DNA from: Dethiosulfovibrio faecalis | GTDB taxonomy: Bacteria; Synergistota; Synergistia; Synergistales; Dethiosulfovibrionaceae | Assembly: GCF_021568795.1 (NCBI RefSeq) | Contig: NZ_JAKGUE010000001.1 | Coordinates: forward strand, 124,001-188,000 | Length of the DNA stretch: 64,000 bases | Reading direction: 5' to 3' | In this document: positions 1-64,000 of the stretch, one piece after another | Numbering within the stretch: position 1 is the first letter of the stretch | Layout of the letters: the number at the start of each line of letters is the position of its first letter | Translations under genes and position numbers: made by a program | The notes under the pieces: generated by a model | The model's database searches: none | The model's input: only the letters and a program-made list of their open reading frames with translations | Told to the model about the DNA's origin: nothing

Positions 1-255
1 GATGTCCGTGCTATGTACATGGGAACCAAACAGATAGGCCAGGGCAGCAGGGTACTGGTCATAGACGATTTCATGCGAGGTGGAAGCACCGCTTCCGGGA
101 TGTGTCAGGTAGTCCGGGAGTTCAAGGCCGAACTCGTCGGGATAGGTGTCTTTCTCGCAGCTCTGGAACCTCGAAAGAAGGCCGTAGAGAGATATTCCGC
201 CTTGCTTCGTCTGGATATGTCCGGCGAGGGGGCTAGGGTGTCCATCTCGGGGTGA
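1..255 (+). CDS. purR: Pur operon repressor PurR, C-terminal part (5' end outside window)
   Basis: The reading frame is open from base 1, so this is the 3' end of a longer gene. The visible 84 residues form the end of a phosphoribosyltransferase fold. The PRPP-binding motif VLVIDDFMRGGSTASGM is close to the B. subtilis PurR motif (VLIIDDFMKAGGT), and the following EFKAELVGIGVFL stretch also fits PurR. In that family the protein is a transcriptional repressor of purine synthesis that uses the PRT domain to sense PRPP and has an N-terminal winged helix, which lies outside the window here. Another type I phosphoribosyltransferase is possible but less likely, because the stretch after the PRPP loop is PurR-like. 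Confidence 0.8.
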   Translation, partial: DVRAMYMGTKQIGQGSRVLVIDDFMRGGSTASGMCQVVREFKAELVGIGVFLAALEPRKKAVERYSALLRLDMSGEGARVSISG

Positions 256-260
256 TTTTG

Positions 261-304
261 TTGTATACACTAAGATTGACGCCGACGAAGCTATGGTATA
301 GAAT
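261..304 (+). promoter_or_regulatory. Promoter of the ferredoxin gene with upstream TTGTATAC element
   Basis: TTGACG (276-281), a 17-base spacer and TAGAAT (299-304) form a sigma-70-like promoter, with start about 25 bases before the ferredoxin ATG. Directly upstream lies TTGTATACAC (261-270), whose core TGTATACA is self-complementary. The same TTGTATAC word sits in the inverted repeat in front of nifJ (19310-19326). The promoter call is reasonable; the regulator is unknown. Confidence 0.55.
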
Positions 305-331
305 GCCCCACTATGAGGGGGGTGCCCTTGT

Positions 332-514
332 ATGCGTGTCAGTATCGACAGCGATAAATGCATTGGCTGTGGAGTGTGTGTCCAAATTTGTCCGGAGGCC
401 TTCACCCTTGACGAATCAAGAGGTATCGCGAGGGTTCTTCGCCCTGAAGGGGCGGATTGTGTGGAGGAGGCTAGGGATAGTTGTCCCGTATCGTGCATAA
501 CGGTGGAGGAATAA
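332..514 (+). CDS. Ferredoxin, single [4Fe-4S] cluster, Thermotoga type
   Basis: A 60-residue electron carrier. Cysteines 10, 13, 16 and 51 match the cluster ligands of Thermotoga maritima ferredoxin (also 60 residues), and Cys20 and Cys43 match its structural disulfide pair. There is one extra cysteine at position 55. The motif CIGCGVCVQICPEAF is followed by CPVSC near the end. The ATG has a GAGGGGGG ribosome site 9 bases upstream. It stands alone between its own promoter and a tRNA gene. The obvious partner in this window is the pyruvate:ferredoxin oxidoreductase at 15.7-19.3 kb, but pairing is an inference. Confidence 0.93.
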   Translation: MRVSIDSDKCIGCGVCVQICPEAFTLDESRGIARVLRPEGADCVEEARDSCPVSCITVEE

Positions 515-544
515 AATAAAACCTCGAATCGGCGATTTTGCCTC

Positions 545-573
545 TTGAACAAGACGATAGTACCGGTTATAAT
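545..573 (+). promoter_or_regulatory. Promoter of the CAT-anticodon tRNA gene
   Basis: TTGAAC (545-550), exactly 17 bases, then consensus TATAAT (568-573). The tRNA begins 12 bases after the -10 box, as expected for a stable RNA promoter. Confidence 0.8.
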
Positions 574-585
574 AAGCGCCGTTCC

Positions 586-662
586 GGGCCCATAGCTCAA
601 CTGGTCAGAGCCACCGGCTCATAACCGGAAGGTTCCAGGTTCGAGTCCTGGTGGGCCCACCA
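586..662 (+). tRNA. tRNA with CAT anticodon (elongator Met, or Ile2)
   Basis: A full cloverleaf of 77 bases with encoded CCA. The acceptor stem is GGGCCCA/TGGGCCC, the T arm contains GTTCGAGTC, and the anticodon stem CCGG/CCGG carries the loop CTCATAA. The paired first base (G-C) and lack of GGG/CCC in the anticodon stem argue against an initiator tRNA. CAT can be elongator Met or, if the C is lysidinylated by TilS, Ile2. Sequence reading alone does not settle this; overall it looks more like elongator Met. Confidence 0.93.
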
Positions 663-670
663 AGAGCCAA

Positions 671-699
671 GCCGTTCCTTCGGGAGCGGCTTTTTTTTT
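671..699 (+). terminator. Intrinsic terminator of the CAT-anticodon tRNA
   Basis: GCCGTTCC, loop TTCG, GGAGCGGC (one G-T wobble) followed by nine T. It sits 8 bases after the tRNA CCA end. Confidence 0.92.
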
Positions 700-723
700 A
701 GGAAAAATACGACTGAGGGGGAA

Positions 724-1500
724 ATGATGAATATAGACGCTTTGAGCCGTGTGATGGAGGAAGTTGCTTCTTTGGCCTGGGCGGAGGATTGGGACAACTG
801 TGGAGTTCTGTTGAGATCCCGATCGGGGAACGTAGGCCATATCGCCGTTGCCCTCGACCCTACGGCGGAGATCGTTCGATCTGCCTCCAGTGCTGGGTGC
901 GACTGTCTCGTAACCCATCATCCTCTTATCTTCTCTCCTCTCCGGCGTCTTGATCCTTCTATACCTTCTAATGAGGCGGTTTTCGAGTTGATAGAGAGGG
1001 ATATGTCGATTCTCTGCTGCCATACCAGTTGGGATAATTCCCCGGTAGGGACGAACGTCTCTCTGGCGAACTCGATAGGGCTAGGTTCGGTTGAGCCGAT
1101 GCTGTTCGAGGACAGAGGATGGGGGGTAGGGGCCGTAGGAAGGCTGGAGCCCCGTCCCTTCAGGACCCTTGCTTTGTCGGCAAAGGATCGATGGCGACTT
1201 TCTTTCGCCCGACTTCACGGAGATCCTGAGAGGATGGTCTCTAAGGTCGCTTTGTGCGGCGGATCGGGAGGTTCTCTGTGGAGAGATGCTCTGGCTGCCG
1301 GAGCCGAATTGTATATAACGGCAGACGTGAAGTATCACGATGTACAGGATGCCGTAGCTTCCGGACTGTCGGTCCTGGAGGTGGATCACGGCGAGATGGA
1401 ATGGGCTTCCATGGGGGATTTGGCCGCTCACGTAGGTAGGTTGTCCGGATTGGATACCCTCCTGCTGGAGAGACCGTCCTGCTCGGGAGAGCTCGTTTAA
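724..1500 (+). CDS. NIF3-like (DUF34) dinuclear metal-centre protein
   Basis: The 258-residue product matches the NIF3/DUF34 family, often annotated as GTP cyclohydrolase 1 type 2 homologue. Metal-ligand motifs are visible: THHPLIF (His65, His66), HTSWDNSPVGTN (His100) and VDHGEMEW near residue 220. It is close to the usual short NIF3 length and lacks the long insert domain of some Gram-positive members. A GAGGGGG ribosome site precedes ATG 724; ATG 727 is a possible alternative. It is followed by trpS after 34 bases, so the two are probably co-transcribed. The cellular function of the family is poorly defined; proposals include metal handling or metabolite repair. Confidence 0.88.
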   Translation: MMNIDALSRVMEEVASLAWAEDWDNCGVLLRSRSGNVGHIAVALDPTAEIVRSASSAGCDCLVTHHPLIFSPLRRLDPSIPSNEAVFELIERDMSILCCHTSWDNSPVGTNVSLANSIGLGSVEPMLFEDRGWGVGAVGRLEPRPFRTLALSAKDRWRLSFARLHGDPERMVSKVALCGGSGGSLWRDALAAGAELYITADVKYHDVQDAVASGLSVLEVDHGEMEWASMGDLAAHVGRLSGLDTLLLERPSCSGELV

Positions 1501-1534
1501 CCTGACTGGGGTAGGAAAGGAGCTTCTTCTAGAT

Positions 1535-2536
1535 ATGAAACTTAGAACTTTCAGCGGAATGAGACCCACCGGTAAGCTGCATCTGGGGCATATGGCAGGG
1601 GCTTTGTCGAATTGGATAAAGCTTCAGGAGGATCCGGGGTACGATTGTTTCTATGGCATAGTCGACTGGCACGCCATGATGTCCGATTACGCCAACAGCT
1701 CGATCATAAAGGAAAACTGCCGGGAGGTCCTCCTGGACTGGCTCGCTGTGGGCCTTGATCCGGAGAAATCGACCATATTCGTCCAATCCCACGTTCCGGA
1801 GCATACGGAACTTTCCCTGGCTTTGGGGATGGTTACTCCTCTTGGCTGGCTTCAGAGAAATCCGACATACAAGGAACAGATTCTAAACATACAGAACAAG
1901 GACCTCAGCACCTTCGGCTTTCTGGGATACCCCGTGCTGATGGCAGCCGATATACTTCTGTATAGGTCTTCCGTCGTGCCCGTGGGAGAGGATCAGTCGG
2001 CTCATTTGGAGATCACCAGGGAGATCGCTCGTCGGTTCAACAACTTCTACGGCGAGGTCTTTCCCGAGCCGGATATCCTTCTTACCCCTACACCTAAAGT
2101 GCCAGGCACGGATGGTAGAAAAATGAGCAAATCCTACGGTAACAGTATCAACATAGCCGATACTGAAAAGGAGATGTGGGATAAGCTCAGGACCATGATG
2201 ACCGATCCCGCCAGAGAGAGAAAGACCGATCCAGGGGATCCAGGCAAGTGTCCGGTATGGGATATCCATAAGGTATTCAATCACGACGAGGACGAAAAGG
2301 CGGGTCTAGCCTCCGGTTGCAGGGCCGGTTCCATCGGCTGCGTCCAGTGTAAAAAAGCCTTGAAGGAGCACGTTGTGTCCATTATGACTCCGATCTGGGA
2401 GAGACGGGCATATTACGAGTCTCGTCAGGAAACGTTGGACGATATACTGTGGAACGGAGCCGACAAGGCTAGAGTCGTCGCCAGGGAGACTATGGACGCC
2501 GTATTGAAAGGCATCGGCTTCGTCCCTCGTAGATAG
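1535..2536 (+). CDS. trpS: Tryptophanyl-tRNA synthetase, [4Fe-4S]-type
   Basis: This class I synthetase charges tRNA-Trp. The HIGH motif is HLGH (residues 16-19) and KMSKS is at 196-200. Length is 333 residues, normal for the family. Near the anticodon-binding region are cysteines 239, 262, 269 and 272, giving the spacing C-x22-C-x6-C-x2-C. This exactly matches the cluster-binding motif described for Thermotoga maritima TrpRS, so a [4Fe-4S] cluster next to the anticodon site is likely. A good AGGAGC-type ribosome site precedes ATG 1535. No T-box or other leader fits in the 34 bases upstream. Confidence 0.95.
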   Translation: MKLRTFSGMRPTGKLHLGHMAGALSNWIKLQEDPGYDCFYGIVDWHAMMSDYANSSIIKENCREVLLDWLAVGLDPEKSTIFVQSHVPEHTELSLALGMVTPLGWLQRNPTYKEQILNIQNKDLSTFGFLGYPVLMAADILLYRSSVVPVGEDQSAHLEITREIARRFNNFYGEVFPEPDILLTPTPKVPGTDGRKMSKSYGNSINIADTEKEMWDKLRTMMTDPARERKTDPGDPGKCPVWDIHKVFNHDEDEKAGLASGCRAGSIGCVQCKKALKEHVVSIMTPIWERRAYYESRQETLDDILWNGADKARVVARETMDAVLKGIGFVPRR

Positions 2537-2574
2537 ATCTGCGGTCCATCCTTGTCTGAATCGGTGGTGATGCT

Positions 2575-3318
2575 ATGATCCGTATAGATATCGAAGGTTT
2601 TTCCGGGCCTCTGGATCTGCTCTGTCATATGATGGAGAGCCGTGAGATCGAGGCCTCTTCGGTCAGCGTCGCCGAGGTCGTCAGGATTTACGGCGCCTAT
2701 CACGCCCAGAAAGGCGAGGTCCCGATAGAGGCGGTGGCCCATTTTCTGGTCCAGGCTGCTCGACTCATATTGGACAAGGCTCTGGCTTTGATGCCTCAGA
2801 AGGTTACCGATGAGGCCGACGAGGTCTGGGATCAGGAGTTCGTAGAGGACTCTCCGGATATCGAGGATATGCTTCTGCGTTATCGTCCCTACAGAAAGGC
2901 CGCTGGTCTCTTGGCGGAGCTCTTGGCCGAAACGGGACTTCGTTCCTTCCGGAGTCCCTTGCCTCTTCCTCCATCCTACGATATAGGGGATCTCTACTCC
3001 CTGTCCTCCATCTGGTGGTGTCTGATGAAATCCAGAGAGATGGTCTTCTATGATCCCGAAGATGCATGGGAGGACGATCATCTGGCGGGGATGCCCGCCC
3101 CTATCCCCGAGGAGAGCCAGGTGGAGAACAGGATGGACCTGGTGATGGACGAACTCGGCAACGGCAGGATTTACCTTTCCGCTTTTCTGAGAGGTAGACC
3201 CGGAGCTTCCGAGTTGGTAGTTACGATTCTGGCCCTCTTGGAGCTTTCCAGAGGGAATAGAATAAGTCTTAGGCAGGAGGAGCAATTTGGTGACGTCCTC
3301 GTTCTTTCAAGAAGATAA
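2575..3318 (+). CDS. scpA: Segregation and condensation protein A (ScpA)
   Basis: This is the kleisin subunit of the SMC-ScpAB condensin, which organises and segregates the chromosome. The N-terminus IEGFSGPLDLLCHMME is the signature of the family (Smc-neck binding helix bundle), and the C-terminus ends in a winged-helix stretch rich in hydrophobic residues. Length is 247 residues, typical. It overlaps scpB by about 30 bases, so the two are translationally linked. The gene for SMC itself is not in the window. Confidence 0.93.
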   Translation: MIRIDIEGFSGPLDLLCHMMESREIEASSVSVAEVVRIYGAYHAQKGEVPIEAVAHFLVQAARLILDKALALMPQKVTDEADEVWDQEFVEDSPDIEDMLLRYRPYRKAAGLLAELLAETGLRSFRSPLPLPPSYDIGDLYSLSSIWWCLMKSREMVFYDPEDAWEDDHLAGMPAPIPEESQVENRMDLVMDELGNGRIYLSAFLRGRPGASELVVTILALLELSRGNRISLRQEEQFGDVLVLSRR

Positions 3319-3877
3319 AGGGCTTTCTGTTCTCAAGCGCATTGAGGCGGTCCTTTTCGTCGCCTCCGAGGGGGCTACCGTGACTGATCTCGCCGAAGCG
3401 GTGGGAATAGACGAAAAGACTGTTCTGTCCGGGCTGGAGGCCCTCTCTGAAAAATACAGGGAAGGGTCCCACGGCATAGAGCTGGCCTTTTTGGGCGGGG
3501 CATGGCATCTTTGCACCGTCTTGGACGTCGCCGACGCCGTCGACTGTTTCAGGGAGGCAAACGAGAGGGAGCGTATCAGACTGAGCAAAGCGGCCCTGGA
3601 GACTCTAGCCGTTGTGGCTTATAATCAACCTGTAACCCGATCGGAAATAGAGGATATAAGAGGGGTGAGATGCGAGAGGGTGATAGAGACTCTGTTGAGC
3701 CACGGTTTGGTGCGTATCTCGGGGAGAAAGAAGAGCACCGGTTCTCCCCTGCTCTACAGGACCACCGATTCATTTCTCAAGGTCTTCGGTTTGGGAGCTA
3801 TCTCCGATTTACCTACGGTCTCCGAGATAGAGGAGCTGCGTTCCCGACGGGAGGACGATGACGGTGAGACTCAATAG
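3287..3877 (+). CDS. scpB: Segregation and condensation protein B (ScpB)
   Basis: This 196-residue protein has two winged-helix domains and binds the ScpA kleisin as a dimer. Recognisable blocks are VLFVASEGATVTDLAEAVG near the start and ALETLAVVAYNQPVTRSEIE in the middle, the usual ScpB signature. The start is either TTG 3287 or GTG 3290; AGGCAGGAGG (3271-3280) fits GTG 3290 somewhat better. It overlaps scpA upstream and rluB downstream (20 bases), forming the common scpA-scpB-rluB block. Confidence 0.93.
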   Translation: MVTSSFFQEDKGLSVLKRIEAVLFVASEGATVTDLAEAVGIDEKTVLSGLEALSEKYREGSHGIELAFLGGAWHLCTVLDVADAVDCFREANERERIRLSKAALETLAVVAYNQPVTRSEIEDIRGVRCERVIETLLSHGLVRISGRKKSTGSPLLYRTTDSFLKVFGLGAISDLPTVSEIEELRSRREDDDGETQ

Positions 3878-4580
3878 ATATCTCGCTTTGTGCGGAGTGG
3901 CATCCCGGCGTAGGTCCGAGGAAATACTCAGATCCGGCAGGGTAAAGGTAGGAAACGTGATCGTTACCGATCCTGCTATGGATATAACGGAAGAGGACCA
4001 GGTATCCGTAGACGGAAAGTCTGTATGCCTTCAGAGGTCCGTCTATATCGTTATGAACAAGCCCAAAGGCTACGTCTGTGCTGCCGAGGACCGGTTTTAC
4101 CCTACCGTGGTAGGTCTTGTGTCACCTGATCTGATGGGTAAGAGGATCTATCCTGTCGGGCGTCTGGACAGGCAAAGCGAGGGACTCCTGGTCTTGACGA
4201 ACGACGGAGATTTCTGTAATGCTTTGATACATCCCAGCGCTGGATATCAAAAAACCTACGAGGTATTGCTGGATCGAATCCTCACGGAAGAGGAGCTTTC
4301 CTCTTGGCGCAAGGGGGTTCCGATAAACGGGAGGATCGTGTCTCCGGTTTCGCTTCGGGTCATGGATAGAAATCCTGCCGGAAGGTGGATATCGATAGTT
4401 CTACAAGAGGGACTGAAAAGGGAGATCAGGGTAATGGCGTCTTATTTTTCCCTCTCGGTGGGTGTCCTCTTTCGTAGAAAAATTGGTAAAATGGAGTTGA
4501 GGAAACTCAAATCAGGGGAATACTGTGTTGTGGAACTCCAACGGTTATGGCGACTTATCCGTCAGGGAGGAAGCGTCTAG
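3858..4580 (+). CDS. rluB: 23S rRNA pseudouridine synthase, RsuA/RluB family
   Basis: The 240-residue protein has an N-terminal S4 RNA-binding domain (RLNRYLALCGVASRRRSEE) and a catalytic domain with GRLDRQSEGLL, in which Asp104 is the expected catalytic aspartate. The nearest family members modify 23S rRNA (RluB, position 2605 in E. coli) or 16S rRNA (RsuA). Its place directly behind scpAB, as in Bacillus, favours RluB. The start overlaps the end of scpB. Confidence 0.88.
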   Translation: MTVRLNRYLALCGVASRRRSEEILRSGRVKVGNVIVTDPAMDITEEDQVSVDGKSVCLQRSVYIVMNKPKGYVCAAEDRFYPTVVGLVSPDLMGKRIYPVGRLDRQSEGLLVLTNDGDFCNALIHPSAGYQKTYEVLLDRILTEEELSSWRKGVPINGRIVSPVSLRVMDRNPAGRWISIVLQEGLKREIRVMASYFSLSVGVLFRRKIGKMELRKLKSGEYCVVELQRLWRLIRQGGSV

Positions 4581-4601
4581 TTCAAGGCAGGAGATGGGTT
4601 G

Positions 4602-5483
4602 ATGGACGATCGAACCAGACAGCTGATACAGAATCGTATCCTCAGCAGACTGAAGGAAGTCAAGTCCTTCCCTCAGTTTGTTATGGAGACCTTGAGAGCA
4701 TTGGATAACCCGGACAGCAGCGCGTATAACGTCGCAGGCAGTCTCTCGAAGGACGAGGGGTTGGTCATAAGGACTTTGAAGTTGGCGAACTCGGCTTTTT
4801 ACGGGCTTCCCAGAAAGATCTCCAGTATTCAGGAGGCGGTAGCCCTCCTGGGTTATAAAACGATCAAAAATCTGGTTATAGCCGCAACGGTCTATCAGAG
4901 GATGGACAACTCCTTTGCCGGTTACGCTCTCGATAGAGGGGATCTGTGGAAACACTCCCTCAGCGTAGCCTATGCGGCCAGATATCTGGCGGAGAGAACC
5001 AAGGCCTGCCTTCCCGATGAGGCCTATATAGTAGGTATGCTTCACGCCATAGGAAAGATAGTCCTAAACGACTATATAAAATTTGGTTATCAGATAATAG
5101 TGCGTATCGTGGATACCGATAAGACCCCCTTCGTGGAGGCGGAACGGATGGTGCTGGGGTTCGATCACGCCCAGGTGGGAGCCATGCTGGTGGAGAAATG
5201 GAATCTACCGGAATCTCACAAAGTGGCGATTCAGTATCAGTACTCTCCCGACGACCTTCCGGAGGATCTCCAGGAATATCGAGGGCTTGTGGACATTATC
5301 CATCTGGCTAACTCTTTGGTATTGATGCTGGGAGTAAGCGGAGGAGCGGATGCTCTTCAGTATTCTCTGTCGGAGACGGTTCTGCAACGTCTTGGGCTAG
5401 AGGACAGGGTTGAGGAGCTCTTGTCCGAGCTGGTCGACATCATGGACAAGGTATCGGAAGAGATGGAACTCATGGAGGAGTAA
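4602..5483 (+). CDS. HDOD domain protein, probable signalling protein
   Basis: The product of about 293 residues is mostly one HDOD domain: an N-terminal helical part (SFPQFVMETLRALDNPDSS), LIRTLKLANSAFYG-like segment, SIQEAVALLGYKTIKNLV, and a C-terminal HD-like core (HSLSVAYAARYLAE, MLHAIGKIVLND). HDOD proteins are regulatory relatives of HD phosphohydrolases that usually lack full metal sites. No receiver or other output domain is attached. ATG 4602 lies 8 bases after GGCAGGAG; TTG 4599 is an alternative. It sits between rluB and cmk in the same direction. Its pathway cannot be read from the sequence. Confidence 0.82.
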   Translation: MDDRTRQLIQNRILSRLKEVKSFPQFVMETLRALDNPDSSAYNVAGSLSKDEGLVIRTLKLANSAFYGLPRKISSIQEAVALLGYKTIKNLVIAATVYQRMDNSFAGYALDRGDLWKHSLSVAYAARYLAERTKACLPDEAYIVGMLHAIGKIVLNDYIKFGYQIIVRIVDTDKTPFVEAERMVLGFDHAQVGAMLVEKWNLPESHKVAIQYQYSPDDLPEDLQEYRGLVDIIHLANSLVLMLGVSGGADALQYSLSETVLQRLGLEDRVEELLSELVDIMDKVSEEMELMEE

Positions 5484-5491
5484 GGCCTGCT

Positions 5492-6160
5492 ATGGCATCT
5501 AAGAATATAGTCATCACCGTCGATGGACCTGCCGGTGCCGGAAAGAGTACCGTGGCCAGGAGAGTCGCCTCTGAGCTGGGAATTGCCTATCTGGACACAG
5601 GGGCTCTGTACAGAGCCCTGGCCTATATACTGGATAGCCGTGGAATCTCTCCCGAGGAGGGGGGGGACCTGAATAGGTCTCTTAGATCCATCTCCGTTTC
5701 ACTCGAAGGCGGCAGGGTCACGGTGGACGATGTCGACGTAACAGATATGATCCGTACTCCTAAAGTGGATTCCATTGCTTCGTCCTATTCCGCCCTTCCT
5801 TCGGTCAGAGAGAAGCTTTTGGATCTACAGAGAGAGCAGGCTCTTTCCGGTGGTTTGGTCGCCGACGGTAGGGATATGGGTACGGTGGTGTTCCCTCTCG
5901 CTCCTTTGAAGATCTTTCTGTCCGCCTCGGAGGAGACCAGAGCCGATCGTCGCTGGCGTGAGTTGAGAGAAAAGGGGCAGGCGTTTCCCTTCGAGTCTAT
6001 ATTGGAAGATATAAGACGGAGGGACAGGGCAGATATGGATAGGACCTGCTCCCCTCTGAGAAAGGCCGATGATTCGATTTCCATCGATTCATCGGATATG
6101 ACGATCGACGAAGTGGTGGCGAAGATCGTCTCCATCGCTTCGGAGGTCCGACATGATTAA
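5492..6160 (+). CDS. cmk: Cytidylate kinase
   Basis: This kinase phosphorylates CMP and dCMP with ATP. The P-loop GPAGAGKST occupies residues 12-20, followed by YLDTGALYRALA (substrate-side motif), DGRDMGTVVFP and the lid arginine cluster RRDRADMDRTCSPL. At 222 residues it has the family's normal length. It ends inside the start of plsC (8-base overlap), matching the cmk-plsC order of many bacteria. Confidence 0.95.
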   Translation: MASKNIVITVDGPAGAGKSTVARRVASELGIAYLDTGALYRALAYILDSRGISPEEGGDLNRSLRSISVSLEGGRVTVDDVDVTDMIRTPKVDSIASSYSALPSVREKLLDLQREQALSGGLVADGRDMGTVVFPLAPLKIFLSASEETRADRRWRELREKGQAFPFESILEDIRRRDRADMDRTCSPLRKADDSISIDSSDMTIDEVVAKIVSIASEVRHD

Positions 6161-6797
6161 TGCCTTTATATATCAATTGGTAAGACGGTTTTGTTTCGTT
6201 TTTTTAAGACTCCATAATTGTTTGAAGGTAGAGGGCAAGGATAAAATACCTGTGGAGAGGCCCTTCATAATGGTGGCCAATCACTGCAGCAATCTGGATC
6301 CCGTGGTTTTAGGCGCCGCTTTCCCCGATCGTTTGAGATATCTGGCAAAGGTGGAGCTTTTCGAGGGATCCCGCCTGTTCGCCTTGTTGATAAGGACTCT
6401 GGGAGCTATTCCGGTCAGCAGGGATTCCTCCTTGAGCGCCGGAGGAGCCCTGAGGACGTTTCTACAGCTTCTTGAGGGGGGAGAATCGGTTCTCCTTTTT
6501 CCCGAGGGGGCACGGTCTTTGGACGGCAGACTGAAGGAGCTGGAGGGAGGAGTGGCCCTTCTGGCGGTTAGGACCGGAGTGCCTATCGTTCCGGCTTACA
6601 TATCCGGGACCTTTGACGCCATGCCGGTAGGTGCTAACAAGATAGGCTGGAACTCCATAGAGGTCAGATTCGGAGATTCTATAGACCCCTCCAAGATGCT
6701 CGAAGACGGGATGTCCTCCAAGGAATGTCGCTCTTTGATACTGTCTGAACTGGACAAATCCCTTAAATCCATGGAGGCAGTAGCTCTTGGCGGTTGA
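6153..6797 (+). CDS. plsC: 1-acyl-sn-glycerol-3-phosphate acyltransferase
   Basis: This membrane-associated enzyme makes phosphatidic acid from lysophosphatidic acid. The catalytic NHxxxxD motif is NHCSNLD (His44, Asp49) and the glycerol-phosphate binding block is FPEGARS near residue 116. An N-terminal hydrophobic segment (FCFVFLRLHNCL) fits membrane attachment. Length is 214 residues. It overlaps cmk by 8 bases and hflX by 11. With PlsX at 25.5 kb it supplies part of phospholipid synthesis; a PlsY is not in the window. Confidence 0.92.
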   Translation: MINAFIYQLVRRFCFVFLRLHNCLKVEGKDKIPVERPFIMVANHCSNLDPVVLGAAFPDRLRYLAKVELFEGSRLFALLIRTLGAIPVSRDSSLSAGGALRTFLQLLEGGESVLLFPEGARSLDGRLKELEGGVALLAVRTGVPIVPAYISGTFDAMPVGANKIGWNSIEVRFGDSIDPSKMLEDGMSSKECRSLILSELDKSLKSMEAVALGG

Positions 6798-7881
6798 GAG
6801 GGGTAGAGCGGTTTTAATCGCTTTGGAGCGTATGGAGGAGGGGGAGCGCCTTCTTCTGGAACTTGAGCTTCTGTTGACGAACCTGGACGTAGACGTCGTC
6901 GAGAGGGTAATTCAAAGGCGGGACTCTCCGGACCCCGCTTTCTTTTTAGGGTCTGGAAAGGCAAGGGATCTCAAGAGGATCTGCGATGTGGTCGATGCAG
7001 GACTGATCGTCAGCGATAGGCCTTTGACCCCTCGGCAGATGGCGAATCTGAAGACGGAGTCGGGGCGGTATGTCTGGGACAGGCCTTTGATCATAATGAA
7101 GATATTCGAGGAACGGGCCAGGACATCGGAGGCGAAGCTTCAGGTGGAACTGGCCCGATGCCGCTATGAATTGCCCCATCTTCGCGGTCTTGGACATCAG
7201 ATGTCCAGACTGGGGGGCGGAATAGGAACCAGAGGGCCCGGCGAGACCGAGTTCGAGAGACACAGGAGAAAGCTCGAGAGACGTATAAGAGATATAACGA
7301 GAAAACTTGTCCAGGTGAAGAAAAGGCGAAAAAGCCAGCGAAAGCGACGTAGCCGTTCCGATATTCTAACGGTAGCTATGGTCGGATATACCAACAGCGG
7401 AAAATCGACTCTTCTACGTCGACTATCGGGAGACGGATCCATATACGTGGCCGATGCCCTTTTCGCAACGTTGGACACGTTGGTACGTTCGATATCAATG
7501 TCAGATGGACGGACGATCCTACTGACCGATACGGTCGGCTTCATAAGGGAGCTTCCTCCTACCTTGATAGCGGCTTTCAGGACGACTTTGGAAGAGGCGG
7601 CTGCGGCCGATTTTCTGTTGGTCGTACTCGATGGAAGCGACCCGGATGCTCTGGAGACCCTTAGAGTCGTTAGGGATACCCTCAAGGATATAGAAGCCAT
7701 AGAGATCCCTAGGGCGGTCTTGCTGAACAAGGCGGATCTCATAGATCGATCCACCCTGAACGGCCTCCTGACCAGGATAAGATCCGAAGGCGAGGACGTA
7801 GAGGCTATAAGCGCGTCGAAATGGGATGTAAAGGAGATAACTCCCGTCTTGGAAAAGCTCGTCTTCAGGACAGGTCTGTAG
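6787..7881 (+). CDS. hflX: Ribosome-associated GTPase HflX
   Basis: HflX splits stalled or dormant ribosomes. The 364-residue protein has the N-terminal HflX domain (ending GTRGPGETEFERHRRKLERR), a basic linker, then the GTPase domain: G1 GYTNSGKST (200-208), DALFATLDTLVR, G3 DTVGF, and G4 NKAD. It is slightly short for the family because the far N-terminal extension is small. The TTG start is chosen because GGAGG lies 9 bases upstream, inside plsC. Confidence 0.93.
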   Translation: MAVERGRAVLIALERMEEGERLLLELELLLTNLDVDVVERVIQRRDSPDPAFFLGSGKARDLKRICDVVDAGLIVSDRPLTPRQMANLKTESGRYVWDRPLIIMKIFEERARTSEAKLQVELARCRYELPHLRGLGHQMSRLGGGIGTRGPGETEFERHRRKLERRIRDITRKLVQVKKRRKSQRKRRSRSDILTVAMVGYTNSGKSTLLRRLSGDGSIYVADALFATLDTLVRSISMSDGRTILLTDTVGFIRELPPTLIAAFRTTLEEAAAADFLLVVLDGSDPDALETLRVVRDTLKDIEAIEIPRAVLLNKADLIDRSTLNGLLTRIRSEGEDVEAISASKWDVKEITPVLEKLVFRTGL

Positions 7882-7905
7882 AAAAACGGAGGTGGATTGA
7901 TCGTT

Positions 7906-8796
7906 ATGTTGACAAGCATGACCGGTTTTAGCCGAGTATCGGTGGATAAGGATTGGGGTACCTTGACCGTGGAATTCTCCAGCGTCAACTCTCGCTATCT
8001 GGAGGTCTTCGTGAAGTCCGGGAGAGAACTGGCTTCGGAAGATCCACTGATACAGGGTGCAGTCAAGAAAAGACTCAACAGAGGAAAGGTCCAGGTCAGG
8101 GTAGAGTTGTCCTGGGCTTCCGAGTGCCGTATGGGCAGGATAAACCCCGATGTCCTTAGCTCCTATCTGTCACAGGTGAAAGACGTGGTGCTCTCCATGG
8201 GAGACGGGGCGGACGAACTTCCCTTGAACGGAATTTTAGGATTGCCAGGGGTTTTGGATCTTCCATCCGCGTCTTCCTCGTCGATGAAAGATGAAATATC
8301 CTCGGTTTTAGCCGATCTAACCTCTAGGGGACTGGACGAGTTGGTCTCTATGAGGGAGAGTGAGGGTGAAAAGCTCCTTGATGATATCTCCGGATGTCTA
8401 GAGGACTATCGGGCCATAGTATCCAAAATAGATTCTCTTTGGCAGGGATGTGCGGACAAGGCCTTTGAGTCGCTCAGAGATAGGGTTCAGGCGGTGGCGG
8501 ATCGTTTCGAGATATCTGTGGACGAGGGACGGCTTGCCCAGGAAATGACGGTAATAGCGGATAAGTGGGATATATCCGAGGAGATCTCCCGTACGGACAG
8601 CCATATAGGTCAGTTCGAGAAACTGCTGGACGAAAAGGGCCCCAGAGGGAGAAAGCTGGATTTTCTTCTCCAGGAGATGAACAGAGAGATCAACACGATA
8701 GGCTCTAAAGTGGCGGATGCCGAGATACGATGGCTTGTGGTTGACGGAAAATCCTTGTTGGAGAGGATTAGGGAACAGGTTCAAAACGTGGAGTGA
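7906..8796 (+). CDS. yicC: YicC family endoribonuclease
   Basis: The 296-residue protein begins MLTSMTGFSR, matching the conserved YicC start (MIRSMTGFGR), which is why ATG 7906 was preferred over TTG 7897. The conserved C-terminal block is KLDFLLQEMNREINTIGSKVAD. Family members (YicC/YloC) are endoribonucleases linked to RNA turnover. It heads the conserved yicC-remA-gmk-rpoZ-coaBC-priA block. Confidence 0.9.
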   Translation: MLTSMTGFSRVSVDKDWGTLTVEFSSVNSRYLEVFVKSGRELASEDPLIQGAVKKRLNRGKVQVRVELSWASECRMGRINPDVLSSYLSQVKDVVLSMGDGADELPLNGILGLPGVLDLPSASSSSMKDEISSVLADLTSRGLDELVSMRESEGEKLLDDISGCLEDYRAIVSKIDSLWQGCADKAFESLRDRVQAVADRFEISVDEGRLAQEMTVIADKWDISEEISRTDSHIGQFEKLLDEKGPRGRKLDFLLQEMNREINTIGSKVADAEIRWLVVDGKSLLERIREQVQNVE

Positions 8797-8802
8797 TCGT
8801 CT

Positions 8803-9057
8803 GTGGGACAGAGGCTCGTTCATATAGGATTCGGAAACATGGTGGTAGCCGAGAGGGTCGTAGCCATAATACATCCTACTTCGGCTCCGATGAAACGTCT
8901 GAAAGAAGAGGCTAAGGAGACCGGTCGTCTCGTAGATGCCACTCAGGGACGAAAGACAAGGGCCATATTGGTGACCGACAGCAATCACGTTATATTGTCG
9001 GCCATCCAGCCGGAGACTATCGTCAACCGTTTTTCCGGCGAGGAACCAGATGGTTAA
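8803..9057 (+). CDS. remA: RemA-like DNA-binding regulator (DUF370)
   Basis: This 84-residue protein matches the DUF370/RemA family: [21 protein letters not shown], then [23 protein letters not shown]. In B. subtilis RemA is a DNA-binding activator of biofilm matrix and osmoprotection genes. Starts with GTG, 6 bases after yicC, and overlaps gmk by 8 bases. The location between yicC and gmk is the same as in Bacillus. Its targets here are unknown. Confidence 0.9.
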
Positions 9058-9643
9058 ACGCTACCGCCGAGGGCGGTTGTTCGTCTTCTCCGGACCAAGC
9101 GGAGCAGGTAAAGGGACCGTACGCAAGGAGCTGTTTCGAAGGGTGGAGGATCTGGTTTTTTCCATCTCTTGTACCACTAGACCTCCGAGGCCAGGAGAGA
9201 TCGACGGGGTAGATTATCGTTTTATAGAGCAGGAGGAGTTCAAACGCAGGATCGCCGCCGGTGACTTCTTGGAGTGGGCCGAGGTTCACGGAAATATGTA
9301 CGGTACCCTCTGCTCCGATGTCGAACGGTACCTAGACGAGGGCAAGGACGTCGTGTTGGAGATAGACGTTCAGGGTACCCTGCAGGTTAAGGATAGATGT
9401 CCGGACATAGTTATGGTTTTTTTGACTCCGCCTTCTACGGAAGAGTTGGAACGCCGTCTTCGACAAAGGGGATCGGAGGACGAACGGACCATCAAGCTAA
9501 GGTTGAAGAACGCTCTGGGAGAGATGGCCTTGGCCGACAGATACGATCATATCGTGGTTAACGACGACCTTCAAAGGGCGGTTTCGGAACTGGAGCGAAT
9601 CGTTTACGATTATCGCGAGGGAAGAGGTAAGAGGAGGGGTTAG
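9050..9643 (+). CDS. gmk: Guanylate kinase
   Basis: This enzyme phosphorylates GMP to GDP. The P-loop GPSGAGKGT is near residue 15, followed by [17 protein letters not shown] (GMP-binding region) and the [10 protein letters not shown] lid. At 197 residues it is typical. It lies in the gmk-rpoZ pair found in most bacteria; the overlap with remA suggests translational coupling. Confidence 0.95.
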
Positions 9644-9644
9644 G

Positions 9645-9905
9645 TTGAAGTTTTTCGATGTAGATAAGATCAAAAAAAACTCAGGGGTATCCAATAAATA
9701 TCTTCTGACTACGGTCGTAGCAGCCAGGGCTAGGAGCCTGAGCGAGGACAGGGGAAGCAGGACGCTTGAAGAGACCGGAAAGGGAGAGAAGGTGATCTCC
9801 ATAGCTCTTTCCGAGCTGGAATCGGACAAACTCTCGGTTAAGATGGGAGTTGTCGAAGAAGAGGGAGGATCCTCCTCCGATGAAGAGTCTGGCTCGGTCG
9901 AGTAG
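9645..9905 (+). CDS. rpoZ: RNA polymerase omega subunit
   Basis: An 86-residue small subunit that helps assemble RNA polymerase. The core NKYLLTTVVAARARSL is the conserved helix of the family. It starts with TTG, 5 bases after GAGGAGGGG. The C-terminal 15 residues are acidic and serine-rich (EEEGGSSSDEES) and overlap the 5' end of coaBC by 26 bases. Confidence 0.9.
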   Translation: MKFFDVDKIKKNSGVSNKYLLTTVVAARARSLSEDRGSRTLEETGKGEKVISIALSELESDKLSVKMGVVEEEGGSSSDEESGSVE

Positions 9906-11094
9906 AGTCCTTCTGTGTGTGACCGGTGGAATAGCGGCATATAAAGCCCCTCACCTGGTGAGGGGCTTTATCCGGTCCGGATGGGAGGTTAAGGTGGTTA
10001 TGACCGAGGCCTCGGAGGCTTTTGTAAGCCCCATGGTCCTAGCCACGTTATCCCATAACAGGGTATGGCGTGATCGGGACTATCTTTCCGACGAGTCTGG
10101 TTGGCATATACCCCATATCTCTCTGGCGGAATGGGCCGATGTTATAGTGATCGCTCCCTGTACCGCCGATACCGCCGCCAGGCTTGCCATTGGAAATGCC
10201 TCGAAGGTGATGGACGGAGCCGTTTTGGCCTCCAAGGCTCCAGTGGTAGTCTTTCCTGCCATGAACGTCAATATGTTGGATCACAATGCTACCCGGAGGA
10301 ATCTGGATACATTGGAATCCATGGGATACGTCGTGGTCGATCCCGATTCGGGGGACCTGGCCTGCGGATACGAGGGCAGAGGTCGTCTTCCCGACGTGGA
10401 CGTCATAGTGGCGGAGGTCGAAAGGGCTCTTCGTCCCAAAGATCTGGCAGGTCTGTCCGTGGTGGTCACGGCAGGCCCCACAAGAGAGTTCTTGGATCCC
10501 GTGCGATACATATCCAATCCCAGCAGTGGCAAGATGGGATACGCTATAGCCAAGGAGGCTTGGTACAGAGGAGCGGAGGTTCGTCTCATATCGGGACCGG
10601 TAGCCCTTGAGCCGCCTCATGGCATCCAGGTTATACCCGTCACCTCAGCCGAGGATATGCTCGAAGCTGCCATCCGAGCCATGGACGATTGCGACGTGAT
10701 GGTAAAGGCTGCGGCTGTTGGGGATTACAGGTTCGTCTCCAGGTCGGAACATAAGATAAAACGAGAGGGGAAATCGGAGGTATCCTTCTCGATGGTAGCC
10801 AACCCCGACATAGCGGCTACCTTAGGAAAGATGAAAAAAACAGGGCAAATCCTGGTAGGATTCGCCGCCGAGACGGACGACCTTAAGGAAAACGCTCTGA
10901 GAAAACTGAGATCCAAGGGATTGGATCTCATAGTAGCGAACGATCTCACCGAACCTGGGAGCGGTTTCGGAACCGACACCAACAGGGTAACGATCTTCGA
11001 CGTCCAAGGAAACCCGAAGGAGATTCAAGGGGATAAGACGGAGGTCGCCGGTGTTATCTGGGACGAGGTCCTCTTGCGACGAGAGGGGAGCTGA
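9880..11094 (+). CDS. coaBC: Bifunctional phosphopantothenoylcysteine decarboxylase/synthetase
   Basis: This two-domain enzyme makes 4'-phosphopantetheine in coenzyme A synthesis. The N-terminal flavin domain (LCVTGGIAAYKAPHLVR, APCTADTAARLAIG, PAMNVNML) decarboxylates; the C-terminal synthetase domain (VVVTAGPTREFLDPVRYISN, KAAAVGDYR, GFAAETDDL) joins cysteine. ATG 9880 gives 404 residues and has GAGGGAGG 11 bases upstream; an in-frame TTG at 9850 is less likely. A perfect 15-bp inverted repeat lies 61 bases into the coding region. CoaD is encoded at 21 kb. Confidence 0.93.
   Translation: MKSLARSSRVLLCVTGGIAAYKAPHLVRGFIRSGWEVKVVMTEASEAFVSPMVLATLSHNRVWRDRDYLSDESGWHIPHISLAEWADVIVIAPCTADTAARLAIGNASKVMDGAVLASKAPVVVFPAMNVNMLDHNATRRNLDTLESMGYVVVDPDSGDLACGYEGRGRLPDVDVIVAEVERALRPKDLAGLSVVVTAGPTREFLDPVRYISNPSSGKMGYAIAKEAWYRGAEVRLISGPVALEPPHGIQVIPVTSAEDMLEAAIRAMDDCDVMVKAAAVGDYRFVSRSEHKIKREGKSEVSFSMVANPDIAATLGKMKKTGQILVGFAAETDDLKENALRKLRSKGLDLIVANDLTEPGSGFGTDTNRVTIFDVQGNPKEIQGDKTEVAGVIWDEVLLRREGS
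9941..9971. repeat. Perfect 31-base inverted repeat inside coaBC
   Basis: ATAAAGCCCCTCACC, one base, then GGTGAGGGGCTTTAT. As RNA this would be a GC-rich hairpin with about 14 pairs and a three-base loop, ending in CUUUAU, much like an intrinsic terminator. It lies within the sense codons of the flavin domain (AYKAPHLVRGFIR). Confidence 0.9.
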
Positions 11095-11096
11095 AT

Positions 11097-12887
11097 GTGA
11101 CTTGGTTTCCTGAAGTCCTGGTTCCGGGGCCTTGGTGGTCGGGGTTGACCTATCGTCATGATCGACCTTTGGAGTCGGGCGTCAGGGTAAGAGTTCCGAT
11201 AGGACGAGGATACCGAATAGGTTTCGTCTCTAGGTGCGATGACACTTCCTCCTGGCCGGAGAAAAAGGTAAGGCCGATTATGGAGGTTTTGGATGAATCC
11301 TCTACGATACCGGACGTGTCCTGGCGTCTTATGACCTGGGTTGGTCGTTCCTTTCTATGCGGCGTAGGCCAGGCTCTTTCCTCTATGCTGCCGGAACAGA
11401 TATTGAAGGGAGAGGATCTCTCTCCCTTCATCGATATATCAAAAAAAAAGGAGAAGTCGTCTTTTTCCATGGAGGGTCTTTATCGTTGGTTGGACGACGA
11501 TCGTCTCAGCCGTTACGAGGAACTTCTGGGAAACGGTAGCACTAGGGCTATTATCTCCTTCCCGGAGCAGATCAGGGCCAAGGCTTTTCTGAAAAGGCTG
11601 GAGGACGACGGCATTGTCGGAGGCCTTCTCTGGCCCAATACCGGCGGAAAGAAAAAGATGGAAGCATGGCTTTCCGTCAGGGACGGAAACAGTCGTTTCG
11701 TGGTGGGGGGGCCGGGGGTGATGGCCGCCCCTTTTGAACCCGATCTCGTCGTGGTGGAGGACGAGGGTAACGACTCCTATCGTATGCAGCGTCATCCCCG
11801 GTTGAACGGCAGAAGTGTATTGACCAGGCTGGCCATGGACTCGGGATCCCGTCTGGTCGTGGGAGGGAGGATTCCGTCCTCCAGGGTGTTCCGAGAGATC
11901 CGTCCCGATGAGGAACGGGGACGTCCGGAATCGAGGATCGTTTTTATCGATCTCAACGAGTCAAACAGGGTATCTGTGCCGGGAGCTTCCGACGAGATTC
12001 CTCTGGCGGAGGGAACTATGACCAGGACCCTCGATACGATGGAAAACGGCAAGGTTGTCCTTTGGATACTGGATAGAAAGGGATACGTTGGAGACCTGAA
12101 ATGCGACGATTGCGAACACCCGCTCAGGTGTGACTGTGGGGGGGCATTGAGGCTATTCGGAGGAAGGGGACGGTGCGTACGCTGCGGAAAGACCTTCGAT
12201 GTTCCGAATAAGTGTCCTAACTGCGGTGGTCCGGTTATAATGGGTAGACGTCCGGGACTTGAGGCCCTCTTGCCGATAGCCCAGGCCATGGTCTCTAAGA
12301 AGAGGGTTTTCGTCTGGTCCGCCGACGATCCTAAGAGGACAGTGGATAGACGGAACAGAATAAAGGAGTTATCCTCGGGGGGCTTGGTCGTAGGAACCAG
12401 AAAGAGCCTGGAGTTATGTGATATATTGGATGTTGGGTTGGTCTGTTGGCTTGATTCGGATGGAGAGGCCAGAAGATCCGAACACGACGCCAGATACAGC
12501 GCCTATACCATGATATCCGAGTCCTGCTGGAGAGGTCCTTCTCCGGAGGGACGACAGGTTGTAGTCCAAAGCAGACGTCCCGGTAAGGGATGGCAGGTAT
12601 CCCTCCTCTCCGGGTGGACCTCGTTTTGGAGAAGAGAGCTTGTGGAGAGATCTGAACTGGAGCTTCCGCCGTTTCGTTATCTTGTGGAGATCAGGGTGAG
12701 CTGCAGGTGCAAGGAAAGACTGATCGAGAAGTTGGTATCGGCGGGGTTGGACGTAATGGACCCCGATCCCTTTCAGGATCTGATATGGGTGGCAGTCAAG
12801 CACCTTCACCGGATTTATCTGGCCCTGGAATCAGAGTATGTCATAGGATCCGCCGAATATCCGAAAGTGGTCCTCTGGACCGACTAG
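11097..12887 (+). CDS. priA: PriA-like primosomal protein with degenerate helicase motifs
   Basis: Position (behind coaBC) and two features support PriA: an N-terminal 3'-DNA-binding-like region (VLVPGPWWSGLTYRH, VRVPIGRGYRIGFV) and a zinc-binding insert of eight cysteines from residue 336 (CDDC, CDC, CVRC, CPNC). However, the ATPase is eroded. The Walker A position reads GNGST (145-149) with no lysine, the DEEH box reads EDEG (221-224), and the GTQMLAKGHDFP-type motif V reads GTRKSLELCDIL. Length is 596 residues against about 730-800 for active PriA. The frame is intact and well maintained, so it is a diverged protein and not a decaying pseudogene. GTG start, directly after coaBC. Confidence 0.78.
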   Translation: MTWFPEVLVPGPWWSGLTYRHDRPLESGVRVRVPIGRGYRIGFVSRCDDTSSWPEKKVRPIMEVLDESSTIPDVSWRLMTWVGRSFLCGVGQALSSMLPEQILKGEDLSPFIDISKKKEKSSFSMEGLYRWLDDDRLSRYEELLGNGSTRAIISFPEQIRAKAFLKRLEDDGIVGGLLWPNTGGKKKMEAWLSVRDGNSRFVVGGPGVMAAPFEPDLVVVEDEGNDSYRMQRHPRLNGRSVLTRLAMDSGSRLVVGGRIPSSRVFREIRPDEERGRPESRIVFIDLNESNRVSVPGASDEIPLAEGTMTRTLDTMENGKVVLWILDRKGYVGDLKCDDCEHPLRCDCGGALRLFGGRGRCVRCGKTFDVPNKCPNCGGPVIMGRRPGLEALLPIAQAMVSKKRVFVWSADDPKRTVDRRNRIKELSSGGLVVGTRKSLELCDILDVGLVCWLDSDGEARRSEHDARYSAYTMISESCWRGPSPEGRQVVVQSRRPGKGWQVSLLSGWTSFWRRELVERSELELPPFRYLVEIRVSCRCKERLIEKLVSAGLDVMDPDPFQDLIWVAVKHLHRIYLALESEYVIGSAEYPKVVLWTD

Positions 12888-12897
12888 GGAGGAAAAG

Positions 12898-14232
12898 ATG
12901 GCAATCGTAACCATAGTGGGACGTCCCAATGTAGGGAAGTCCTCGTTGTTCAATAGATTGATAGGGGAGAGAAGGGCTATAGTGGATGACGTTCCAGGAG
13001 TAACCAGGGACAGACTCTACGGCCAGGTTGAATGGAGGGGAAACAACTTTTACCTCGTGGATACCGGTGGCCTTTTGCTGAGGGACGAAGACCCCATAAT
13101 GGAAGGGATGAAGGGGCAGATCCTCCAGGCAATGGAGGAAAGCGACGTCATCCTCCTTTCCGTGGACGGCAGAGAAGGTCTGACATGGATGGACGAGGAC
13201 ATAGCCATGGTGATCAGAAAGGGCGTCCCGAAACCTGTTATCGTCGTCGTAAACAAGTTGGACGACATGAAGTTCGATGAGTTGGTCTACGAAGCCTATG
13301 GCCTAGGTTTCAAAGACGTCGTGGGCATAAGCGCCATACACGCCAGAGGTATAGACGATCTTTTGGACAGGGTATGCGAGCTTCTTCCAGAGGACGACAG
13401 GTCCTTTGAGGAGGAGGACGAGATAAAGGTCGCCCTGGTTGGCAGACCTAACGTAGGTAAGTCCAGTATTCTCAACAGGCTTCTGGGTGAAAATCGTTCT
13501 TTGGTGAGCGACGTTCCCGGAACTACCAGGGACTCCATCGATTCTCTCATGGAGTTGGACGATGGCAGAAAGCTTCGTCTCATAGACACCGCCGGCCTCA
13601 GGCGTAAGAGCCGTTTCAAGGATGACATAGAGTATTATTCCTTCGTCAGGACCATGGAAAGCATCGACCGGTCGGATGTCGCCATATTGGTGGTGGATGC
13701 GGTTGAGGGGGTCACCGATCAGGACAAGAAGCTCGCTTCTTCCATAGTGGAGAGAGGCAAGGGAATAGTCCTGGTTATGAACAAATGGGATCTTCTCAAG
13801 GGCGACGGAGAGAGGATAGGAGATGAAAAAAGGGATTCGGTAAGGGATTCCCTGGTTTTCGTAGACCATGCTCCTCTAGTGTTCTGCTCCGCCTTGACCG
13901 GAAGAGGTGTGGGAGCGAAGCTCCTAGACGCAGTATTGGGGGTCTACGATAGGCGTAAGAACAGGTTCGGAACCACTAAGCTGAACGGCTTGTTGCGAGA
14001 CGTCCTGGCCTTCGAGAGGCTCCCTAGCGATAAAAAGGGGAAGCTTCTTAGGATCTATTACTGTACTCAGGCAGGGGTGGAGCCCCCTATGTTCGTGTTT
14101 TTCGTGAACGACAGAAATATAGTTACCAGGTCTTTCGAAAATCACATGATTAATCAAATCAGAAGACTGGGTGACTACGACGGGGTACCTATACGCCTTT
14201 TTTGGCGTAATAGTGACGGAAAAAGGCGCTGA
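12898..14232 (+). CDS. der: Ribosome biogenesis GTPase Der (EngA)
   Basis: Der has two GTPase domains in tandem and acts in 50S subunit assembly. The first has GRPNVGKSSLFN (from residue 7), DTGGL and NKLD; the second has GRPNVGKSSILN (about 181), DTAGLRRKSR and NKWD. A C-terminal KH-like domain ends in IRLFWR. Length 444 is normal. A GGAGGAAAAG ribosome site precedes the ATG. Confidence 0.96.
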   Translation: MAIVTIVGRPNVGKSSLFNRLIGERRAIVDDVPGVTRDRLYGQVEWRGNNFYLVDTGGLLLRDEDPIMEGMKGQILQAMEESDVILLSVDGREGLTWMDEDIAMVIRKGVPKPVIVVVNKLDDMKFDELVYEAYGLGFKDVVGISAIHARGIDDLLDRVCELLPEDDRSFEEEDEIKVALVGRPNVGKSSILNRLLGENRSLVSDVPGTTRDSIDSLMELDDGRKLRLIDTAGLRRKSRFKDDIEYYSFVRTMESIDRSDVAILVVDAVEGVTDQDKKLASSIVERGKGIVLVMNKWDLLKGDGERIGDEKRDSVRDSLVFVDHAPLVFCSALTGRGVGAKLLDAVLGVYDRRKNRFGTTKLNGLLRDVLAFERLPSDKKGKLLRIYYCTQAGVEPPMFVFFVNDRNIVTRSFENHMINQIRRLGDYDGVPIRLFWRNSDGKRR

Positions 14233-14235
14233 GGC

Positions 14236-14264
14236 TTGACCACGACTGGCTGAGCTGATAAAAA
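14236..14264 (+). promoter_or_regulatory. Probable promoter of the HU gene
   Basis: TTGACC (14236-14241), 17 bases, TAAAAA (14259-14264), about 70 bases before the GTG start of the HU gene. The -35 is strong; the -10 is A-rich and imperfect. Confidence 0.5.
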
Positions 14265-14335
14265 TAGCAGGGAGGACTTAGTTCTTCCCGCGTGTAGGAG
14301 TCGTTTTATTTATCCTTTTGAGGAGGTAGTTTGAC

Positions 14336-14611
14336 GTGACCAAAACTGAACTTGTCGAGGCAGTGGCTAAATCTGCGGAACTAAGCAAAAAGGCTGCAGG
14401 AGAGGCGGTATCTGCCGTTTTGGAAGCAGTTGAGGAGGCCCTGGTCAAGGGTGAAAAGGTCCAGCTTGTCGGGTTTGGAACCTTCGAGGTGAGAGAGAGA
14501 GCGGCTAGAACCGGCAGGAATCCCCAGGATCCCGAGAAGACCATAGAGATTCCCGCCAAGAAGGTCCCTGTGTTCCGTCCTGGGAAAGCACTCAAGGACA
14601 GGGTCAACTAG
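14336..14611 (+). CDS. hup: DNA-binding protein HU
   Basis: A 91-residue histone-like protein that bends DNA. It begins TKTELVEAVAKSAELSKKAAGEAV and carries the beta-arm motif RNPQDPEKTIEIPAKKVPVFRPGK. GTG start with GAGGAGG about 9 bases upstream. It is a single-gene unit with its own promoter and a strong terminator. Confidence 0.95.
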   Translation: MTKTELVEAVAKSAELSKKAAGEAVSAVLEAVEEALVKGEKVQLVGFGTFEVRERAARTGRNPQDPEKTIEIPAKKVPVFRPGKALKDRVN

Positions 14612-14627
14612 AACATTCCCGGTCACG

Positions 14628-14676
14628 AAAGAGTGGCATGGTCGAGACGTTCCGTCTCTTCCATGCCACTCTTTTT
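14628..14676 (+). terminator. Terminator of the HU gene, at the junction with ksgA
   Basis: AAAGAGTGGCATGG (14628-14641) pairs with CCATGCCACTCTTT (14661-14674), and the loop contains a second stem GAGACG/CGTCTC. A T run follows on the plus strand. On the minus strand it lies just after the ksgA stop, so it may also serve ksgA. Confidence 0.9.
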
Positions 14677-15482
14677 TAAATCGTCTGTTTTAGGGATTCC
14701 ACGAACTCCAGCCATTGAGATACCGAAAGGGTTTCGGCTCTCGCTTCCGATGGAATTCCTGATCGGTCCATGAGAGCTAGAATTTCTTCCTTTTTGATCC
14801 CGAGGGAGACTAGGTTGTTTGCCAGTTTCTTTCGTCTCTGAGAGAATCCGGCCTTAAGTACCTTTCGCCAGAGGTTGTCTGAGGGCAGATCTCTCCTTCT
14901 CTCTATCGTCAGTTCCACCAGAGCGGAGGATACCTTAGGGACAGGTCTGAAGGACCCGGGGGAGACTTTCATGTATGTCTTGGCCGAGCCCATGGCCTCC
15001 AGAGTTATCCCCAGAGGATAACGTTCCTTGGTACAGGCCTGTGCGACAAGTCGGTCCGCCGCCTCTTTCTGAACCATCAGTATCATATAGCTTAGGCCGT
15101 AGGGAGCCAGTTTCTCCAGTATAGACCATATCAAAGGGGTCGTTACGTGGTAGGGAATGTTTGCCACCACCTTGGACGGAGCCGGCCTAAGTTCTCCGTA
15201 GGGAAACTTCACACCGTCTCCCCAGTGGAGGGAAAAACGGTCGTCTCCTTCTATGTCCTGGAGGAAGGGCTCCAGCCTTCTGTCGATCTCTATGGAATGA
15301 AGATGGGAACAAGGAGACGATAGTATCTCCCTCGTAAGAACTCCCTGTCCAGGACCTATCTCGAGGATCACGTCGTTCTCCGTTATATGGGCTCTCTCCA
15401 CCGTTCTTCGGACTATGTCCCTGTTGATCAGAAAATTCTGTCCCAGGCTGGTTTTCGGAGTAAAAGAGGGTGTATCTCTCAT
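14676..15482 (-). CDS. ksgA: 16S rRNA (adenine1518/1519-N6) dimethyltransferase
   Basis: KsgA/RsmA dimethylates two adenines at the 3' end of 16S rRNA. SAM-binding motifs are GQNFLINRDIV, EIGPGQGVLTREIL and the catalytic NIPYHVTTPL. The 268-residue length is typical. On the minus strand, AGGAGG lies 12 bases before the ATG. It is convergent with the HU gene and lies downstream of tRNA-Pro, from which it is separated by a terminator. Confidence 0.95.
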   Translation of the reverse strand: MRDTPSFTPKTSLGQNFLINRDIVRRTVERAHITENDVILEIGPGQGVLTREILSSPCSHLHSIEIDRRLEPFLQDIEGDDRFSLHWGDGVKFPYGELRPAPSKVVANIPYHVTTPLIWSILEKLAPYGLSYMILMVQKEAADRLVAQACTKERYPLGITLEAMGSAKTYMKVSPGSFRPVPKVSSALVELTIERRRDLPSDNLWRKVLKAGFSQRRKKLANNLVSLGIKKEEILALMDRSGIPSEARAETLSVSQWLEFVESLKQTI

Positions 15483-15506
15483 AGGATGTTGGACCTCCTG
15501 AAATAT

Positions 15507-15539
15507 GAAAAAAACGGGAAGCCTTTACGGCTTCCCGTT
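15507..15539 (-). terminator. Intrinsic terminator of tRNA-Pro
   Basis: On the minus strand AACGGGAAGCC, a short loop and GGCTTCCCGTT are followed by a run of T (plus strand A run at 15508-15514). It lies 9 bases beyond the tRNA CCA end. Confidence 0.9.
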
Positions 15540-15547
15540 GATAATTC

Positions 15548-15625
15548 TGGTCGGGACGAGAGGATTCGAACCTCCGACCACCTGAACCCCATTCAGGTAC
15601 GCTAGCCAGGCTGCGCTACGTCCCG
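15548..15625 (-). tRNA. tRNA-Pro, anticodon GGG
   Basis: A 78-base minus-strand tRNA with encoded CCA. Acceptor stem CGGGACG/CGTCCCG with the C1-G72 pair typical of bacterial tRNA-Pro. The anticodon stem CCTGA/TCAGG has loop ATGGGGT, so the anticodon is GGG. The T arm contains GTTCGAATC. Confidence 0.96.
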
Positions 15626-15639
15626 CCTCAACGAAGAGC

Positions 15640-15668
15640 ATTATACACGGCCTACACCTTTCGGTCAA
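15640..15668 (-). promoter_or_regulatory. Promoter of tRNA-Pro
   Basis: On the minus strand TTGACC (15663-15668), 17 bases, TATAAT (15640-15645), 14 bases before the tRNA start. Confidence 0.85.
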
Positions 15669-15672
15669 CTGT

Positions 15673-15710
15673 CAAAAACGGCGGGAGACCGCTTTTTTAC
15701 GGCCTCCCGC
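15673..15710 (-). terminator. Terminator of nifJ
   Basis: Stem GCGGGAG-CCG with CGG-CTCCCGC (15681-15710, one mismatch) followed on the minus strand by five T. It lies about 34 bases beyond the nifJ stop and overlaps the -35 region of tRNA-Pro only slightly, if at all. Confidence 0.8.
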
Positions 15711-15743
15711 TTAGAAAAATTGTTCCGAATATATTTTTATGCT

Positions 15744-19304
<3,561 letters not shown>

Positions 19305-19309
19305 TTATC

Positions 19310-19326
19310 TTGTATACCCCATACAA
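19310..19326 (-). promoter_or_regulatory. Inverted repeat (candidate operator) upstream of nifJ
   Basis: TTGTAT, five bases, ATACAA is a perfect inverted repeat in the 275-base gap between nifJ and trmB. It lies about 42 bases before the nifJ ATG. A TATGAT on the minus strand just upstream could be a -10 box, which would put the repeat on the start of transcription and suggest repression. A related word, TTATACACCATACAG, occurs at 19381-19395. The binding protein is unknown. Confidence 0.45.
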
Positions 19327-19467
19327 CCTATCATAGCACCGCCGTCTTGAAATGAAAAGCGTTTGCGATAAGAGGCTGAATTATACACCATACAGGCTAC
19401 TCTCCTCCTGATTATACCAACGAGAGTTAAAGAGTCAAAGCAAATCGTCGACGATCGGGTTATAAGG

Positions 19468-19473
19468 TATAAT
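19468..19473 (+). promoter_or_regulatory. Candidate -10 box for trmB-rsmD-coaD
   Basis: A consensus TATAAT lies 70 bases before the trmB ATG. No good -35 box is present at the right distance, so either an activator helps or this is not the real promoter. An in-frame ATG inside this box at 19472 would extend trmB but has no ribosome site. Confidence 0.35.
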
Positions 19474-19543
19474 GACGAACTGTCCTGTCCGACCTGGAAA
19501 TGGCTACGACAGGGGTACTTGTATTTTTTTGTTGGAGGTTTTT

Positions 19544-20476
19544 ATGGTCATGAAAAGACAGGATGTCCTATTGGAGCCGTCTGTATCGGGAGTGCCAGTT
19601 GATCCGGAGCAAGGTGGCAGAAAGATGGTGGAGATCGGCTTCGGAAACGGGGAGTTTCTTACGCACCTGGCCGAGTTGAACCCCGATACGACAATCTATG
19701 GATTGGAGATCTCTATGACCTGCGTCGGCAAGGCGGTAAAAAGGGCCATCAGGGAGGGGCGTGAGAACGTCAGGATAATATGCGGCGATGCCCGATTCCT
19801 CCTGAGAGAGTGTTTTGGCGACGAGTCTTTGGACCGAATATATATGAGTTTCCCCTGTCCCTGGCCCAAGGAACGCCATGCCAGAAGGCGGGTCACCCAC
19901 AGAGGCTTTTCCGACGTGGTGGCGTCGGTTTTACGTATAGGCGGCTGTTTCGAACTGGCCACCGACGAGAAATGGTACGCTGACGAGGTCGCATCCATCT
20001 TGGATAGCCATCCCTCTCTTAGTTTGATCTCTTTCGAGGTGAACAAACGAAGGGAGATAACGACGAAATACGAGAGAAAATGGCTGGAACAGGGCAAGGA
20101 TATATACCTCTTGGTCTTCGAGAAAATCGGTAATTTTACAGTGGATAGGATTGTGGACGGAAGGTGTGACGACATGCACGTAGCCGTGAAATCGGACGAG
20201 TTGGATATGGCGGTTTTGAAGGATGAAAAATTGGGTATCTCCGAGGGAGAGGACGGTTTGCACTGGACTTTGGAGAGGATCTACTCCGATTCTAGAAAAT
20301 CGTGGCTTATTCAGGCGATAACCTCCGACGATGGTTACGAGCAGAAGTTTTACGTGAGGGTAGTGCTCAGGGAAAACGGAGCGTTGGTCAAGGTTGACGG
20401 GATCTGTTCTCCTTATCTTACCCCCGCAGTCCGTAGGGCCTTGGATGCGATCGCAGGAAGCATCAATAGATCATGA
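19544..20476 (+). CDS. trmB: tRNA (guanine46-N7)-methyltransferase with C-terminal extension
   Basis: TrmB methylates G46 in the tRNA variable loop. The SAM motif is MVEIGFGNGEFLTHLAE, with CGDARFLL behind it. The family motif usually read as FPDPWPKxRHxKRR appears as FPCPWPKERHARRR, with the conserved aspartate replaced by cysteine. After the methyltransferase domain (about residue 200) there are about 110 extra residues (from NFTVDRIVDGRC to the end), which I do not recognise. Length is 310 residues against about 210-240 for most TrmB. ATG 19544 has TTGGAGG 5 bases upstream. Overlaps rsmD by 4 bases. Confidence 0.85.
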   Translation: MVMKRQDVLLEPSVSGVPVDPEQGGRKMVEIGFGNGEFLTHLAELNPDTTIYGLEISMTCVGKAVKRAIREGRENVRIICGDARFLLRECFGDESLDRIYMSFPCPWPKERHARRRVTHRGFSDVVASVLRIGGCFELATDEKWYADEVASILDSHPSLSLISFEVNKRREITTKYERKWLEQGKDIYLLVFEKIGNFTVDRIVDGRCDDMHVAVKSDELDMAVLKDEKLGISEGEDGLHWTLERIYSDSRKSWLIQAITSDDGYEQKFYVRVVLRENGALVKVDGICSPYLTPAVRRALDAIAGSINRS

Positions 20477-20970
20477 AGGAGGTTCGTCCCACTACCGGCC
20501 TGGTGGTTCAGGCTCTTTTCAATATCCTGGGTAACCTGAATGGGGTAGCCTTTCTGGACCTCTTTTCCGGAACGGGACGGATAGCCTTCGAGGCCTGCAG
20601 AAGGGGGGCGGATCCGGTCGTCTCGGTGGAGTTGGTTCGATCCAGGTCAAAGGCCATATGGAAGGCCAATAGCTTCGATTCTCACACCCACATTTCCATG
20701 GACGTCAGAAAAGGTTTATCCTGGGTATCTAGAAAGGGTTTCGTCTTCGACGTCGTTTTCGCCGATCCGCCCTACGGAGCCCGATGGAACGAGACTCTTC
20801 CGAATTTAATTCTCTCTCGCAGAGAGATACTGAAGGAGGACGGGGTCTTCGTGTTCGAGCATGGCAAGGAGGAGCCCGTAAAGGTCTCTTTCCCCTGGAT
20901 CCTGAGAGACGAGAGATCTTACGGAAGGTCGGTACTTTCCTTTCTGGAGCTCTATTCGTCGGACTTATAA
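20473..20970 (+). CDS. rsmD: 16S rRNA (guanine966-N2)-methyltransferase RsmD
   Basis: The 165-residue product has VRPTTGLVVQALFNIL at the start, LDLFSGTGRIAFEACRRGA (SAM site) and the catalytic DPPYGARW. It is slightly shorter at the N-terminus than E. coli RsmD. It overlaps trmB by ATGA and is followed by coaD after 12 bases; rsmD-coaD is a widespread pair. Confidence 0.92.
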   Translation: MKEVRPTTGLVVQALFNILGNLNGVAFLDLFSGTGRIAFEACRRGADPVVSVELVRSRSKAIWKANSFDSHTHISMDVRKGLSWVSRKGFVFDVVFADPPYGARWNETLPNLILSRREILKEDGVFVFEHGKEEPVKVSFPWILRDERSYGRSVLSFLELYSSDL

Positions 20971-20982
20971 GGAGGGGTAGTG

Positions 20983-21492
20983 GTGAGCCATACCATCAGG
21001 GCCGTCTATCCGGGGTCCTTCGATCCCATAACGAACGGCCACGTCTACATAGCCGAGAGAGCCGCCGGGTTGTTTGACGAGCTGACGGTATCCATACTTA
21101 TAAACCCGGAGAAGAGGGCTACTTTCAGCGTCGACGAGAGAAAGACCATGGCGATAGAGGCCCTGTCCCATCTCCCTAACGTCAAGGTAGATTCGTTCAC
21201 CGGGCTTTTGGTAGATTTCTTGCGACAGGAGCGGAGTCGCATAATAATAAGGGGATTGCGGGCTCTTTCCGATTTCGAGTACGAGTTTCAGCTTGCCCAG
21301 ATGAACAGACAGCTTGCTCCCGAGATAGAGACTTTATTTATTGTGACCGACGCCAGGTATTCCTATCTGTCGAGCCATGCGGTAAAGGATATCTTTAATT
21401 TCGGAGGTCCGGTGCAGGAGATGGTTCCCCCCGGTGTGTATCGTCGTCTCAGAGAGCGGTTTCCCCATTTCGACAAGGAGATTAGACGATGA
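20983..21492 (+). CDS. coaD: Phosphopantetheine adenylyltransferase
   Basis: CoaD makes dephospho-CoA from 4'-phosphopantetheine and ATP. YPGSFDPITNGHV carries the nucleotidyltransferase HxGH-type site (TNGH), and ISSxxVK is present as YLSSHAVKDI. GTG 20983 is preferred over GTG 20980 because GGAGGGG needs room. Length 169 is typical. The gene ends inside tmcAL by 11 bases in convergent orientation. Confidence 0.95.
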   Translation: MSHTIRAVYPGSFDPITNGHVYIAERAAGLFDELTVSILINPEKRATFSVDERKTMAIEALSHLPNVKVDSFTGLLVDFLRQERSRIIIRGLRALSDFEYEFQLAQMNRQLAPEIETLFIVTDARYSYLSSHAVKDIFNFGGPVQEMVPPGVYRRLRERFPHFDKEIRR

Positions 21493-22681
21493 TGGGAGGG
21501 GTTATGGCGTCTTTGCCGGGCGCTCCCCCCGGAAGGAGTAGCTCCCAGATGTCACAGCTGCGTCTTTCCATCGACAGCATGGATTTGCCGTAATCCCGAT
21601 CCAATTGGGCGAATTTAGATATCACCGGAAGGGTGCCTACCTTGTCTATTCTCTTGAGTAGATCTCTTCCTCTTTTGGTAGCTCCCAGTGCCCTCAGATA
21701 GGCCGGGCCTTTTTCTTGATATGCCCTGTTCTCCTCATGCCTTAGGCCGACGAGAAAGTGTATCATGTTTCTCTGAAGCCTTCCTCTGGGGTATCTTCTG
21801 GACGTGCACCGATCGATGAAGTCATCCCAGCCGGTGGATTTTCCGAAGGCCTTTATAAACCTGTTTTCTATACCCTCCCCGAACTCGGCGTATTTTCCGA
21901 GCTCTTCGCTGGAGGTTCTGGTTAGCAGAAAACGGATTTTTTCCCACAGGGTGTCCTTGTCAAGGAAGCATCTTCCTCTCGATATCTCTCTCTTCAGGAT
22001 TTTACTGCAGAAGGGGGGAACTCTCTGAAAAGCTTTCTCTTCTTTTCCCCTTATGGCCTTTCTTATAGCCGTTGCGCTGGGGAATTCTACGGATATGGAA
22101 CGATCATGATATTCGCCCCCGATTCTTTTTATGGGAAGAGGGGCTATATCGTACCCTTTTTCCTTTATCCTCATCATGTAGGATATGGCTAGGCTGTTGT
22201 TGGGTTGAGAGAGGATCTCTCCGGCGCCGGGTAGCAGGAAATCCACGGCTCTGGCTCTGGATTCCACGTAGGAAAAACCTTCATTTAAAAACTCATGAAG
22301 GTTTAACTTGAAAGGTTTAGGTTCCTCCACTAAAATAGCCACGATGTCCTGGAATTCAGGAGCAAGGGTCTCCATGCCGAAAGATATGCGGTCGATCACC
22401 CCGGTCGATTCAATTATGTCGACGCCGGCGTTTGCGAAAACACCGGCGTTGTGGCATGAAAAGACGACTGGAAGTTCCAGCACTAGGTCCGCTCCGGAGT
22501 GCAGGGCCATCTCCGCACGGCTCCACTTATCGATAAACGCTGGTTCCCCCCTTTGGGTGAAGTTGGAGGATAGAACCACTACCACCGGGTCTCCGCTGGA
22601 AGATGCCTTCTCGACGTGGTGCAGGTGTCCCATATGAAACGGGTTATATTCGGCGATGATACCGATCGCTTTTTTACACAT
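21482..22681 (-). CDS. tmcAL: tRNA(Met) cytidine acetate ligase (TmcAL/YlbM)
   Basis: This 399-residue protein starts CKKAIGIIAEYNPFHMGHLHHVE, the nucleotidyltransferase HxGH site of the YlbM family. B. subtilis TmcAL uses acetate and ATP to acetylate cytidine 34 of elongator tRNA-Met. NFTQRGEPAFIDKW and ADLVLELPVVFSCHNAGVFA are further family blocks. ATG 22681 with AAGGGGG upstream was chosen over an ORF extension of about 40 residues. It diverges from ackA, the same neighbour as in Bacillus relatives, and fits use of acetate. Its substrate could be the tRNA at 586-662 if that is Met. Confidence 0.9.
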   Translation of the reverse strand: MCKKAIGIIAEYNPFHMGHLHHVEKASSSGDPVVVVLSSNFTQRGEPAFIDKWSRAEMALHSGADLVLELPVVFSCHNAGVFANAGVDIIESTGVIDRISFGMETLAPEFQDIVAILVEEPKPFKLNLHEFLNEGFSYVESRARAVDFLLPGAGEILSQPNNSLAISYMMRIKEKGYDIAPLPIKRIGGEYHDRSISVEFPSATAIRKAIRGKEEKAFQRVPPFCSKILKREISRGRCFLDKDTLWEKIRFLLTRTSSEELGKYAEFGEGIENRFIKAFGKSTGWDDFIDRCTSRRYPRGRLQRNMIHFLVGLRHEENRAYQEKGPAYLRALGATKRGRDLLKRIDKVGTLPVISKFAQLDRDYGKSMLSMERRSCDIWELLLPGGAPGKDAITPPIIV

Positions 22682-22763
22682 CGAAATGCCCCCTTCGGAG
22701 TTTCCGTTCGGGGATAACATTATGCCATGCAATGCAAAATGGTCAAGGAGGCTTATAGGCGAT

Positions 22764-23957
22764 ATGAAAGTTCTGGTTATCAACTGCGGTAGTTCTTCAC
22801 TCAAATATCAGCTTTTCGATATGGAGACCGAAAACGCTCTCGCCAAGGGATTGGTGGAGAGGATCGGTATAGAGGGCTCCAGGATCAAACATACCAAGGC
22901 AGGGCAGGACGCCGTGGTTACCGAGACCGCTATACCGGATCACAAGGTTGCGGTGAAGCTCGTGCTGGACGCTCTTCTCGACGGGGAGCACGGAGTGCTT
23001 TCCAGCCTGGACGAGCTCAGCGCCGTGGGGCATCGAGTCGTTCATGCCGGAGAAAAGTTTGCCTGTTCCGTCCGTCTGGATGACGCGGTCATGGCTGCGC
23101 TCAAGGAGTGTATCCCTCTGGCCCCTCTGCACAACCCGGCCAACATCACCGGCATAGAGGCTATCACCTCGGTGCTTCCCGACGTTCCTCAGGTTGGGGT
23201 TTTCGATACGGCCTTCCACCAGACTATGCCCAAGCACGCCTATATGTACGGTGTGCCTTATCGTTATTACGAGGACTACAAGGTCCGTCGCTACGGCTTC
23301 CACGGCACCAGTCACTTCTTCGTGGCCAACCGCTGCGCTGAGATCATGGAGCGTCCCATCGAAGAACTCAAGATCATCACCTGCCACCTCGGGAACGGCA
23401 GCTCCATCACCGCCGTCAAGGACGGAATCTGCGTCGATACGTCCATGGGATTCACCCCTCTTGCTGGGGTTCTCATGGGGACCCGCTGCGGTGATATCGA
23501 TCCATCCATAGTCAAATTCATCGCCGATAAGGAAGGATCTGTGGACAAGGCCGACACGATCCTCAACAAAGAGAGCGGGGTTCATGGCGTTTCCGGTATC
23601 AGCAGCGACCTTAGAGATATCGAGGATGGCATGGAGAGGGGAGACGAAAGGGCTACCTTGACCTTTGAGATGCTTTCCTACAGTATAACTAAGTACATAG
23701 GTGCCTACGCCGCCGCCATGGGAGGCGTGGACGCCATAGTGTTCACCGCCGGTATCGGAGAGAACTGCAAGGCCATAAGAGAGACCGTCACCGAGAGCCT
23801 AGGTTTCCTGGGCGCCTCGGTGGACAAGAGCAAGAACGATTTCAGAGGCGAGGAAAGGGTCATCAGCTCCGACGACTCTAAAGTCAAGGTCATGGTGATA
23901 CCCACCAACGAGGAACTCGTTATAGCGAAAGACACCAAAAAACTGGTGTCCTGTTAA
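22764..23957 (+). CDS. ackA: Acetate kinase
   Basis: AckA converts acetyl phosphate and ADP to acetate and ATP. The 397-residue protein begins KVLVINCGSSSLKYQLF and has GHRVVHAG, FDTAFHQTMP, HLGNGSSITAV and FTAGIGENC, all diagnostic for the family. ATG 22764 follows AAGGAGG. No phosphotransacetylase is next to it. It probably serves ATP synthesis from acetyl-CoA made by NifJ. Confidence 0.97.
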   Translation: MKVLVINCGSSSLKYQLFDMETENALAKGLVERIGIEGSRIKHTKAGQDAVVTETAIPDHKVAVKLVLDALLDGEHGVLSSLDELSAVGHRVVHAGEKFACSVRLDDAVMAALKECIPLAPLHNPANITGIEAITSVLPDVPQVGVFDTAFHQTMPKHAYMYGVPYRYYEDYKVRRYGFHGTSHFFVANRCAEIMERPIEELKIITCHLGNGSSITAVKDGICVDTSMGFTPLAGVLMGTRCGDIDPSIVKFIADKEGSVDKADTILNKESGVHGVSGISSDLRDIEDGMERGDERATLTFEMLSYSITKYIGAYAAAMGGVDAIVFTAGIGENCKAIRETVTESLGFLGASVDKSKNDFRGEERVISSDDSKVKVMVIPTNEELVIAKDTKKLVSC

Positions 23958-23975
23958 CCCAAGGAGGCGGTCCTT

Positions 23976-24572
23976 TTGGTTTTCCGCGATAGCCCACCGG
24001 AGAGTTGGCGTTTCTTTGTGGATGTTCCGGAAGAACCGCTTCTGCCCTCCGAGAAAAGATGGTCTCTGGATTTTCAGGATCTCATAAAGCTCGGGGGTGG
24101 TACCTATCGGTGCGTGTCCCCCGTCGAAATTTCGGCTAGGACGGTACGGAACGATGGAGCGGTCAGGATATCTCTCCAGCTCTCTTTTAGGGTTGAAACG
24201 GAATGTTCTCGTTGTCTCTCTTCTCTGGAGGTTGCAATAGACGAGAATTTCGAGTATTGTTATGTGTCGCAGCCCGACGAAGAAGAGACGGAGGATGTCG
24301 AACTTGACGAGGTGATAAAATCGTTACCTCAGATCGGAAAAACCATCGACATCTCCGGTGACCTTTGGGAGTGTTTCGTCGTCTCCATGCCCCTTTATCC
24401 GGTTTGTCCCGAGGGGTGTGATCCGATTGGGCCGAGCACTACGAGGAAAGAGGGAGAGGCGGCGGATCCCCGATTCCAAATTTTAGCCGATACATTCGGC
24501 AGCTCTTCAGGTAAAGGAGGGAAAATCGATGGCAACTCCAAAGTCAAGGGTATCTCATCGCAGGACTCATAA
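23976..24572 (+). CDS. yceD: YceD family protein (DUF177)
   Basis: The product of about 198 residues has the YceD signature ETECSRCLSSLEVAIDENFEY followed by an acidic stretch and a second cysteine pair VCPEGC near residue 148. Proteins of this family are encoded directly before rpmF in most bacteria and are linked to 23S rRNA or ribosome assembly. TTG start behind AAGGAGG. It overlaps rpmF by 44 bases. Confidence 0.86.
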   Translation: MVFRDSPPESWRFFVDVPEEPLLPSEKRWSLDFQDLIKLGGGTYRCVSPVEISARTVRNDGAVRISLQLSFRVETECSRCLSSLEVAIDENFEYCYVSQPDEEETEDVELDEVIKSLPQIGKTIDISGDLWECFVVSMPLYPVCPEGCDPIGPSTTRKEGEAADPRFQILADTFGSSSGKGGKIDGNSKVKGISSQDS

Positions 24573-24726
24573 CAGGAAGGCTCAGTGGCTTGGACGTCTC
24601 GAGACGCCAGGTCTGACGGCCTGTCCTCACTGTGGCGAGACTATCCAGAACTACCATGCCTGTCCCGAGTGCGGTTATTACAGAGGCCGTAAGGCTATCG
24701 AGGTCGCAGCGGACAAGGAAGCCTAA
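24529..24726 (+). CDS. rpmF: Ribosomal protein L32
   Basis: A 65-residue zinc-binding L32: ATPKSRVSHRRTHNRKAQW, then CPHCGETIQNYHACPECGYYRGR with four cysteines (C+ type). The start lies inside yceD and has its own AAAGGAGG 9 bases upstream. Confidence 0.97.
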   Translation: MATPKSRVSHRRTHNRKAQWLGRLETPGLTACPHCGETIQNYHACPECGYYRGRKAIEVAADKEA

Positions 24727-24742
24727 CAAAGAGGCGAAGATA

Positions 24743-24779
24743 AAAAGAGGGGGCGGGATTTTCCCGTCCCCTCTTTTTT
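24743..24779 (+). terminator. Terminator after rpmF
   Basis: GAGGGGGCGGGA and TCCCGTCCCCTC (one wobble) with a short loop, followed by six T. It separates rpmF from the FapR-controlled fatty-acid operon. Confidence 0.92.
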
Positions 24780-24792
24780 ATGAGGTTCGCTC

Positions 24793-24860
24793 TTGACCGG
24801 CAGGGTAAAAATTCCTATACTTGCCTGGTATTCAAATCTGATGTTAGGACCAAGTGATAA
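24793..24860 (+). promoter_or_regulatory. Promoter and candidate FapR operators of the fatty-acid operon
   Basis: TTGACC (24793-24798), 17 bases and TATACT (24816-24821) form a good promoter. Overlapping the -10 is ATACTTGCCTGGTATTCA (24817-24834), and TTAGGACCAAGTGATAA lies at 24844-24860. The second agrees with the B. subtilis FapR operator (TTAGTACCTGGTACTAA) at 12 of 17 positions; the first shares its CCTGGTA core. Autorepression by FapR, relieved by malonyl-CoA, is the expected mechanism. Confidence 0.65.
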
Positions 24861-24873
24861 GGGAGGGGGCGCC

Positions 24874-25479
24874 GTGGCACGTTCGATAAACCGTAAGATG
24901 CGACACGAACGGCTGTCTCAGCTCATAAGACAGAATCCTCTTTTGTCCGACGAAGAGCTGGCCTTGGCTTTGGATGTCAGCGTAAGCACCGTTCGTCTCG
25001 ATAGAACCCTTCTGGGGGTTCCGGAACTCAGAGAGAGAACCAGACGGATGGCGGAGCAGGCTACTAGCAAGTTGAGATCTCTCAAACAGGAGGAGTTCAT
25101 CGGAGAGCTACTGGAGCTCGAACCGAATCGTTGGGCTCTTTCGGTCCTGAAGACCAGACAGGAGATGGCCTTCAGACACACGGAATATGTCTGGGACCAT
25201 TACATCTACGCTCAGGCCTCATCTTTGGCCATAGCCGTGGTCGGAGCCGATATGGTCATCGTTGGATCCATCAGAGGTAGATTCAAGGCCCCCGCAAAGG
25301 TGGGGGATGTCCTTATGGCAAGGGCCAAGGTGGGTGTCCATAAGGGAAATAAATACATAGTCAGCGTCAGAACCAGGGTCGGCGAGAAAGAAATTTTCGT
25401 TGGTCGATATATCGTCGTGGCGCTAGATTCAGAGGCTGAGAGAAAGGTAAGAGGTGAGAGGCTTGATACTGGCGCTTGA
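24874..25479 (+). CDS. fapR: Fatty acid and phospholipid biosynthesis repressor FapR
   Basis: The 201-residue protein has an N-terminal helix-turn-helix (RQNPLLSDEELALALDVSVSTVRLDR) and a C-terminal hot-dog domain (WDHYIYAQASSLAIAVVG, GSIRGRFKAPAKVGDVLMARA), the FapR layout in which malonyl-CoA binds the hot-dog fold. GTG 24874 follows GGGAGGGGG; an in-frame TTG at 24793 lies in the -35 box and is rejected. It is the first gene of the operon and overlaps plsX by 26 bases. Confidence 0.93.
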   Translation: MARSINRKMRHERLSQLIRQNPLLSDEELALALDVSVSTVRLDRTLLGVPELRERTRRMAEQATSKLRSLKQEEFIGELLELEPNRWALSVLKTRQEMAFRHTEYVWDHYIYAQASSLAIAVVGADMVIVGSIRGRFKAPAKVGDVLMARAKVGVHKGNKYIVSVRTRVGEKEIFVGRYIVVALDSEAERKVRGERLDTGA

Positions 25480-26482
25480 CGCAATGGGAGGGGACTACGG
25501 TCCCGCTGAGAACTGTCTTGGAGCCGTAGAGGCCTGTCGGAAATTTCCCGATCTCGATATAGCCCTGGTGGGTGACAGTGATCGGATAAAAATGGCTGTA
25601 GATTCGGTCGAGTCCTCCATAAGGGGTCGTCTGCACATAGTGAGTGCGGAGGAGTCCATATCCATGGACGAATCCCCCGCCAGGGCCATAAGATCTAAAA
25701 GACGTTCCAGTCTTCGCTTGGCCATGGAGATGGTCCGTTCCGGTGAGGCCGGAGGATGTATCTCCGCAGGCAATACCGGGGCCATAGTCGCCGGAGGGGT
25801 CCTGGTGGTAGGGAGGATATCCGGCATAGATCGTCCTGGGTTGGGCGTGGTCTTGCCCACACTGGAGAAGCCTACTCTTCTGATAGACGTAGGTGCGACC
25901 ATTAGGTGCAAGCCCCTCAATCTGTCCCAGTTCGCCGTTATGGGATCCTTGTTCATGAAACATATGGTCGGAGTGAACCGACCTGACGTGAGGCTTCTCT
26001 CCAACGGTTCCGAGGAGATCAAGGGAGACGAGGTCATATCGGAAGCCAGGACAATGCTTGTGGAAAACTCCCATATCGATTTTGGCGGATATATAGAGGG
26101 AAACGGAGTTCCTTTCGGTCATGCCGATGTAGTCGTCTGTGATGGCTTTTCCGGCAACGTTATGTTGAAGTCCTTCGAGGGGCTTGGAGAGCTGGCCCTT
26201 AAGATCTTGAAAAACGAGGTTGATAAAAGGATCCTTGCCAAGATGGGGCTCGTGTTCTTTCTTCCGATGCTCAAGGATCTGCAGCATCGGTTCGACTATC
26301 AGAAGTTCGGCGGGACGCCTCTTTTGGGCGTCAACGGAGCGGTGATCAAGGCCCACGGTCGTTCCAAGGCCCCCGCCATAACGAGTGCCCTCGGCGTGGC
26401 CAGGGATTTTGTGTTGAAAAACGGAGTTAGTAAGATCAAAGAGGAGATAACCGATCTCCTGCCTGGAGAGGAGGACGTTTAA
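25454..26482 (+). CDS. plsX: Phosphate acyltransferase PlsX
   Basis: PlsX makes acyl-phosphate from acyl-ACP for PlsY. The signature ALDAMGGDYGP is at the start, with SAGNTGAIVAGG and CDGFSGNVMLKSFEG later. About 340 residues. GTG 25454 or TTG 25463 are both possible starts. Lies between fapR and fabH as in other FapR-controlled operons. Confidence 0.95.
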   Translation: MRGLILALDAMGGDYGPAENCLGAVEACRKFPDLDIALVGDSDRIKMAVDSVESSIRGRLHIVSAEESISMDESPARAIRSKRRSSLRLAMEMVRSGEAGGCISAGNTGAIVAGGVLVVGRISGIDRPGLGVVLPTLEKPTLLIDVGATIRCKPLNLSQFAVMGSLFMKHMVGVNRPDVRLLSNGSEEIKGDEVISEARTMLVENSHIDFGGYIEGNGVPFGHADVVVCDGFSGNVMLKSFEGLGELALKILKNEVDKRILAKMGLVFFLPMLKDLQHRFDYQKFGGTPLLGVNGAVIKAHGRSKAPAITSALGVARDFVLKNGVSKIKEEITDLLPGEEDV

Positions 26483-27486
26483 TGGCGTTACTTCAGGGAC
26501 ACCCCGTCCGTCTGGTGGCAACCGGGATGGCGGTTCCAGAGAGAGTGATGGATAACGAAGAACTGGCGAGGATGGTCGATACCAGCAACGAATGGATCTT
26601 GGAGAGGACCGGCATAAGGGAGCGCAGAATAGCTTCCAAGGACGAAAATGCCAGCGATCTGGCCATCGCTGCCTGTAGACAGGCTATCGATAGATCCGGA
26701 GTGGACGTCGAGTCCATAGACATGGTGGTAGTCGCCACCAACTCCCCGGACACCCTTTTCCCCAGCGTAGCTGCCAGGGTACAGGGAGCCATAGGCGCGT
26801 CCAAGGCAGGGGCTTTCGACGTCCAGTCCGGATGTACCGGTTCCGTCTATTCCCTATCCGTGGCTTCTTCCGGAATAGCTTCCGGCCTTTGGAACAGGGT
26901 GTTGGTGTGCGGTGTAGAGGTTTTATCCAGACTGATAGACTGGGAGGATCGGACCACCTGCGTGCTCTTCGGAGACGGAGCCGGAGCGGTGATACTGGAA
27001 GCGGGAGAAAAGGGAGATCCTGGAGTTATAGTTTGCGATATGAAGTCCGACGGGACCAAATGGGACTATATCACCCTTCCTGGAGGGCTGTCCTCCCTCC
27101 CTGCCAGCAGCGATACTTTGGCGGAAAAAAAACATTTCGTATCGATGAAGGGTAATGACGTTTTTAAGTTTACCCAGAGAGTTCTTCCAGGATATCTGAA
27201 GGACGTATGTTCCGATGCCGGCATATCCCCCTCCGATATCGATCGTTGGATATTTCATCAGGCAAACCTCAGGATCATGGAGGGAGTCCTCAAACGGCTC
27301 GGGGTCTCGGATGACAGGGCGATCAATAACCTGGAAAGGTATGGAAATACCTCTGCTGCCTCGGTTTTTCTGGCTCTGAATGAAGCCTACGAGGGTGGAC
27401 GTATAACCTGTAACAGCGGACAGAAGGTGTTGATTACCAGTTTCGGTGCCGGAATGACCTACGGTGCCTTTATATACGAGGCGTGA
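26482..27486 (+). CDS. fabH: 3-oxoacyl-ACP synthase III
   Basis: FabH starts fatty acid synthesis by condensing acetyl-CoA with malonyl-ACP. The catalytic triad is visible: Cys118 in QSGCTGSVYSL, His in FHQANLRIMEGV and Asn in RYGNTSAAS. The 334-residue length is typical. TAATG overlap with plsX. Confidence 0.96.
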   Translation: MALLQGHPVRLVATGMAVPERVMDNEELARMVDTSNEWILERTGIRERRIASKDENASDLAIAACRQAIDRSGVDVESIDMVVVATNSPDTLFPSVAARVQGAIGASKAGAFDVQSGCTGSVYSLSVASSGIASGLWNRVLVCGVEVLSRLIDWEDRTTCVLFGDGAGAVILEAGEKGDPGVIVCDMKSDGTKWDYITLPGGLSSLPASSDTLAEKKHFVSMKGNDVFKFTQRVLPGYLKDVCSDAGISPSDIDRWIFHQANLRIMEGVLKRLGVSDDRAINNLERYGNTSAASVFLALNEAYEGGRITCNSGQKVLITSFGAGMTYGAFIYEA

Positions 27487-27496
27487 GGTGAGAGAC

Positions 27497-28441
27497 ATGA
27501 GACTTGGTAAAAGGGTTACCGAGCTTCTTGGAATTGACTATCCCGTAGTCCAGGGTGGAATGGCCTGGGTTGCCGAGGCCGAGTTGGCCGCTGCCGTAAG
27601 CAACGGTGGAGGGCTCGGTATCGTCGCTGCGGCCAGTATGCCTCCGGAGCTTCTGGACAGGGAGCTTAAAAAGGTTCGCACCCTTACCGATCGTCCTTTC
27701 GGGGTCAATATAATGTTGATGTCTCCCACCGCGTCGGATGCCATAGAGGTGGCGGCTGCGAATCGAGTCCCTGTTGCCACCACTGGGGCGGGGAGTCCGG
27801 GAAAGGTCTTGGAACGCCTGAAGCCGTTGGGGACGAAGGTAGTTCCGGTGGTGCCTACGACCGCTTTGGCTCGGAGAGTAGAGAGACAGGGAGCCGACGC
27901 CGTGATAGTCGAGGGATGCGAAGCTGGAGGCCACATAGGAGAGCTGACCACGATGGTGGCGACTCCTTTGGTGGTAGACGCGGTAGATATACCTGTAATA
28001 ACCGCCGGAGGAATAGCCGACGGAAGAGGCATGGCCGCAGCCTTTGCCCTCGGAGCCGAGGGAGTTCAGATTGGAACTCGTTTCGTCTGTGCTTCCGAGT
28101 GCAGGGTTCACGAAAACTACAAGCTCGCCATCTTAAACGCCAAGGACAGAAGCTCCGCTGTGACGGGACGTCCTACCGGACATCCGGTTAGATGTATAAG
28201 AAACAAACTAACCTCCCAGTTTGACCACATGGAGATATCCGGTGCGTCCGTCGAGGATATCGAGGCACTGGGTGCCGGTAAGCTTAGAGCAGCTGTGGTA
28301 GATGGGGACGTCGATTTTGGATCGGTCATGGCCGGTCAGATCGCCGCCATGGTATCTAGGATACAGCCGGCGTCCGAGATAATCGAGGAGATATGTAGAG
28401 AGGCCGAGGAGGTCCTATCTAGACTGGGATCGACGAAATAA
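27497..28441 (+). CDS. fabK: Enoyl-ACP reductase II (FabK), FMN-dependent
   Basis: The 314-residue protein begins RVTELLGIDYPVVQGGMAWVA and has GADAVIVEGCEAGGHIGE and ITAGGIADGRGMAAAFALGAEGVQIGTRF, the FMN-binding blocks of the nitronate monooxygenase/FabK family. Its place inside a fab operon without another enoyl reductase argues for FabK. ATG 27497 follows GAGGTGAGAG; longer in-frame starts overlap fabH without need. Confidence 0.93.
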   Translation: MRLGKRVTELLGIDYPVVQGGMAWVAEAELAAAVSNGGGLGIVAAASMPPELLDRELKKVRTLTDRPFGVNIMLMSPTASDAIEVAAANRVPVATTGAGSPGKVLERLKPLGTKVVPVVPTTALARRVERQGADAVIVEGCEAGGHIGELTTMVATPLVVDAVDIPVITAGGIADGRGMAAAFALGAEGVQIGTRFVCASECRVHENYKLAILNAKDRSSAVTGRPTGHPVRCIRNKLTSQFDHMEISGASVEDIEALGAGKLRAAVVDGDVDFGSVMAGQIAAMVSRIQPASEIIEEICREAEEVLSRLGSTK

Positions 28442-28467
28442 CGGTCCTGGAGAGGAGCTGTAGCCGT

Positions 28468-29424
28468 ATGAGTATGAAGAGATTCGCGCTTTTGTTCCCC
28501 GGTCAGGGAGCTCAATCCGTCGGAATGGGCAGGGATCTTTACGAGAGTTTTCCCTTGGCTCGCAGGGTTTTCGACGAGGCCGACGAGGCTTTGGGTTTCT
28601 CTCTGAGTTCTATCATATTTGAAGGTCCCGAGGAAAAACTGACCTTGACGGAGTTCACCCAGCCAGCGTTGCTTACAGTTAGCGTGGCCATTTTCAGGGC
28701 CTTGACCGAGGACAAAGGAATACTTCTTACCCCCGATTTTGTGGCGGGGCACAGCTTGGGAGAGTATTCTGCCTTGGTCGCGTCGGGGACCCTCTCTTTA
28801 GCCGACGGCGTCCGGTTGGTCAACGCCAGAGGCCGTCTGATGCAAAAGGCTGTTCCAGAGGGAGAGGGAGCTATGGCTGCGATCCTCGGTTTGGAGGATT
28901 CGGATGTTCGGGGTATCTGTTCCCGATTCGACGGAGACAAGGTGTGCGAGGCGGCCAACTTCAACTCTCCTGGTCAGGTCGTGATATCCGGGGATTCCGA
29001 ATCGGTGGCTAAAGCTATCGAAGCCGCCAAGGAGGCTGGGGCCAAGAGGGCTATCCCCTTGAACGTCAGTGCTCCGTTTCACTGTCGACTGATGACCGAC
29101 GTGGCGGACGATCTCTCCAGGGAGATGGAACGTTGCGGTTGGTCCGATTCGTCCTATCCCCTGGTCGCGAACGTCTCCGCTTCGCCTGTTACCTCGGTGG
29201 AGGATATCAGATCTGGACTTTATCGACAGACCTACAGCCCGGTCCGGTGGGTGGAAAGCATGAAATGTATGTCCGATGCGGGGGTCTCCACCTTCCTAGA
29301 GCTCGGTCCTGGAAAGGTCTTGGCGGGGTTGGCGAAGAAATGCGTCAAGGGAAGCAAGACTCTCTCGATAGGTTCCGCCGAGGATTTGGATAAAGTCGTT
29401 GACTTTCTCGAGGAGGATAAATAA
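28468..29424 (+). CDS. fabD: Malonyl-CoA:ACP transacylase
   Basis: FabD loads malonate onto ACP. FALLFPGQGAQSVGMG is the N-terminal motif, the catalytic serine is Ser96 in GHSLGEYSAL, and the histidine is in APFHCRLM. The 318-residue length is typical. It is followed by fabG after one base. Confidence 0.96.
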   Translation: MSMKRFALLFPGQGAQSVGMGRDLYESFPLARRVFDEADEALGFSLSSIIFEGPEEKLTLTEFTQPALLTVSVAIFRALTEDKGILLTPDFVAGHSLGEYSALVASGTLSLADGVRLVNARGRLMQKAVPEGEGAMAAILGLEDSDVRGICSRFDGDKVCEAANFNSPGQVVISGDSESVAKAIEAAKEAGAKRAIPLNVSAPFHCRLMTDVADDLSREMERCGWSDSSYPLVANVSASPVTSVEDIRSGLYRQTYSPVRWVESMKCMSDAGVSTFLELGPGKVLAGLAKKCVKGSKTLSIGSAEDLDKVVDFLEEDK

Positions 29425-29425
29425 A

Positions 29426-30172
29426 ATGCCCGAGAACGGCAGAGTTGCCTTGATTACCGGTGGTTCCAGGGGAATAGGAAAAGCCATCGCTCTGGAGCTT
29501 GCTTCTAGAGATCTAAGAGTAGTGGTGAACTACAGAAGCTCATCCAAGGCGGCCGACGAGGTAGTAAAAACCATATCCGACCTGGGAGGAGAGGCTATAG
29601 CCGTCAGAGCCGATGTTTCCGATCCCGATCAGGTAAAGGAGCTCTTCAAGATAGTCTCTACAGAGTTCGGTTCAGTGGATATACTGGTGAACAACGCCGG
29701 AATAACCAGAGACGGCCTCCTCATGAGGATGAAGGAATCCGATTGGGACGCAGTCATAGACGGAAACCTTAAGTCCGCATATCTTTGTTCCAAAGAAGGA
29801 GTCAAGGGAATGGCGAAAGGACGCTGGGGGCGTATAGTGAACATGGCCTCGGTGGTTGGACTTATAGGCAACCCTGGACAGGCTAATTATTGTGCCTCGA
29901 AGGCGGGTATAATAGGCTTGACCAAGAGCATAGCAAGAGAGTACGCTCAGAGAGGAATAACGGTCAACGCCGTGGCTCCCGGATTCATCGCCACCGATAT
30001 GACCGATGTCCTTCCGGAGTCGGTGAAAGAGGAAATGTTGAAATCCGTGCCAGCCGGTCGTGCCGGGACAGTCGAGGACGTCGCCAAGGCGGTGGCTTTC
30101 CTGGTCTCGGAAGATGCCTCGTATATCAATGGTCAGGTCATAGCCGTCGATGGCGGAATGACCATGGTTTGA
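29426..30172 (+). CDS. fabG: 3-oxoacyl-ACP reductase
   Basis: The 248-residue short-chain dehydrogenase has the NADPH motif [18 protein letters not shown] and the catalytic YCASKAG. ATG 29426 follows GAGGAGGA; the longer in-frame start inside fabD is not supported by a ribosome site. Confidence 0.96.
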
Positions 30173-30204
30173 TCCTGAATTTGACGAAGGGAGGTGACGT
30201 TGCC

Positions 30205-30456
30205 ATGAAGAGAGATGAAGTACTTGCCCGCCTTAAGGAGATCATCATAGATCGTCTTGATGTGGAGGAGGAGCAGATTAAACCCGAGGCCTCCTTTGTC
30301 GAGGACCTGGGGGCTGACTCCCTCGACATCGTCGAGCTCATCATGGGAATCGAGGAGGAGTTCGACATCGAGATCCCCGATGAGGACGCGGAGAAACTCA
30401 CCAGTGTCGGTGAAGCTATCGACTACGCCAGCAACAAGCTCGGAATCGAGGGGTAG
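30205..30456 (+). CDS. acpP: Acyl carrier protein
   Basis: An acidic 83-residue protein with the phosphopantetheine site GADSLD, Ser39. ATG 30205 with GGGAGGTGAC 7 bases upstream is one of the strongest ribosome sites in the window, which fits the high abundance of ACP. A perfect hairpin without a T run follows 21 bases after the stop. Confidence 0.97.
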
Positions 30457-30477
30457 AATACTCCCTTTTTCGATCCG

Positions 30478-30503
30478 GAGAGGGGCGGTCGACCGCCCCT
30501 CTC
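30478..30503 (+). promoter_or_regulatory. Perfect hairpin between acpP and fabF
   Basis: GAGAGGGGCGG, loop TCGA, CCGCCCCTCTC: an 11-bp GC-rich stem. The sequence after it (CGCTCAAATC) has no T run, so it is not a standard terminator. It could protect the acpP message from 3' decay or lower fabF expression. Confidence 0.75.
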
Positions 30504-30572
30504 GCTCAAATCATGGCGAGGCAAGAGTTAGAGTGTCGTGAACTCCCCTGCGCCGTAAGGAGTGGACATCCT

Positions 30573-31814
30573 TTGAAAGACAGACGAGTCGTTATCACCG
30601 GGCTAGGGGTCGTCAGTCCCATAGCCAATGGTAGAGAGGCATATTGGCAGGCTCTTAAAGAGGGAAAAAACGGCGTTGGCGCTATAACGTGCTTCGATGC
30701 CTCGGAGTTCTCGGTTCAGGTCGGAGCGGAGGTAAAGGATTTTGATCCGACCCAGTGGCTTCCCAAGAAGGAGGCTAAAAGGGCCGACAGGGTCATCCAG
30801 TTCGCCGTGGCTGCTTCGGATATGGCCATGGAAGATGCCGGTCTCAAAGCGGAGGACCTTGACTCCAATAGATTCGGCGTTTATATCGGTTCCGGACAGG
30901 GTGGAATCGAAACCTGTTTCGATAGTTTCCAGACGATGATGACCAAGGGACCCAAGAGGGTCAGTCCTTTCTTCATCCCCATGATGATAGGAAATATGTC
31001 CGCCGCATACGTGGCCATCAGGCATCAGGCCAAAGGTCCAAATATGTGCGTCGTGACCGCTTGTGCTACCTCGATACACAGTATCGGAGAGGCTACCAGG
31101 ACTATAGAGAGAGGCGACGCGGACGTCATGCTCTGTGGCGGAACCGAGGCCGCCCTTCGCTCTATCTGCGTGGCAGGTTTCGCAGCCATGAAGGCTCTCT
31201 CCACGAGAAACGACGAGCCCGAGAGGGCAAGCCGTCCTTTCGACAAGGACAGGGACGGTTTCGTCATCGGAGAGGGTGCGGGGGTTCTGGTCCTGGAGAC
31301 CCTCGAGAGCGCCAAGGCCAGAGGGGCCCATATCTATGGCGAGGTAGTCGGCTACGGTTCTACCTGCGATGCTGGCCATATAACAGCCCCGGATCCGGAG
31401 GGGAAAGGAGCCTCAAGGGCTATGAAGATAGCTATAGACCAGGCCGGTTGGTCCGTCGACCAGGTCGATCTGATAAACGCTCACGGAACCTCGACCCCCC
31501 TCAACGACAAGGTCGAGTCCATCGCCATAAGAAACCTGTTCGGCGAGGCCGCCGATCGTGTCATGATCAACTCCACTAAGTCCATGATAGGTCATTGCCT
31601 CGGAGCGGCGGGAGCTCTAGAGACAGTAGCTGCCCTTCAGTCCGTGGAGGAAGGTATCGTACATCCGACCCTTAACCTCGACGAGAAGGATCCGGATTGC
31701 GACGTAAACGTCATAACCGAGACTACCGAGGCCAAGGTGGACAGGTTCTTGGTCAACAGCTTCGGTTTCGGCGGACACAACGGCGTCCTGGCTATCCAGC
31801 GTTTCATCGATTGA
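30573..31814 (+). CDS. fabF: 3-oxoacyl-ACP synthase II
   Basis: FabF elongates acyl chains. RRVVITGLGVVSPIANG is at the start; the catalytic cysteine is Cys164 in VTACATSIHSIGEA, with NAHGTSTPLND and INSTKSMIGHCLGAAG for the histidines. TTG 30573 gives 413 residues, the family's usual length, and has AAGGAG 10 bases upstream. A longer in-frame ATG at 30513 would add 20 residues without similarity. Confidence 0.95.
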   Translation: MKDRRVVITGLGVVSPIANGREAYWQALKEGKNGVGAITCFDASEFSVQVGAEVKDFDPTQWLPKKEAKRADRVIQFAVAASDMAMEDAGLKAEDLDSNRFGVYIGSGQGGIETCFDSFQTMMTKGPKRVSPFFIPMMIGNMSAAYVAIRHQAKGPNMCVVTACATSIHSIGEATRTIERGDADVMLCGGTEAALRSICVAGFAAMKALSTRNDEPERASRPFDKDRDGFVIGEGAGVLVLETLESAKARGAHIYGEVVGYGSTCDAGHITAPDPEGKGASRAMKIAIDQAGWSVDQVDLINAHGTSTPLNDKVESIAIRNLFGEAADRVMINSTKSMIGHCLGAAGALETVAALQSVEEGIVHPTLNLDEKDPDCDVNVITETTEAKVDRFLVNSFGFGGHNGVLAIQRFID

Positions 31815-31821
31815 TATTCTC

Positions 31822-32556
31822 ATGTACGGACGGAAATGGGAAAGAAGTCTTTCTCTGATTCAGGACCGTCTGGGATACAGCTTCACCGATATAGAACTGC
31901 TCCGTGAAGCCCTGACTCATTCGTCCTACGCCCATGAGTCAGGGCTTCGTTCTTGGAACGAGAGATTGGAGTTCCTGGGAGATGCGGTTCTGGAGTTGGC
32001 TACCTCGACGAGACTTTTCAGGGCGATGAAGGATATGGACGAAGGGGGACTGACCAGGCTCAGGGCACGGTTGGTCCGTAAGGAAGCTCTTTTGACGTGG
32101 GCGGAGGCATTGAGTCTCTCGGGAGTTCTCAGGGTCAACCGGGGTCTAAGAAAAAAGGGGGAGGGTGGCGATCTCTCCTCCATGCATGCCGACGCCATAG
32201 AGGCCATCTTCGGAGCCGTCTATATGGACGGAGGTTTCGATATGGCGGAATCGGTGGTGAACCGCTATCTGGATTTTATGTTTGAAAGAGGGGATTATCT
32301 TCAGGACGGAAACTCGTCCATCGACCCCAAGTCGGAACTTCAACAGATCCTACAGATAAGGGGAGAGCCATTGCCGGAGTACAGGATCATTTCCCGTGAG
32401 GGACCTCCTCATAGTCCCAGATTCGAGGTGGAACTGTATGTATCGGAGGTCCTCCTGAGCAGGGGAAGAGGAAGATCGATAAAAGAAGCGGAGGTCCAAG
32501 CGGCTCGAGATGCGTTATCTTTGGTGCGATCGGTTGCAAAAGAGTTGCCTCGCTGA
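31822..32556 (+). CDS. rnc: Ribonuclease III
   Basis: RNase III cleaves double-stranded RNA, including the rRNA precursor. The endonuclease signature is NERLEFLGDAVLELA; a C-terminal double-stranded RNA binding domain begins DPKSELQQILQ. Length 244 residues. The ATG has no clear ribosome site and is only 7 bases after fabF, so translation is probably coupled. A perfect 15-bp inverted repeat lies 84 bases into the coding region. The order fab-acpP-fabF-rnc is widespread, but smc and ftsY do not follow here. Confidence 0.95.
   Translation: MYGRKWERSLSLIQDRLGYSFTDIELLREALTHSSYAHESGLRSWNERLEFLGDAVLELATSTRLFRAMKDMDEGGLTRLRARLVRKEALLTWAEALSLSGVLRVNRGLRKKGEGGDLSSMHADAIEAIFGAVYMDGGFDMAESVVNRYLDFMFERGDYLQDGNSSIDPKSELQQILQIRGEPLPEYRIISREGPPHSPRFEVELYVSEVLLSRGRGRSIKEAEVQAARDALSLVRSVAKELPR
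31906..31948 (+). repeat. Perfect 15-bp inverted repeat in the rnc coding region
   Basis: GAAGCCCTGACTCAT (31906-31920), 13-base loop, ATGAGTCAGGGCTTC (31934-31948). Two further G-T pairs could extend it to 17. It encodes REALTHSSYAHESGLR. As RNA it would be a long double-stranded stem, the kind of substrate the encoded enzyme cuts. Confidence 0.9.
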
Positions 32557-32576
32557 TATAATCCTCGAATTCGAGG
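32534..32576 (+). promoter_or_regulatory. Promoter of the TRAP operon with palindromic operator candidate
   Basis: TTGCAA (32534-32539), 17 bases, TATAAT (32557-32562). Immediately after the -10 lies the 14-base perfect palindrome CCTCGAATTCGAGG (32563-32576), which would cover the transcription start. This arrangement is typical of repression. Confidence 0.7.
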
Positions 32577-32613
32577 TCTCCTGGACTCAATCTATGTGAT
32601 GGAGGTATAGACA

Positions 32614-33615
32614 ATGAGACGTTTGATAACGGCACTTTTCGTTTGTTCCATAGTGATCGCCTCTACGGCGGCTTTTGCGGCCGACTATCCGAAGATGACG
32701 ATACGCCTGAGCCACAATCAGCCGACGGGAAGCCCGGAGGATATAGGCGCAGAGACCTTCAAGGCCATCGTGGAGGATCGATCGGGCGGAAAGATGGAGG
32801 TTCAGATATTTCCCTCCATGCAGATGGGGTCCATGAGAGAGCAGACCGAGTCCGCCCAGATGGGGACCCTAGACATAACCATACAGCCCGTCTCTGTGCT
32901 GACCCCTTTCGTGGAGGAGCTTCAGATAATAGATTTCCCCTTTCTATGGCCTTCCACCGATGAACTCTATCGGGTGATGGACGGACCGGTCGGGCAGCGC
33001 TTCTACGAATTCACCGAGCCCAAAGGGCTGGTCTCTTTAGGGCTTTGGGCCTCCGGTTTTAAGCAATTCACTACAAAGGGTATCGATATCCACGTTCCGG
33101 AGGACTTCAAGGGAGTCAAGATGAGGGTCATGCCATCTCCCCTCCTGATCGCCCAGTATAAAACCTGGGGAGCCAACCCCATCCCCATAGAGTATGCCGA
33201 GCTTTATAATGCCCTTCAGCAGGGAATTGTCGACGGGCAGGAAAACCCGATCCAGACGATAGCGATGAACAAGCTCTACGAGGTCCAAGACAGATTGATA
33301 TTGAGCAACCATGGTTTTCTGGCCTATATCTTCGTGGTCAACAAGGGCTGGTTCGACGGTCTTCCCGACGACGCCAGAGAGCTTGTACTGCAGGCGGAGA
33401 AAGAGGCCAGGCTTGCTGAGAGAGGGGCCCAGGCCAAGAAGGAAGCGGAATACCTGGACGAGATAAAGAGCTCCGGAATATCCGTCACGGAGCTGACCGA
33501 CGAGGAATACGAGGCCTTTTCGAAGAAGAGCCGCTCTGTCCACGACCAGTTCGCAAGCACCGATGCCATGAAAGAGCTTCTCTCCGCCTGTTACGACGAG
33601 TTGGGGAAGAACTGA
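32614..33615 (+). CDS. dctP: TRAP transporter solute-binding protein, DctP family
   Basis: A periplasmic binding protein of 333 residues. The signal peptide is MRRLITALFVCSIVIASTAAFA, cut before ADYPKM. The mature part has the DctP blocks LSHNQPTGSPEDIGAETFK, GTLDITIQPVS, GVKMRVMPSPLL (arginine expected to bind the substrate carboxylate) and EYAELYNALQQGIVDGQENP. The substrate is an organic acid of unknown type. It is followed by a terminator-like hairpin and then the two membrane subunits. Confidence 0.93.
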   Translation: MRRLITALFVCSIVIASTAAFAADYPKMTIRLSHNQPTGSPEDIGAETFKAIVEDRSGGKMEVQIFPSMQMGSMREQTESAQMGTLDITIQPVSVLTPFVEELQIIDFPFLWPSTDELYRVMDGPVGQRFYEFTEPKGLVSLGLWASGFKQFTTKGIDIHVPEDFKGVKMRVMPSPLLIAQYKTWGANPIPIEYAELYNALQQGIVDGQENPIQTIAMNKLYEVQDRLILSNHGFLAYIFVVNKGWFDGLPDDARELVLQAEKEARLAERGAQAKKEAEYLDEIKSSGISVTELTDEEYEAFSKKSRSVHDQFASTDAMKELLSACYDELGKN

Positions 33616-33635
33616 TCGGATCTTAGGATCTTTTC

Positions 33636-33668
33636 GGGGCTGGAGGGATTCCTCTCGCCCCTTTTTTT
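33636..33668 (+). terminator. Terminator or attenuator between dctP and dctQ
   Basis: GGGGC-GAGG and CCTC-GCCCC with small internal mismatch, then seven T. Because dctQM follow in the same direction without a visible promoter, it probably lowers their expression relative to the binding protein. Confidence 0.8.
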
Positions 33669-33679
33669 AACCTCGGGGG

Positions 33680-34150
33680 ATGGATATGATGAGGATTTTG
33701 GATCGTCTGGAGGAGGGTTTTTGCGCCATGGCCCTGTTGGCGACGGCTTTGATACTTTTCGTCAACGTCACCTTGCGCTACGTCTTCAGCGCCAGTACCA
33801 GCTGGGCGGAAGAGCTTATAAAGTATCTGATGATATGGATAACCTTCGTGGGAGGAAGCCTGTGCGTGAGAAGAGGAGCCCACATAAGGATGGATTTCCT
33901 GCTCGGAAAACTTTCTCCCAAGAGTAGAGGGGTGGTCGACAGGGTTATCTACCTGGTTTCCGCCGTATTTTGCGGCTTCCTGGCCGCCTATGGGGTGCAG
34001 ATAGTTTCTTTCAATTTCAGGTCAGGGCAGGTGTCCCCGGCTCTGGAGGTACCTATGTGGATCGTCTACTCCGCCATTCCCATAGGATCGGGACTTATGA
34101 CGTTGCGTTTTCTACAGCGGATGGCAACGCCCTCGGAAGGGGTGAACTGA
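33680..34150 (+). CDS. dctQ: TRAP transporter small permease subunit, DctQ family
   Basis: A 156-residue membrane protein with four predicted hydrophobic segments. The first contains ALLATALILFVNVTLRYVF and the family motif SWAEELIKYLMIWITFVGG follows. ATGs at 33680, 33686 and 33689 are all possible starts. It is separated by one base from dctM. Confidence 0.9.
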   Translation: MDMMRILDRLEEGFCAMALLATALILFVNVTLRYVFSASTSWAEELIKYLMIWITFVGGSLCVRRGAHIRMDFLLGKLSPKSRGVVDRVIYLVSAVFCGFLAAYGVQIVSFNFRSGQVSPALEVPMWIVYSAIPIGSGLMTLRFLQRMATPSEGVN

Positions 34151-34151
34151 C

Positions 34152-35429
34152 TTGACCACTGTCTTGATATGCACCCTCCTGGCGGCACTCTTCGGCAGTG
34201 TCCCCATCTTCATAGCCCTGAACGGTGCCGTTTTGATATGCGTGCTTCTCTTCACCCATATGCCTCCTATGGTTATCGTACAGAAGGCCTTCGGTGGAAT
34301 AGACAAGTTCGCTCTCATGTCCATGCCTTTTTTCATCTTCGCAGCGAACGTTATGGACGTGGGCGGACTGTCGAGGCGTATCCTCGACTGGACCAGGAGC
34401 ATGGTAGGTAGCACCAGAGGCGGTCTGGCCTACACCACCCAGGCTACCTGTATGGTTTTTGGGGCCCTTTGCGGATCCAGCCCCGCCACAGTAGTGGCCA
34501 TGGGGAAGCTGCTGTATCCCGAGCTGGTCAGGGAAAATTACCCTAAAGGCTTTTCCGTAGGGTTGATAACGTCGGCGGGGTCGGTTGCACTGATAATTCC
34601 TCCCAGCATAACCCTGATAATATATGCGGCCGCCACCGGTACCTCGGTGGGGTCTCTCTTCATGGCCGGAATCAGCGCCGGTGTCGTCTACGGACTTGCG
34701 AGTATAATCTATATCTGGTTTTTCTCCCGCTCTCATAATCTGGCCTTGTCCGCTCCCTCAAGCCGAAGGGAGATATGGGAAAAGAGCAAACAGGCCGTCT
34801 GGTCCCTTATGGTCCCGGTCATAATTCTAGGCGGAATATACATGGGCATATTCACCCCCACCGAGGCGGCGGGTATCTCTGTCGTGTACGCCCTTTTCGT
34901 GGGGATATTCATATACAGGGAGATAACTCTCAAAGGTCTATACGACGTATGCCTCAGCTCGGCGATTACCTGCGCTCAGGTCCTTATTCTGGTGGCTGCG
35001 GCTCAGACCTTTGGGTGGTTTCTGACAGTCGTCCGAATTCCTCAGGCTATAACCTCCGTGGTCGTCTCTAACGTGACGTCCCCCTGGATGTTTCTGGGAA
35101 TAGTAAACGCCGTCTTGCTGGTGGTAGGGATGTTCATGGAGGGTATAGCCGCGATAATAATACTTGCCCCTCTGTTTTTTCCTATAGCCATGAAGATGGG
35201 AATAGATCCCCTTCACCTTGGTATAGTCATGGTGGCTAATCTCTCCATAGGGAACTTCACCCCTCCCTTCGGATTGAACCTCTTCGTCGCCAGCGGAGTT
35301 ACGGGGCTTTCCATGTCGGAGATAATACCAGCGGTGATGCGGTTCATCCTGGTGAGTCTGGCGGGGGTGTTGATCATAACCTACATTCCGGCTATCTCCA
35401 CTTTTCTTCCAAAACTAGTCTATCCTTGA
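34152..35429 (+). CDS. dctM: TRAP transporter large permease subunit, DctM family
   Basis: A 425-residue integral membrane protein with about 11-12 hydrophobic segments. FGALCGSSPATVVAMGKLLYPEL, GSVALIIPPSITLIIYAAATGTSVG and IGNFTPPFGLNLFVASGVTG are conserved DctM blocks. It forms the sodium-driven channel with DctQ. TTG start, with AAGGGG upstream. Confidence 0.94.
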   Translation: MTTVLICTLLAALFGSVPIFIALNGAVLICVLLFTHMPPMVIVQKAFGGIDKFALMSMPFFIFAANVMDVGGLSRRILDWTRSMVGSTRGGLAYTTQATCMVFGALCGSSPATVVAMGKLLYPELVRENYPKGFSVGLITSAGSVALIIPPSITLIIYAAATGTSVGSLFMAGISAGVVYGLASIIYIWFFSRSHNLALSAPSSRREIWEKSKQAVWSLMVPVIILGGIYMGIFTPTEAAGISVVYALFVGIFIYREITLKGLYDVCLSSAITCAQVLILVAAAQTFGWFLTVVRIPQAITSVVVSNVTSPWMFLGIVNAVLLVVGMFMEGIAAIIILAPLFFPIAMKMGIDPLHLGIVMVANLSIGNFTPPFGLNLFVASGVTGLSMSEIIPAVMRFILVSLAGVLIITYIPAISTFLPKLVYP

Positions 35430-35450
35430 CGGTCTCCCCTCGTCGTACCG

Positions 35451-35477
35451 AAGCCCCCTTTTCCTGAGGGGGCTTTG
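35451..35477 (+). terminator. Probable terminator of the TRAP operon
   Basis: AAGCCCCC and GGGGGCTT with a 9-base loop, then a short TTTG tail. Stem is strong, T tract is weak. Confidence 0.7.
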
Positions 35478-35521
35478 TGCTATGCTAAAAGCCTATTCAT
35501 AGATGGGAAGGGGCTGTTCTT

Positions 35522-36766
35522 ATGCAGTCGGGGTTTAATCTTTGTCTCGATGCGGTCAGAAGGATAAACTCTCATGGCAGATCCGAGACAGGAGGGGTCT
35601 CCCGCATCGCATATACCGAGGAAGACCGTCTGGCAAGGGAGACATTGGTGGAGATAATGCACGAGACCGGTTTTCAGGTCGAGATAGACGAGGTGGGTAA
35701 CATAAAGGGGACCCGTTGGGGGAGCCGTCCCAGCGCCCCTCCTATAGCAGTAGGTTCCCATATAGACACCGTGCCCGATGGAGGCGAGTTCGACGGTATC
35801 CTGGGAGTAGCGGCAGGACTGGGCGCCGTCCTCGACGTGGCGGAACGCTGTCCGGACCACGTCAACCCTCTTCAGGTGATAGTCTTTTCCGGTGAGGAAT
35901 CCAGCCGTTTCGGGGTGTCGAACGTTGGCAGCAAGGCCGTTACGGGATATGTGTCCCTCAAGGATTTCTTCGATCACAGAGACGACCAGGGGATATCGAT
36001 CTTCAAGGCTCTTAGAGACTTCGGCCTCTCTCCCGAAAAGGCAGATCGTTCCAGGATTTTGCCCTCGGACATGAAGGCTTTTTTCGAGCTCCACATCGAA
36101 CAGGGACCGTTTCTGGACCAAACCGGCATAGACGTGGGAGTCGTGGAGGCCATCGCCGCCCCAACCAGGCTATCCCTGGAGATCCTCGGGGAATCGGCCC
36201 ATTCGGGAGCCTGTCCCATGGATATGAGAAAGGATGCCCTGGCGGCGTCCTCCGAGATAGTTCTGGCGGTGGAAAAATTGGCCAAGGAGGAGTCGGCCTT
36301 CAAGACCGTCGGAACGGTCGGAGATTGTAAGGTATTCCCGGGTGTCATGAACGTGGTTCCCGGTAGATGTTCCCTTAAGGTGGACATCAGGGGTATAGAC
36401 GGAAAAAGCATAGGTCGGGTTTTCGACGGACTTTTGAAGGAGATAGAGAGGATCTCCGCCTCTCGTAACGTGGAGATAAAGAAAAAGATTTTTTCGAGGG
36501 GAGATCCGGTGGTCCTGGATGGACGTTTGAGAAGGCTTCTGGGGCAGGTATGTGAGGATATGGAGATCGGATGGACCGATATGCCGAGCGGAGCGGGGCA
36601 CGATGCAATGTACGTTGCGTCGGTTATACCTACTGCAATGGTATTCGTCCCCTGTGTGGGAGGGATAAGCCACAGTTCGGAGGAAAAGGTGGAGATTGGT
36701 CGTATCCGTCCGGGCTACAGGGTTCTCGCAGAGGCGTTATATCGTCTGGTGGCGAAAGATCGATAG
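35522..36766 (+). CDS. M20-family N-carbamoyl-L-amino-acid hydrolase / allantoate amidohydrolase type
   Basis: The 414-residue metalloenzyme resembles HyuC, beta-ureidopropionase and allantoate amidohydrolase. Metal-site motifs are GSHIDTVPDGGEFDGILG (His, Asp), FSGEESSRFG (Glu pair), HIEQGPFLD and the C-terminal GGISHSSEE. SAHSGACPMDMRKDAL fits the dimerisation domain. It cleaves N-carbamoyl groups to release ammonia and CO2; the substrate is not readable. It lies 18 bases before pyrC, so N-carbamoyl-L-aspartate or another pyrimidine-derived ureido acid is a reasonable guess, as is amino acid use in a peptide fermenter. Confidence 0.85.
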   Translation: MQSGFNLCLDAVRRINSHGRSETGGVSRIAYTEEDRLARETLVEIMHETGFQVEIDEVGNIKGTRWGSRPSAPPIAVGSHIDTVPDGGEFDGILGVAAGLGAVLDVAERCPDHVNPLQVIVFSGEESSRFGVSNVGSKAVTGYVSLKDFFDHRDDQGISIFKALRDFGLSPEKADRSRILPSDMKAFFELHIEQGPFLDQTGIDVGVVEAIAAPTRLSLEILGESAHSGACPMDMRKDALAASSEIVLAVEKLAKEESAFKTVGTVGDCKVFPGVMNVVPGRCSLKVDIRGIDGKSIGRVFDGLLKEIERISASRNVEIKKKIFSRGDPVVLDGRLRRLLGQVCEDMEIGWTDMPSGAGHDAMYVASVIPTAMVFVPCVGGISHSSEEKVEIGRIRPGYRVLAEALYRLVAKDR

Positions 36767-36784
36767 TTGGGAGGCGTGTTTTAG

Positions 36785-38071
36785 ATGATACGTTTGTTTT
36801 CAGGGGCTAGAGTGATCGATCCCCGTCAGGGATTGGACGATATATCGGACATATTGGTGAGAGACGGAAAGATCGCAGCGGTAGGCAAGGATCTGGCCTC
36901 GACGTTGGGACGAGACGTGGAGAAGGTGGACCTGAGAGGCTACGTCGTAGTGCCTGGCCTCATAGATCCTCACGTCCATTTCAGGGACCCCGGCCAGGAA
37001 CATAAAGAGACCGTCATCTCCGGTTGTGCCTCTGCCGCTGCCGGAGGCTACACCTCGGTCATAGCCATGGCAAATACATCTCCCGCTGTGGATTCGGTGG
37101 AGACCCTCAACTACGTTCTGGAGAAAGGGAAGGGGGGCCCCGTCCGGTTTTGCTCCGTAGGGTCTGTGACTTTGGGACTGAGGGGGGAGGAGCTATCCCC
37201 GATGGATAGTCTGGCCGAGGCCGGCGCGGTGGCTTTCTCCGACGACGGCTTTTCTATCGTGGACTCGGAGGTCATGTACAGGGCTTTCGAAAAGGTCGCC
37301 GAACTGGGGCTTCCCATATCGGTTCACTGCGAGGACCCTCATCTATGGGGAGACAGGACGATGAATCGGGGAGCTTTGTCGGATGCCTTGAAGGTGAAGG
37401 GCGTTCCCAAGGTGGCGGAGGAGGTCATGATCCAGAGGGATATTCTTTTGGCCTCCAAGACGAAGGCCAAGGTCCACATACAGCATGTCAGCACCGCTTT
37501 AGGGGTCGAGATGATACGTCGGGCCAAGGAGGACGGCATAGAGGTCACAGCCGAGGCGACCCCTCACCATCTAATCTTGACCGAGGAAGTCGTTCCCGTT
37601 CACGGATCTCAGGCCAAGATGAGCCCCCCTCTGAGAGAGGCCATGGACGTGGAGGCCTTGAGAGATGGTCTCAGGCTGGGGATTATAGACGTCATAGCGA
37701 CGGATCACGCTCCCCACTCCGAAGAGGAAAAGGGCAGAGGGCTTCTGGAATCGCCTAACGGAATAGTAGGTCTTGAGACTGCTGTTCCCATGATCTTGAC
37801 CGAGCTTGTCGGCAAGGGGCATCTTTCGATAAATCGAATGGTGGAGGCCATGTCCTGCGCTCCCGCCGGGATATTCGGCCTTCCCGGAGGTTCCCTGAAG
37901 CCTGGCTGTGTGGCGGATATGACTGTGTTGGACCTGGAGGCGAGATGGACGATAGACGCCGATCGTTTCGAGTCCAAAGGAAGAAACACCCCCTTCGACG
38001 GATCTCCGGTTGTGGGGGCGGTTATAGGGACAGTTTTAGAAGGTTTGATGCAACCGGTTGCAAATAAATAG
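36785..38071 (+). CDS. pyrC: Dihydroorotase (active form)
   Basis: PyrC closes N-carbamoyl-aspartate to dihydroorotate. The zinc-binding motif DPHVHFRDPGQEHKET (His63, His65) is intact, as are HIQHVSTALGVEMI, EATPHHLILTEE and the catalytic ATDHAPHSEEEK. Length is 428 residues, type I class. It precedes pyrR, whose promoter overlaps the pyrC 3' end, so pyrC may belong to a separate transcript with the M20 hydrolase. Confidence 0.95.
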   Translation: MIRLFSGARVIDPRQGLDDISDILVRDGKIAAVGKDLASTLGRDVEKVDLRGYVVVPGLIDPHVHFRDPGQEHKETVISGCASAAAGGYTSVIAMANTSPAVDSVETLNYVLEKGKGGPVRFCSVGSVTLGLRGEELSPMDSLAEAGAVAFSDDGFSIVDSEVMYRAFEKVAELGLPISVHCEDPHLWGDRTMNRGALSDALKVKGVPKVAEEVMIQRDILLASKTKAKVHIQHVSTALGVEMIRRAKEDGIEVTAEATPHHLILTEEVVPVHGSQAKMSPPLREAMDVEALRDGLRLGIIDVIATDHAPHSEEEKGRGLLESPNGIVGLETAVPMILTELVGKGHLSINRMVEAMSCAPAGIFGLPGGSLKPGCVADMTVLDLEARWTIDADRFESKGRNTPFDGSPVVGAVIGTVLEGLMQPVANK

Positions 38072-38086
38072 CGTAACTGCTATAAT
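38049..38086 (+). promoter_or_regulatory. Promoter of the pyrR-pyrE operon with palindrome on the -35
   Basis: TTGCAA (38058-38063), 17 bases, TATAAT (38081-38086), inside and just after the last codons of pyrC. The perfect 14-base palindrome TGCAACCGGTTGCA (38049-38062) covers the -35. Its GCAA-CCGG-TTGC form resembles LacI-family operators with a central CG. Start of transcription would be about 25 bases before the pyrR GTG. Confidence 0.7.
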
Positions 38087-38118
38087 GCCTCCAGTTCAGA
38101 TTATGAGGAGGCGTAGCG

Positions 38119-38673
38119 GTGAAGCTGAGGGAAAAAGCTGTCGTCATGACCGCGGAGGACATGGAGAGGGTGCTCCGCAGGATCGCAAACGAGATCATCG
38201 AGCGCAACCGAGGGCTTCAGGATCTGGTCATCCTGGGCATACAGAGGAGAGGGGTCTATCTGGCTTCACGTATCAGAAAGATCCTTCTCGAATCGGAGGG
38301 AGTTAAACTCCCTAAGGGAGAACTGGATATAACCCTTTACAGGGACGATCTGGCCGTTTTGTCCGACGAGCCTATCGTTCACAGCACCTCCATACCGGTG
38401 GATGTCTCCGGCAAAACACTGGTTTTGGTCGACGATGTCCTGTTTACAGGTAGGACCATAAGGGCGGCTCTCGAGGCTCTGATGGACCTGGGGCGGCCGG
38501 GGGCTGTCCAGCTGGCTATCCTGGTGGACAGAGGGCACAGAGAACTTCCCATACAGCCGGATTTCCTTGGAAAGACGGTTCCCACCTCCAAGAGCGAGGT
38601 CGTGGAGGTTCGAGTCGAGGAGCTGGACGGAGAGGATCGGGTCCTGATATGCGAGAGGGAGGGCCTGTCATGA
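38119..38673 (+). CDS. pyrR: PyrR, pyrimidine regulator and uracil phosphoribosyltransferase
   Basis: The 184-residue protein has EIIERNRGLQDLVILGIQRRGVYLA, the PRPP loop LVLVDDVLFTGRTIRAALEAL and LAILVDRGHRELPIQPDFLGK, all typical of PyrR. In Firmicutes PyrR binds mRNA leaders and promotes attenuation in response to UMP. I do not see a PyrR-binding leader here, as the predicted leader is only about 25 bases, so it may act elsewhere. GTG start with GAGGAGGC upstream. It overlaps pyrB by ATGA. Confidence 0.94.
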   Translation: MKLREKAVVMTAEDMERVLRRIANEIIERNRGLQDLVILGIQRRGVYLASRIRKILLESEGVKLPKGELDITLYRDDLAVLSDEPIVHSTSIPVDVSGKTLVLVDDVLFTGRTIRAALEALMDLGRPGAVQLAILVDRGHRELPIQPDFLGKTVPTSKSEVVEVRVEELDGEDRVLICEREGLS

Positions 38674-39590
38674 GCTGGTCCAGAAGAAATCTTTTCGACC
38701 TGGAGGACTGGGACCGTCGTGATTTCGAGGTGTTCCTGGAGTTGGCCTCGAAGCATAAGGCATCTCTCGACTCTCCGAAGAGAAGGGGAGAGATACTGAG
38801 GGGCCGAACAGTGGTGAACCTCTTTTTCGAGCCCTCCACCAGGACGAGAACGTCTTTCGAGATGGCCGAACAGTTTCTCGGAGCGGAGGTCATAAACTGG
38901 GCGTCTTCCGGATCCAGCCTGTCCAAGGGCGAGACCCTCAGGGACACGGCCTGGACCTTGAAGGCCATGGGGATCGACTCTATAGTGATGAGACACGGGA
39001 TGGCAGGTTTCCCCATGTATCTGGGAAAGCTTCTGCCGGATGTCTCGATAATCAACGGGGGAGACGGTGCGAGGAGCCATCCCACCCAGGCCCTGTTGGA
39101 CCTCCTTTCCGCTTACGAGAGATTGGGCGGCCTTGACGGAGTTAAAATGGTAGTCGCAGGTGACGTCAAGCACAGCAGGGTGGCCCGAAGCGTAGCCAAG
39201 GCCTTCAGGACCATGGGAGCCTCGATCTCCTTTTCCGGTCCCAGGTCACTCATGCCCAGCGATCTAGGGTCCTTCGGGGTATCCTACAGGGATAACGCTA
39301 AGAAGGCTATGCGTGAGGCTCGGATCGTCTATCTTTTGAGAATACAGAGAGAGCGCCAGGATCAGGGCTTATTTCCGTCCTTCGAGGAATATCACCGTTT
39401 TTTCGGCGCATCCAGGGAGGACATCTCGGAAGGTGCGGTCGTAATGCATCCCGGCCCTATCAACCGGGGCGTCGAGATAGCCTCGGATGTGGCGGATGGT
39501 CCCAACAGCCTGATCCTAGATCAGGTCAGGAGCGGGGTCGCAGCCAGGATGGCCGTCCTCGAACTCTGTCTCGGAGGTGAGGCGCTATGA
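38670..39590 (+). CDS. pyrB: Aspartate carbamoyltransferase catalytic subunit
   Basis: PyrB makes N-carbamoyl-aspartate. The carbamoyl-phosphate motif FFEPSTRTRTSFEMA is intact, with DGARSHPTQALLDLLSAYE and VMHPGPINRGVEI further on. The 306-residue length is normal. ATG 38670 overlaps the pyrR stop and has GAGGGAGGG upstream. No pyrI regulatory subunit is present; instead an inactive dihydroorotase homologue follows, overlapping by 4 bases. Confidence 0.96.
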   Translation: MSWSRRNLFDLEDWDRRDFEVFLELASKHKASLDSPKRRGEILRGRTVVNLFFEPSTRTRTSFEMAEQFLGAEVINWASSGSSLSKGETLRDTAWTLKAMGIDSIVMRHGMAGFPMYLGKLLPDVSIINGGDGARSHPTQALLDLLSAYERLGGLDGVKMVVAGDVKHSRVARSVAKAFRTMGASISFSGPRSLMPSDLGSFGVSYRDNAKKAMREARIVYLLRIQRERQDQGLFPSFEEYHRFFGASREDISEGAVVMHPGPINRGVEIASDVADGPNSLILDQVRSGVAARMAVLELCLGGEAL

Positions 39591-40516
39591 GGGTTAAGGG
39601 TTTTGTGGATCTTTTCGTCAGAGGAAATTCCCGCTCTGTCGATAGGCTCTGCGTACTGGCGGGATCAGGAGGTTACGGAGCTTTAGGGGTCATAGCCAAC
39701 CTAGAGGCTTCGGAATTAGACGGAGTTGCGATCGTCCCTGTGGTCGATGCGTTGAAGCCCGATGGCACCATGGCCAACATAAGGACCTCCCAGGAGCTTT
39801 TAGGGGCTGGTATGATATATGGAGGTCGAGCTCTAGGCGGAAACAGCGAGTTGCTTAGAAATGTCATGGCATATTGCTCCGGTCTTGGGTGCCGTCTGGC
39901 GCTGGTGCCGGACGAGGAGCCTCTGACCAGGGGAGCTCTGGTATCGGAGGGCAGGGCTTCCTCCGTATCCGGAATGAAGGGCTTCCCGGTGGTAGCCGAA
40001 TCCATAGGCATATTCAGGGCGATGGAGATGGCAGGAGAATACGATCTCCCTCTTCATCTTCACGGTGTCTCCACCAGCAGGGGACTGGATATGGTGAGAG
40101 AGGCCAAGGCAAAAGGTTCCGACGTGACCTGTTCGGTGACATCTTTTTCCCTGTGTCTTACCGAGGAAGACCTTATCAAGTCTCGATGGGATCCGTATCT
40201 CAAGACGGAGATACCCCTGAGGTCCGATAGCGACAGAAAGGCCCTCTGGGAAGGGATCGAGGACGGAACGGTTGATGCGATCACCAGCGGTCATGTCCAG
40301 ATATCTGAGGAGGACAAGATGGTTCCGTTTCCGGAGGCTCCCTTCGGTTTCGAGACCTTGCCCGATGCGGCTCTATCGCTTTTGAGAACTAGACGGAGCG
40401 AGTTTCCCGACGTCTCGGAAAAGAAGTTGCTCGGATGTCTCACCTCGGGCCCTGCCGGACTTCTCGGTCTTGAACATGAAGGAGATCTCTCGAGGATAGC
40501 GGATGGATACCTGTAG
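39587..40516 (+). CDS. Inactive dihydroorotase homologue (PyrX/PyrC'-like)
   Basis: The 309-residue protein aligns with the dihydroorotase fold but lacks its metal site. The N-terminal HxH is absent, HVSTALG-type block is kept as HLHGVSTSRGLDMV, the TPHH position reads TSFSLC, and the catalytic DHAPH reads SGHVQIS. The shape of the remaining blocks (LKTEIPLRSDSDRKALWEGIEDGTVDAITSG) still follows PyrC. Non-catalytic PyrC' partners of PyrB are known in Pseudomonas and relatives, where they are needed to assemble the ATCase. Overlap with pyrB supports that role here. Confidence 0.8.
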   Translation: MRVKGFVDLFVRGNSRSVDRLCVLAGSGGYGALGVIANLEASELDGVAIVPVVDALKPDGTMANIRTSQELLGAGMIYGGRALGGNSELLRNVMAYCSGLGCRLALVPDEEPLTRGALVSEGRASSVSGMKGFPVVAESIGIFRAMEMAGEYDLPLHLHGVSTSRGLDMVREAKAKGSDVTCSVTSFSLCLTEEDLIKSRWDPYLKTEIPLRSDSDRKALWEGIEDGTVDAITSGHVQISEEDKMVPFPEAPFGFETLPDAALSLLRTRRSEFPDVSEKKLLGCLTSGPAGLLGLEHEGDLSRIADGYL

Positions 40517-40547
40517 GTATTTTTGAAAAAATAATGGGGGTGGGGAT

Positions 40548-41294
40548 ATGAGCGGCAATGTCGACGATTTTCCCTGTAAGATAACGGCCAGAGAGATGGT
40601 AGGAGAGGATATATTGTCGATCAGGGTGAGGTGTCCCTCTATAGCCGAGTCCATCTATCCGGGGCAGTTCGTGCTCCTTAGGGATCCCTCCTGGGGGATG
40701 GACCCTCTATTGATGCGCCCCTTCGCCGTGTCGGCGGTACATGGAGAGGATCTTGAGTTGCTGATAAAGCTGATAGGGCGGGGAACTTCCCTTCTGGCGG
40801 AACGTTCCGTAGGCGACGATCTCGTGGTCAGAGGACCTATGGGACGTGGCTTTTCATCTCCGAAATCATCGCCTATATACGTAGCTGGAGCTTTGGGAGC
40901 CGCACCTCTTTTATTTGCCAGGCAGGTCTTCGGGGCGGGACGATTCGTCCTAGGGGTTCCCGGAGAGGGGTGGGGGCCGTTCGTGGACCATCTGGAAGCG
41001 AGGTGTCCCGAGATAGAGGTCTTCTCCGACGATGGCTCCATCGGAGTCAGGGGAACGGCTCTCGACGGTCTTGAAAAAGGGGAGTCCAGTCCGATATACG
41101 CCTGTGGGCCCATGGGAATGATGGCGGCTATGGTAAAACTGGAGCCTGTATCGTGTCAGGTAAGCCTGGAAAGTCGGATGGCCTGCGGAATCGGAGCTTG
41201 CTGTGGCTGCGTCATAGAGACGGTCCAAGGCAAGAGGCGCGTCTGTGCCGACGGCCCTGTCTTCAATTTGGAGGAGGTCGTATGGAATGCTTGA
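40548..41294 (+). CDS. pyrK: Dihydroorotate dehydrogenase electron transfer subunit PyrK
   Basis: The 248-residue flavo-iron-sulfur protein passes electrons from PyrD to NAD. It has the FAD-binding MRPFAVSAV block, GPMGRGF, and the C-terminal [2Fe-2S] cysteines in MACGIGACCGCVIET and RRVCADGPVF. It starts 31 bases after the inactive DHOase and overlaps pyrD by 8 bases. Confidence 0.95.
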   Translation: MSGNVDDFPCKITAREMVGEDILSIRVRCPSIAESIYPGQFVLLRDPSWGMDPLLMRPFAVSAVHGEDLELLIKLIGRGTSLLAERSVGDDLVVRGPMGRGFSSPKSSPIYVAGALGAAPLLFARQVFGAGRFVLGVPGEGWGPFVDHLEARCPEIEVFSDDGSIGVRGTALDGLEKGESSPIYACGPMGMMAAMVKLEPVSCQVSLESRMACGIGACCGCVIETVQGKRRVCADGPVFNLEEVVWNA

Positions 41295-42201
41295 TCTTTC
41301 GGTGAATATCGGATCGGTGCCCCTTAGATCTCCTGTGATAATAGCCTCCGGTACGTGGGGTTATGACGAATCTCTTTGGAGAGAGGACCTTCTCCGTCAT
41401 GTCGGAGCCGTCTGTTCAAAGGCCATAACCGAATCGCCTAAAGACGGCAACCCCGGCCATAGAATATGGGAAACCCCCTGCGGCTTGTTGAACAGCATAG
41501 GTCTTCAAAACACCGGAATAGATGATTTCGTCGACGAAAAGGTTCCCAAGCTCAAATCTTACGGCGTTCCTATAATAGCCAACGTGTCCATGGAGGACGA
41601 GATAGGCCTCGTCCGAATGGTGGAACGACTGGTGGAGGTGGCGGACTGCGTGGACGCCATCGAGCTTAACGTGTCCTGTCCCAACGTGGACAAGGGGTGT
41701 ATGTCATGGGGGGTAAGTCCTGTCCTGACGTCTCAGGCGGTGTCTATGGTACGGGAGATCTGGAAAGGGCCTCTATGGGTCAAGATGACCCCTCAAGCCC
41801 CCGATCCGGAGGGTGTGGCCAGAGCCGCCGAGGATTCCGGCGCTGATGCATTGGTCGTGGCAAATACATGGCTGGGCATGGCTATAGACGTCGACGGCAA
41901 AAAAGCGGTCTTCGACAGGGTGGTAGCGGGATTTTCCGGACCGGCGGTCTTCCCGATGGCCCTTCGCCTCGTATGGCAGGTCTCTGCAGCCGTGTCCATT
42001 CCGGTCATAGGCTGCGGCGGAGTCTCCTCCGGTCGCGATCTTCTGTCCATGATAATGGCCGGAGCTACCGCCGTAGAGCTTGGCACCGGGATGTTCAGGG
42101 ATATTCGTCTTCCCGAGAATATCCTCAGAGAAGTGAAGGCCTATATGACCAAGGAAAAAGTAGAGGATTTGAGATCTCTTGTAGGAATCGCCAAAAGGTA
42201 G
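41287..42201 (+). CDS. pyrD: Dihydroorotate dehydrogenase, class 1B
   Basis: The 304-residue FMN protein has VIIASGTWGYDES, ELNVSCPNVDKGC (the catalytic cysteine is in the SCPN block), WVKMTPQA and GCGGVSSGRDLLSMIMAGATAVELGTG. Presence of pyrK directly before it fits the NAD-dependent class 1B enzyme. Start ATG 41287 lies inside pyrK. Confidence 0.95.
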   Translation: MLDLSVNIGSVPLRSPVIIASGTWGYDESLWREDLLRHVGAVCSKAITESPKDGNPGHRIWETPCGLLNSIGLQNTGIDDFVDEKVPKLKSYGVPIIANVSMEDEIGLVRMVERLVEVADCVDAIELNVSCPNVDKGCMSWGVSPVLTSQAVSMVREIWKGPLWVKMTPQAPDPEGVARAAEDSGADALVVANTWLGMAIDVDGKKAVFDRVVAGFSGPAVFPMALRLVWQVSAAVSIPVIGCGGVSSGRDLLSMIMAGATAVELGTGMFRDIRLPENILREVKAYMTKEKVEDLRSLVGIAKR

Positions 42202-42230
42202 GCGACGATTTGGAACGAGGAGGAATTTTT

Positions 42231-42944
42231 ATGCACCGAGACGACGAGCTTCCCCTGATAATGGCCCTGGACCTCGAGACCCTGGCGGATGCCAGAAAGA
42301 CGTTGAATCTAGTGAGGGGGAAACTTGATTACGTAAAGATAGGTCCGAGACTTTTCGCCCTCGGGGGAGTCCATTTCGTAAAGGAGATGGTGGACTATGG
42401 CTTCAAGGTCTTCCTCGATCTCAAACTCCACGACATACCTAACACCATACGTCTAGCGGTGGAGGCTTTCGGAGGGATAGGACTTTGGTCCCTGACTCTG
42501 CACGCGGCGGGAGGTCGAAGGATGCTGGAGGAAGCTGTGGCTGCAAGGGATAGAATGGGTTCCTCTATGAAACTTTTCGGTATCTCGGTGCTGACCAGCT
42601 TCAACGAAGAGGTCTGGTCGGAGGCGACCCCTGGTTGTCCCATGGAAGAGGCCTTGAGGCAGAGGGCATGGCTGTGCGACGACTCCGGACTCGACGGAGT
42701 GGTCTGCTCTCCTCTGGACCTTCCGGTGATAAAAGACAGAGTCAGCCCCGGACTTCTCAAGGTGGTTCCCGGGGTCAGACTGACCTCTCTGGGAGACGAC
42801 CAGACCAGGATAGCCACTCCCTGCCAGGCTATAAAGAACGGTGCGGACTACGTAGTGATGGGACGTCCAATATACAAGGCGGACGACATAGAATCGGCCA
42901 TGAACGTTATAGGGGATTCAATAAGAGAGGGGCTCAAGGGATGA
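42231..42944 (+). CDS. pyrF: Orotidine 5'-phosphate decarboxylase
   Basis: PyrF decarboxylates OMP to UMP. The catalytic KxxDxK-type motif is DLKLHDIPNTIRLAVEAF, followed by TLHAAGGRRMLEEA. Length 237 is typical of bacterial type 1. ATG 42231 has GAGGAGG 8 bases upstream. It overlaps pyrE by ATGA. Confidence 0.96.
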   Translation: MHRDDELPLIMALDLETLADARKTLNLVRGKLDYVKIGPRLFALGGVHFVKEMVDYGFKVFLDLKLHDIPNTIRLAVEAFGGIGLWSLTLHAAGGRRMLEEAVAARDRMGSSMKLFGISVLTSFNEEVWSEATPGCPMEEALRQRAWLCDDSGLDGVVCSPLDLPVIKDRVSPGLLKVVPGVRLTSLGDDQTRIATPCQAIKNGADYVVMGRPIYKADDIESAMNVIGDSIREGLKG

Positions 42945-43516
42945 GTCAGATAAGGGATAAACTTGAGGAGCTGATGGTGGCGTCCGGAGCGTATCTGAAG
43001 GGGCATTTCCTCCTGACATCCGGCAAGCACAGCGGCCATTATATGCAGTGCGCTATGATGCTTCGTTTTCCCGATAAGGCGGAGTTCGCCGGTCGTAGCA
43101 TAGCCGAGACGCTGAAGGGAAAGTCCATCGATTTTGTCGCGTCTCCTGCTATCGGAGGGCTCATAATAGGGCACGAGGTAGCTAAAGCCCTCGGTGTTCC
43201 CTTTATCTTCTGCGAGAGGGAAAACGGAAAGATGTCACTCAGGAGGTTCCCTGTTCCTGTCGGAGAGCGGTTCGTGGTGGTGGAGGACGTCATCACCACC
43301 GGAGGCTCCGCTGCCGAGGTGGGAAAGTGCCTCTCAGAGGCTGGCTGCGAGTGGGTGGATACCGCCTGCATAGTGGACAGAAGCGGAGGAATGCACTGCT
43401 TCGATAGGGATCCCGTATCTTTATGGAAGGTCTCCTTTCCCGTGTACGATCCGGACGAATGTCCCCTCTGCTCGGACGGCAGCAAACCTTACAAACCGGG
43501 CAGTCGTCAGGTCTGA
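42941..43516 (+). CDS. pyrE: Orotate phosphoribosyltransferase
   Basis: PyrE makes OMP from orotate and PRPP. LTSGKHSGHYMQCAMML, SPAIGGLIIGHEVAKALG and the PRPP loop VVVEDVITTGGSAAEV are clear. The 191-residue product ends in a cysteine pair (DECPLCSDGSKPY) as in the longer PyrE subgroup. Last gene of the pyr operon. Confidence 0.95.
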   Translation: MSQIRDKLEELMVASGAYLKGHFLLTSGKHSGHYMQCAMMLRFPDKAEFAGRSIAETLKGKSIDFVASPAIGGLIIGHEVAKALGVPFIFCERENGKMSLRRFPVPVGERFVVVEDVITTGGSAAEVGKCLSEAGCEWVDTACIVDRSGGMHCFDRDPVSLWKVSFPVYDPDECPLCSDGSKPYKPGSRQV

Positions 43517-43524
43517 TTTGTGTC

Positions 43525-44379
43525 ATGATTTCTAAGACGACCATCGGGCCGAGGGCGAGGGGTTTCGCTCTCGCCCTCGCCGTCTTTTTTTTAGCCGAGA
43601 GCCCGTCCTTTTCCGCTTCTCCCTGGAAACTTGCCGTCACCGATCCCTGTCTGGCCTCCATGGCGTCCTTTTTGGGGGGGGTAAACCTTTCCGTAGTGCC
43701 TCTCTCCGGTTGGGACGACGGGAAATTTGTCCGGTACAGGATAAAGAGGGACGATATGCCGGATAGGGCCCTGTGTCTGGACAGGTCGGACGGTAAAAAA
43801 TATGGGCTATCACTGGAATCTGCCGGAGTAGCCGTCCTCTACAGCGATTTTCCCGCCGACCGTCCCACAGAAGAGATCTTCTCCGATCCGGCCTCTCTGC
43901 CTTTCATGGGACAGAGAGTTTTGGTAGCCATAGCCGACCTTGATCCCGATGGCTACAGTTACTACCAGCGTCGCCTGGCGGAGTTTCAGAGTAGGCTGGA
44001 CAGCACGGTGTCTATGGGGAGACAGCTTTTGAGAGGTGCCAGGGTCCTCAGTCTCTCCGGATCCTCTGACTTGCTTTTCTCTGCGGCCGGATGCGTGGTG
44101 GAATCTCCTACGGGGGACATGGTGTCTCAACTTGCCGGGATCCTTCCGGCAAAAAAAGACAGCGGAAAGAAAGACCTAGTCAAGATCTTGACCTCATGGA
44201 AGGAAGGATACGATGCGGTGTTGGTCGACCATCTATCCGATCCAACTCTGATAGATGTCGCTTGCAAAATCTCCGGGTTCGTATGGATGGATCCATTGAC
44301 GGCGGAGACCGATCCGGTCGAGGTTTTGAACGACCGGTATCTTGCCCTGTGGAACGTCCTCAGATCCAAGGAAAAATGA
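43525..44379 (+). CDS. Secreted protein resembling a degenerate metal-ABC binding protein
   Basis: The 284-residue product has a signal peptide (ARGFALALAVFFLAESPSFSA) and a two-lobe layout weakly like ZnuA/TroA: WKLAVTDPCLASMASFLGG, VLYSDFP, ADLDPDGYSYYQRRLAEFQSRLDS (the usual helix after the metal site), VLSLSGSSDLLFSAAG and the end WMDPLTAETDPVEVLNDRYLALWN. The histidines expected at the metal site are missing and no ABC partners are nearby. The ATG has no good ribosome site, and a strong terminator-like hairpin with eight T lies within its first 25 codons. Function unknown; family assignment is tentative. Confidence 0.55.
   Translation: MISKTTIGPRARGFALALAVFFLAESPSFSASPWKLAVTDPCLASMASFLGGVNLSVVPLSGWDDGKFVRYRIKRDDMPDRALCLDRSDGKKYGLSLESAGVAVLYSDFPADRPTEEIFSDPASLPFMGQRVLVAIADLDPDGYSYYQRRLAEFQSRLDSTVSMGRQLLRGARVLSLSGSSDLLFSAAGCVVESPTGDMVSQLAGILPAKKDSGKKDLVKILTSWKEGYDAVLVDHLSDPTLIDVACKISGFVWMDPLTAETDPVEVLNDRYLALWNVLRSKEK
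43547..43592 (+). terminator. Terminator of the pyr operon, inside the next coding region
   Basis: GGC-GAGGGCGAG and CTCGCCCTC-GCC (one bulged base) followed after 3 bases by eight T. It lies 30 bases after the pyrE stop and codes for part of the following signal peptide (GPRARGFALALAVFF). Confidence 0.8.
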
Positions 44380-44409
44380 GAGCTTCCCGGACCAGTCCGG
44401 GAAGCTCTC
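44378..44409 (-). terminator. Bidirectional terminator between the secreted protein gene and selD
   Basis: GAGAGCTTCCCGGA, loop of four, TCCGGGAAGCTCTC: a perfect 14-bp stem. On the minus strand it is followed by ATTTTT, so it suits selD best; on the plus strand only three T occur. Confidence 0.88.
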
Positions 44410-44412
44410 GGT

Positions 44413-45450
44413 TTAAACTATCTGGATTCTTCCGTCTCCTTCTTTGAAACGTCCTATGACCGTGGCCTTCTCGAAGCCGTTTTCTATTGCCAGCTCCATA
44501 AGCTCCTCACTTTTATCGGGAGGTACGGTCAGGAGAAGCCCTCCGCTGGTCTGAGGATCGAAGAGGAAATCTGCTTTTTCGCCCATCGAATCCAGTCCGT
44601 CCACCCTTCCCTCGTAAAGGGATCTGTTGGTGTATGCTCCTGCGGGAAGAAGTCCCATGGAGGCCAGATTCAGGGCACCGTCCATCAGAGGCAATTTTTC
44701 AGATTCCAGTTCCAGATTTACCTTTTTGCTCGAAAGCATATCTAGGCAGTGACCGGCCAGTCCGAAGCCGGTGACATCGGTGCAGCTCTTGATGGTTTTT
44801 CTCATCGATCGAGGCATCTTCAGTGGCAGATCGTTCAATTTGCTCATCCACTTCGTAGCGTCTTGGGCCCATGCAGGGTCGTCCACCATATCTGCCTTTA
44901 CCGCGGTTGCTATTATGCCGCTTCCCAGGGGTTTGGTCAGTATGAGCAGGTCCCCCGGGTTCGCTCCGGTCGTCTTCCAGAGGGAGTCTCTTTCCACCTC
45001 TCCGAAAACACAGAGCCCGTACTTGGGCTCTTCGTCCTCTACACTGTGTCCCCCCATGAGGAAGGCACCAGAGTCGATTACCTTCGAGTAACCTCCTTCC
45101 ATTACACCCTTTAGGGTATCCAGGGGAAGACAGTTTATGGGGAAGGCGACGATGTTGAGGGCTACGAAAGGTCTGCCCCCCATGGCGAATACGTCGCTTA
45201 TGGCGTTGGCCGCCGCTATCTCTCCCCAGGCTTTGGGATCGTCCACCACGGGGGTTATGAAATCCAGTGTGAGTATACCGACCCTATTCTCGTCTATCTC
45301 CCAAAGAGCAGCGTCCTCTCCGCAGTCCCAGGTCGTTATAAGACGGTCGTCTTCGGGGACTGGAAAGGCCTTCAATACCTCGTTTAGGTCCGCCGGACCT
45401 ATCTTTGCGGCTCAGCCGCTCGTCCTTGACATCTCGGTCAGTCGAGGCAT
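44413..45450 (-). CDS. selD: Selenide, water dikinase, selenocysteine-containing (UGA at codon 13)
   Basis: SelD makes selenophosphate from selenide and ATP. The obvious open frame (from 45375) lacks the catalytic N-terminus. Reading upstream on the minus strand, ATG 45450 (GGAGG 6 bases before) gives MPRLTEMSRTSG, an in-frame TGA at 45414-45412, then AAKIGPADLNEVLKAFP. E. coli SelD has catalytic Cys17 and Lys20; here UGA13 and Lys16 have the same spacing. A stem-loop follows the UGA. So this is a Sec-containing SelD of 345 residues. Later blocks VGILTLDFITPVVDDP and TKPLGSGIIATA are typical. Diverges from prfB. Confidence 0.9.
45385..45414 (-). promoter_or_regulatory. UGA selenocysteine codon and candidate bacterial SECIS in selD
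   Basis: On the minus strand TGA (45414-45412) is followed after 10 bases by TAGGTCC, GGC, GGACCTA (45401-45385), a perfect 7-bp stem or 6-bp stem with a five-base GC-rich loop. Position just behind the UGA is where bacterial SelB-binding hairpins occur. Confidence 0.75.
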
Positions 45451-45487
45451 GGAGACACCTCCTTTTTTATCGCTTATCTTCATGGTG

Positions 45488-45493
45488 ATTATA
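45488..45493 (-). promoter_or_regulatory. Candidate -10 box of selD
   Basis: Consensus TATAAT on the minus strand, 37 bases before the selD ATG. The -35 region (GACACA at 17 bases) matches only in its second half. Confidence 0.45.
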
Positions 45494-45548
45494 CATGAAA
45501 AGAAGTGATTTGTGTCCTCCGTCGTGCCCTATGCCGTACCTTAAGAGA

Positions 45549-45557
45549 TGTTATAAT
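45549..45557 (+). promoter_or_regulatory. Extended -10 promoter element of prfB
   Basis: TG, one base, TATAAT (45552-45557), 43 bases before the prfB GTG. No clear -35, which fits an extended -10 promoter. Confidence 0.55.
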
Positions 45558-45600
45558 GATGACCTTATCGATTTTATAAGTGAGAAACGGAGGACGGAAA

Positions 45601-46696
45601 GTGAATAATATATCCACATCCGCTGTATTGGAGGAACTTCAGGCTCTGCTGTCGGACCTGCAGGAAAGTCTTTGACCTGCCTTCATTAAGAGGCGAAACC
45701 GGCAGACTTCACGAGATAATGGCTTTGCCCGATTTCTGGGGAAGAGACGATGCCCAGCGAATATCCACCGATCTAGCCAGGCTGGAGAACAGGATCTCCT
45801 CTTGGGACAGGATGAGATCCGAGTATCAGGATCTGGTCGTCCTGGCGGAGCTTCTGGACGAGGAGGACGACCAGGAGTTGAAAGCGGAGTTTTCCTCCAG
45901 GTCCGAGAGCCTCTCCAGGTCGATGGAGGCTTTCAGCATGGAGCTTCTCCTGAACGGGGACTACGACGGTAACAACGCTATAATGACAGTCCATGCCGGT
46001 TCCGGAGGGCTGGACTCTCAGGACTGGGCGGAGATGCTATACAGGATGTACCTCCGTTGGTGTGAGTCCAATGACTATAAAACCAAGATCCTGGACTATC
46101 AGAGAGACGAGGAAGGTGGCATCAAAACGGTGACTTTGTTGGTCGAAGGCGATTTCGCCTACGGTTATCTCCAGTCGGAGGTGGGGGTTCATCGTTTGGT
46201 TCGCATATCTCCTTTCGATACCGCGAAAAGAAGACACACCAGTTTCGCCTCGGTAGATGTCGCTCCAGAGCTTCCTGACAACGTCGAGGTGGATATCAGG
46301 ACCGAGGATCTGCGCGTAGACACCTTCCGGTCTAGTGGAGCAGGGGGTCAGCACGTCAATATGACCGATTCGGCGGTTCGCATAACCCATATCCCGACCG
46401 GTATAGTCGTATCCTGTCAGAACGAGCGATCTCAACATATGAACAAGGCGGTGGCGATGCAGGTGCTGAGGGGAAAACTATACGAGAGATCTATGTTGGA
46501 AAGACAGGATGCCCTGGATAGCCTCCATGACAAGAAGGAGATCTCATGGGGCAGCCAGATAAGGTCCTATGTTCTTCACCCCTACACCATGGTCAAGGAT
46601 CATAGGACAGGCGAGGAGACGGGAAATGCCGCTGCGGTCCTGGACGGGGACCTGGAGCGGTTCATCCTGTCCTATCTCAGATGGAGAAAGAGATGA
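45601..46696 (+). CDS. prfB: Peptide chain release factor 2, programmed +1 frameshift
   Basis: RF2 ends translation at UGA and UAA. Frame 1 starts at GTG 45601 (GGAGG upstream), reads 24 codons to CTT, then meets TGA at 45673-45675. A +1 shift resumes at GAC 45674 and runs to 46696, giving 364 residues, normal for RF2. The GGQ peptidyl-hydrolysis motif is present (SSGAGGQHVN), and the codon-recognition region follows. The gene should be annotated as joined segments 45601-45672 and 45674-46696. It lies before the S55-like protease with a 4-base overlap. Confidence 0.96.
45662..45676 (+). promoter_or_regulatory. RF2 autoregulatory frameshift site
   Basis: AGGAAAGTCTTTGAC: a Shine-Dalgarno-like AGGA a few bases before CTT-TGA-C. 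When RF2 is scarce the ribosome pauses at UGA and slips by one base, restoring RF2 synthesis. This is the same CTTTGAC heptamer as in E. coli prfB. Confidence 0.93.
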
Positions 46697-48471
46697 ACCG
46701 CTTCTTCAGATATCTGTCTCTGTCTCTTGCCGTAGTCGCTCTATGGACAGCATCTCCTTCCACGGCAAACGTTACGTTTTCTCCGAATGTACCTACCATG
46801 GACGTCGAAGACGTGGTTCCCGGTCTTAAGGGAAGGGCCTACACCGTCGTCTCCGGGACTTCCGTGAAATCATTTCCCGTTACGGTGATAAGCGTGATTC
46901 CCCAGAGCGGATCCCCTTCTAATCTTGTTCTTATTCGGGCTGAGGGGCCGATAATCGAGGCCACCGGTGGAATCGCCGCCGGCATGAGCGGGAGCCCTGT
47001 CTTCATCGGTAAAAAACTGATAGGGGCCATTGGTTACGGATGGAACTTCAGCGATCACAGGCTTGGCTTGGTGACCCCGATAGATGATATGTGCCAGGTC
47101 TTCTCCTGGGAGGACATGGAGAGAAAGTTCGTGCCTCCCGTCGACTATCTATTAGAGACGAGCAAGGCTTCGTCGGATTTGGACCCCAAGGCGGAGAGGA
47201 TGGTACTTTCCCTGTCAGGGATAGGAGGGCGATCTCGTCAGAGGTTGTCCGAATCCTTGGATATGCCTGTGGTATCGGCGGGATCTTCCTGGAGGGGGGC
47301 AGATACCGTGGAATACGGGGCCTCTCTGGTTCCAGGAAGCGCTATAGGGGTGCTTCTGGTATGGGGGGATGTCACCCTAGGTGCCACCGGAACCCTTTCC
47401 GCCTTGGCGGACGACGGTCGTTTCCTGGCCTTCGGCCATCCGTTCATCTCCAACGGGGCGGTGGCCTATCCAGTGACCAAGGCCTGGATACACCACGTCA
47501 TACCGAGCGTCGAAGCACCCTTCAAGATCGGCTCATTCGGTCCCATAATAGGAACTGTGACCCAAGATAGACCTCAGGCCATTGGAGGACAGGTGGGCTC
47601 CTTTGCGCCTGCTCTGGATCTTTCTCTCCGTTTTCACGACAGAGATCAGGGGAAGAGGGAGATACGCCGTTTCAGAGCGGTCCCTGAGCCGTTTTTGGTC
47701 TCCAGAGCCGTTCCTGCCGTGTTCATGGGGTTGACCGACGGTCTCTGGGGCAGAAAAGGAGCGGGCACAGCCAAGTTGACCGTAACCTTCGAGGGAGGAG
47801 GGCTCCCGAGAGGTTGGACCTACACAAATTACCTGTTCTCTCCGTCCGATATAGTGGAGACAATGTCCAAGGAGGTCGAGGGGTTGGTGTCCACGGTGGC
47901 CTTGAATCCCTTCAGAGAGCTTCTGCCCCTGGGGGTCCATTTTGCGGTGGATGTTACCAGAGATCCCCGTATCCTATATGTCGACTCCATAAGACTGGAC
48001 GGCGATACCTACAGCCCGGGGGACACCGTCACTGTATCGGTCGATCTAAGACCCTACAGAGGCAAATCCAGGACCAGAGAGTTCTCCCTTATAGTTCCGG
48101 AAAAAGCAGTCGGTTCATGCAGGGTAGCCGTCAGGGGCGGCGGTCTGGGAGAGCCCGACGGCGGTGAGATGGGGGATATGGATCGCTCGATATCCAGCCT
48201 TCCCGAGCTGTTAGGCGAGTTGGACGATAGGGAGAGGAATAACGAGGTCGTGATAGAGTTGATCTATCAGGACATGGGGGCCGAGATGCCCGAGGACTTC
48301 CGTTCTCCCCGGTCGCTGGAGTTCCCCGGCGAGATAAGACGGCGTAAGATAAAAGAGGGCTCGATGAGGGTCTATCGTTCGGATTATTATGTCGACGGAA
48401 GTCTTCAGAAAAGCTTCGTTGTGGTTCCTGAAGGCAAGGAAGGCGAAGGAGTTTCTAAGGAAACGGAGTAA
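46693..48471 (+). CDS. Secreted serine protease, SpoIVB-like (S55 family) with swapped motif order
   Basis: The 592-residue protein has a signal peptide (YLSLSLAVVALWTASPSTA), then VEDVVPGLKGRAYTVVSG. A serine motif GMSGSPVF is at residues 97-102, before GTLSALADDGRFLAFGHPF with His249. In B. subtilis SpoIVB the order is His236, Asp363, Ser378, so the Ser and His blocks are reversed here. The C-terminal half is beta-rich (VTVSVDLRPYRGKSRTREFSLIVPE) and unassigned. ATG 46693 has GGAG 6 bases upstream. No sporulation genes are seen in the window, so a signalling or envelope role is likely. Confidence 0.75.
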   Translation: MNRFFRYLSLSLAVVALWTASPSTANVTFSPNVPTMDVEDVVPGLKGRAYTVVSGTSVKSFPVTVISVIPQSGSPSNLVLIRAEGPIIEATGGIAAGMSGSPVFIGKKLIGAIGYGWNFSDHRLGLVTPIDDMCQVFSWEDMERKFVPPVDYLLETSKASSDLDPKAERMVLSLSGIGGRSRQRLSESLDMPVVSAGSSWRGADTVEYGASLVPGSAIGVLLVWGDVTLGATGTLSALADDGRFLAFGHPFISNGAVAYPVTKAWIHHVIPSVEAPFKIGSFGPIIGTVTQDRPQAIGGQVGSFAPALDLSLRFHDRDQGKREIRRFRAVPEPFLVSRAVPAVFMGLTDGLWGRKGAGTAKLTVTFEGGGLPRGWTYTNYLFSPSDIVETMSKEVEGLVSTVALNPFRELLPLGVHFAVDVTRDPRILYVDSIRLDGDTYSPGDTVTVSVDLRPYRGKSRTREFSLIVPEKAVGSCRVAVRGGGLGEPDGGEMGDMDRSISSLPELLGELDDRERNNEVVIELIYQDMGAEMPEDFRSPRSLEFPGEIRRRKIKEGSMRVYRSDYYVDGSLQKSFVVVPEGKEGEGVSKETE

Positions 48472-48473
48472 GC

Positions 48474-48519
48474 GCAGAGAGAGGATGGCCGAAACGATCT
48501 TTCGTCATCCTCTCTCTGC
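48474..48519. terminator. Hairpin between convergent S55-like gene and aminopeptidase
   Basis: GCAGAGAGAGGATG and CATCCTCTCTCTGC form a perfect 14-bp stem with an 18-base loop. No T run follows on either strand, so it is a terminator only by position and stem strength. Confidence 0.65.
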
Positions 48520-48526
48520 TTGGAAT

Positions 48527-49936
48527 CTATGTGGAAGGTCGAGATGCGTGTTCTAAATCGCTCCACAGCGCTATGTAGGACCGATATAGCGTCTCTACGT
48601 CGGCAACGCTGGCTATCTCCATAGGGGCGTGCATCGATAGGAGCGTCGGTCCCATATCCAACGTGTCCATCCCGGTCCTGGCCAGATATTTTGCGATGGT
48701 TCCTCCTCCGGCTTTATCCACCGTTCCGAAGCTGCCCGTCTGCCATGGAATCTCCGCTCTATCCAGGCAGGCTACCACCGACGCCACGAATTCGCCTCGT
48801 GCCTCGTTGCCGTCGTATTTTCCGCCGCTTCCGGTGAACTTGACCATCCCCACGCCGTTTCCTATGAGAGCCTGTTGATCTCTGACGTAGTTCTTCTTGT
48901 AGAGGGGGTTCATCCCGGAGGTCACGTCGGCGCTTATTGCACAGCTTTCCGAGTAGAGTCTTCTTAGGGAGAGAATATCCGATCTGTTCTCCGCAGATCG
49001 AAGGAGCTCCAGGAGGAATAGATCTAAAAAGGTTCCCTGGATTCCACCTATGCTTTCGCTGCCTATTTCCTCCCTGTCGACAGCTACGAAGACAGCTGTT
49101 TTATCAGGAGTCTCCATATCGCAGAAGGCCTTGTAGGACATGGAAGTACAGATCCTGTCGTCCAGTCCGTAGGCCGAAACCATCGACTTGTCCAGCCCTG
49201 CGAACCTAGCCGGTCCCGCCGGTACGAGGGCTAGATCGGCGGACAGAAAGTCCTGCTCTTCCATGGAGAACCGATCCTTTAAAAGAGACAGTATGCTCTC
49301 TTTGATCGGATTCTCCATCTCGTCGTCCTCTATAGGGCGATGGCCGACTATGGCGTCGAGGTCCTCGCCCACGACCGTCTCCGACGCCTTCCTCTTCGCC
49401 ATATCCCTGTCCACGTGGGGTTCCAGGTCCGGTATCATGAGGATCGGTTCGAACGCATCCTCTCCTATGACGATGTGTTCGGAGGTTCCGTTACCTCTGT
49501 GGATCTCTCCGTGTAAGGCCAGAGGGACGTTAGTCCATTGATATTTTTTCAAACCTCCGTAATAATGGCAGTCGAGAAGGGCCAAGTTGCCTTCCTCGTA
49601 AAGAGGGCGACTTTTTACGTCGACCCTGGGAGAATCTATATGGGATGCAATTACCGTGACTCCCGAGGACAGGCCTTTTCTGCCTATCTTAGCTGCGAGA
49701 AGAGCCCGTCCTTTCCAGTTCATGTGAACCGTATCGCCCGGTTTTAGAGAGGGCGTCTCTCTTACCTCCTTGGATCCTTTTCTTTCGAGATCCGATTGGA
49801 GCCACCGTACCCACTCCCTCTCGGTCTTATAGGCGGTTACTGTGTCCATAAGAAATCTTAGGGATTCTGTCATGTCGACCTTGCCGTATCGGGTCCAGCT
49901 TTTGGTGCGGTCTTTTTTCGTTTTTTTGTCGGTCAT
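48527..49936 (-). CDS. M18 family aminopeptidase
   Basis: The 469-residue zinc aminopeptidase has VIASHIDSPRVDVKSRPLYE, DREEIGSESIGG, SADVTSGMNP and the C-terminal LSMHAPMEIASVADVE, which hold the metal ligands of the M18 family (ApeA/LapA, DAPs). It removes N-terminal amino acids from peptides, fitting a peptide-using anaerobe. ATG 49936 has AAGGAGG upstream; an ORF extension of 17 residues would overlap tmk and has no site. No signal peptide, so cytoplasmic. Confidence 0.9.
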   Translation of the reverse strand: MTDKKTKKDRTKSWTRYGKVDMTESLRFLMDTVTAYKTEREWVRWLQSDLERKGSKEVRETPSLKPGDTVHMNWKGRALLAAKIGRKGLSSGVTVIASHIDSPRVDVKSRPLYEEGNLALLDCHYYGGLKKYQWTNVPLALHGEIHRGNGTSEHIVIGEDAFEPILMIPDLEPHVDRDMAKRKASETVVGEDLDAIVGHRPIEDDEMENPIKESILSLLKDRFSMEEQDFLSADLALVPAGPARFAGLDKSMVSAYGLDDRICTSMSYKAFCDMETPDKTAVFVAVDREEIGSESIGGIQGTFLDLFLLELLRSAENRSDILSLRRLYSESCAISADVTSGMNPLYKKNYVRDQQALIGNGVGMVKFTGSGGKYDGNEARGEFVASVVACLDRAEIPWQTGSFGTVDKAGGGTIAKYLARTGMDTLDMGPTLLSMHAPMEIASVADVETLYRSYIALWSDLEHASRPST

Positions 49937-49978
49937 GATGATCCTCCTTTTCTTTTTTATGAGAAACGAGGGTATTAT

Positions 49979-50620
49979 ATGCGACAATTGTCTTTAGCGC
50001 ATCGTTCGGGGTTGTTCATATCTCTGGAAGGTATCGATGGCTGTGGGAAATCGACCCAGGCCATGTTGTTGAGAGATCACCTGGAGGAACGAGGGCGTTC
50101 CGTGGTCCTTACCAAGGAGCCTGGAGACTGGTCCCACGGCGGGGAGATCAGGCGTATACTCCTCGACGGGGATCTCCGTCACGAGCACACCGAGCTTTTC
50201 CTGTTCATGGCGGACAGATGCGAGCATCTTCTGCAGGTAGTGATTCCCGCCCTGGATAGAGGCGACATAGTCATATGCGACAGATACACCGACTCCACCC
50301 TGGCATATCAGTGTTTCGGAAGGGGGCTGGATCTGCCCTTCGTGGAGGGGCTTTTCGATTGGAGTAGGTTCCCCGTTCCCGACATGACCATCTGGATAGA
50401 CGTTCCGCTTTCCTGTTCTCTGGGTAGAATCAGCTCGAGAGGAAAACTCGATCGCATAGAGGAGGACTCCGCTTTTCTCGATAGAGTTCGGTTCGGTTTT
50501 CAGTCGCTGAGTGAGAGCTATGAGGATAGAATTATAAGGATCGACGGAGAGGGAGAGGAACACGTCGTCTTTTCCCGCTTGATGGAGTCCTTGGAGGGGT
50601 TGATTCCTTGGCAGCTATAA
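49979..50620 (+). CDS. tmk: Thymidylate kinase
   Basis: Tmk phosphorylates dTMP. The P-loop is EGIDGCGKST near residue 18, then TKEPG, the DRYTDSTLAYQ motif and the lid SSRGKLDRIEED. Length 213. It heads the tmk-yaaR-holB-ricT cluster known from B. subtilis, but the yaaQ (darA) gene usually found there is missing. The start lies 42 bases from the divergent aminopeptidase. Confidence 0.95.
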   Translation: MRQLSLAHRSGLFISLEGIDGCGKSTQAMLLRDHLEERGRSVVLTKEPGDWSHGGEIRRILLDGDLRHEHTELFLFMADRCEHLLQVVIPALDRGDIVICDRYTDSTLAYQCFGRGLDLPFVEGLFDWSRFPVPDMTIWIDVPLSCSLGRISSRGKLDRIEEDSAFLDRVRFGFQSLSESYEDRIIRIDGEGEEHVVFSRLMESLEGLIPWQL

Positions 50621-51042
50621 ATAGAATTTCCGGGGACCGTTCCGGTGGAGTGGAAGTTCCTCTGAAGGGCGACGGCCGGGCTGTTTCCTCATCAGGTGGA
50701 AGAGGCAGCTCCTTCGATCAGACTGTCCAGGTCATGGAGCTCGAGGCGCTTTTCAAGGAGCTCGAGGACGTAGGGACGAAGCTCTCCAGCGTTCCATCTA
50801 CGGTTATCATGTCCAGATATAGGGAATTGGTAAGGCAACTTTTGGACAGGGCCCTTAAGGGCGTGAGGCTCCGAAGGGACCTAAAGTGGCGTAGAGGGGA
50901 TAAAAGGGGTTTCCTGGTAGTCGAGCAGACCGACGCCTGGTTGGAGGAGCTGGAACAGGTGCTTTTCAGGGAGAACAATCGCACCAGAGCTCTCAGACTT
51001 ATGGAGGATATAAAGGGATGTCTGATCTCTCTTCTTTTCTAG
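50608..51042 (+). CDS. yaaR: YaaR family protein (DUF327)
   Basis: This 144-residue protein has VMELEALFKELEDVGTKLSSVPST, RYRELVRQLLDRALKG and LMEDIKGCLISLLF, typical of DUF327. Function is unknown; the gene is nearly always between tmk and holB. TTG start, with GGAGGGG 8 bases upstream inside tmk. It overlaps holB by 25 bases. Confidence 0.85.
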   Translation: MAAINRISGDRSGGVEVPLKGDGRAVSSSGGRGSSFDQTVQVMELEALFKELEDVGTKLSSVPSTVIMSRYRELVRQLLDRALKGVRLRRDLKWRRGDKRGFLVVEQTDAWLEELEQVLFRENNRTRALRLMEDIKGCLISLLF

Positions 51043-51782
51043 ATTCCAGCGCTGCCTGGGGAGAAATGGAATCCACCTTGAAGAGGGGGATGCTGCCGTC
51101 CGCTCTGGCCATGGTAGCTCCTCAATCTCTGCATACATCTCTTTTGAGAAAGGCCGCCGAATTGTGGCTTTGCGACGATCTGAGCGGATGCGGGAGCTGT
51201 CATTCCTGCCTCTCATGGTCCGAGGACGGACACCCGGATCTCATCGTCGCCTCCGAGGAAGGTGCGCCTTCGGTGGACCAATGTCGTAGAATGTCGGAGG
51301 AGCTGTCCCTGCGTCCCGTGGTGGCCTCCAGAAGGATAGCGGTGATTCCCGACGCCGACAGGATGTCGCTCAACTCCGCCAACAGTCTTTTGAAGATAAC
51401 GGAAGAACCGCCTGAATCGGGACACCTGTTTTTCCTGCTGGGAGAGGACCATATGATACCTACCCTGAGGAGCCGGGTCTGGACCCTTCGTTTTTCACCG
51501 AAGGACCTGCTTAAATCGGTGTCCTTGCCGTCGGGAAAGGGAGAATGGATCAACTGGTTGGGCAAAACTGCTCGTCTTGACAGGGGAGACCTGCTCCTGG
51601 AGCTGGAGGGTATGTCGAGAAAACTGGTCGAAGAGAGCAGGTTCAGAGCGGCGTCCGCCGTAGATCAGTTGATATTCATGGCGGAGCGGACCCATCTGTC
51701 TACGGCCATGATAGGGGATTTGGCTTTTTTATCTATCGAGGAGGAGTATCCTTTTGAGCGTATATTTGACGGTATTTGGTAA
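51018..51782 (+). CDS. holB: DNA polymerase III delta' subunit
   Basis: Part of the clamp loader. The 254-residue protein has the zinc-binding CGSCHSC followed by HPDLIV, then VIPDADRMSLNSANSLLKITEEPPESGHLFFL, the usual delta' core. The P-loop is absent, as expected for delta', which does not bind ATP in many bacteria. The short C-terminus is compact for the family. Overlaps ricT by 29 bases. Confidence 0.88.
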   Translation: MSDLSSFLDSSAAWGEMESTLKRGMLPSALAMVAPQSLHTSLLRKAAELWLCDDLSGCGSCHSCLSWSEDGHPDLIVASEEGAPSVDQCRRMSEELSLRPVVASRRIAVIPDADRMSLNSANSLLKITEEPPESGHLFFLLGEDHMIPTLRSRVWTLRFSPKDLLKSVSLPSGKGEWINWLGKTARLDRGDLLLELEGMSRKLVEESRFRAASAVDQLIFMAERTHLSTAMIGDLAFLSIEEEYPFERIFDGIW

Positions 51783-53109
51783 GCCCAGATATCTGGGCAT
51801 AATGGAAGTCGACTCCCCCGTCTTGGTTCCGGGGGAGCCTGTGGTGATAGAGACTATGAGAGGCGTCGAGACCGCCACAGTAGGAGGTCCGATCTCGGAA
51901 GAGCAAACGGAGCTCTACAGAAAGGCCAACGAGAACAGCCCCAAGGACGGGGCACAGGGAGGGGAGCCGGGACTCCAGACCGTGGCTTTCGTGGCACAGG
52001 CGTCGGAGGATGATATCGTGGCGGATCAGGAAAACCGTCTGGACGAGGAAGACGTTCTTTTCAAGGCCAAACAGCTCCTGGGGGAACATGATCTGGCGAT
52101 GAAGATAGTAGATGTGGAGTATCTTCTGGACAGAAAAAAACTCTTTTTCTACTTTACCGCCGAGCAGAGGATAGACTTCAGGGCCTATGTCCGCGATCTT
52201 GCCAGGGAATTTAGAACCAGGATAGAGCTTCGTCAGATAGGCGTAAGAGACGAGGCCAAGGTAGTGAGAGGGATCGCCCCCTGCGGAAAGCCCTGTTGCT
52301 GTAGCTACTGGCTGCACAGCTTCCTTCCCATCGGTATCAAGATGGTCAAGGAGCAGAACCTCGCTTTGAACCCTACCAAGATATCCGGACTTTGCGGAAG
52401 GCTGATGTGCTGTATGAGCTACGAACATCATGTCTACAGGGATCTTTGGAAGAAACTTCCCAATCCCGGCAGCAAAATACGGAGTTCCAGAGGCACCTTT
52501 ATACTGGTAGGGGTGGATATAGATGGAGAAAACGCCCTTATGAGAACCCCTGAGGGAGCCCACGTTCCCATATCGGTGGAACGTTTTGCCGATTTTAAGG
52601 AAGCGGTGATGGCAGGAGAGGACTGGCAGCCCTTCGTAGCGGTTTCGGACCAGGAGGAAGAGAAGCCTCCGATCGAGCCGATGTTTGCCATGTCGACCTC
52701 CACTAAGTCGGTCCGGAAGGACAAGGACGAGCCCTCGAAAAGGGAAGTGCGCTCCGGTTCATCGGAGAAACCGTCTGGGAAAGGGGCTTCTGGAGACGAC
52801 GGCCCTTCGGATAAGCCGAGAAGCTCCAGCAGCAGGAGGAGAAGGAGAAAGAAAAAGAAACCCTCGGTGCCATCTGGAGAAAAGACGACCGATAAGTCTC
52901 AAAGTCAAAAGCCCCCCAAGGATAAGGTCAAACAGGGAGATCCTGAAACCAAGAATGGAGGAAGGGAACAGAACTCCCCGGAAAAGGGAGACTCCAAACC
53001 CAAGCCCAAGCGTCGCAGGAGAAGAAAGAAACCTGGCAATAATAAAAATGTTGATAAAAACGTCAAAAAGGACGGAAACGACGTCTCCAAGGGAGGTACC
53101 ACGGACTGA
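51754..53109 (+). CDS. ricT: PSP1-domain protein RicT (YaaT) with long basic tail
   Basis: RicT is part of the Y-complex that guides RNase Y in B. subtilis and binds iron-sulfur clusters. Cysteines Cys177, 181, 182, 183 (PCGKPCCCSYW) and Cys214, 219, 220 (LCGRLMCCMSY) match the family. The PSP1 core ends near residue 290; after it comes a tail of about 155 residues rich in Lys, Arg, Ser and Pro, with two RRRRRKK clusters. B. subtilis RicT (about 275 residues) lacks this tail. TTG start, overlapping holB. RicA and RicF are not in the window. Confidence 0.88.
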   Translation: MSVYLTVFGKPRYLGIMEVDSPVLVPGEPVVIETMRGVETATVGGPISEEQTELYRKANENSPKDGAQGGEPGLQTVAFVAQASEDDIVADQENRLDEEDVLFKAKQLLGEHDLAMKIVDVEYLLDRKKLFFYFTAEQRIDFRAYVRDLAREFRTRIELRQIGVRDEAKVVRGIAPCGKPCCCSYWLHSFLPIGIKMVKEQNLALNPTKISGLCGRLMCCMSYEHHVYRDLWKKLPNPGSKIRSSRGTFILVGVDIDGENALMRTPEGAHVPISVERFADFKEAVMAGEDWQPFVAVSDQEEEKPPIEPMFAMSTSTKSVRKDKDEPSKREVRSGSSEKPSGKGASGDDGPSDKPRSSSSRRRRRKKKKPSVPSGEKTTDKSQSQKPPKDKVKQGDPETKNGGREQNSPEKGDSKPKPKRRRRRKKPGNNKNVDKNVKKDGNDVSKGGTTD

Positions 53110-54044
53110 TGGCTTTTTTCAAGGGCATTGCTTCCAAGTTGGCCAACGTCAGGGAAAAATGGAGCGAGGGGGTCGCCTCTCTCTTTTCCGGCAAGTTGGA
53201 CGACGAGTTCTGGGAGGAGCTTACGGATCGTCTTATCGCCGGAGACGTAGGTGTAGAGCTTTCCGAGAAGTTGTCCGAAGAGCTTAAGGAAGCTTCTCGT
53301 AGAGAGGGAATAAAAGAACCGGAGCCCCTTCTGATTCGTTTCAAGGAGATGCTTTCCTCCCGCCTTGAGTCGGTTCCAATGATGGGAAAGCCTCTTTCTC
53401 CCGGATCGGGACTCTCGGTCGTGGTCATGGTAGGGGTCAACGGCAGCGGCAAGACCACTACCACGGGAAAACTGGCTCAGCAGTTGGTGTCTCAGGGTAA
53501 AAAAGTGGTGCTCGCAGCTGCGGACACATTCAGGGCGGCTGCCTCGGAGCAGCTTCACGTCTGGGGTGACCGTATAGGTATAAGGGTGATATCCCAGCAT
53601 CAGGGCAGCGACGCCGGAGCCGTGGCATACGACGCCATAAACGCCGCTAAAGCGTCCGATGCCGATGTGGTCATAGTCGATACGGCCGGAAGGCTACAGG
53701 CGAAGCACAACCTCATGGAGGAGCTAAGGAAGGTCTATCGGGTCATCACAAAGGAGGTCCCGGCAGAAAGGATCGAATCCCTCCTGGTGTTGGACGCCGT
53801 CATGGGACAAAACGCGTTTCGGCAGGCCGAGGTCTTCAACGAGGTAACCCCTCTTACCGGAGTGGTACTGGCAAAATACGACAATACCGCCAAGGGAGGG
53901 ATCGTCTTGGCCATCGCGGACAAGCTTAAACTTCCCATCAGATACGTCGGTCTTGGCGAGGCAATAGAGGACCTGGCTCCTTTCGTTCCGTCCGAGTTCG
54001 TCGACGCCCTTCTCAGATCCTCCGATGGATCAGGAGAGGAATGA
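53109..54044 (+). CDS. ftsY: Signal recognition particle receptor FtsY
   Basis: FtsY docks SRP-ribosome complexes at the membrane. The 311-residue NG-domain protein has G1 GVNGSGKTTTTGKLA, DTFRAAASEQL, DTAGRLQAKHN and AKYDNTAKGG, where the usual TKLD (G4) reads AKYD. The N-terminal acidic domain is short. ATG overlaps the ricT TGA by one base. It is distant from ffh, as in many genomes, and separated from rnc. Confidence 0.94.
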   Translation: MAFFKGIASKLANVREKWSEGVASLFSGKLDDEFWEELTDRLIAGDVGVELSEKLSEELKEASRREGIKEPEPLLIRFKEMLSSRLESVPMMGKPLSPGSGLSVVVMVGVNGSGKTTTTGKLAQQLVSQGKKVVLAAADTFRAAASEQLHVWGDRIGIRVISQHQGSDAGAVAYDAINAAKASDADVVIVDTAGRLQAKHNLMEELRKVYRVITKEVPAERIESLLVLDAVMGQNAFRQAEVFNEVTPLTGVVLAKYDNTAKGGIVLAIADKLKLPIRYVGLGEAIEDLAPFVPSEFVDALLRSSDGSGEE

Positions 54045-54784
54045 TGGAGGTGTCTGTCGAATATGGCACCGGCGTGCCGGTGGACGAGCTTCTCAGAAAA
54101 CTTTATAGCTTGAGGATAGATTGGGTCGTCATAGAGAAAAAGAAAAAAAAGGTCGTTCTCCACAAAGAACGTCTCATCTCCTTCATGGGTATGGGGCTGG
54201 GCGATTCGCCAGTAGAAGAGGTTTTGAAGGGTAAGCGATTCTCTTCATTCGAGGACATTCCTCAGGGTGAAAAAGTCCTTTTTCTCGACGATAAGGGCGG
54301 CAGGATAGAGGGGTTCTATCGGGAACCTCCGGATGCGCCTGTCACACCTCCCTGGTGGTCCGTTCCTCTGCCAATAGTGAAGATAGACGGTGGTACCGAG
54401 TTGAACGAAAAGGCGGCGGCTCTCTTCGGTCGGCTGTCCCTCACCGCGAAAGAGATAAAATCCCTCGGAGAAAAAGGGGAGGCTCTTCTGTCCAAGGGGA
54501 AGAAACGACTATACCTTTCCGAAATAGAGGGGCCTTACTACCTGGCCGAGGACGTCAGCGGCGAGATCTCCATGGCGGAGGATATCGGATGGTGGGCCGC
54601 CGTAGGGCGGGCCTTGGCGGAAAGGCTTCGTCGTGAGGGCAAAGATTTGGTCAGAAGGGATCGTATGAGCCAGGCGGAGGCCGACAACGAACTGTTGCCC
54701 TGTCGGTGGGAAAACGATCTGTTAGGATATCTGGAGATAAAGGACGGAGGAACCGCCGGTTCCCCGTCGACGGGAGATGAATAG
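54041..54784 (+). CDS. Unknown protein with a possible PAS-like segment
   Basis: The 247-residue protein is not recognised. The first 45 residues are basic (KKKKKVVLHKE), followed by MGMGLGDSPVEEVLKGKRFSSFEDI. PLPIVKIDGGTELNEKAAALFGRLS near residue 110 resembles the start of a PAS sensor core. The C-terminus has a helical amphipathic part (AAVGRALAERLRREGKDLVRR) and no signal peptide. It overlaps ftsY by 4 bases and ends 5 bases before purB. Charged and without membrane segments, so probably cytoplasmic. Confidence 0.7.
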   Translation: MMEVSVEYGTGVPVDELLRKLYSLRIDWVVIEKKKKKVVLHKERLISFMGMGLGDSPVEEVLKGKRFSSFEDIPQGEKVLFLDDKGGRIEGFYREPPDAPVTPPWWSVPLPIVKIDGGTELNEKAAALFGRLSLTAKEIKSLGEKGEALLSKGKKRLYLSEIEGPYYLAEDVSGEISMAEDIGWWAAVGRALAERLRREGKDLVRRDRMSQAEADNELLPCRWENDLLGYLEIKDGGTAGSPSTGDE

Positions 54785-54789
54785 CTGTT

Positions 54790-56091
54790 ATGATCGGTCG
54801 TTATGAGACTGAGGATATGCGCGGGATATGGTCCTTGGAAAACCAGTATAGAAGCTGGATGGAGGTAGAACTGGCGGTCTGTAAGGCCTGGTGCGATCTG
54901 GGAGTCATTCCGAAAGACGCACTTGAGGAGATCGAGACGAAAAGCGATTTCGACGTGGACAGGATCGCCGCTATAGAGGCGGAGGTTCATCACGATGTCA
55001 TAGCCTTCGTGACGGATATGGCCTCACAGGTAGGTCCTAGCGGCAGGTACATCCATCTTGGACTCACCAGCAGCGACGTACTCGACACAGCCAGCGCCCT
55101 GAGACTGAGACAGGCTCTGGATGTCGTGGTGAAGCAACTGGACTCGCTTTGCGATGCCGTGTGGAAACTGGCCGACGGGCATCGTCATACCCCCTGTGTA
55201 GGAAGATCTCACGGCATCCATGCCGAGCCTACGACTTTCGGTCTCAAGGTATTGAACTGGTACTCGGAGCTTATGAGGGATAGGGAGAGACTTATCTCCG
55301 CCAGGGAGAATATCGGCTACGGAAAGCTTTCCGGAGCCGTGGGAACCTTCGCCCATAGTTCCCCTGAGTTCGAGGAGAAGGTCTGCGCTTCCCTCTATCT
55401 GAAGGCCGATCCGGTGTCGACCCAGGTGGTCCAGAGGGATAGGCACGCTCAGGTCTCCTACGCTCTGTCGAGCTTGGGCTGCGCCATGGAGAGGATCTCC
55501 ACCGAGATACGCCATCTTCAGAGGACCGAGGTATTGGAGGTTCTCGAACCCTTCGGCAGCAAGCAGAAGGGCTCCTCCGCCATGCCTCACAAGAAAAACC
55601 CCATACTCTGCGAGAGGATAACCGGCATGTCCCGTCTCCTCAGATCCTATCATCTTGCCGCCCTCGAGAACGTGGCCCTGTGGCACGAGAGAGACATAAG
55701 CCATTCTTCGGTGGAGCGTATCGCCTGGCCCGACTCGTTTCATCTGGTCCATTATATGGAAAAACTTCTACAGAGGGTAGTATTAGGGCTCACGGTGAAG
55801 GCCGACAACATGAGACGCAATCTCGACCTTACCAAAGGACTTGTCTTCAGTCAGAGGGTGCTGCTGCAGTTGGTCGAGCGTTTTGGTCTGAGCAGAGAGG
55901 CGGCCTACTCGGTGGTCCAGTCGAACGCCATGAGGTGCTGGGATGGGGAGGGTGCCTTCATCGATCTTCTCTGGAAAGACGAGAGGATCAATGGAGCTCT
56001 CGAAAGGGAGGAGTTGGAGGAGTTATTCTCCGAGGACTATTATTTCCGTCACGTCGATTCGGTGTTCGATAGATTCCCCAGTAGGGAATAA
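54790..56091 (+). CDS. purB: Adenylosuccinate lyase
   Basis: PurB acts twice in purine synthesis. The 433-residue protein has the family signature GSSAMPHKKNPILCERI and HLGLTSSDVLDTASALR, GRSHGIHAEPTTFGLK and the early EVHHDVIAFV. It follows the orphan gene at 5 bases. PurR (window start) may control it elsewhere, but no pur box is visible. Confidence 0.95.
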   Translation: MIGRYETEDMRGIWSLENQYRSWMEVELAVCKAWCDLGVIPKDALEEIETKSDFDVDRIAAIEAEVHHDVIAFVTDMASQVGPSGRYIHLGLTSSDVLDTASALRLRQALDVVVKQLDSLCDAVWKLADGHRHTPCVGRSHGIHAEPTTFGLKVLNWYSELMRDRERLISARENIGYGKLSGAVGTFAHSSPEFEEKVCASLYLKADPVSTQVVQRDRHAQVSYALSSLGCAMERISTEIRHLQRTEVLEVLEPFGSKQKGSSAMPHKKNPILCERITGMSRLLRSYHLAALENVALWHERDISHSSVERIAWPDSFHLVHYMEKLLQRVVLGLTVKADNMRRNLDLTKGLVFSQRVLLQLVERFGLSREAAYSVVQSNAMRCWDGEGAFIDLLWKDERINGALEREELEELFSEDYYFRHVDSVFDRFPSRE

Positions 56092-56108
56092 TTCGGGAGG
56101 TCTTACAT

Positions 56109-57122
56109 ATGGTTGTCGATTCTCGCTGCGATAAAACCCCTGACCGCAACATGGCTCTTGAGTTCTGTCGGGGGACCGAAGCCGCCGCCATGGCGGCGGG
56201 GCGTTGGATGGGACGGGGGGACAAAAACTCCGCCGACGGTGCCGCCGTCAACGCCATGAGGTATATGCTCAACACCATCCACATGGACGGAATAGTCGTC
56301 ATCGGTGAGGGGGAAAAGGACGAGGCCCCCATGCTGTTCAACGGAGAAAAACTCGGTACCGGCGACGGCCCTCAGGTGGACATAGCGGTCGATCCCATAG
56401 ACGGGACCAGACTCACCGCATTGGGACTGAGCGGCGCAATCAGCGTGGTGGCCATAGCCCCAAGAGGGACGATGTTCGATCCCAAGTGCGTTTTTTACAT
56501 GGACAAGCTGGTGGTCGGCCCGGAGGCCAAGGACATGGTGGACATAGAGGCCCCCGTGGCGGAGAACATAAACAGGGTGGCGAAAGCCAAGAAAAAAGAC
56601 GTATGCGACGTGACAGTAGTCGTTTTGGATCGCCCTAGACACACGGATCTCATCGCGGAGATAAGGGAGGCAGGCGCGAGGATAAAGCTCATTCCCGACG
56701 GAGATATCGGGGGAGCTCTCCTGACCTGCAAGAGCGAACGTGGGGCCGACATGCTGATGGGCATCGGAGGAACCCCCGAGGCGGTCATAACGGCCTGTGC
56801 CGTGAAGGCCCTTGGTGGAGGGATGCAGGGCAAGCTTTGGACTCGAACGGAGGACGAGAAAAACTGTGCCATAGGCCAGGGACTTGATTTTTCCAAGGTC
56901 CTGTCCCTTGACGACCTGGTCTCCAGCGACGACGTCTTTTTCTCCGCTACCGGCATCACCGACGGGGACTTTCTGACCGGCGTACGTTACGAGAGCGAGA
57001 GGATCAAGACCAGCTCTCTCGTCATGAGGTCCAAAAGCGGAACGGTAAGATACGTAGAGGCGATTCATCGCCCTAAAAAGCTTGACGCTATCAGCGGTAT
57101 CGATTATAAAGATTGTAGGTAG
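56109..57122 (+). CDS. glpX: Fructose-1,6-bisphosphatase class II
   Basis: GlpX makes fructose-6-phosphate in gluconeogenesis. The 337-residue protein has GEGEKDEAPMLFNGE, the metal-binding DPIDGTRLTALGLSGAISVVA and GGTPEAVITACAVKALGG. A gluconeogenic enzyme fits growth on amino acids. It follows purB after 17 bases. Confidence 0.95.
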   Translation: MVVDSRCDKTPDRNMALEFCRGTEAAAMAAGRWMGRGDKNSADGAAVNAMRYMLNTIHMDGIVVIGEGEKDEAPMLFNGEKLGTGDGPQVDIAVDPIDGTRLTALGLSGAISVVAIAPRGTMFDPKCVFYMDKLVVGPEAKDMVDIEAPVAENINRVAKAKKKDVCDVTVVVLDRPRHTDLIAEIREAGARIKLIPDGDIGGALLTCKSERGADMLMGIGGTPEAVITACAVKALGGGMQGKLWTRTEDEKNCAIGQGLDFSKVLSLDDLVSSDDVFFSATGITDGDFLTGVRYESERIKTSSLVMRSKSGTVRYVEAIHRPKKLDAISGIDYKDCR

Positions 57123-57126
57123 GGGA

Positions 57127-57169
57127 CGACGAATAGCAGTCGCTCCTGAGGAACTTGCAACGTTCGTCG
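57127..57169 (+). promoter_or_regulatory. Structured leader of the cold-shock gene
   Basis: CGACGAA (57127-57133) pairs with TTCGTCG (57163-57169) across a 29-base loop, within the 79 bases between glpX and the cold-shock ATG. Long structured leaders are typical of csp genes, but no promoter is clearly seen. Confidence 0.35.
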
Positions 57170-57201
57170 CAGGTGTACACCCATTTTAGGAGGCACAAGT
57201 A

Positions 57202-57399
57202 ATGAAAGGCACAGTCAAATGGTTCAACGGCACCAAGGGGTACGGTTTTATCACCACCGAAGAGGGGAACGATGTGTTCGTCCACTTCAGCGCGATTCAG
57301 ATGGATGGGTACAAAACCCTTGAAGAGAACGACGTGGTCGAGTTTGAGATCACCAACGGTGAGAAGGGCCCCCAGGCGTCGAACGTTACCAGAGCGTAA
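57202..57399 (+). CDS. cspA: Cold-shock protein
   Basis: A 65-residue single OB-fold RNA chaperone. [17 protein letters not shown] and [10 protein letters not shown] are the RNP1 and RNP2 motifs. TTAGGAGGC precedes the ATG by 10 bases. Ends in a strong terminator. Confidence 0.96.
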
Positions 57400-57426
57400 C
57401 TAGTCTCTACAGCCCTGAAAACCACA

Positions 57427-57462
57427 ACGGAGGACGGCCCAATGGGCCGCCCTCCGTTTTTT
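57427..57462 (+). terminator. Terminator of the cold-shock gene
   Basis: ACGGAGG-CGGCCC and GGGCCG-CCTCCGT with one mismatch, loop AAT, then six T. It ends 5 bases before the hypF stop on the other strand. Confidence 0.93.
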
Positions 57463-57467
57463 AGTTC

Positions 57468-59729
57468 TCAAATCCGCCATCGCCATCCGGCGATTGCCGC
57501 CTGACCTACCGACACGGACTCGTCGTTAGGGGAAAGCCTTCGGTGGGTCAATACACAGAATCCTCGGTCCTCAAGTCTGGGCACAGTCTGCCTCAAAAGC
57601 ATCCGATTTTGCCATACCCCGCCGGACAGGGCGACCCTCTTTACCCCGGTATCCTTCGCTATTTTCGTGCATATCTCCGATATTGACTTGGCCAAAGATG
57701 CGTGGAATGCCGATCCGCCCTGGGTCACGGTGGGTTTCTCCTCCATCAGCCACCTTATGAAGGGACGCCAGTCCAGAATGATCCCCTCTGCGTCGTTCCA
57801 TATGTCCATATCGACGGGAACCTCGTCGGTATAGGAAGCCTGGGCCTCAAGCTCCATGGCGGCCTGTCCGTCGTAGCTTACTCTGTCTCTGCCGCCGAGA
57901 ATCGCCGATACTCCGTCGAAAAGCCTGCCGCAGGAGGAGGTTGAGGGGGATGACTTCATGGTTTTCAGTATGATTTTCGCTTTCTCGGCTCGTTCCGGCC
58001 ACATACGGCTGACTTCCTTCGTAGCCTCTTTTTTCCCTAGGGCCTCTGTCAGTAAAGACAGGGAGTAGCGCCAGGGCTCCAACACCGAACGGTCTCCTCC
58101 CGGAAGTCCGGCTGTCATAAAATGGCCCAGTCTTCTGTAGCCGGACCAGTCTCCCAGTAGAAATTCCCCTCCCCAGATCGTGCCGTCCGATCCGTATCCC
58201 GTTCCGTCCATTATGACCCCTATGGTAGGCTCGTTTATGTCGTGTTCCGCCAGACAGGCGGCCAGATGGGCATGATGATGTTGAACCGCCATGGATCTCT
58301 CCACCTCGCCCAGCGCCCTCAAGGCGGTCTGAGTCGATAGATACAGAGGATGCATGTCGTGTGCTAACGCCTTGGGCCGTATGTTGTAGAGCTCTGTGAA
58401 ATGGTCCAAGGTCTGACGATAGTATTCCAGGGTATCCATCTGTTTGGCGTCTCCGAGATATTGACTCGGGAAGATCAACCCCTCCTGGGTCAGGGAGAAG
58501 GTGCTCTTCATCTCCGCTCCTGCTGCTAGTATGTGTGGCATGGATATGGATAGGTCGATCGGGTTGGGGACGTAGCCTCTGCCCCTTCTGAGCATCACGG
58601 TTCTATCCCCCGAAAGGGCGACAAGAGAGTCGTCCACCTTCATGCATATATCCCTGTTATGCATCAGAAAGCCGTCGGCCACGTTAGCGAGTCGGGATAG
58701 GGCCTCCTCGTTATCCGATATGAGAGGCGAATCGGTGGGGTTCGCGCTGGTCATCACGAGAGCCCCCATTCCCTCCACTATCAGATGATGAAGCGGTGTG
58801 TAGGGTAGCATTATCCCGACGCTGTTTTGGCCCGGAGCCACCGATTCCGCTACGGAGCCGGGCTTTTTCTCACACAGAACGATGGGACGCCTGGACGACG
58901 TCAGGAGAGCTGCTTCCTCATCCGATATGAGGGCTATCTCCTTGGCGGAATCCAGGCTCTCCGCCATTATCGCAAGAGGCTTGTCCGGGCGCCTCTTTCT
59001 CTCCCTGAGGGTGGATACCGGATCGTCCTCGAAGGGGTCGCAGGCAAGATGGAAACCTCCGAGACCCTTTATCGCCACCACCTTTCCCGCCTTCAGGTAT
59101 TCCCTGCATCGACCGATGCCGTCTTCCCCGAGAGAGGTTTCTCCTCCTTCGGTTTGAAACCATACGGAAGGGCCGCAGTCGGCGCAGGCGTTGGGCTGAG
59201 CGTGATATCTTCGGTTTCCCTGATCGGTGTACTCGCCGTTGCACCTGTCGCACATGGGGAATACGGACATGGTAGTCTTGGGCCGGTCGTAGGGGAGCCC
59301 CGATACTATGGAGAACCGTGGCCCGCAGTCGGTGCAGTTTATGAAGGGGTAACGGTATCTTCTGTCCGATGGATCCCTCATCTCCGCCAGACATCTGTCG
59401 CAGGTGCCTATGTCGGGAGGGATCAAAACCCTCTGTCTCTCGGTTCTCCGGCTTTTGCCTATTACGAAAGGTCCGGGAGAGTCTCCGTCCGTCTCTCTCT
59501 CCGAGATTATCGTTATGGAATGGATGTCCGCCGGATCGGGCTTGGTGTCCTTAAGATCTTTGATATAGTTGTCTATGGACCTCTCCGTTCCTCTGAGGAC
59601 GATAACCACGCCGTCGGAGCTGTTTATCACCGATCCTCCGAGTCCCAGAGAAGAGGCCAACTTCGCGCAAAAAGGACGAAAACCGACGCCCTGGACGACG
59701 CCGGTGACGAGAATTTCTTTTTCCGTCAA
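57468..59729 (-). CDS. hypF: Carbamoyltransferase HypF
   Basis: HypF makes the carbamoyl group that becomes CN in [NiFe] hydrogenase maturation. The 753-residue protein has an acylphosphatase domain (GVVQGVGFRPF), two zinc-finger pairs (CDRCLAEM, CTDCGPRFS and CDRCNGEY, CADCGP), a YrdC-like domain and the C-terminal transferase with HHHAHLAAC and DGTGYGSDG. TTG 59729 has GGAGG 7 bases upstream; ATG 59753 lies before the ribosome site and is rejected. No other hyp or hydrogenase gene is next to it. Confidence 0.94.
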   Translation of the reverse strand: MTEKEILVTGVVQGVGFRPFCAKLASSLGLGGSVINSSDGVVIVLRGTERSIDNYIKDLKDTKPDPADIHSITIISERETDGDSPGPFVIGKSRRTERQRVLIPPDIGTCDRCLAEMRDPSDRRYRYPFINCTDCGPRFSIVSGLPYDRPKTTMSVFPMCDRCNGEYTDQGNRRYHAQPNACADCGPSVWFQTEGGETSLGEDGIGRCREYLKAGKVVAIKGLGGFHLACDPFEDDPVSTLRERKRRPDKPLAIMAESLDSAKEIALISDEEAALLTSSRRPIVLCEKKPGSVAESVAPGQNSVGIMLPYTPLHHLIVEGMGALVMTSANPTDSPLISDNEEALSRLANVADGFLMHNRDICMKVDDSLVALSGDRTVMLRRGRGYVPNPIDLSISMPHILAAGAEMKSTFSLTQEGLIFPSQYLGDAKQMDTLEYYRQTLDHFTELYNIRPKALAHDMHPLYLSTQTALRALGEVERSMAVQHHHAHLAACLAEHDINEPTIGVIMDGTGYGSDGTIWGGEFLLGDWSGYRRLGHFMTAGLPGGDRSVLEPWRYSLSLLTEALGKKEATKEVSRMWPERAEKAKIILKTMKSSPSTSSCGRLFDGVSAILGGRDRVSYDGQAAMELEAQASYTDEVPVDMDIWNDAEGIILDWRPFIRWLMEEKPTVTQGGSAFHASLAKSISEICTKIAKDTGVKRVALSGGVWQNRMLLRQTVPRLEDRGFCVLTHRRLSPNDESVSVGQAAIAGWRWRI

Positions 59730-59797
59730 CTTGATCCCTCCGTTCAGTGGCATTTTACTACTTTATGTGAAACAGTGGTGTGGAAGGAGATTTAACC

Positions 59798-60319
59798 GTG
59801 AGAGACAGAGGATTGATGCACGTATACTACGGTACCGGAAAGGGAAAGACCACCGCGGCCCTGGGATTAGCTATAAGGGCCTTGGGTGCTGGCTTTTCCG
59901 TCGGGATTGTGCAGTTTATGAAGGGTTACCCCTATTCGGAGGTCGCGCTGTTGGAGAAGCTAAATGGCCTGGAGCTGGTTCAGACCGGTCGTCCCGATTA
60001 CGTCTACAAGGGAGAGGAGACCGACGAGGATCTAAGAGAGGCCGCCAGAGGAATGGAGGCAGCCAGGCGGTTCATCTACGAGGAAATTCGAGACCTGGTC
60101 ATACTGGACGAGGTCTCGGTTGCCCTGGATTACGGTCTTCTGAAGGAGGGCGACCTGCTGGAACTTATCGACAACCGTTCGGAATCGGTGGAACTGGTGG
60201 TCACCGGTCGGTATCCATCGGAGGCGATACTGGAGAGAGGGGACTATCTGTCGGAGATAGTCTCCCGTCGTCATCCCTACGACAGAGGAGTTCTGTCCAG
60301 AAATGGCATCGACCACTGA
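59798..60319 (+). CDS. cobO: Corrinoid adenosyltransferase CobO/BtuR
   Basis: The 173-residue enzyme adds the 5'-deoxyadenosyl group to cob(I)yrinate or cobalamin. The P-loop is GTGKGKTTAALGLAIRALG, followed by VQFMKGYPYSE and LDEVSVALDYGLL, and the end VTGRYPSEAI. GTG 59798 has AAGGAG 8 bases upstream; GTG 59780 is less likely. No cobalamin riboswitch fits in the 68 bases upstream. It overlaps mnmA by 17 bases. Confidence 0.92.
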   Translation: MRDRGLMHVYYGTGKGKTTAALGLAIRALGAGFSVGIVQFMKGYPYSEVALLEKLNGLELVQTGRPDYVYKGEETDEDLREAARGMEAARRFIYEEIRDLVILDEVSVALDYGLLKEGDLLELIDNRSESVELVVTGRYPSEAILERGDYLSEIVSRRHPYDRGVLSRNGIDH

Positions 60320-61352
60320 TCGCAGGGTCCTTCTGGGAGTCAGCGGCGGCGTCGACAGCTGCGCCGCCGCTCTGTTGCTCAGAAGGTCCGGATACGAACC
60401 TATCGGGGTCCGGCTTATCCTCAAGGAAAAGGAGGATCGGCTGGACGAGGCCAGGTTGAAGGGGCTTGACTCGCTGGGGATACCGGTGGTGGAGGTAGAC
60501 GGCAGAAAAGCTTTTCGATCCTCCGTGGTGGAGCCCTTTCTGGAGGCCTACGAGAGGGGTACCACTCCCAACCCCTGCGTGCTCTGCAACGAGAGGGTCA
60601 AGTTCAGGCTCCTCTTCGAAGAGGCCGATCGAAGAGAAATCCACCTGGTCGGAACGGGACATTACGCCGGGATAACCCCCTATCGCGGCGATTCGGCCAT
60701 AATCAGGGCCGAGATAGGGGGGAAGGATCAGAGCTATATGCTCTATCGACTTCCGTCAGAGTGGCTCGATCGTCTGATCTTTCCTCTGGAAAAATTGTCC
60801 AAACCGGAGGTTCGGGATCTGGTCTTCCGCGAGTTCGACGACGAGGAACTGAGATCCGGCGATAGCCAGGACATCTGTTTCATCCCGGGATCGCTTGACT
60901 CCTTTCTGGACGAGAATTTGAGGGAGGAGGCTGGCCCGGGGCCCATGATCTCACTTTACGGAGACGTGCTGGGCCGTCATAGAGGGTTGTGCCGTTACAC
61001 CGAAGGACAGAGAAAGGGGCTGGGGCTGGGAGGAGGCCCATGGTTTGTCGTGAGGAAGGACAGGGCCGAAAACGCCCTGATACTGGGCAGAGAGGCGGAT
61101 ACCTCCGTTGTCAGAATAGGATTTTCTATGCTAAAATGGCAACATAAAGTAAATGAAGGATCGGTTTACATGATTCAACATCGTTATCGCTCCGCACCGG
61201 TCCCGGCGGTTTTATCCAGGTTAAATCAGGGCTATGCGGAGGTCCTGTTGGAAAAACCGGCAAAAGGAGTAGCGCCGGGGCAATCCTTGGTGCTTTACGA
61301 TGGCCCCTGTCTGTTGGGTGGTGGAATCATAGATAGGGTATACAGCCGATAA
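60303..61352 (+). CDS. mnmA: tRNA-specific 2-thiouridylase MnmA
   Basis: MnmA thiolates U34 of Lys, Glu and Gln tRNAs. The 349-residue protein has the PP-loop GVSGGVDS, NPCVLCNERVKF with the first catalytic cysteine, GTGHYA and SGDSQDICFIPG with the second. Overlap with cobO suggests coupled translation; the functional link is unclear. Confidence 0.93.
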   Translation: MASTTDRRVLLGVSGGVDSCAAALLLRRSGYEPIGVRLILKEKEDRLDEARLKGLDSLGIPVVEVDGRKAFRSSVVEPFLEAYERGTTPNPCVLCNERVKFRLLFEEADRREIHLVGTGHYAGITPYRGDSAIIRAEIGGKDQSYMLYRLPSEWLDRLIFPLEKLSKPEVRDLVFREFDDEELRSGDSQDICFIPGSLDSFLDENLREEAGPGPMISLYGDVLGRHRGLCRYTEGQRKGLGLGGGPWFVVRKDRAENALILGREADTSVVRIGFSMLKWQHKVNEGSVYMIQHRYRSAPVPAVLSRLNQGYAEVLLEKPAKGVAPGQSLVLYDGPCLLGGGIIDRVYSR

Positions 61353-61365
61353 AGGAGGAGTTTTT

Positions 61366-63828
61366 ATGTCTTTAAAGGAATTGTTGCGTCTAGACCCCGA
61401 GGCGGTCAGAAGGACTACCGACCCCTCCTCGCTGGACTGTTCCTCGACCGAGGAGGTCGATTGCCTCACCGGTTTCATAGGTCAGGAGAGGGCTGTCCGT
61501 TCCATGGAGTTCGGTCTCTCGGTCAACAGCAAGGGATACAACATCTTCGTCGTCGGCAACTCAGGCAGCGGCAGGACGACCTATGCCCTGGACAGCCTCA
61601 GAAAAAAGGCGAAGGAGATGGATGTACCGGACGATCTGGTATATGCCTATAACTTCGACAATCCCGGGGAACCTGTGGCCTTATTTCTTCCCGCCGGACA
61701 GGGAAAGGCCATGGAGTCCGCCTTTGAAAATCTTATAGACGAGCTGAAGAGCGTCATAAACAAAGCCTTCGAAAAGGGGCACTACGAGGACACCAAGGCC
61801 CAGGAGGTCAAGGCCTTCCAGGAAGAGGTAAACGAGAAGATGGAGGAGGTCAAGGCCTGGGCCTGGGAAAGAGGCTTCTCCGTCAAGAGAACCCCTCAGG
61901 GATTCGTGAACATCCCCTTGACCGACGACGTAGACGAAGAGGGCAACTCCACCAGGAGGGAAATACAGCCTGAAGAGTTCGAGGCCCTTAGCGAGGACAG
62001 ACAAAAGGAGCTCCAGAAGGAATCGGAGGAGATATCCCAGAAGACCCTGGGAGTTCTCAGGGATATCAGGGACAAGGAGAAAGACCTCAAGAAGAAGATA
62101 AGCGAGCTGGAGTCGGAGATATGCAGAAACGCCATTCAGCCCGCCATAGACGACGTCAGAGAGCGTTTCGGCGTTAACGACAAGGTCCTCGGCTGGATAG
62201 ACGCCTATACCTCCAGCGTCATAGACAACTTCGGTGTGTTCGTGGCGTCGGCCAGGGACGACAATACCGAGGTCGATTTCAGCGTCTATCAGGTAAACCC
62301 CATAGTGTCCAACGACCCGGAAGACGGAGCTCCCGTCATATGGGAGACCAACCCGACCTACTATAACCTCATGGGAAAGGTCGAGTACGAAAGCCGCCAG
62401 GGATATCTCTATACCGACTTCAACAAAATAGTGGCAGGAGCCATACTCAAGGCCAACGGAGGATTTCTCGTTTTGGACGTGGACCTGCTTTTGAGAAACT
62501 TCATGTCCTACGAGGGACTCAAGAGGGTTTTGAGAACAGGAACCCTCCACATAGAGAACCTGGGCGAACAGTACGGCGCCGTTCCCATGTCGTCCCTCCG
62601 TCCGGAGGGAGTGGACATATCGGTCAAGGTCGTGTTGGTCGGTACCCACTATCTGTACCATCTGCTTCAGTACTACGATCCAGAGTTCCGCAAGATGTTC
62701 AAACTTCGGGCGGAGTTCACCTCCGACATGGAGAGGACCGCCTGTACCGAGCACCAGATGGCCCAATTCATAACCACGGTCGTCAAAAGAGAGAAGGGGC
62801 CTCATTTCACCGCCGAGGCGGTCGCACAGGTCATAGATTGGTCGGCCCGCCTCTCCGGGGATAAGGACCGCCTGTCCATACAGTTCAACCGGATAATAGA
62901 GGTCATAGTGGAGGCCATAACATGGGCCAAGCTGGACAAGGCTGAGCTTGTCTCCAGGAGCCACGTGAGAAAGGCGATAGAGGAAACCCGCTATCGAGCC
63001 AGTTTGGTGGAGGAGCGGATCCGTCGTGCCTTCGTGGACGGGGTCATAAGGATAGACACCGAGGGAGAGGCGATCGGACAGATAAACGGACTGGCCGTCA
63101 TAGACCTCGGAGACTATGCCTTCGGACATCCCGCCAGGATAACCGCCAACACATACATGGGCAAGGAGGGAGTGGTCAACATCGAGAGGGAGACCGCCAT
63201 GGCCGGCCCCATCCACAACAAAGGTCACCTCACCTTGAACAGCTATCTCGGCATGAAATACGCCCAGGATATGCCCCTGACCCTGTCGGCCAGCATATCC
63301 TTCGAGCAGAATTACGGAGGCATAGAGGGAGATAGCGCATCCTCCACCGAGCTCTACAGCCTTTTATCCTCTTTGGCGGAGGTCCCTATAGATCAGTCCA
63401 TAGCCGTCACCGGATCGGTGGACCAGTTCGGAAACATCCAGCCGATAGGAGGGGTAAACGAGAAGGTGGAGGGGTTTTTCTCCTATTGCAAGGAGAGAGG
63501 GCTCACCGGCTCCCAGGGAGTGATAATACCCCATCAGAACGAACGGCATCTCATGTTGAACGAGGAGGTCGTAGAGGCCATAGAGGACGGGCTGTTCCAC
63601 GTCTGGAAGGTGCACTCGGTGGACGAGGGAATAGAGGTGCTCACTGGGATACCTGCAGGAAATCCCAACAAGAGGGGCAATTATCCCAAAAACTCCATAC
63701 ACGGTAAGGTCAAGGCCAAGCTCAAGAAGTGGATGAAGGACGCCGCCAGAATACACAAGGAAATGTCCGGAACGGCGGATAAATCGGTAAAAGCCAAGAA
63801 GAATAAGGTGGAGGAACAGCTACTGTGA
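61366..63828 (+). CDS. Lon-like protease, LonC/AAA_32 type
   Basis: The 820-residue protein has an AAA-like N-terminal half with a coiled-coil insert (residues about 130-250), then an S16 Lon protease domain with Ser657 in EGDSASSTELYSLL and Lys700 in GGVNEKVEGFF. Walker A reads GNSGSGRTT (64-72), with Arg70 where lysine is expected, and the Walker B region reads GGFLVLDVD, without the DE pair. The AAA_32/LonC group includes ATP-independent Lon-like enzymes. It follows mnmA after 13 bases with AAAGGAGG. Cytoplasmic; substrates unknown. Confidence 0.88.
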   Translation: MSLKELLRLDPEAVRRTTDPSSLDCSSTEEVDCLTGFIGQERAVRSMEFGLSVNSKGYNIFVVGNSGSGRTTYALDSLRKKAKEMDVPDDLVYAYNFDNPGEPVALFLPAGQGKAMESAFENLIDELKSVINKAFEKGHYEDTKAQEVKAFQEEVNEKMEEVKAWAWERGFSVKRTPQGFVNIPLTDDVDEEGNSTRREIQPEEFEALSEDRQKELQKESEEISQKTLGVLRDIRDKEKDLKKKISELESEICRNAIQPAIDDVRERFGVNDKVLGWIDAYTSSVIDNFGVFVASARDDNTEVDFSVYQVNPIVSNDPEDGAPVIWETNPTYYNLMGKVEYESRQGYLYTDFNKIVAGAILKANGGFLVLDVDLLLRNFMSYEGLKRVLRTGTLHIENLGEQYGAVPMSSLRPEGVDISVKVVLVGTHYLYHLLQYYDPEFRKMFKLRAEFTSDMERTACTEHQMAQFITTVVKREKGPHFTAEAVAQVIDWSARLSGDKDRLSIQFNRIIEVIVEAITWAKLDKAELVSRSHVRKAIEETRYRASLVEERIRRAFVDGVIRIDTEGEAIGQINGLAVIDLGDYAFGHPARITANTYMGKEGVVNIERETAMAGPIHNKGHLTLNSYLGMKYAQDMPLTLSASISFEQNYGGIEGDSASSTELYSLLSSLAEVPIDQSIAVTGSVDQFGNIQPIGGVNEKVEGFFSYCKERGLTGSQGVIIPHQNERHLMLNEEVVEAIEDGLFHVWKVHSVDEGIEVLTGIPAGNPNKRGNYPKNSIHGKVKAKLKKWMKDAARIHKEMSGTADKSVKAKKNKVEEQLL

Positions 63829-64000
63829 GCAGACTTCTGTCCGAGGTGGGGGGCGGGTTACTCAGCTCGTTTTCTTCAGTCGGGGACGATCTTCTATCGG
63901 TGCTCGATGTGCTGGAGGAACTGTGGGGTCAGGAAAAGAACCCCATGGTCTCCGCCTTCGACGATCCCCTGGACGGGCTGATGTTGACAATCCTGTCTCA
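63825..64000 (+). CDS. nth: Endonuclease III, N-terminal part (runs off the window)
   Basis: GTG 63825 overlaps the TGA of the Lon-like gene by 4 bases. The visible 58 codons include VLDVLEELWGQEKN and AFDDPLDGLMLTILS, matching the start of the HhH-GPD glycosylase/AP-lyase domain (DPFxxLxxTILSQQT). Base-excision repair of oxidised pyrimidines is the expected role. The catalytic Lys and FeS cysteines lie beyond the window. Confidence 0.75.
   Translation, partial: MSRLLSEVGGGLLSSFSSVGDDLLSVLDVLEELWGQEKNPMVSAFDDPLDGLMLTILS

Follow-up and report, generated by a model that had tools for sequence, protein, structure and literature searches.

A hairpin within the rnc coding sequence of Dethiosulfovibrio faecalis, conserved as RNA and a probable target of the RNase III that it encodes

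Does the RNase III gene (rnc) of Dethiosulfovibrio faecalis carry, inside its own coding sequence, a duplex that serves as a target for the enzyme it encodes? The question is raised by a long hairpin near the start of rnc in the window, that is, the whole 64,000-nt stretch of DNA analyzed here. The genes near rnc were named by reading their translations, and the rnc protein matches PF14622 (E 3e-33), PF00636, and PF00035 in Pfam and scores above the cut-off of TIGR02191. The genes and the parts of the hairpin are located as follows.

30513..31814, + strand: fabF-like ORF directly upstream of rnc, with 7 nt from its stop to the rnc ATG
31822..32556, + strand: rnc, encoding RNase III of 244 aa with a catalytic domain and a double-stranded RNA binding domain
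31904..31950, + strand: whole continuous helix, 17 bp including two outer G-U pairs
31906..31920, + strand: 5' arm of the stem, GAAGCCCTGACTCAT, codons E A L T H
31921..31933, + strand: 13-nt loop between the stem arms, with synonymous identity at the background level
31934..31948, + strand: 3' arm of the stem, ATGAGTCAGGGCTTC, within codons H E S G L R

The rnc gene is probably co-transcribed with fabG-acpP-fabF and is probably the last gene of a fabG-acpP-fabF-rnc operon.

As a preliminary description of the locus had reported, the stem arms are fully complementary over 15 bp and lie 13 nt apart, with the first pair 84 nt past the rnc ATG (31822); RNAfold adds a small helix of three pairs within the apical loop. 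At 17 bp, the longest continuous helix is rather short for a substrate of RNase III. Positions 31880-31975 fold at -37.0 kcal/mol compared with a shuffled mean of -23.9 (z -4.1, 0/200), and a 66-nt region folds at -32.2 compared with a mean of -15.1 when the protein is held fixed (z -5.4, 0/200) by synonymous shuffling, in which codons were drawn according to the usage of rnc itself. Since the fixed-protein shuffles almost never match the native sequence, neither the encoded protein nor codon usage accounts for the fold. The rnc coding sequence contains a stable predicted RNA hairpin. The earlier estimate that such a structure would arise by chance with an expectation below 0.001 holds approximately for a hairpin inside a gene, but perfect hairpins of at least 13 bp are not rare genome-wide: 28 occur in a 464-kb sample of the genome (400 kb of it from outside the window), many of them terminator-like with loops of 3-5 nt. 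Among 356 sampled ORFs of at least 150 aa from the same genome, the rnc hairpin ranked second on raw score and first on synonymous-shuffle z (6.85), and a genome search found the gapped hairpin motif only once in the whole genome. The Rfam search returned no family at the gathering score, the best being sar RNA with 18.9 bits against a cut-off of 43.

A match to rnc was found in six genomes of the genus, including the window's own. In the other five the stem is always kept, the protein being more than 90% identical in two and only 53-57% identical in three; 8-10 of 10 stem codons are identical, compared with 32-41% of amino-acid-identical codons elsewhere in the divergent pairs. For the phylum-wide comparison, 136 rnc genes from the window's phylum were used, and a search of genome contigs contributed no more than two further RNase III genes, both distant. 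A stem in the same register (site A) is present in 16 of the 136 genomes, representing nine genera and four families, and the longest in-register run is bimodal, at 10-15 bp in these genomes and mostly 2-5 bp elsewhere. With one genome per genus, synonymous identity in stem-bearing genera is 67% for stem codons, 34% for loop codons, and 36% for the remainder of rnc, whereas in stem-less genera the same stem codons reach 37% and the rest of the gene 35%.

Changes in the stem itself point in the same direction. Among stem-bearing rows, both sides have changed in 4 of 15 pairs, a count as high being reached in 1 of 500 shuffles, and sliding the register lowers pairing from 93% to at most 45%; these rows were selected for having the stem, so such covariation counts are supporting rather than independent proof and are weaker evidence than the synonymous-shuffle and codon-identity contrasts. 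In genome G140 (L065) the stem is a rebuilt, AU-rich helix of 20 bp and the encoded ESGL has become ELKL, and in G168 (L023) a C-G pair has been swapped for G-C. G-U cells outnumber A-C cells 19:10 in stem-bearing genes compared with 178:274 in the others (Fisher p 0.01), which points to the mRNA strand. Selection on the hairpin as an RNA structure is well supported by these sequence comparisons, although it is patchy outside the genus: the expectation that pairing at synonymous sites would be kept in relatives held across the genus and in several further families and failed in the sister genus (g3) and in the majority of other genera, where, among the 136 genes, the RNase III protein is retained and the site A stem is absent. 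In genus g3 (L015-L020) there is also a second RNase III-like gene that is divergent, at 29-35% identity with that of the window; its ORFs reach about 674 aa and show extra downstream dsRBD-like matches in three cases.

The history of the site appears to be one of repeated change, the site A label requiring at least 8 changes on the RNase III protein tree. Intermediate in-register stems in f8 g36 (6-8 bp), f7 g31, and f7 g39 suggest decay of an older stem; alternatively, site A may have been gained repeatedly. A whole-ORF scan of rnc revealed a strong hairpin at another position in many genera without site A. Under synonymous shuffling, the best helix reaches p<=0.025 in 46 of the 136 rnc genes, compared with about 6.6 expected, and in 30 of 53 genera, p-values over genomes being optimistic because the genomes are related rather than independent. 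Of these significant helices, 41 lie within approximately the first 180 nt of the coding sequence. A significant perfect helix is lacking in 23 of the 53 genera; a local-folding test raised the hairpin-positive genera from 30 to 36, and 17 were still negative after it. Only 3 of 88 flanking ORFs from the same loci reach p<=1/60, compared with 13 of 25 rnc genes, or 6 of 12 when one rnc per genus is counted. Examples of hairpins at other sites are as follows.

f6 g12, g18, g21, g22, g23, g24, g26, and g29: GACAGAGAGC/GCTCTCTGTC, 12-16 bp, with ALCH or ALRH replacing ALTH
f8 g33 and g44, and f6 g10: helix of 12-21 bp, about 70-80 nt beyond the start of the 66-nt region
f8 g35, g37, and g51: rnc hairpin immediately past the start codon
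f8 g53: strong rnc hairpin away from site A
f1 g2: rnc hairpin away from site A, 17 bp
part of f1 g3: rnc hairpin away from site A, 12 bp
f11, three genera: rnc hairpin away from site A, z -4.2 to -7.8

For the GACAGAGAGC/GCTCTCTGTC hairpin of f6, the covariation score was matched in 5 of 500 shuffles, and the number of pairs changed on both sides was not significant (122 of 500 shuffles). Hairpins at these other sites are better explained by a single function that has turned over than by a lack of function. A covariance model of the hairpin, run against 188 genomes, matched rnc almost exclusively, and six inspected places outside rnc proved to be terminator-like or unrelated palindromes. Family f11 shows a two-part rnc hairpin about 175-235 nt beyond the start of the 66-nt region in all four genomes (L107, L109, L128, L129), possibly near the region of the Staphylococcus aureus rnc cleavage site. 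A separate observation concerns L175:1001-1047 (G008), where an inverted repeat of about 19 bp, AACGTCATGACTCATTC...GTGAGTCATGACGTT, with no ORF longer than 120 aa across it, was picked by the rnc hairpin model through TGACTCAT.

We propose, with a probability of roughly 0.72, that the hairpin serves in cis as a target of RNase III in the rnc message, which would start decay of that message and lower the level of the enzyme by negative feedback. RNase III would recognize its own message through the hairpin duplex and cut it about 100 nt into the coding sequence; the cut would destroy the rnc reading frame, and the 5' fragment would still carry the fab genes that lie upstream; decay of the operon mRNA over its rnc part would follow, and the resulting drop in RNase III level would constitute negative autoregulation. 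RNase III as the reader, the cleavage, and the negative-feedback outcome are steps that we infer. Self-recognition is the simplest account of a gene that encodes a duplex-cutting enzyme and has repeatedly gained duplexes early in its coding sequence. The preliminary description had already read the hairpin as a possible RNase III self-target, a reading that gains from the pairing conserved in the genus and in several families and loses from the lack of site A in most genera. In our analysis, the best reading would be an autoregulatory site inside the coding sequence, as in S. aureus and Streptomyces coelicolor, but at clade-specific and shifting positions. For the phylum as a whole, we lean slightly towards recurrent selection on rnc for an RNase III substrate in the early coding sequence, the site having been repeatedly lost and rebuilt at new positions, with no fewer than seven distinct sites in all, and pairing having sometimes been restored through substitutions in the protein (ESGL to ELKL).

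The alternative that survives best, although we regard it as unlikely, is a selected mRNA structure acting without RNase III cleavage, through ribosome slowing, folding of the nascent catalytic domain, or another regulator. The data bear on selection of the pairing and of the stem codons rather than on the identity of the hairpin's reader, and the authors of the S. aureus study considered that a stem-loop in the coding sequence could slow elongation (PMC3386247). A role of this kind leaves unexplained, however, why shifting hairpins are enriched in the gene for a hairpin-recognizing enzyme and not in the flanking ORFs, and ribosome pausing in particular predicts a fixed codon position, yet the sites move. 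Far less probable is a transcription attenuator or terminator, or a 3' stabilizing element for the upstream fab mRNAs: the likely position of rnc at the end of the operon would suit such an element, but the hairpin was not called in a terminator scan and its 13-nt loop is unlike the terminator-like hairpins of the genome, and an intrinsic terminator (a GC-rich stem followed by a T run) was rejected, the T run after the stem being absent.

Slighter still is the case for an element acting in DNA, whether as a site bound by a regulator or as a palindrome prone to cruciform formation; in its favor, the TGACTCAT/ATGAGTCA arms do form a long dyad that is unique in the genome. This candidate was rejected, as complementarity rather than sequence is kept when the stem is rewritten (L065, L023), G-U, a mismatch in a DNA cruciform, is tolerated and favored over A-C, and other clades use unrelated sequences elsewhere in rnc. 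Equally improbable is chance combined with amino-acid constraint, by which EALTH...HESGL would happen to code for complementary arms and be passively inherited: the motif is conserved as protein and ESGL is common to most stem-bearing genes, but we rejected this explanation on the synonymous shuffles, which almost never equal the observed pairing, and on the stem-less genera, which have similar motifs at background synonymous identity, whereas stem codons in stem-bearing genes are conserved far above the rest of the gene.

Self-cleavage by RNase III within its own coding sequence is already known from isolated cases; the present comparisons give evidence of selection for an rnc hairpin over a large part of one phylum, at positions that shift from clade to clade. 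If the proposal of self-targeting is true, a regulatory element would move within its gene while its function persists, and the protein sequence, as the comparisons suggest, would bend to keep an RNA duplex. Such turnover of a cis-regulatory RNA inside a protein-coding gene is directly testable, and nature offers contrasts in the clades without an rnc hairpin and in one family without detectable RNase III. RNase III was found by neither P0001 nor PF14622 in any of the seven genomes G024-G029 (family f3) and G176 (f9), and TIGR02191 gave no match in the two of them that were tried (G024 and G176); four of the seven are 99% complete, and the phylum apparently includes an RNase III-less family.

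Among known systems, the preliminary description had chosen Escherichia coli as the parallel, where RNase III cuts a leader hairpin, rncO, and thereby lowers its own expression (Bardwell 1989, Matsunaga 1996, cited in PMC8708148, PMC3386247). Both hairpins belong to the message of RNase III itself, and cutting with lowered expression is known for E. coli; however, the E. coli site lies in the 5' UTR, whereas the present one lies inside the coding sequence and is codon-constrained. S. aureus and S. coelicolor, in which RNase III cuts inside its own coding sequence, are closer matches. In S. aureus, the enzyme cuts a stem-loop at about +296 of rnc in vivo and in vitro, wild-type RNase III accumulates 2-3 fold less than catalytic mutants, and the structure is conserved among staphylococci (PMC3386247). 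Its stem-loop is likewise located in the rnc coding sequence, but it is a long irregular helix, whereas the predicted target described here is a near-perfect helix of 15-17 bp at +85 to +127 in another phylum. In S. coelicolor, AbsB/RNase III also cuts a stem-loop in its own rnc coding sequence (Xu et al. 2008, reviewed in PMC10126417); the two systems share a stem-loop within rnc on a polycistronic transcript (in D. faecalis, a probable one), with cleavage by RNase III known for S. coelicolor, and they differ in the second site that S. coelicolor has upstream of rnc.

Follow-up and report, generated by a model that had tools for sequence, protein, structure and literature searches.

In bacteria, selenophosphate synthetase (SelD) is a familiar member of the selenocysteine (Sec)-containing proteins. 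Zhang et al. (2006, PMC1794560) tabulated 38 bacterial SelD selenoproteins and named FdhA and SelD as the most widespread bacterial selenoproteins, while SelD is elsewhere given as the second most expansive bacterial selenoprotein family (PMC13188914) and as one of the five most widespread selenoproteins (PMC9312934); its evolution is covered in PMC4561486. The Synergistetes are furthermore described as a selenoprotein-rich phylum in which 13 of the 14 sequenced organisms are able to use Sec (PMC5029168), all of this as far as the available parts of these papers go. The selD gene of Dethiosulfovibrio faecalis described here resembles the Sec-containing family, as presented in the available part of PMC1794560, in carrying UGA at the position of the catalytic Cys and in belonging to a Sec-decoding bacterium, and differs from it in nothing essential, only in the organism. 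Since SelD is a widespread Sec family (PMC13188914, in part) and the phylum is rich in selenoproteins (PMC5029168, in part), this is already-known biology: a Sec-containing SelD is a well-known bacterial arrangement, expected in this phylum, and raises no new question on Sec decoding. What the locus offers is a corrected gene start, the true start being missed by mechanical open reading frame (ORF) calling, and, for specialists, a clear case of a SECIS element that becomes visible through silent-site conservation.

The gene lies in a stretch of 64,000 nucleotides (the window, C1:124001-188000) of a 2.67 Mb genome that is 99.74% complete. The features at selD are as follows, in window coordinates:

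44413..45450, minus strand: selD, 345 codons, with UGA codon 13 predicted to be read as Sec; TIGR00476 match
45412..45414, minus strand: the putative Sec codon UGA (codon 13), opposite the catalytic Cys when aligned to solved SelD chains
45385..45401, minus strand: candidate SECIS hairpin UAGGUCC-GGC-GGACCUA, a 7-bp stem with a GGC loop that lies 17 nt after the UGA
45458..45463, minus strand: AGGAGG ribosome-binding site, predicted from sequence, 7 nt before ATG 45450
44378..44409, minus strand: terminator-like hairpin directly 3' of selD, 14 pairs, 9 of them GC, with a T tail

Read with TGA as Sec, 44413-45450 on the minus strand gives a single protein of 345 residues containing one TGA only, at codon 13, just as the original prediction of a SelD selenoprotein had it. 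Its two further statements on the gene start, that automatic calls would begin at 45375 and that an in-frame ATG with a good ribosome site lies upstream, hold as well: the SelD frame of the mechanical ORF list, the one list to which this refers, begins at TTG 45375 (320 aa), and AGGAGG stands 7 bases before ATG 45450. A second in-frame ATG at 45483 has no AGGAGG-type site before it and is absent from the close relatives L020 and L021. When the window was scanned for frames of at least 150 codons that follow a TGA and are preceded, still in open frame before this TGA, by a start codon with an AGGAG or GGAGG site, exactly two frames passed, namely selD and a frame at 55446 on the minus strand. 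The latter belongs to a TGA-joined frame pair at 55026-55446 (minus) of 140 and 161 codons, with AGGAG or GGAGG before the upstream start.

The identity of the enzyme is clear from its full-length match to the curated SelD model NCBIfam TIGR00476, which covers residues 3-313 at 328.9 bits against a cut-off of 125. Alignment with the solved Cys-type SelD chains 3u0o and 2yye runs from residue 3 and places U13 opposite their Cys and K16 opposite the Lys three residues further on, so that the two types are alike in this spacing, whereas the Cys of the solved chains is replaced by Sec in the D. faecalis protein as read here. Counted along the alignment, the catalytic Cys of 3u0o, which we take to be E. 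coli SelD, is residue 17; the TGA had indeed been placed at Cys17 of the E. coli enzyme, with the conserved Lys three residues later. TIGR00476 finds five matches in the genome, one of them over the cut-off. The two next-best were considered as a second SelD and dismissed, since both fall short of the cut-off and ThiL or HypE models give them higher scores. With all four other matches below the cut-off, the gene described here is the only selD of the genome.

Across Synergistota, SelD was matched at E<=1e-20 in 123 of 185 genomes (127 matches in all), which leaves 62 genomes without a match at this E-value. One TGA is present in 118 of the matches and nine are free of stops. The Sec site could be read in 110 of the 127 matches, where TGA occurs 104 times and TGC six times, i.e., Sec or Cys is encoded at every site; the nine stop-free matches comprise these six TGC rows and three that begin past the Sec site. 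The check that homologues carry Cys or Sec here, which had been proposed together with the N-terminal alignment, thus came out in favor of the reading, and the contrary outcome, homologues with neither residue, was not encountered. Among named GTDB genomes, a near-relative search rather than a census, TGA occupies the Sec site in 54 of 54 loci found, of which eight are named Synergistales, Synergistaceae, or Acetomicrobium and 46 are others, mostly clostridial and deltaproteobacterial. The residues flanking the site (RLTE..SGUAAKIGP) are conserved among relatives, and other Synergistota SelD genes share both the Sec codon and a nearly identical hairpin GGUCCGGCGGACC, with the exception of six distant members of family f8 with Cys. 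These six (L122-L127) carry their Cys in GGCGAKIG at 40-42% identity, which suggests a separate SelD lineage within family f8. Two genomes hold two SelD matches each, G137 (L115, L116) and G070 (L092, L119), and the Sec site reads TGA in each of the four; these could be real duplicates or assembly contamination. A plasmid search (167 records) gave matches under 60% identity only.

The genes for Sec synthesis and insertion are found in the same genome, two of them just outside the window:

C1:118959-120308: selA, just outside the window, beside selB; 556.9 bits (cut-off 267.9)
C1:120353-122230: selB, just outside the window, beside selA; 357.7 bits (cut-off 242.25)
C1:230164-230258: tRNA-Sec, anticodon TCA (UCA); 68.8 bits (gathering score 47)

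Both selA and selB occur once in the genome and adjoin each other. The SelA/SelB/SelC system that the original prediction took to be implied by selD is therefore present at the level of its genes, and a lack of selB or tRNA-Sec, named beforehand as the contrary result, is excluded. Also outside the window, yedF (selenium metabolism, TIGR03527, 184 bits; L018:6125-6757, minus) adjoins selA on the opposite strand. Further genes of the genome contain in-frame TGA codons: two GrdA genes have one TGA each, and of the four GrdB (PF07355) matches, three, counted with the weakest left out, meet a TGA beyond which the frame stays open for 87-89 codons.

Downstream of the selD UGA, the predicted stem-loop starting 10 bases past the codon was found as a 7-bp hairpin with a GGC loop at 45401-45385; this 17-base element, TAGGTCC-GGC-GGACCTA, has one copy in the window and none in 100 shuffles, and it fits the bSECIS constraints printed in the available part of PMC13188914. 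Synonymous conservation was scored over 184 codon columns in 30 full genes, that of the window together with those of 29 relatives. The codons forming the hairpin, 17-21 (I, G, P, A, D), rank 1-5 of the 184 with scores of 0.70-1.00 against a median of 0.04 (uncorrected for kinship, which bears on all columns alike), while codons 14-16 and 22-26 lie near background in the same genes. Codon usage within the hairpin is accordingly narrow: GGT and CCG in 30 of 30 genes each, GCG in 22 of 22 Ala rows, GAC in 29 of 30, and ATA in 27 of 30. Constraint at the RNA level is thus apparent in its silent sites and, since no other of the 184 columns reaches the synonymous conservation of the five codons that build it, the hairpin itself looks to be selected as RNA. 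Folding energy alone failed to single it out where silent-site conservation did: its free energy is not outstanding (z -1.54 for the hairpin by itself, -0.77 within 51 nt, and -0.89 within 106 nt), and in the 51-nt context another fold wins.

This unremarkable free energy counts against the Sec reading of the gene, as do details of the pairing. Among the 104 rows with TGA, the individual inner pairs of the stem, six in number, form in 83, 100, 86, 99, 101, and 102 rows, respectively, but all six together in only 74. The third of these, pair 14-24 (86 of 104 rows), shows 16 G-G mismatches, and its compensatory change from G-C to C-G, seen in seven of the 104 rows, is confined to family f8. The window, the reversed window, and the Sec codons of GrdA and GrdB were also scanned for TGA with a GGN-loop hairpin behind it. 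In favor of the reading, this gave two matches in the window, with selD as the best, and none in the reversed window, and caught the Sec codon in all three GrdB genes tested; the second match in the window, a TGA at 107 on the minus strand, has a frame of 34 residues and is regarded as fortuitous. The scan missed the Sec codons of both GrdA genes of the genome, which weighs against the reading. The three GrdB genes (L129, L130, L131) have a SECIS-like hairpin with the geometry seen in selD (7 bp, loop GGT, 18 nt after the UGA).

The hallmarks of a bacterial selenoprotein gene, i.e., UGA at the position of a homologous Cys, a SECIS hairpin downstream, and genes for SelA, SelB, and tRNA-Sec, come together here, and the gene almost certainly encodes the Sec form of SelD, with its UGA decoded via SelB and the hairpin. 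Very probably, the enzyme itself contains selenium. By analogy with described bacterial systems, ribosomes would initiate at ATG 45450 and reach the UGA at codon 13, where SelB with Sec-tRNA-Sec, bound to the hairpin 10 bases downstream, would insert Sec in place of an RF2-mediated stop. In the resulting 345-residue protein, Sec13 and Lys16 would sit in a mobile N-terminal loop and produce selenophosphate from selenide and ATP, which SelA may then turn into Sec-tRNA, including the tRNA for the synthesis of SelD itself. SelB-dependent insertion, catalysis by Sec13, and the need of SelD for its own synthesis are inferred in this way; with its sole SelD containing UGA, the organism would have to be decoding Sec already in order to make SelD.

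Were the TGA instead a true stop, the gene would be broken and give rise to a shorter protein from TTG 45375 that lacks the catalytic loop. The mechanical ORF does begin there, yet the same TGA stands in 104 of the 110 SelD sites read in the phylum, the flanking residues are conserved as are the silent positions within the hairpin, and the genome has complete Sec machinery; the probability of this explanation is practically negligible. It is also conceivable that the UGA is read by ordinary suppression as an amino acid other than Sec, given that the Sec reading is drawn from the DNA sequence. Against this stand tRNA-Sec(UCA), SelA, SelB, the SECIS-like hairpin, and the other UGA-containing selenoprotein genes, as well as Cys being the alternative residue in the six of 110 sites without TGA, which makes suppression very improbable. 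Decoding of the codon as Sec is thus the reading retained here.

Upstream of selD lies a second gene with an in-frame UGA:

45601..46696, plus strand: prfB (release factor 2), separate from the selD gene; TIGR00020 match, 477.7 bits (cut-off 370)

It starts at GTG 45601, 150 bp from selD and divergent from it, and has its UGA at 45673-45675 in the classical frameshift site CTTTGAC, where a +1 shift is needed to continue into ...ALPDFW. Two kinds of UGA recoding, Sec in selD and the +1 frameshift in prfB, would accordingly lie within about 260 bases. One may imagine the divergent genes as a regulatory pair, both governed at a UGA, in which low RF2 leads to more frameshifting and RF2 synthesis and perhaps to more Sec insertion; if true, termination capacity and selenium use would be linked through the 150 bp that the two genes share. 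We consider this very unlikely. RF2 is reported to be a poor competitor of Sec insertion (PMC4513850, in the available part), which argues against joint regulation of the two genes. A promoter scan of the gap revealed no convincing site, with one 9-of-12 match near prfB and the region near the shuffle rate, and none of the papers listed in a library search on the two genes deals with the pair, as far as their titles and the openings of their abstracts show.

The neighborhood recurs among relatives. Within flanks of roughly 1.5 kb, prfB was found at 14 of 30 selD loci (that of the window, L019, included) and, by coordinates, is divergent in all 14, the frameshift site being detected in 11 of these with a filter that demanded a PDFW or PGFW motif. 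Of the 54 GTDB loci, three have prfB in their flanks, all of them from Synergistota.
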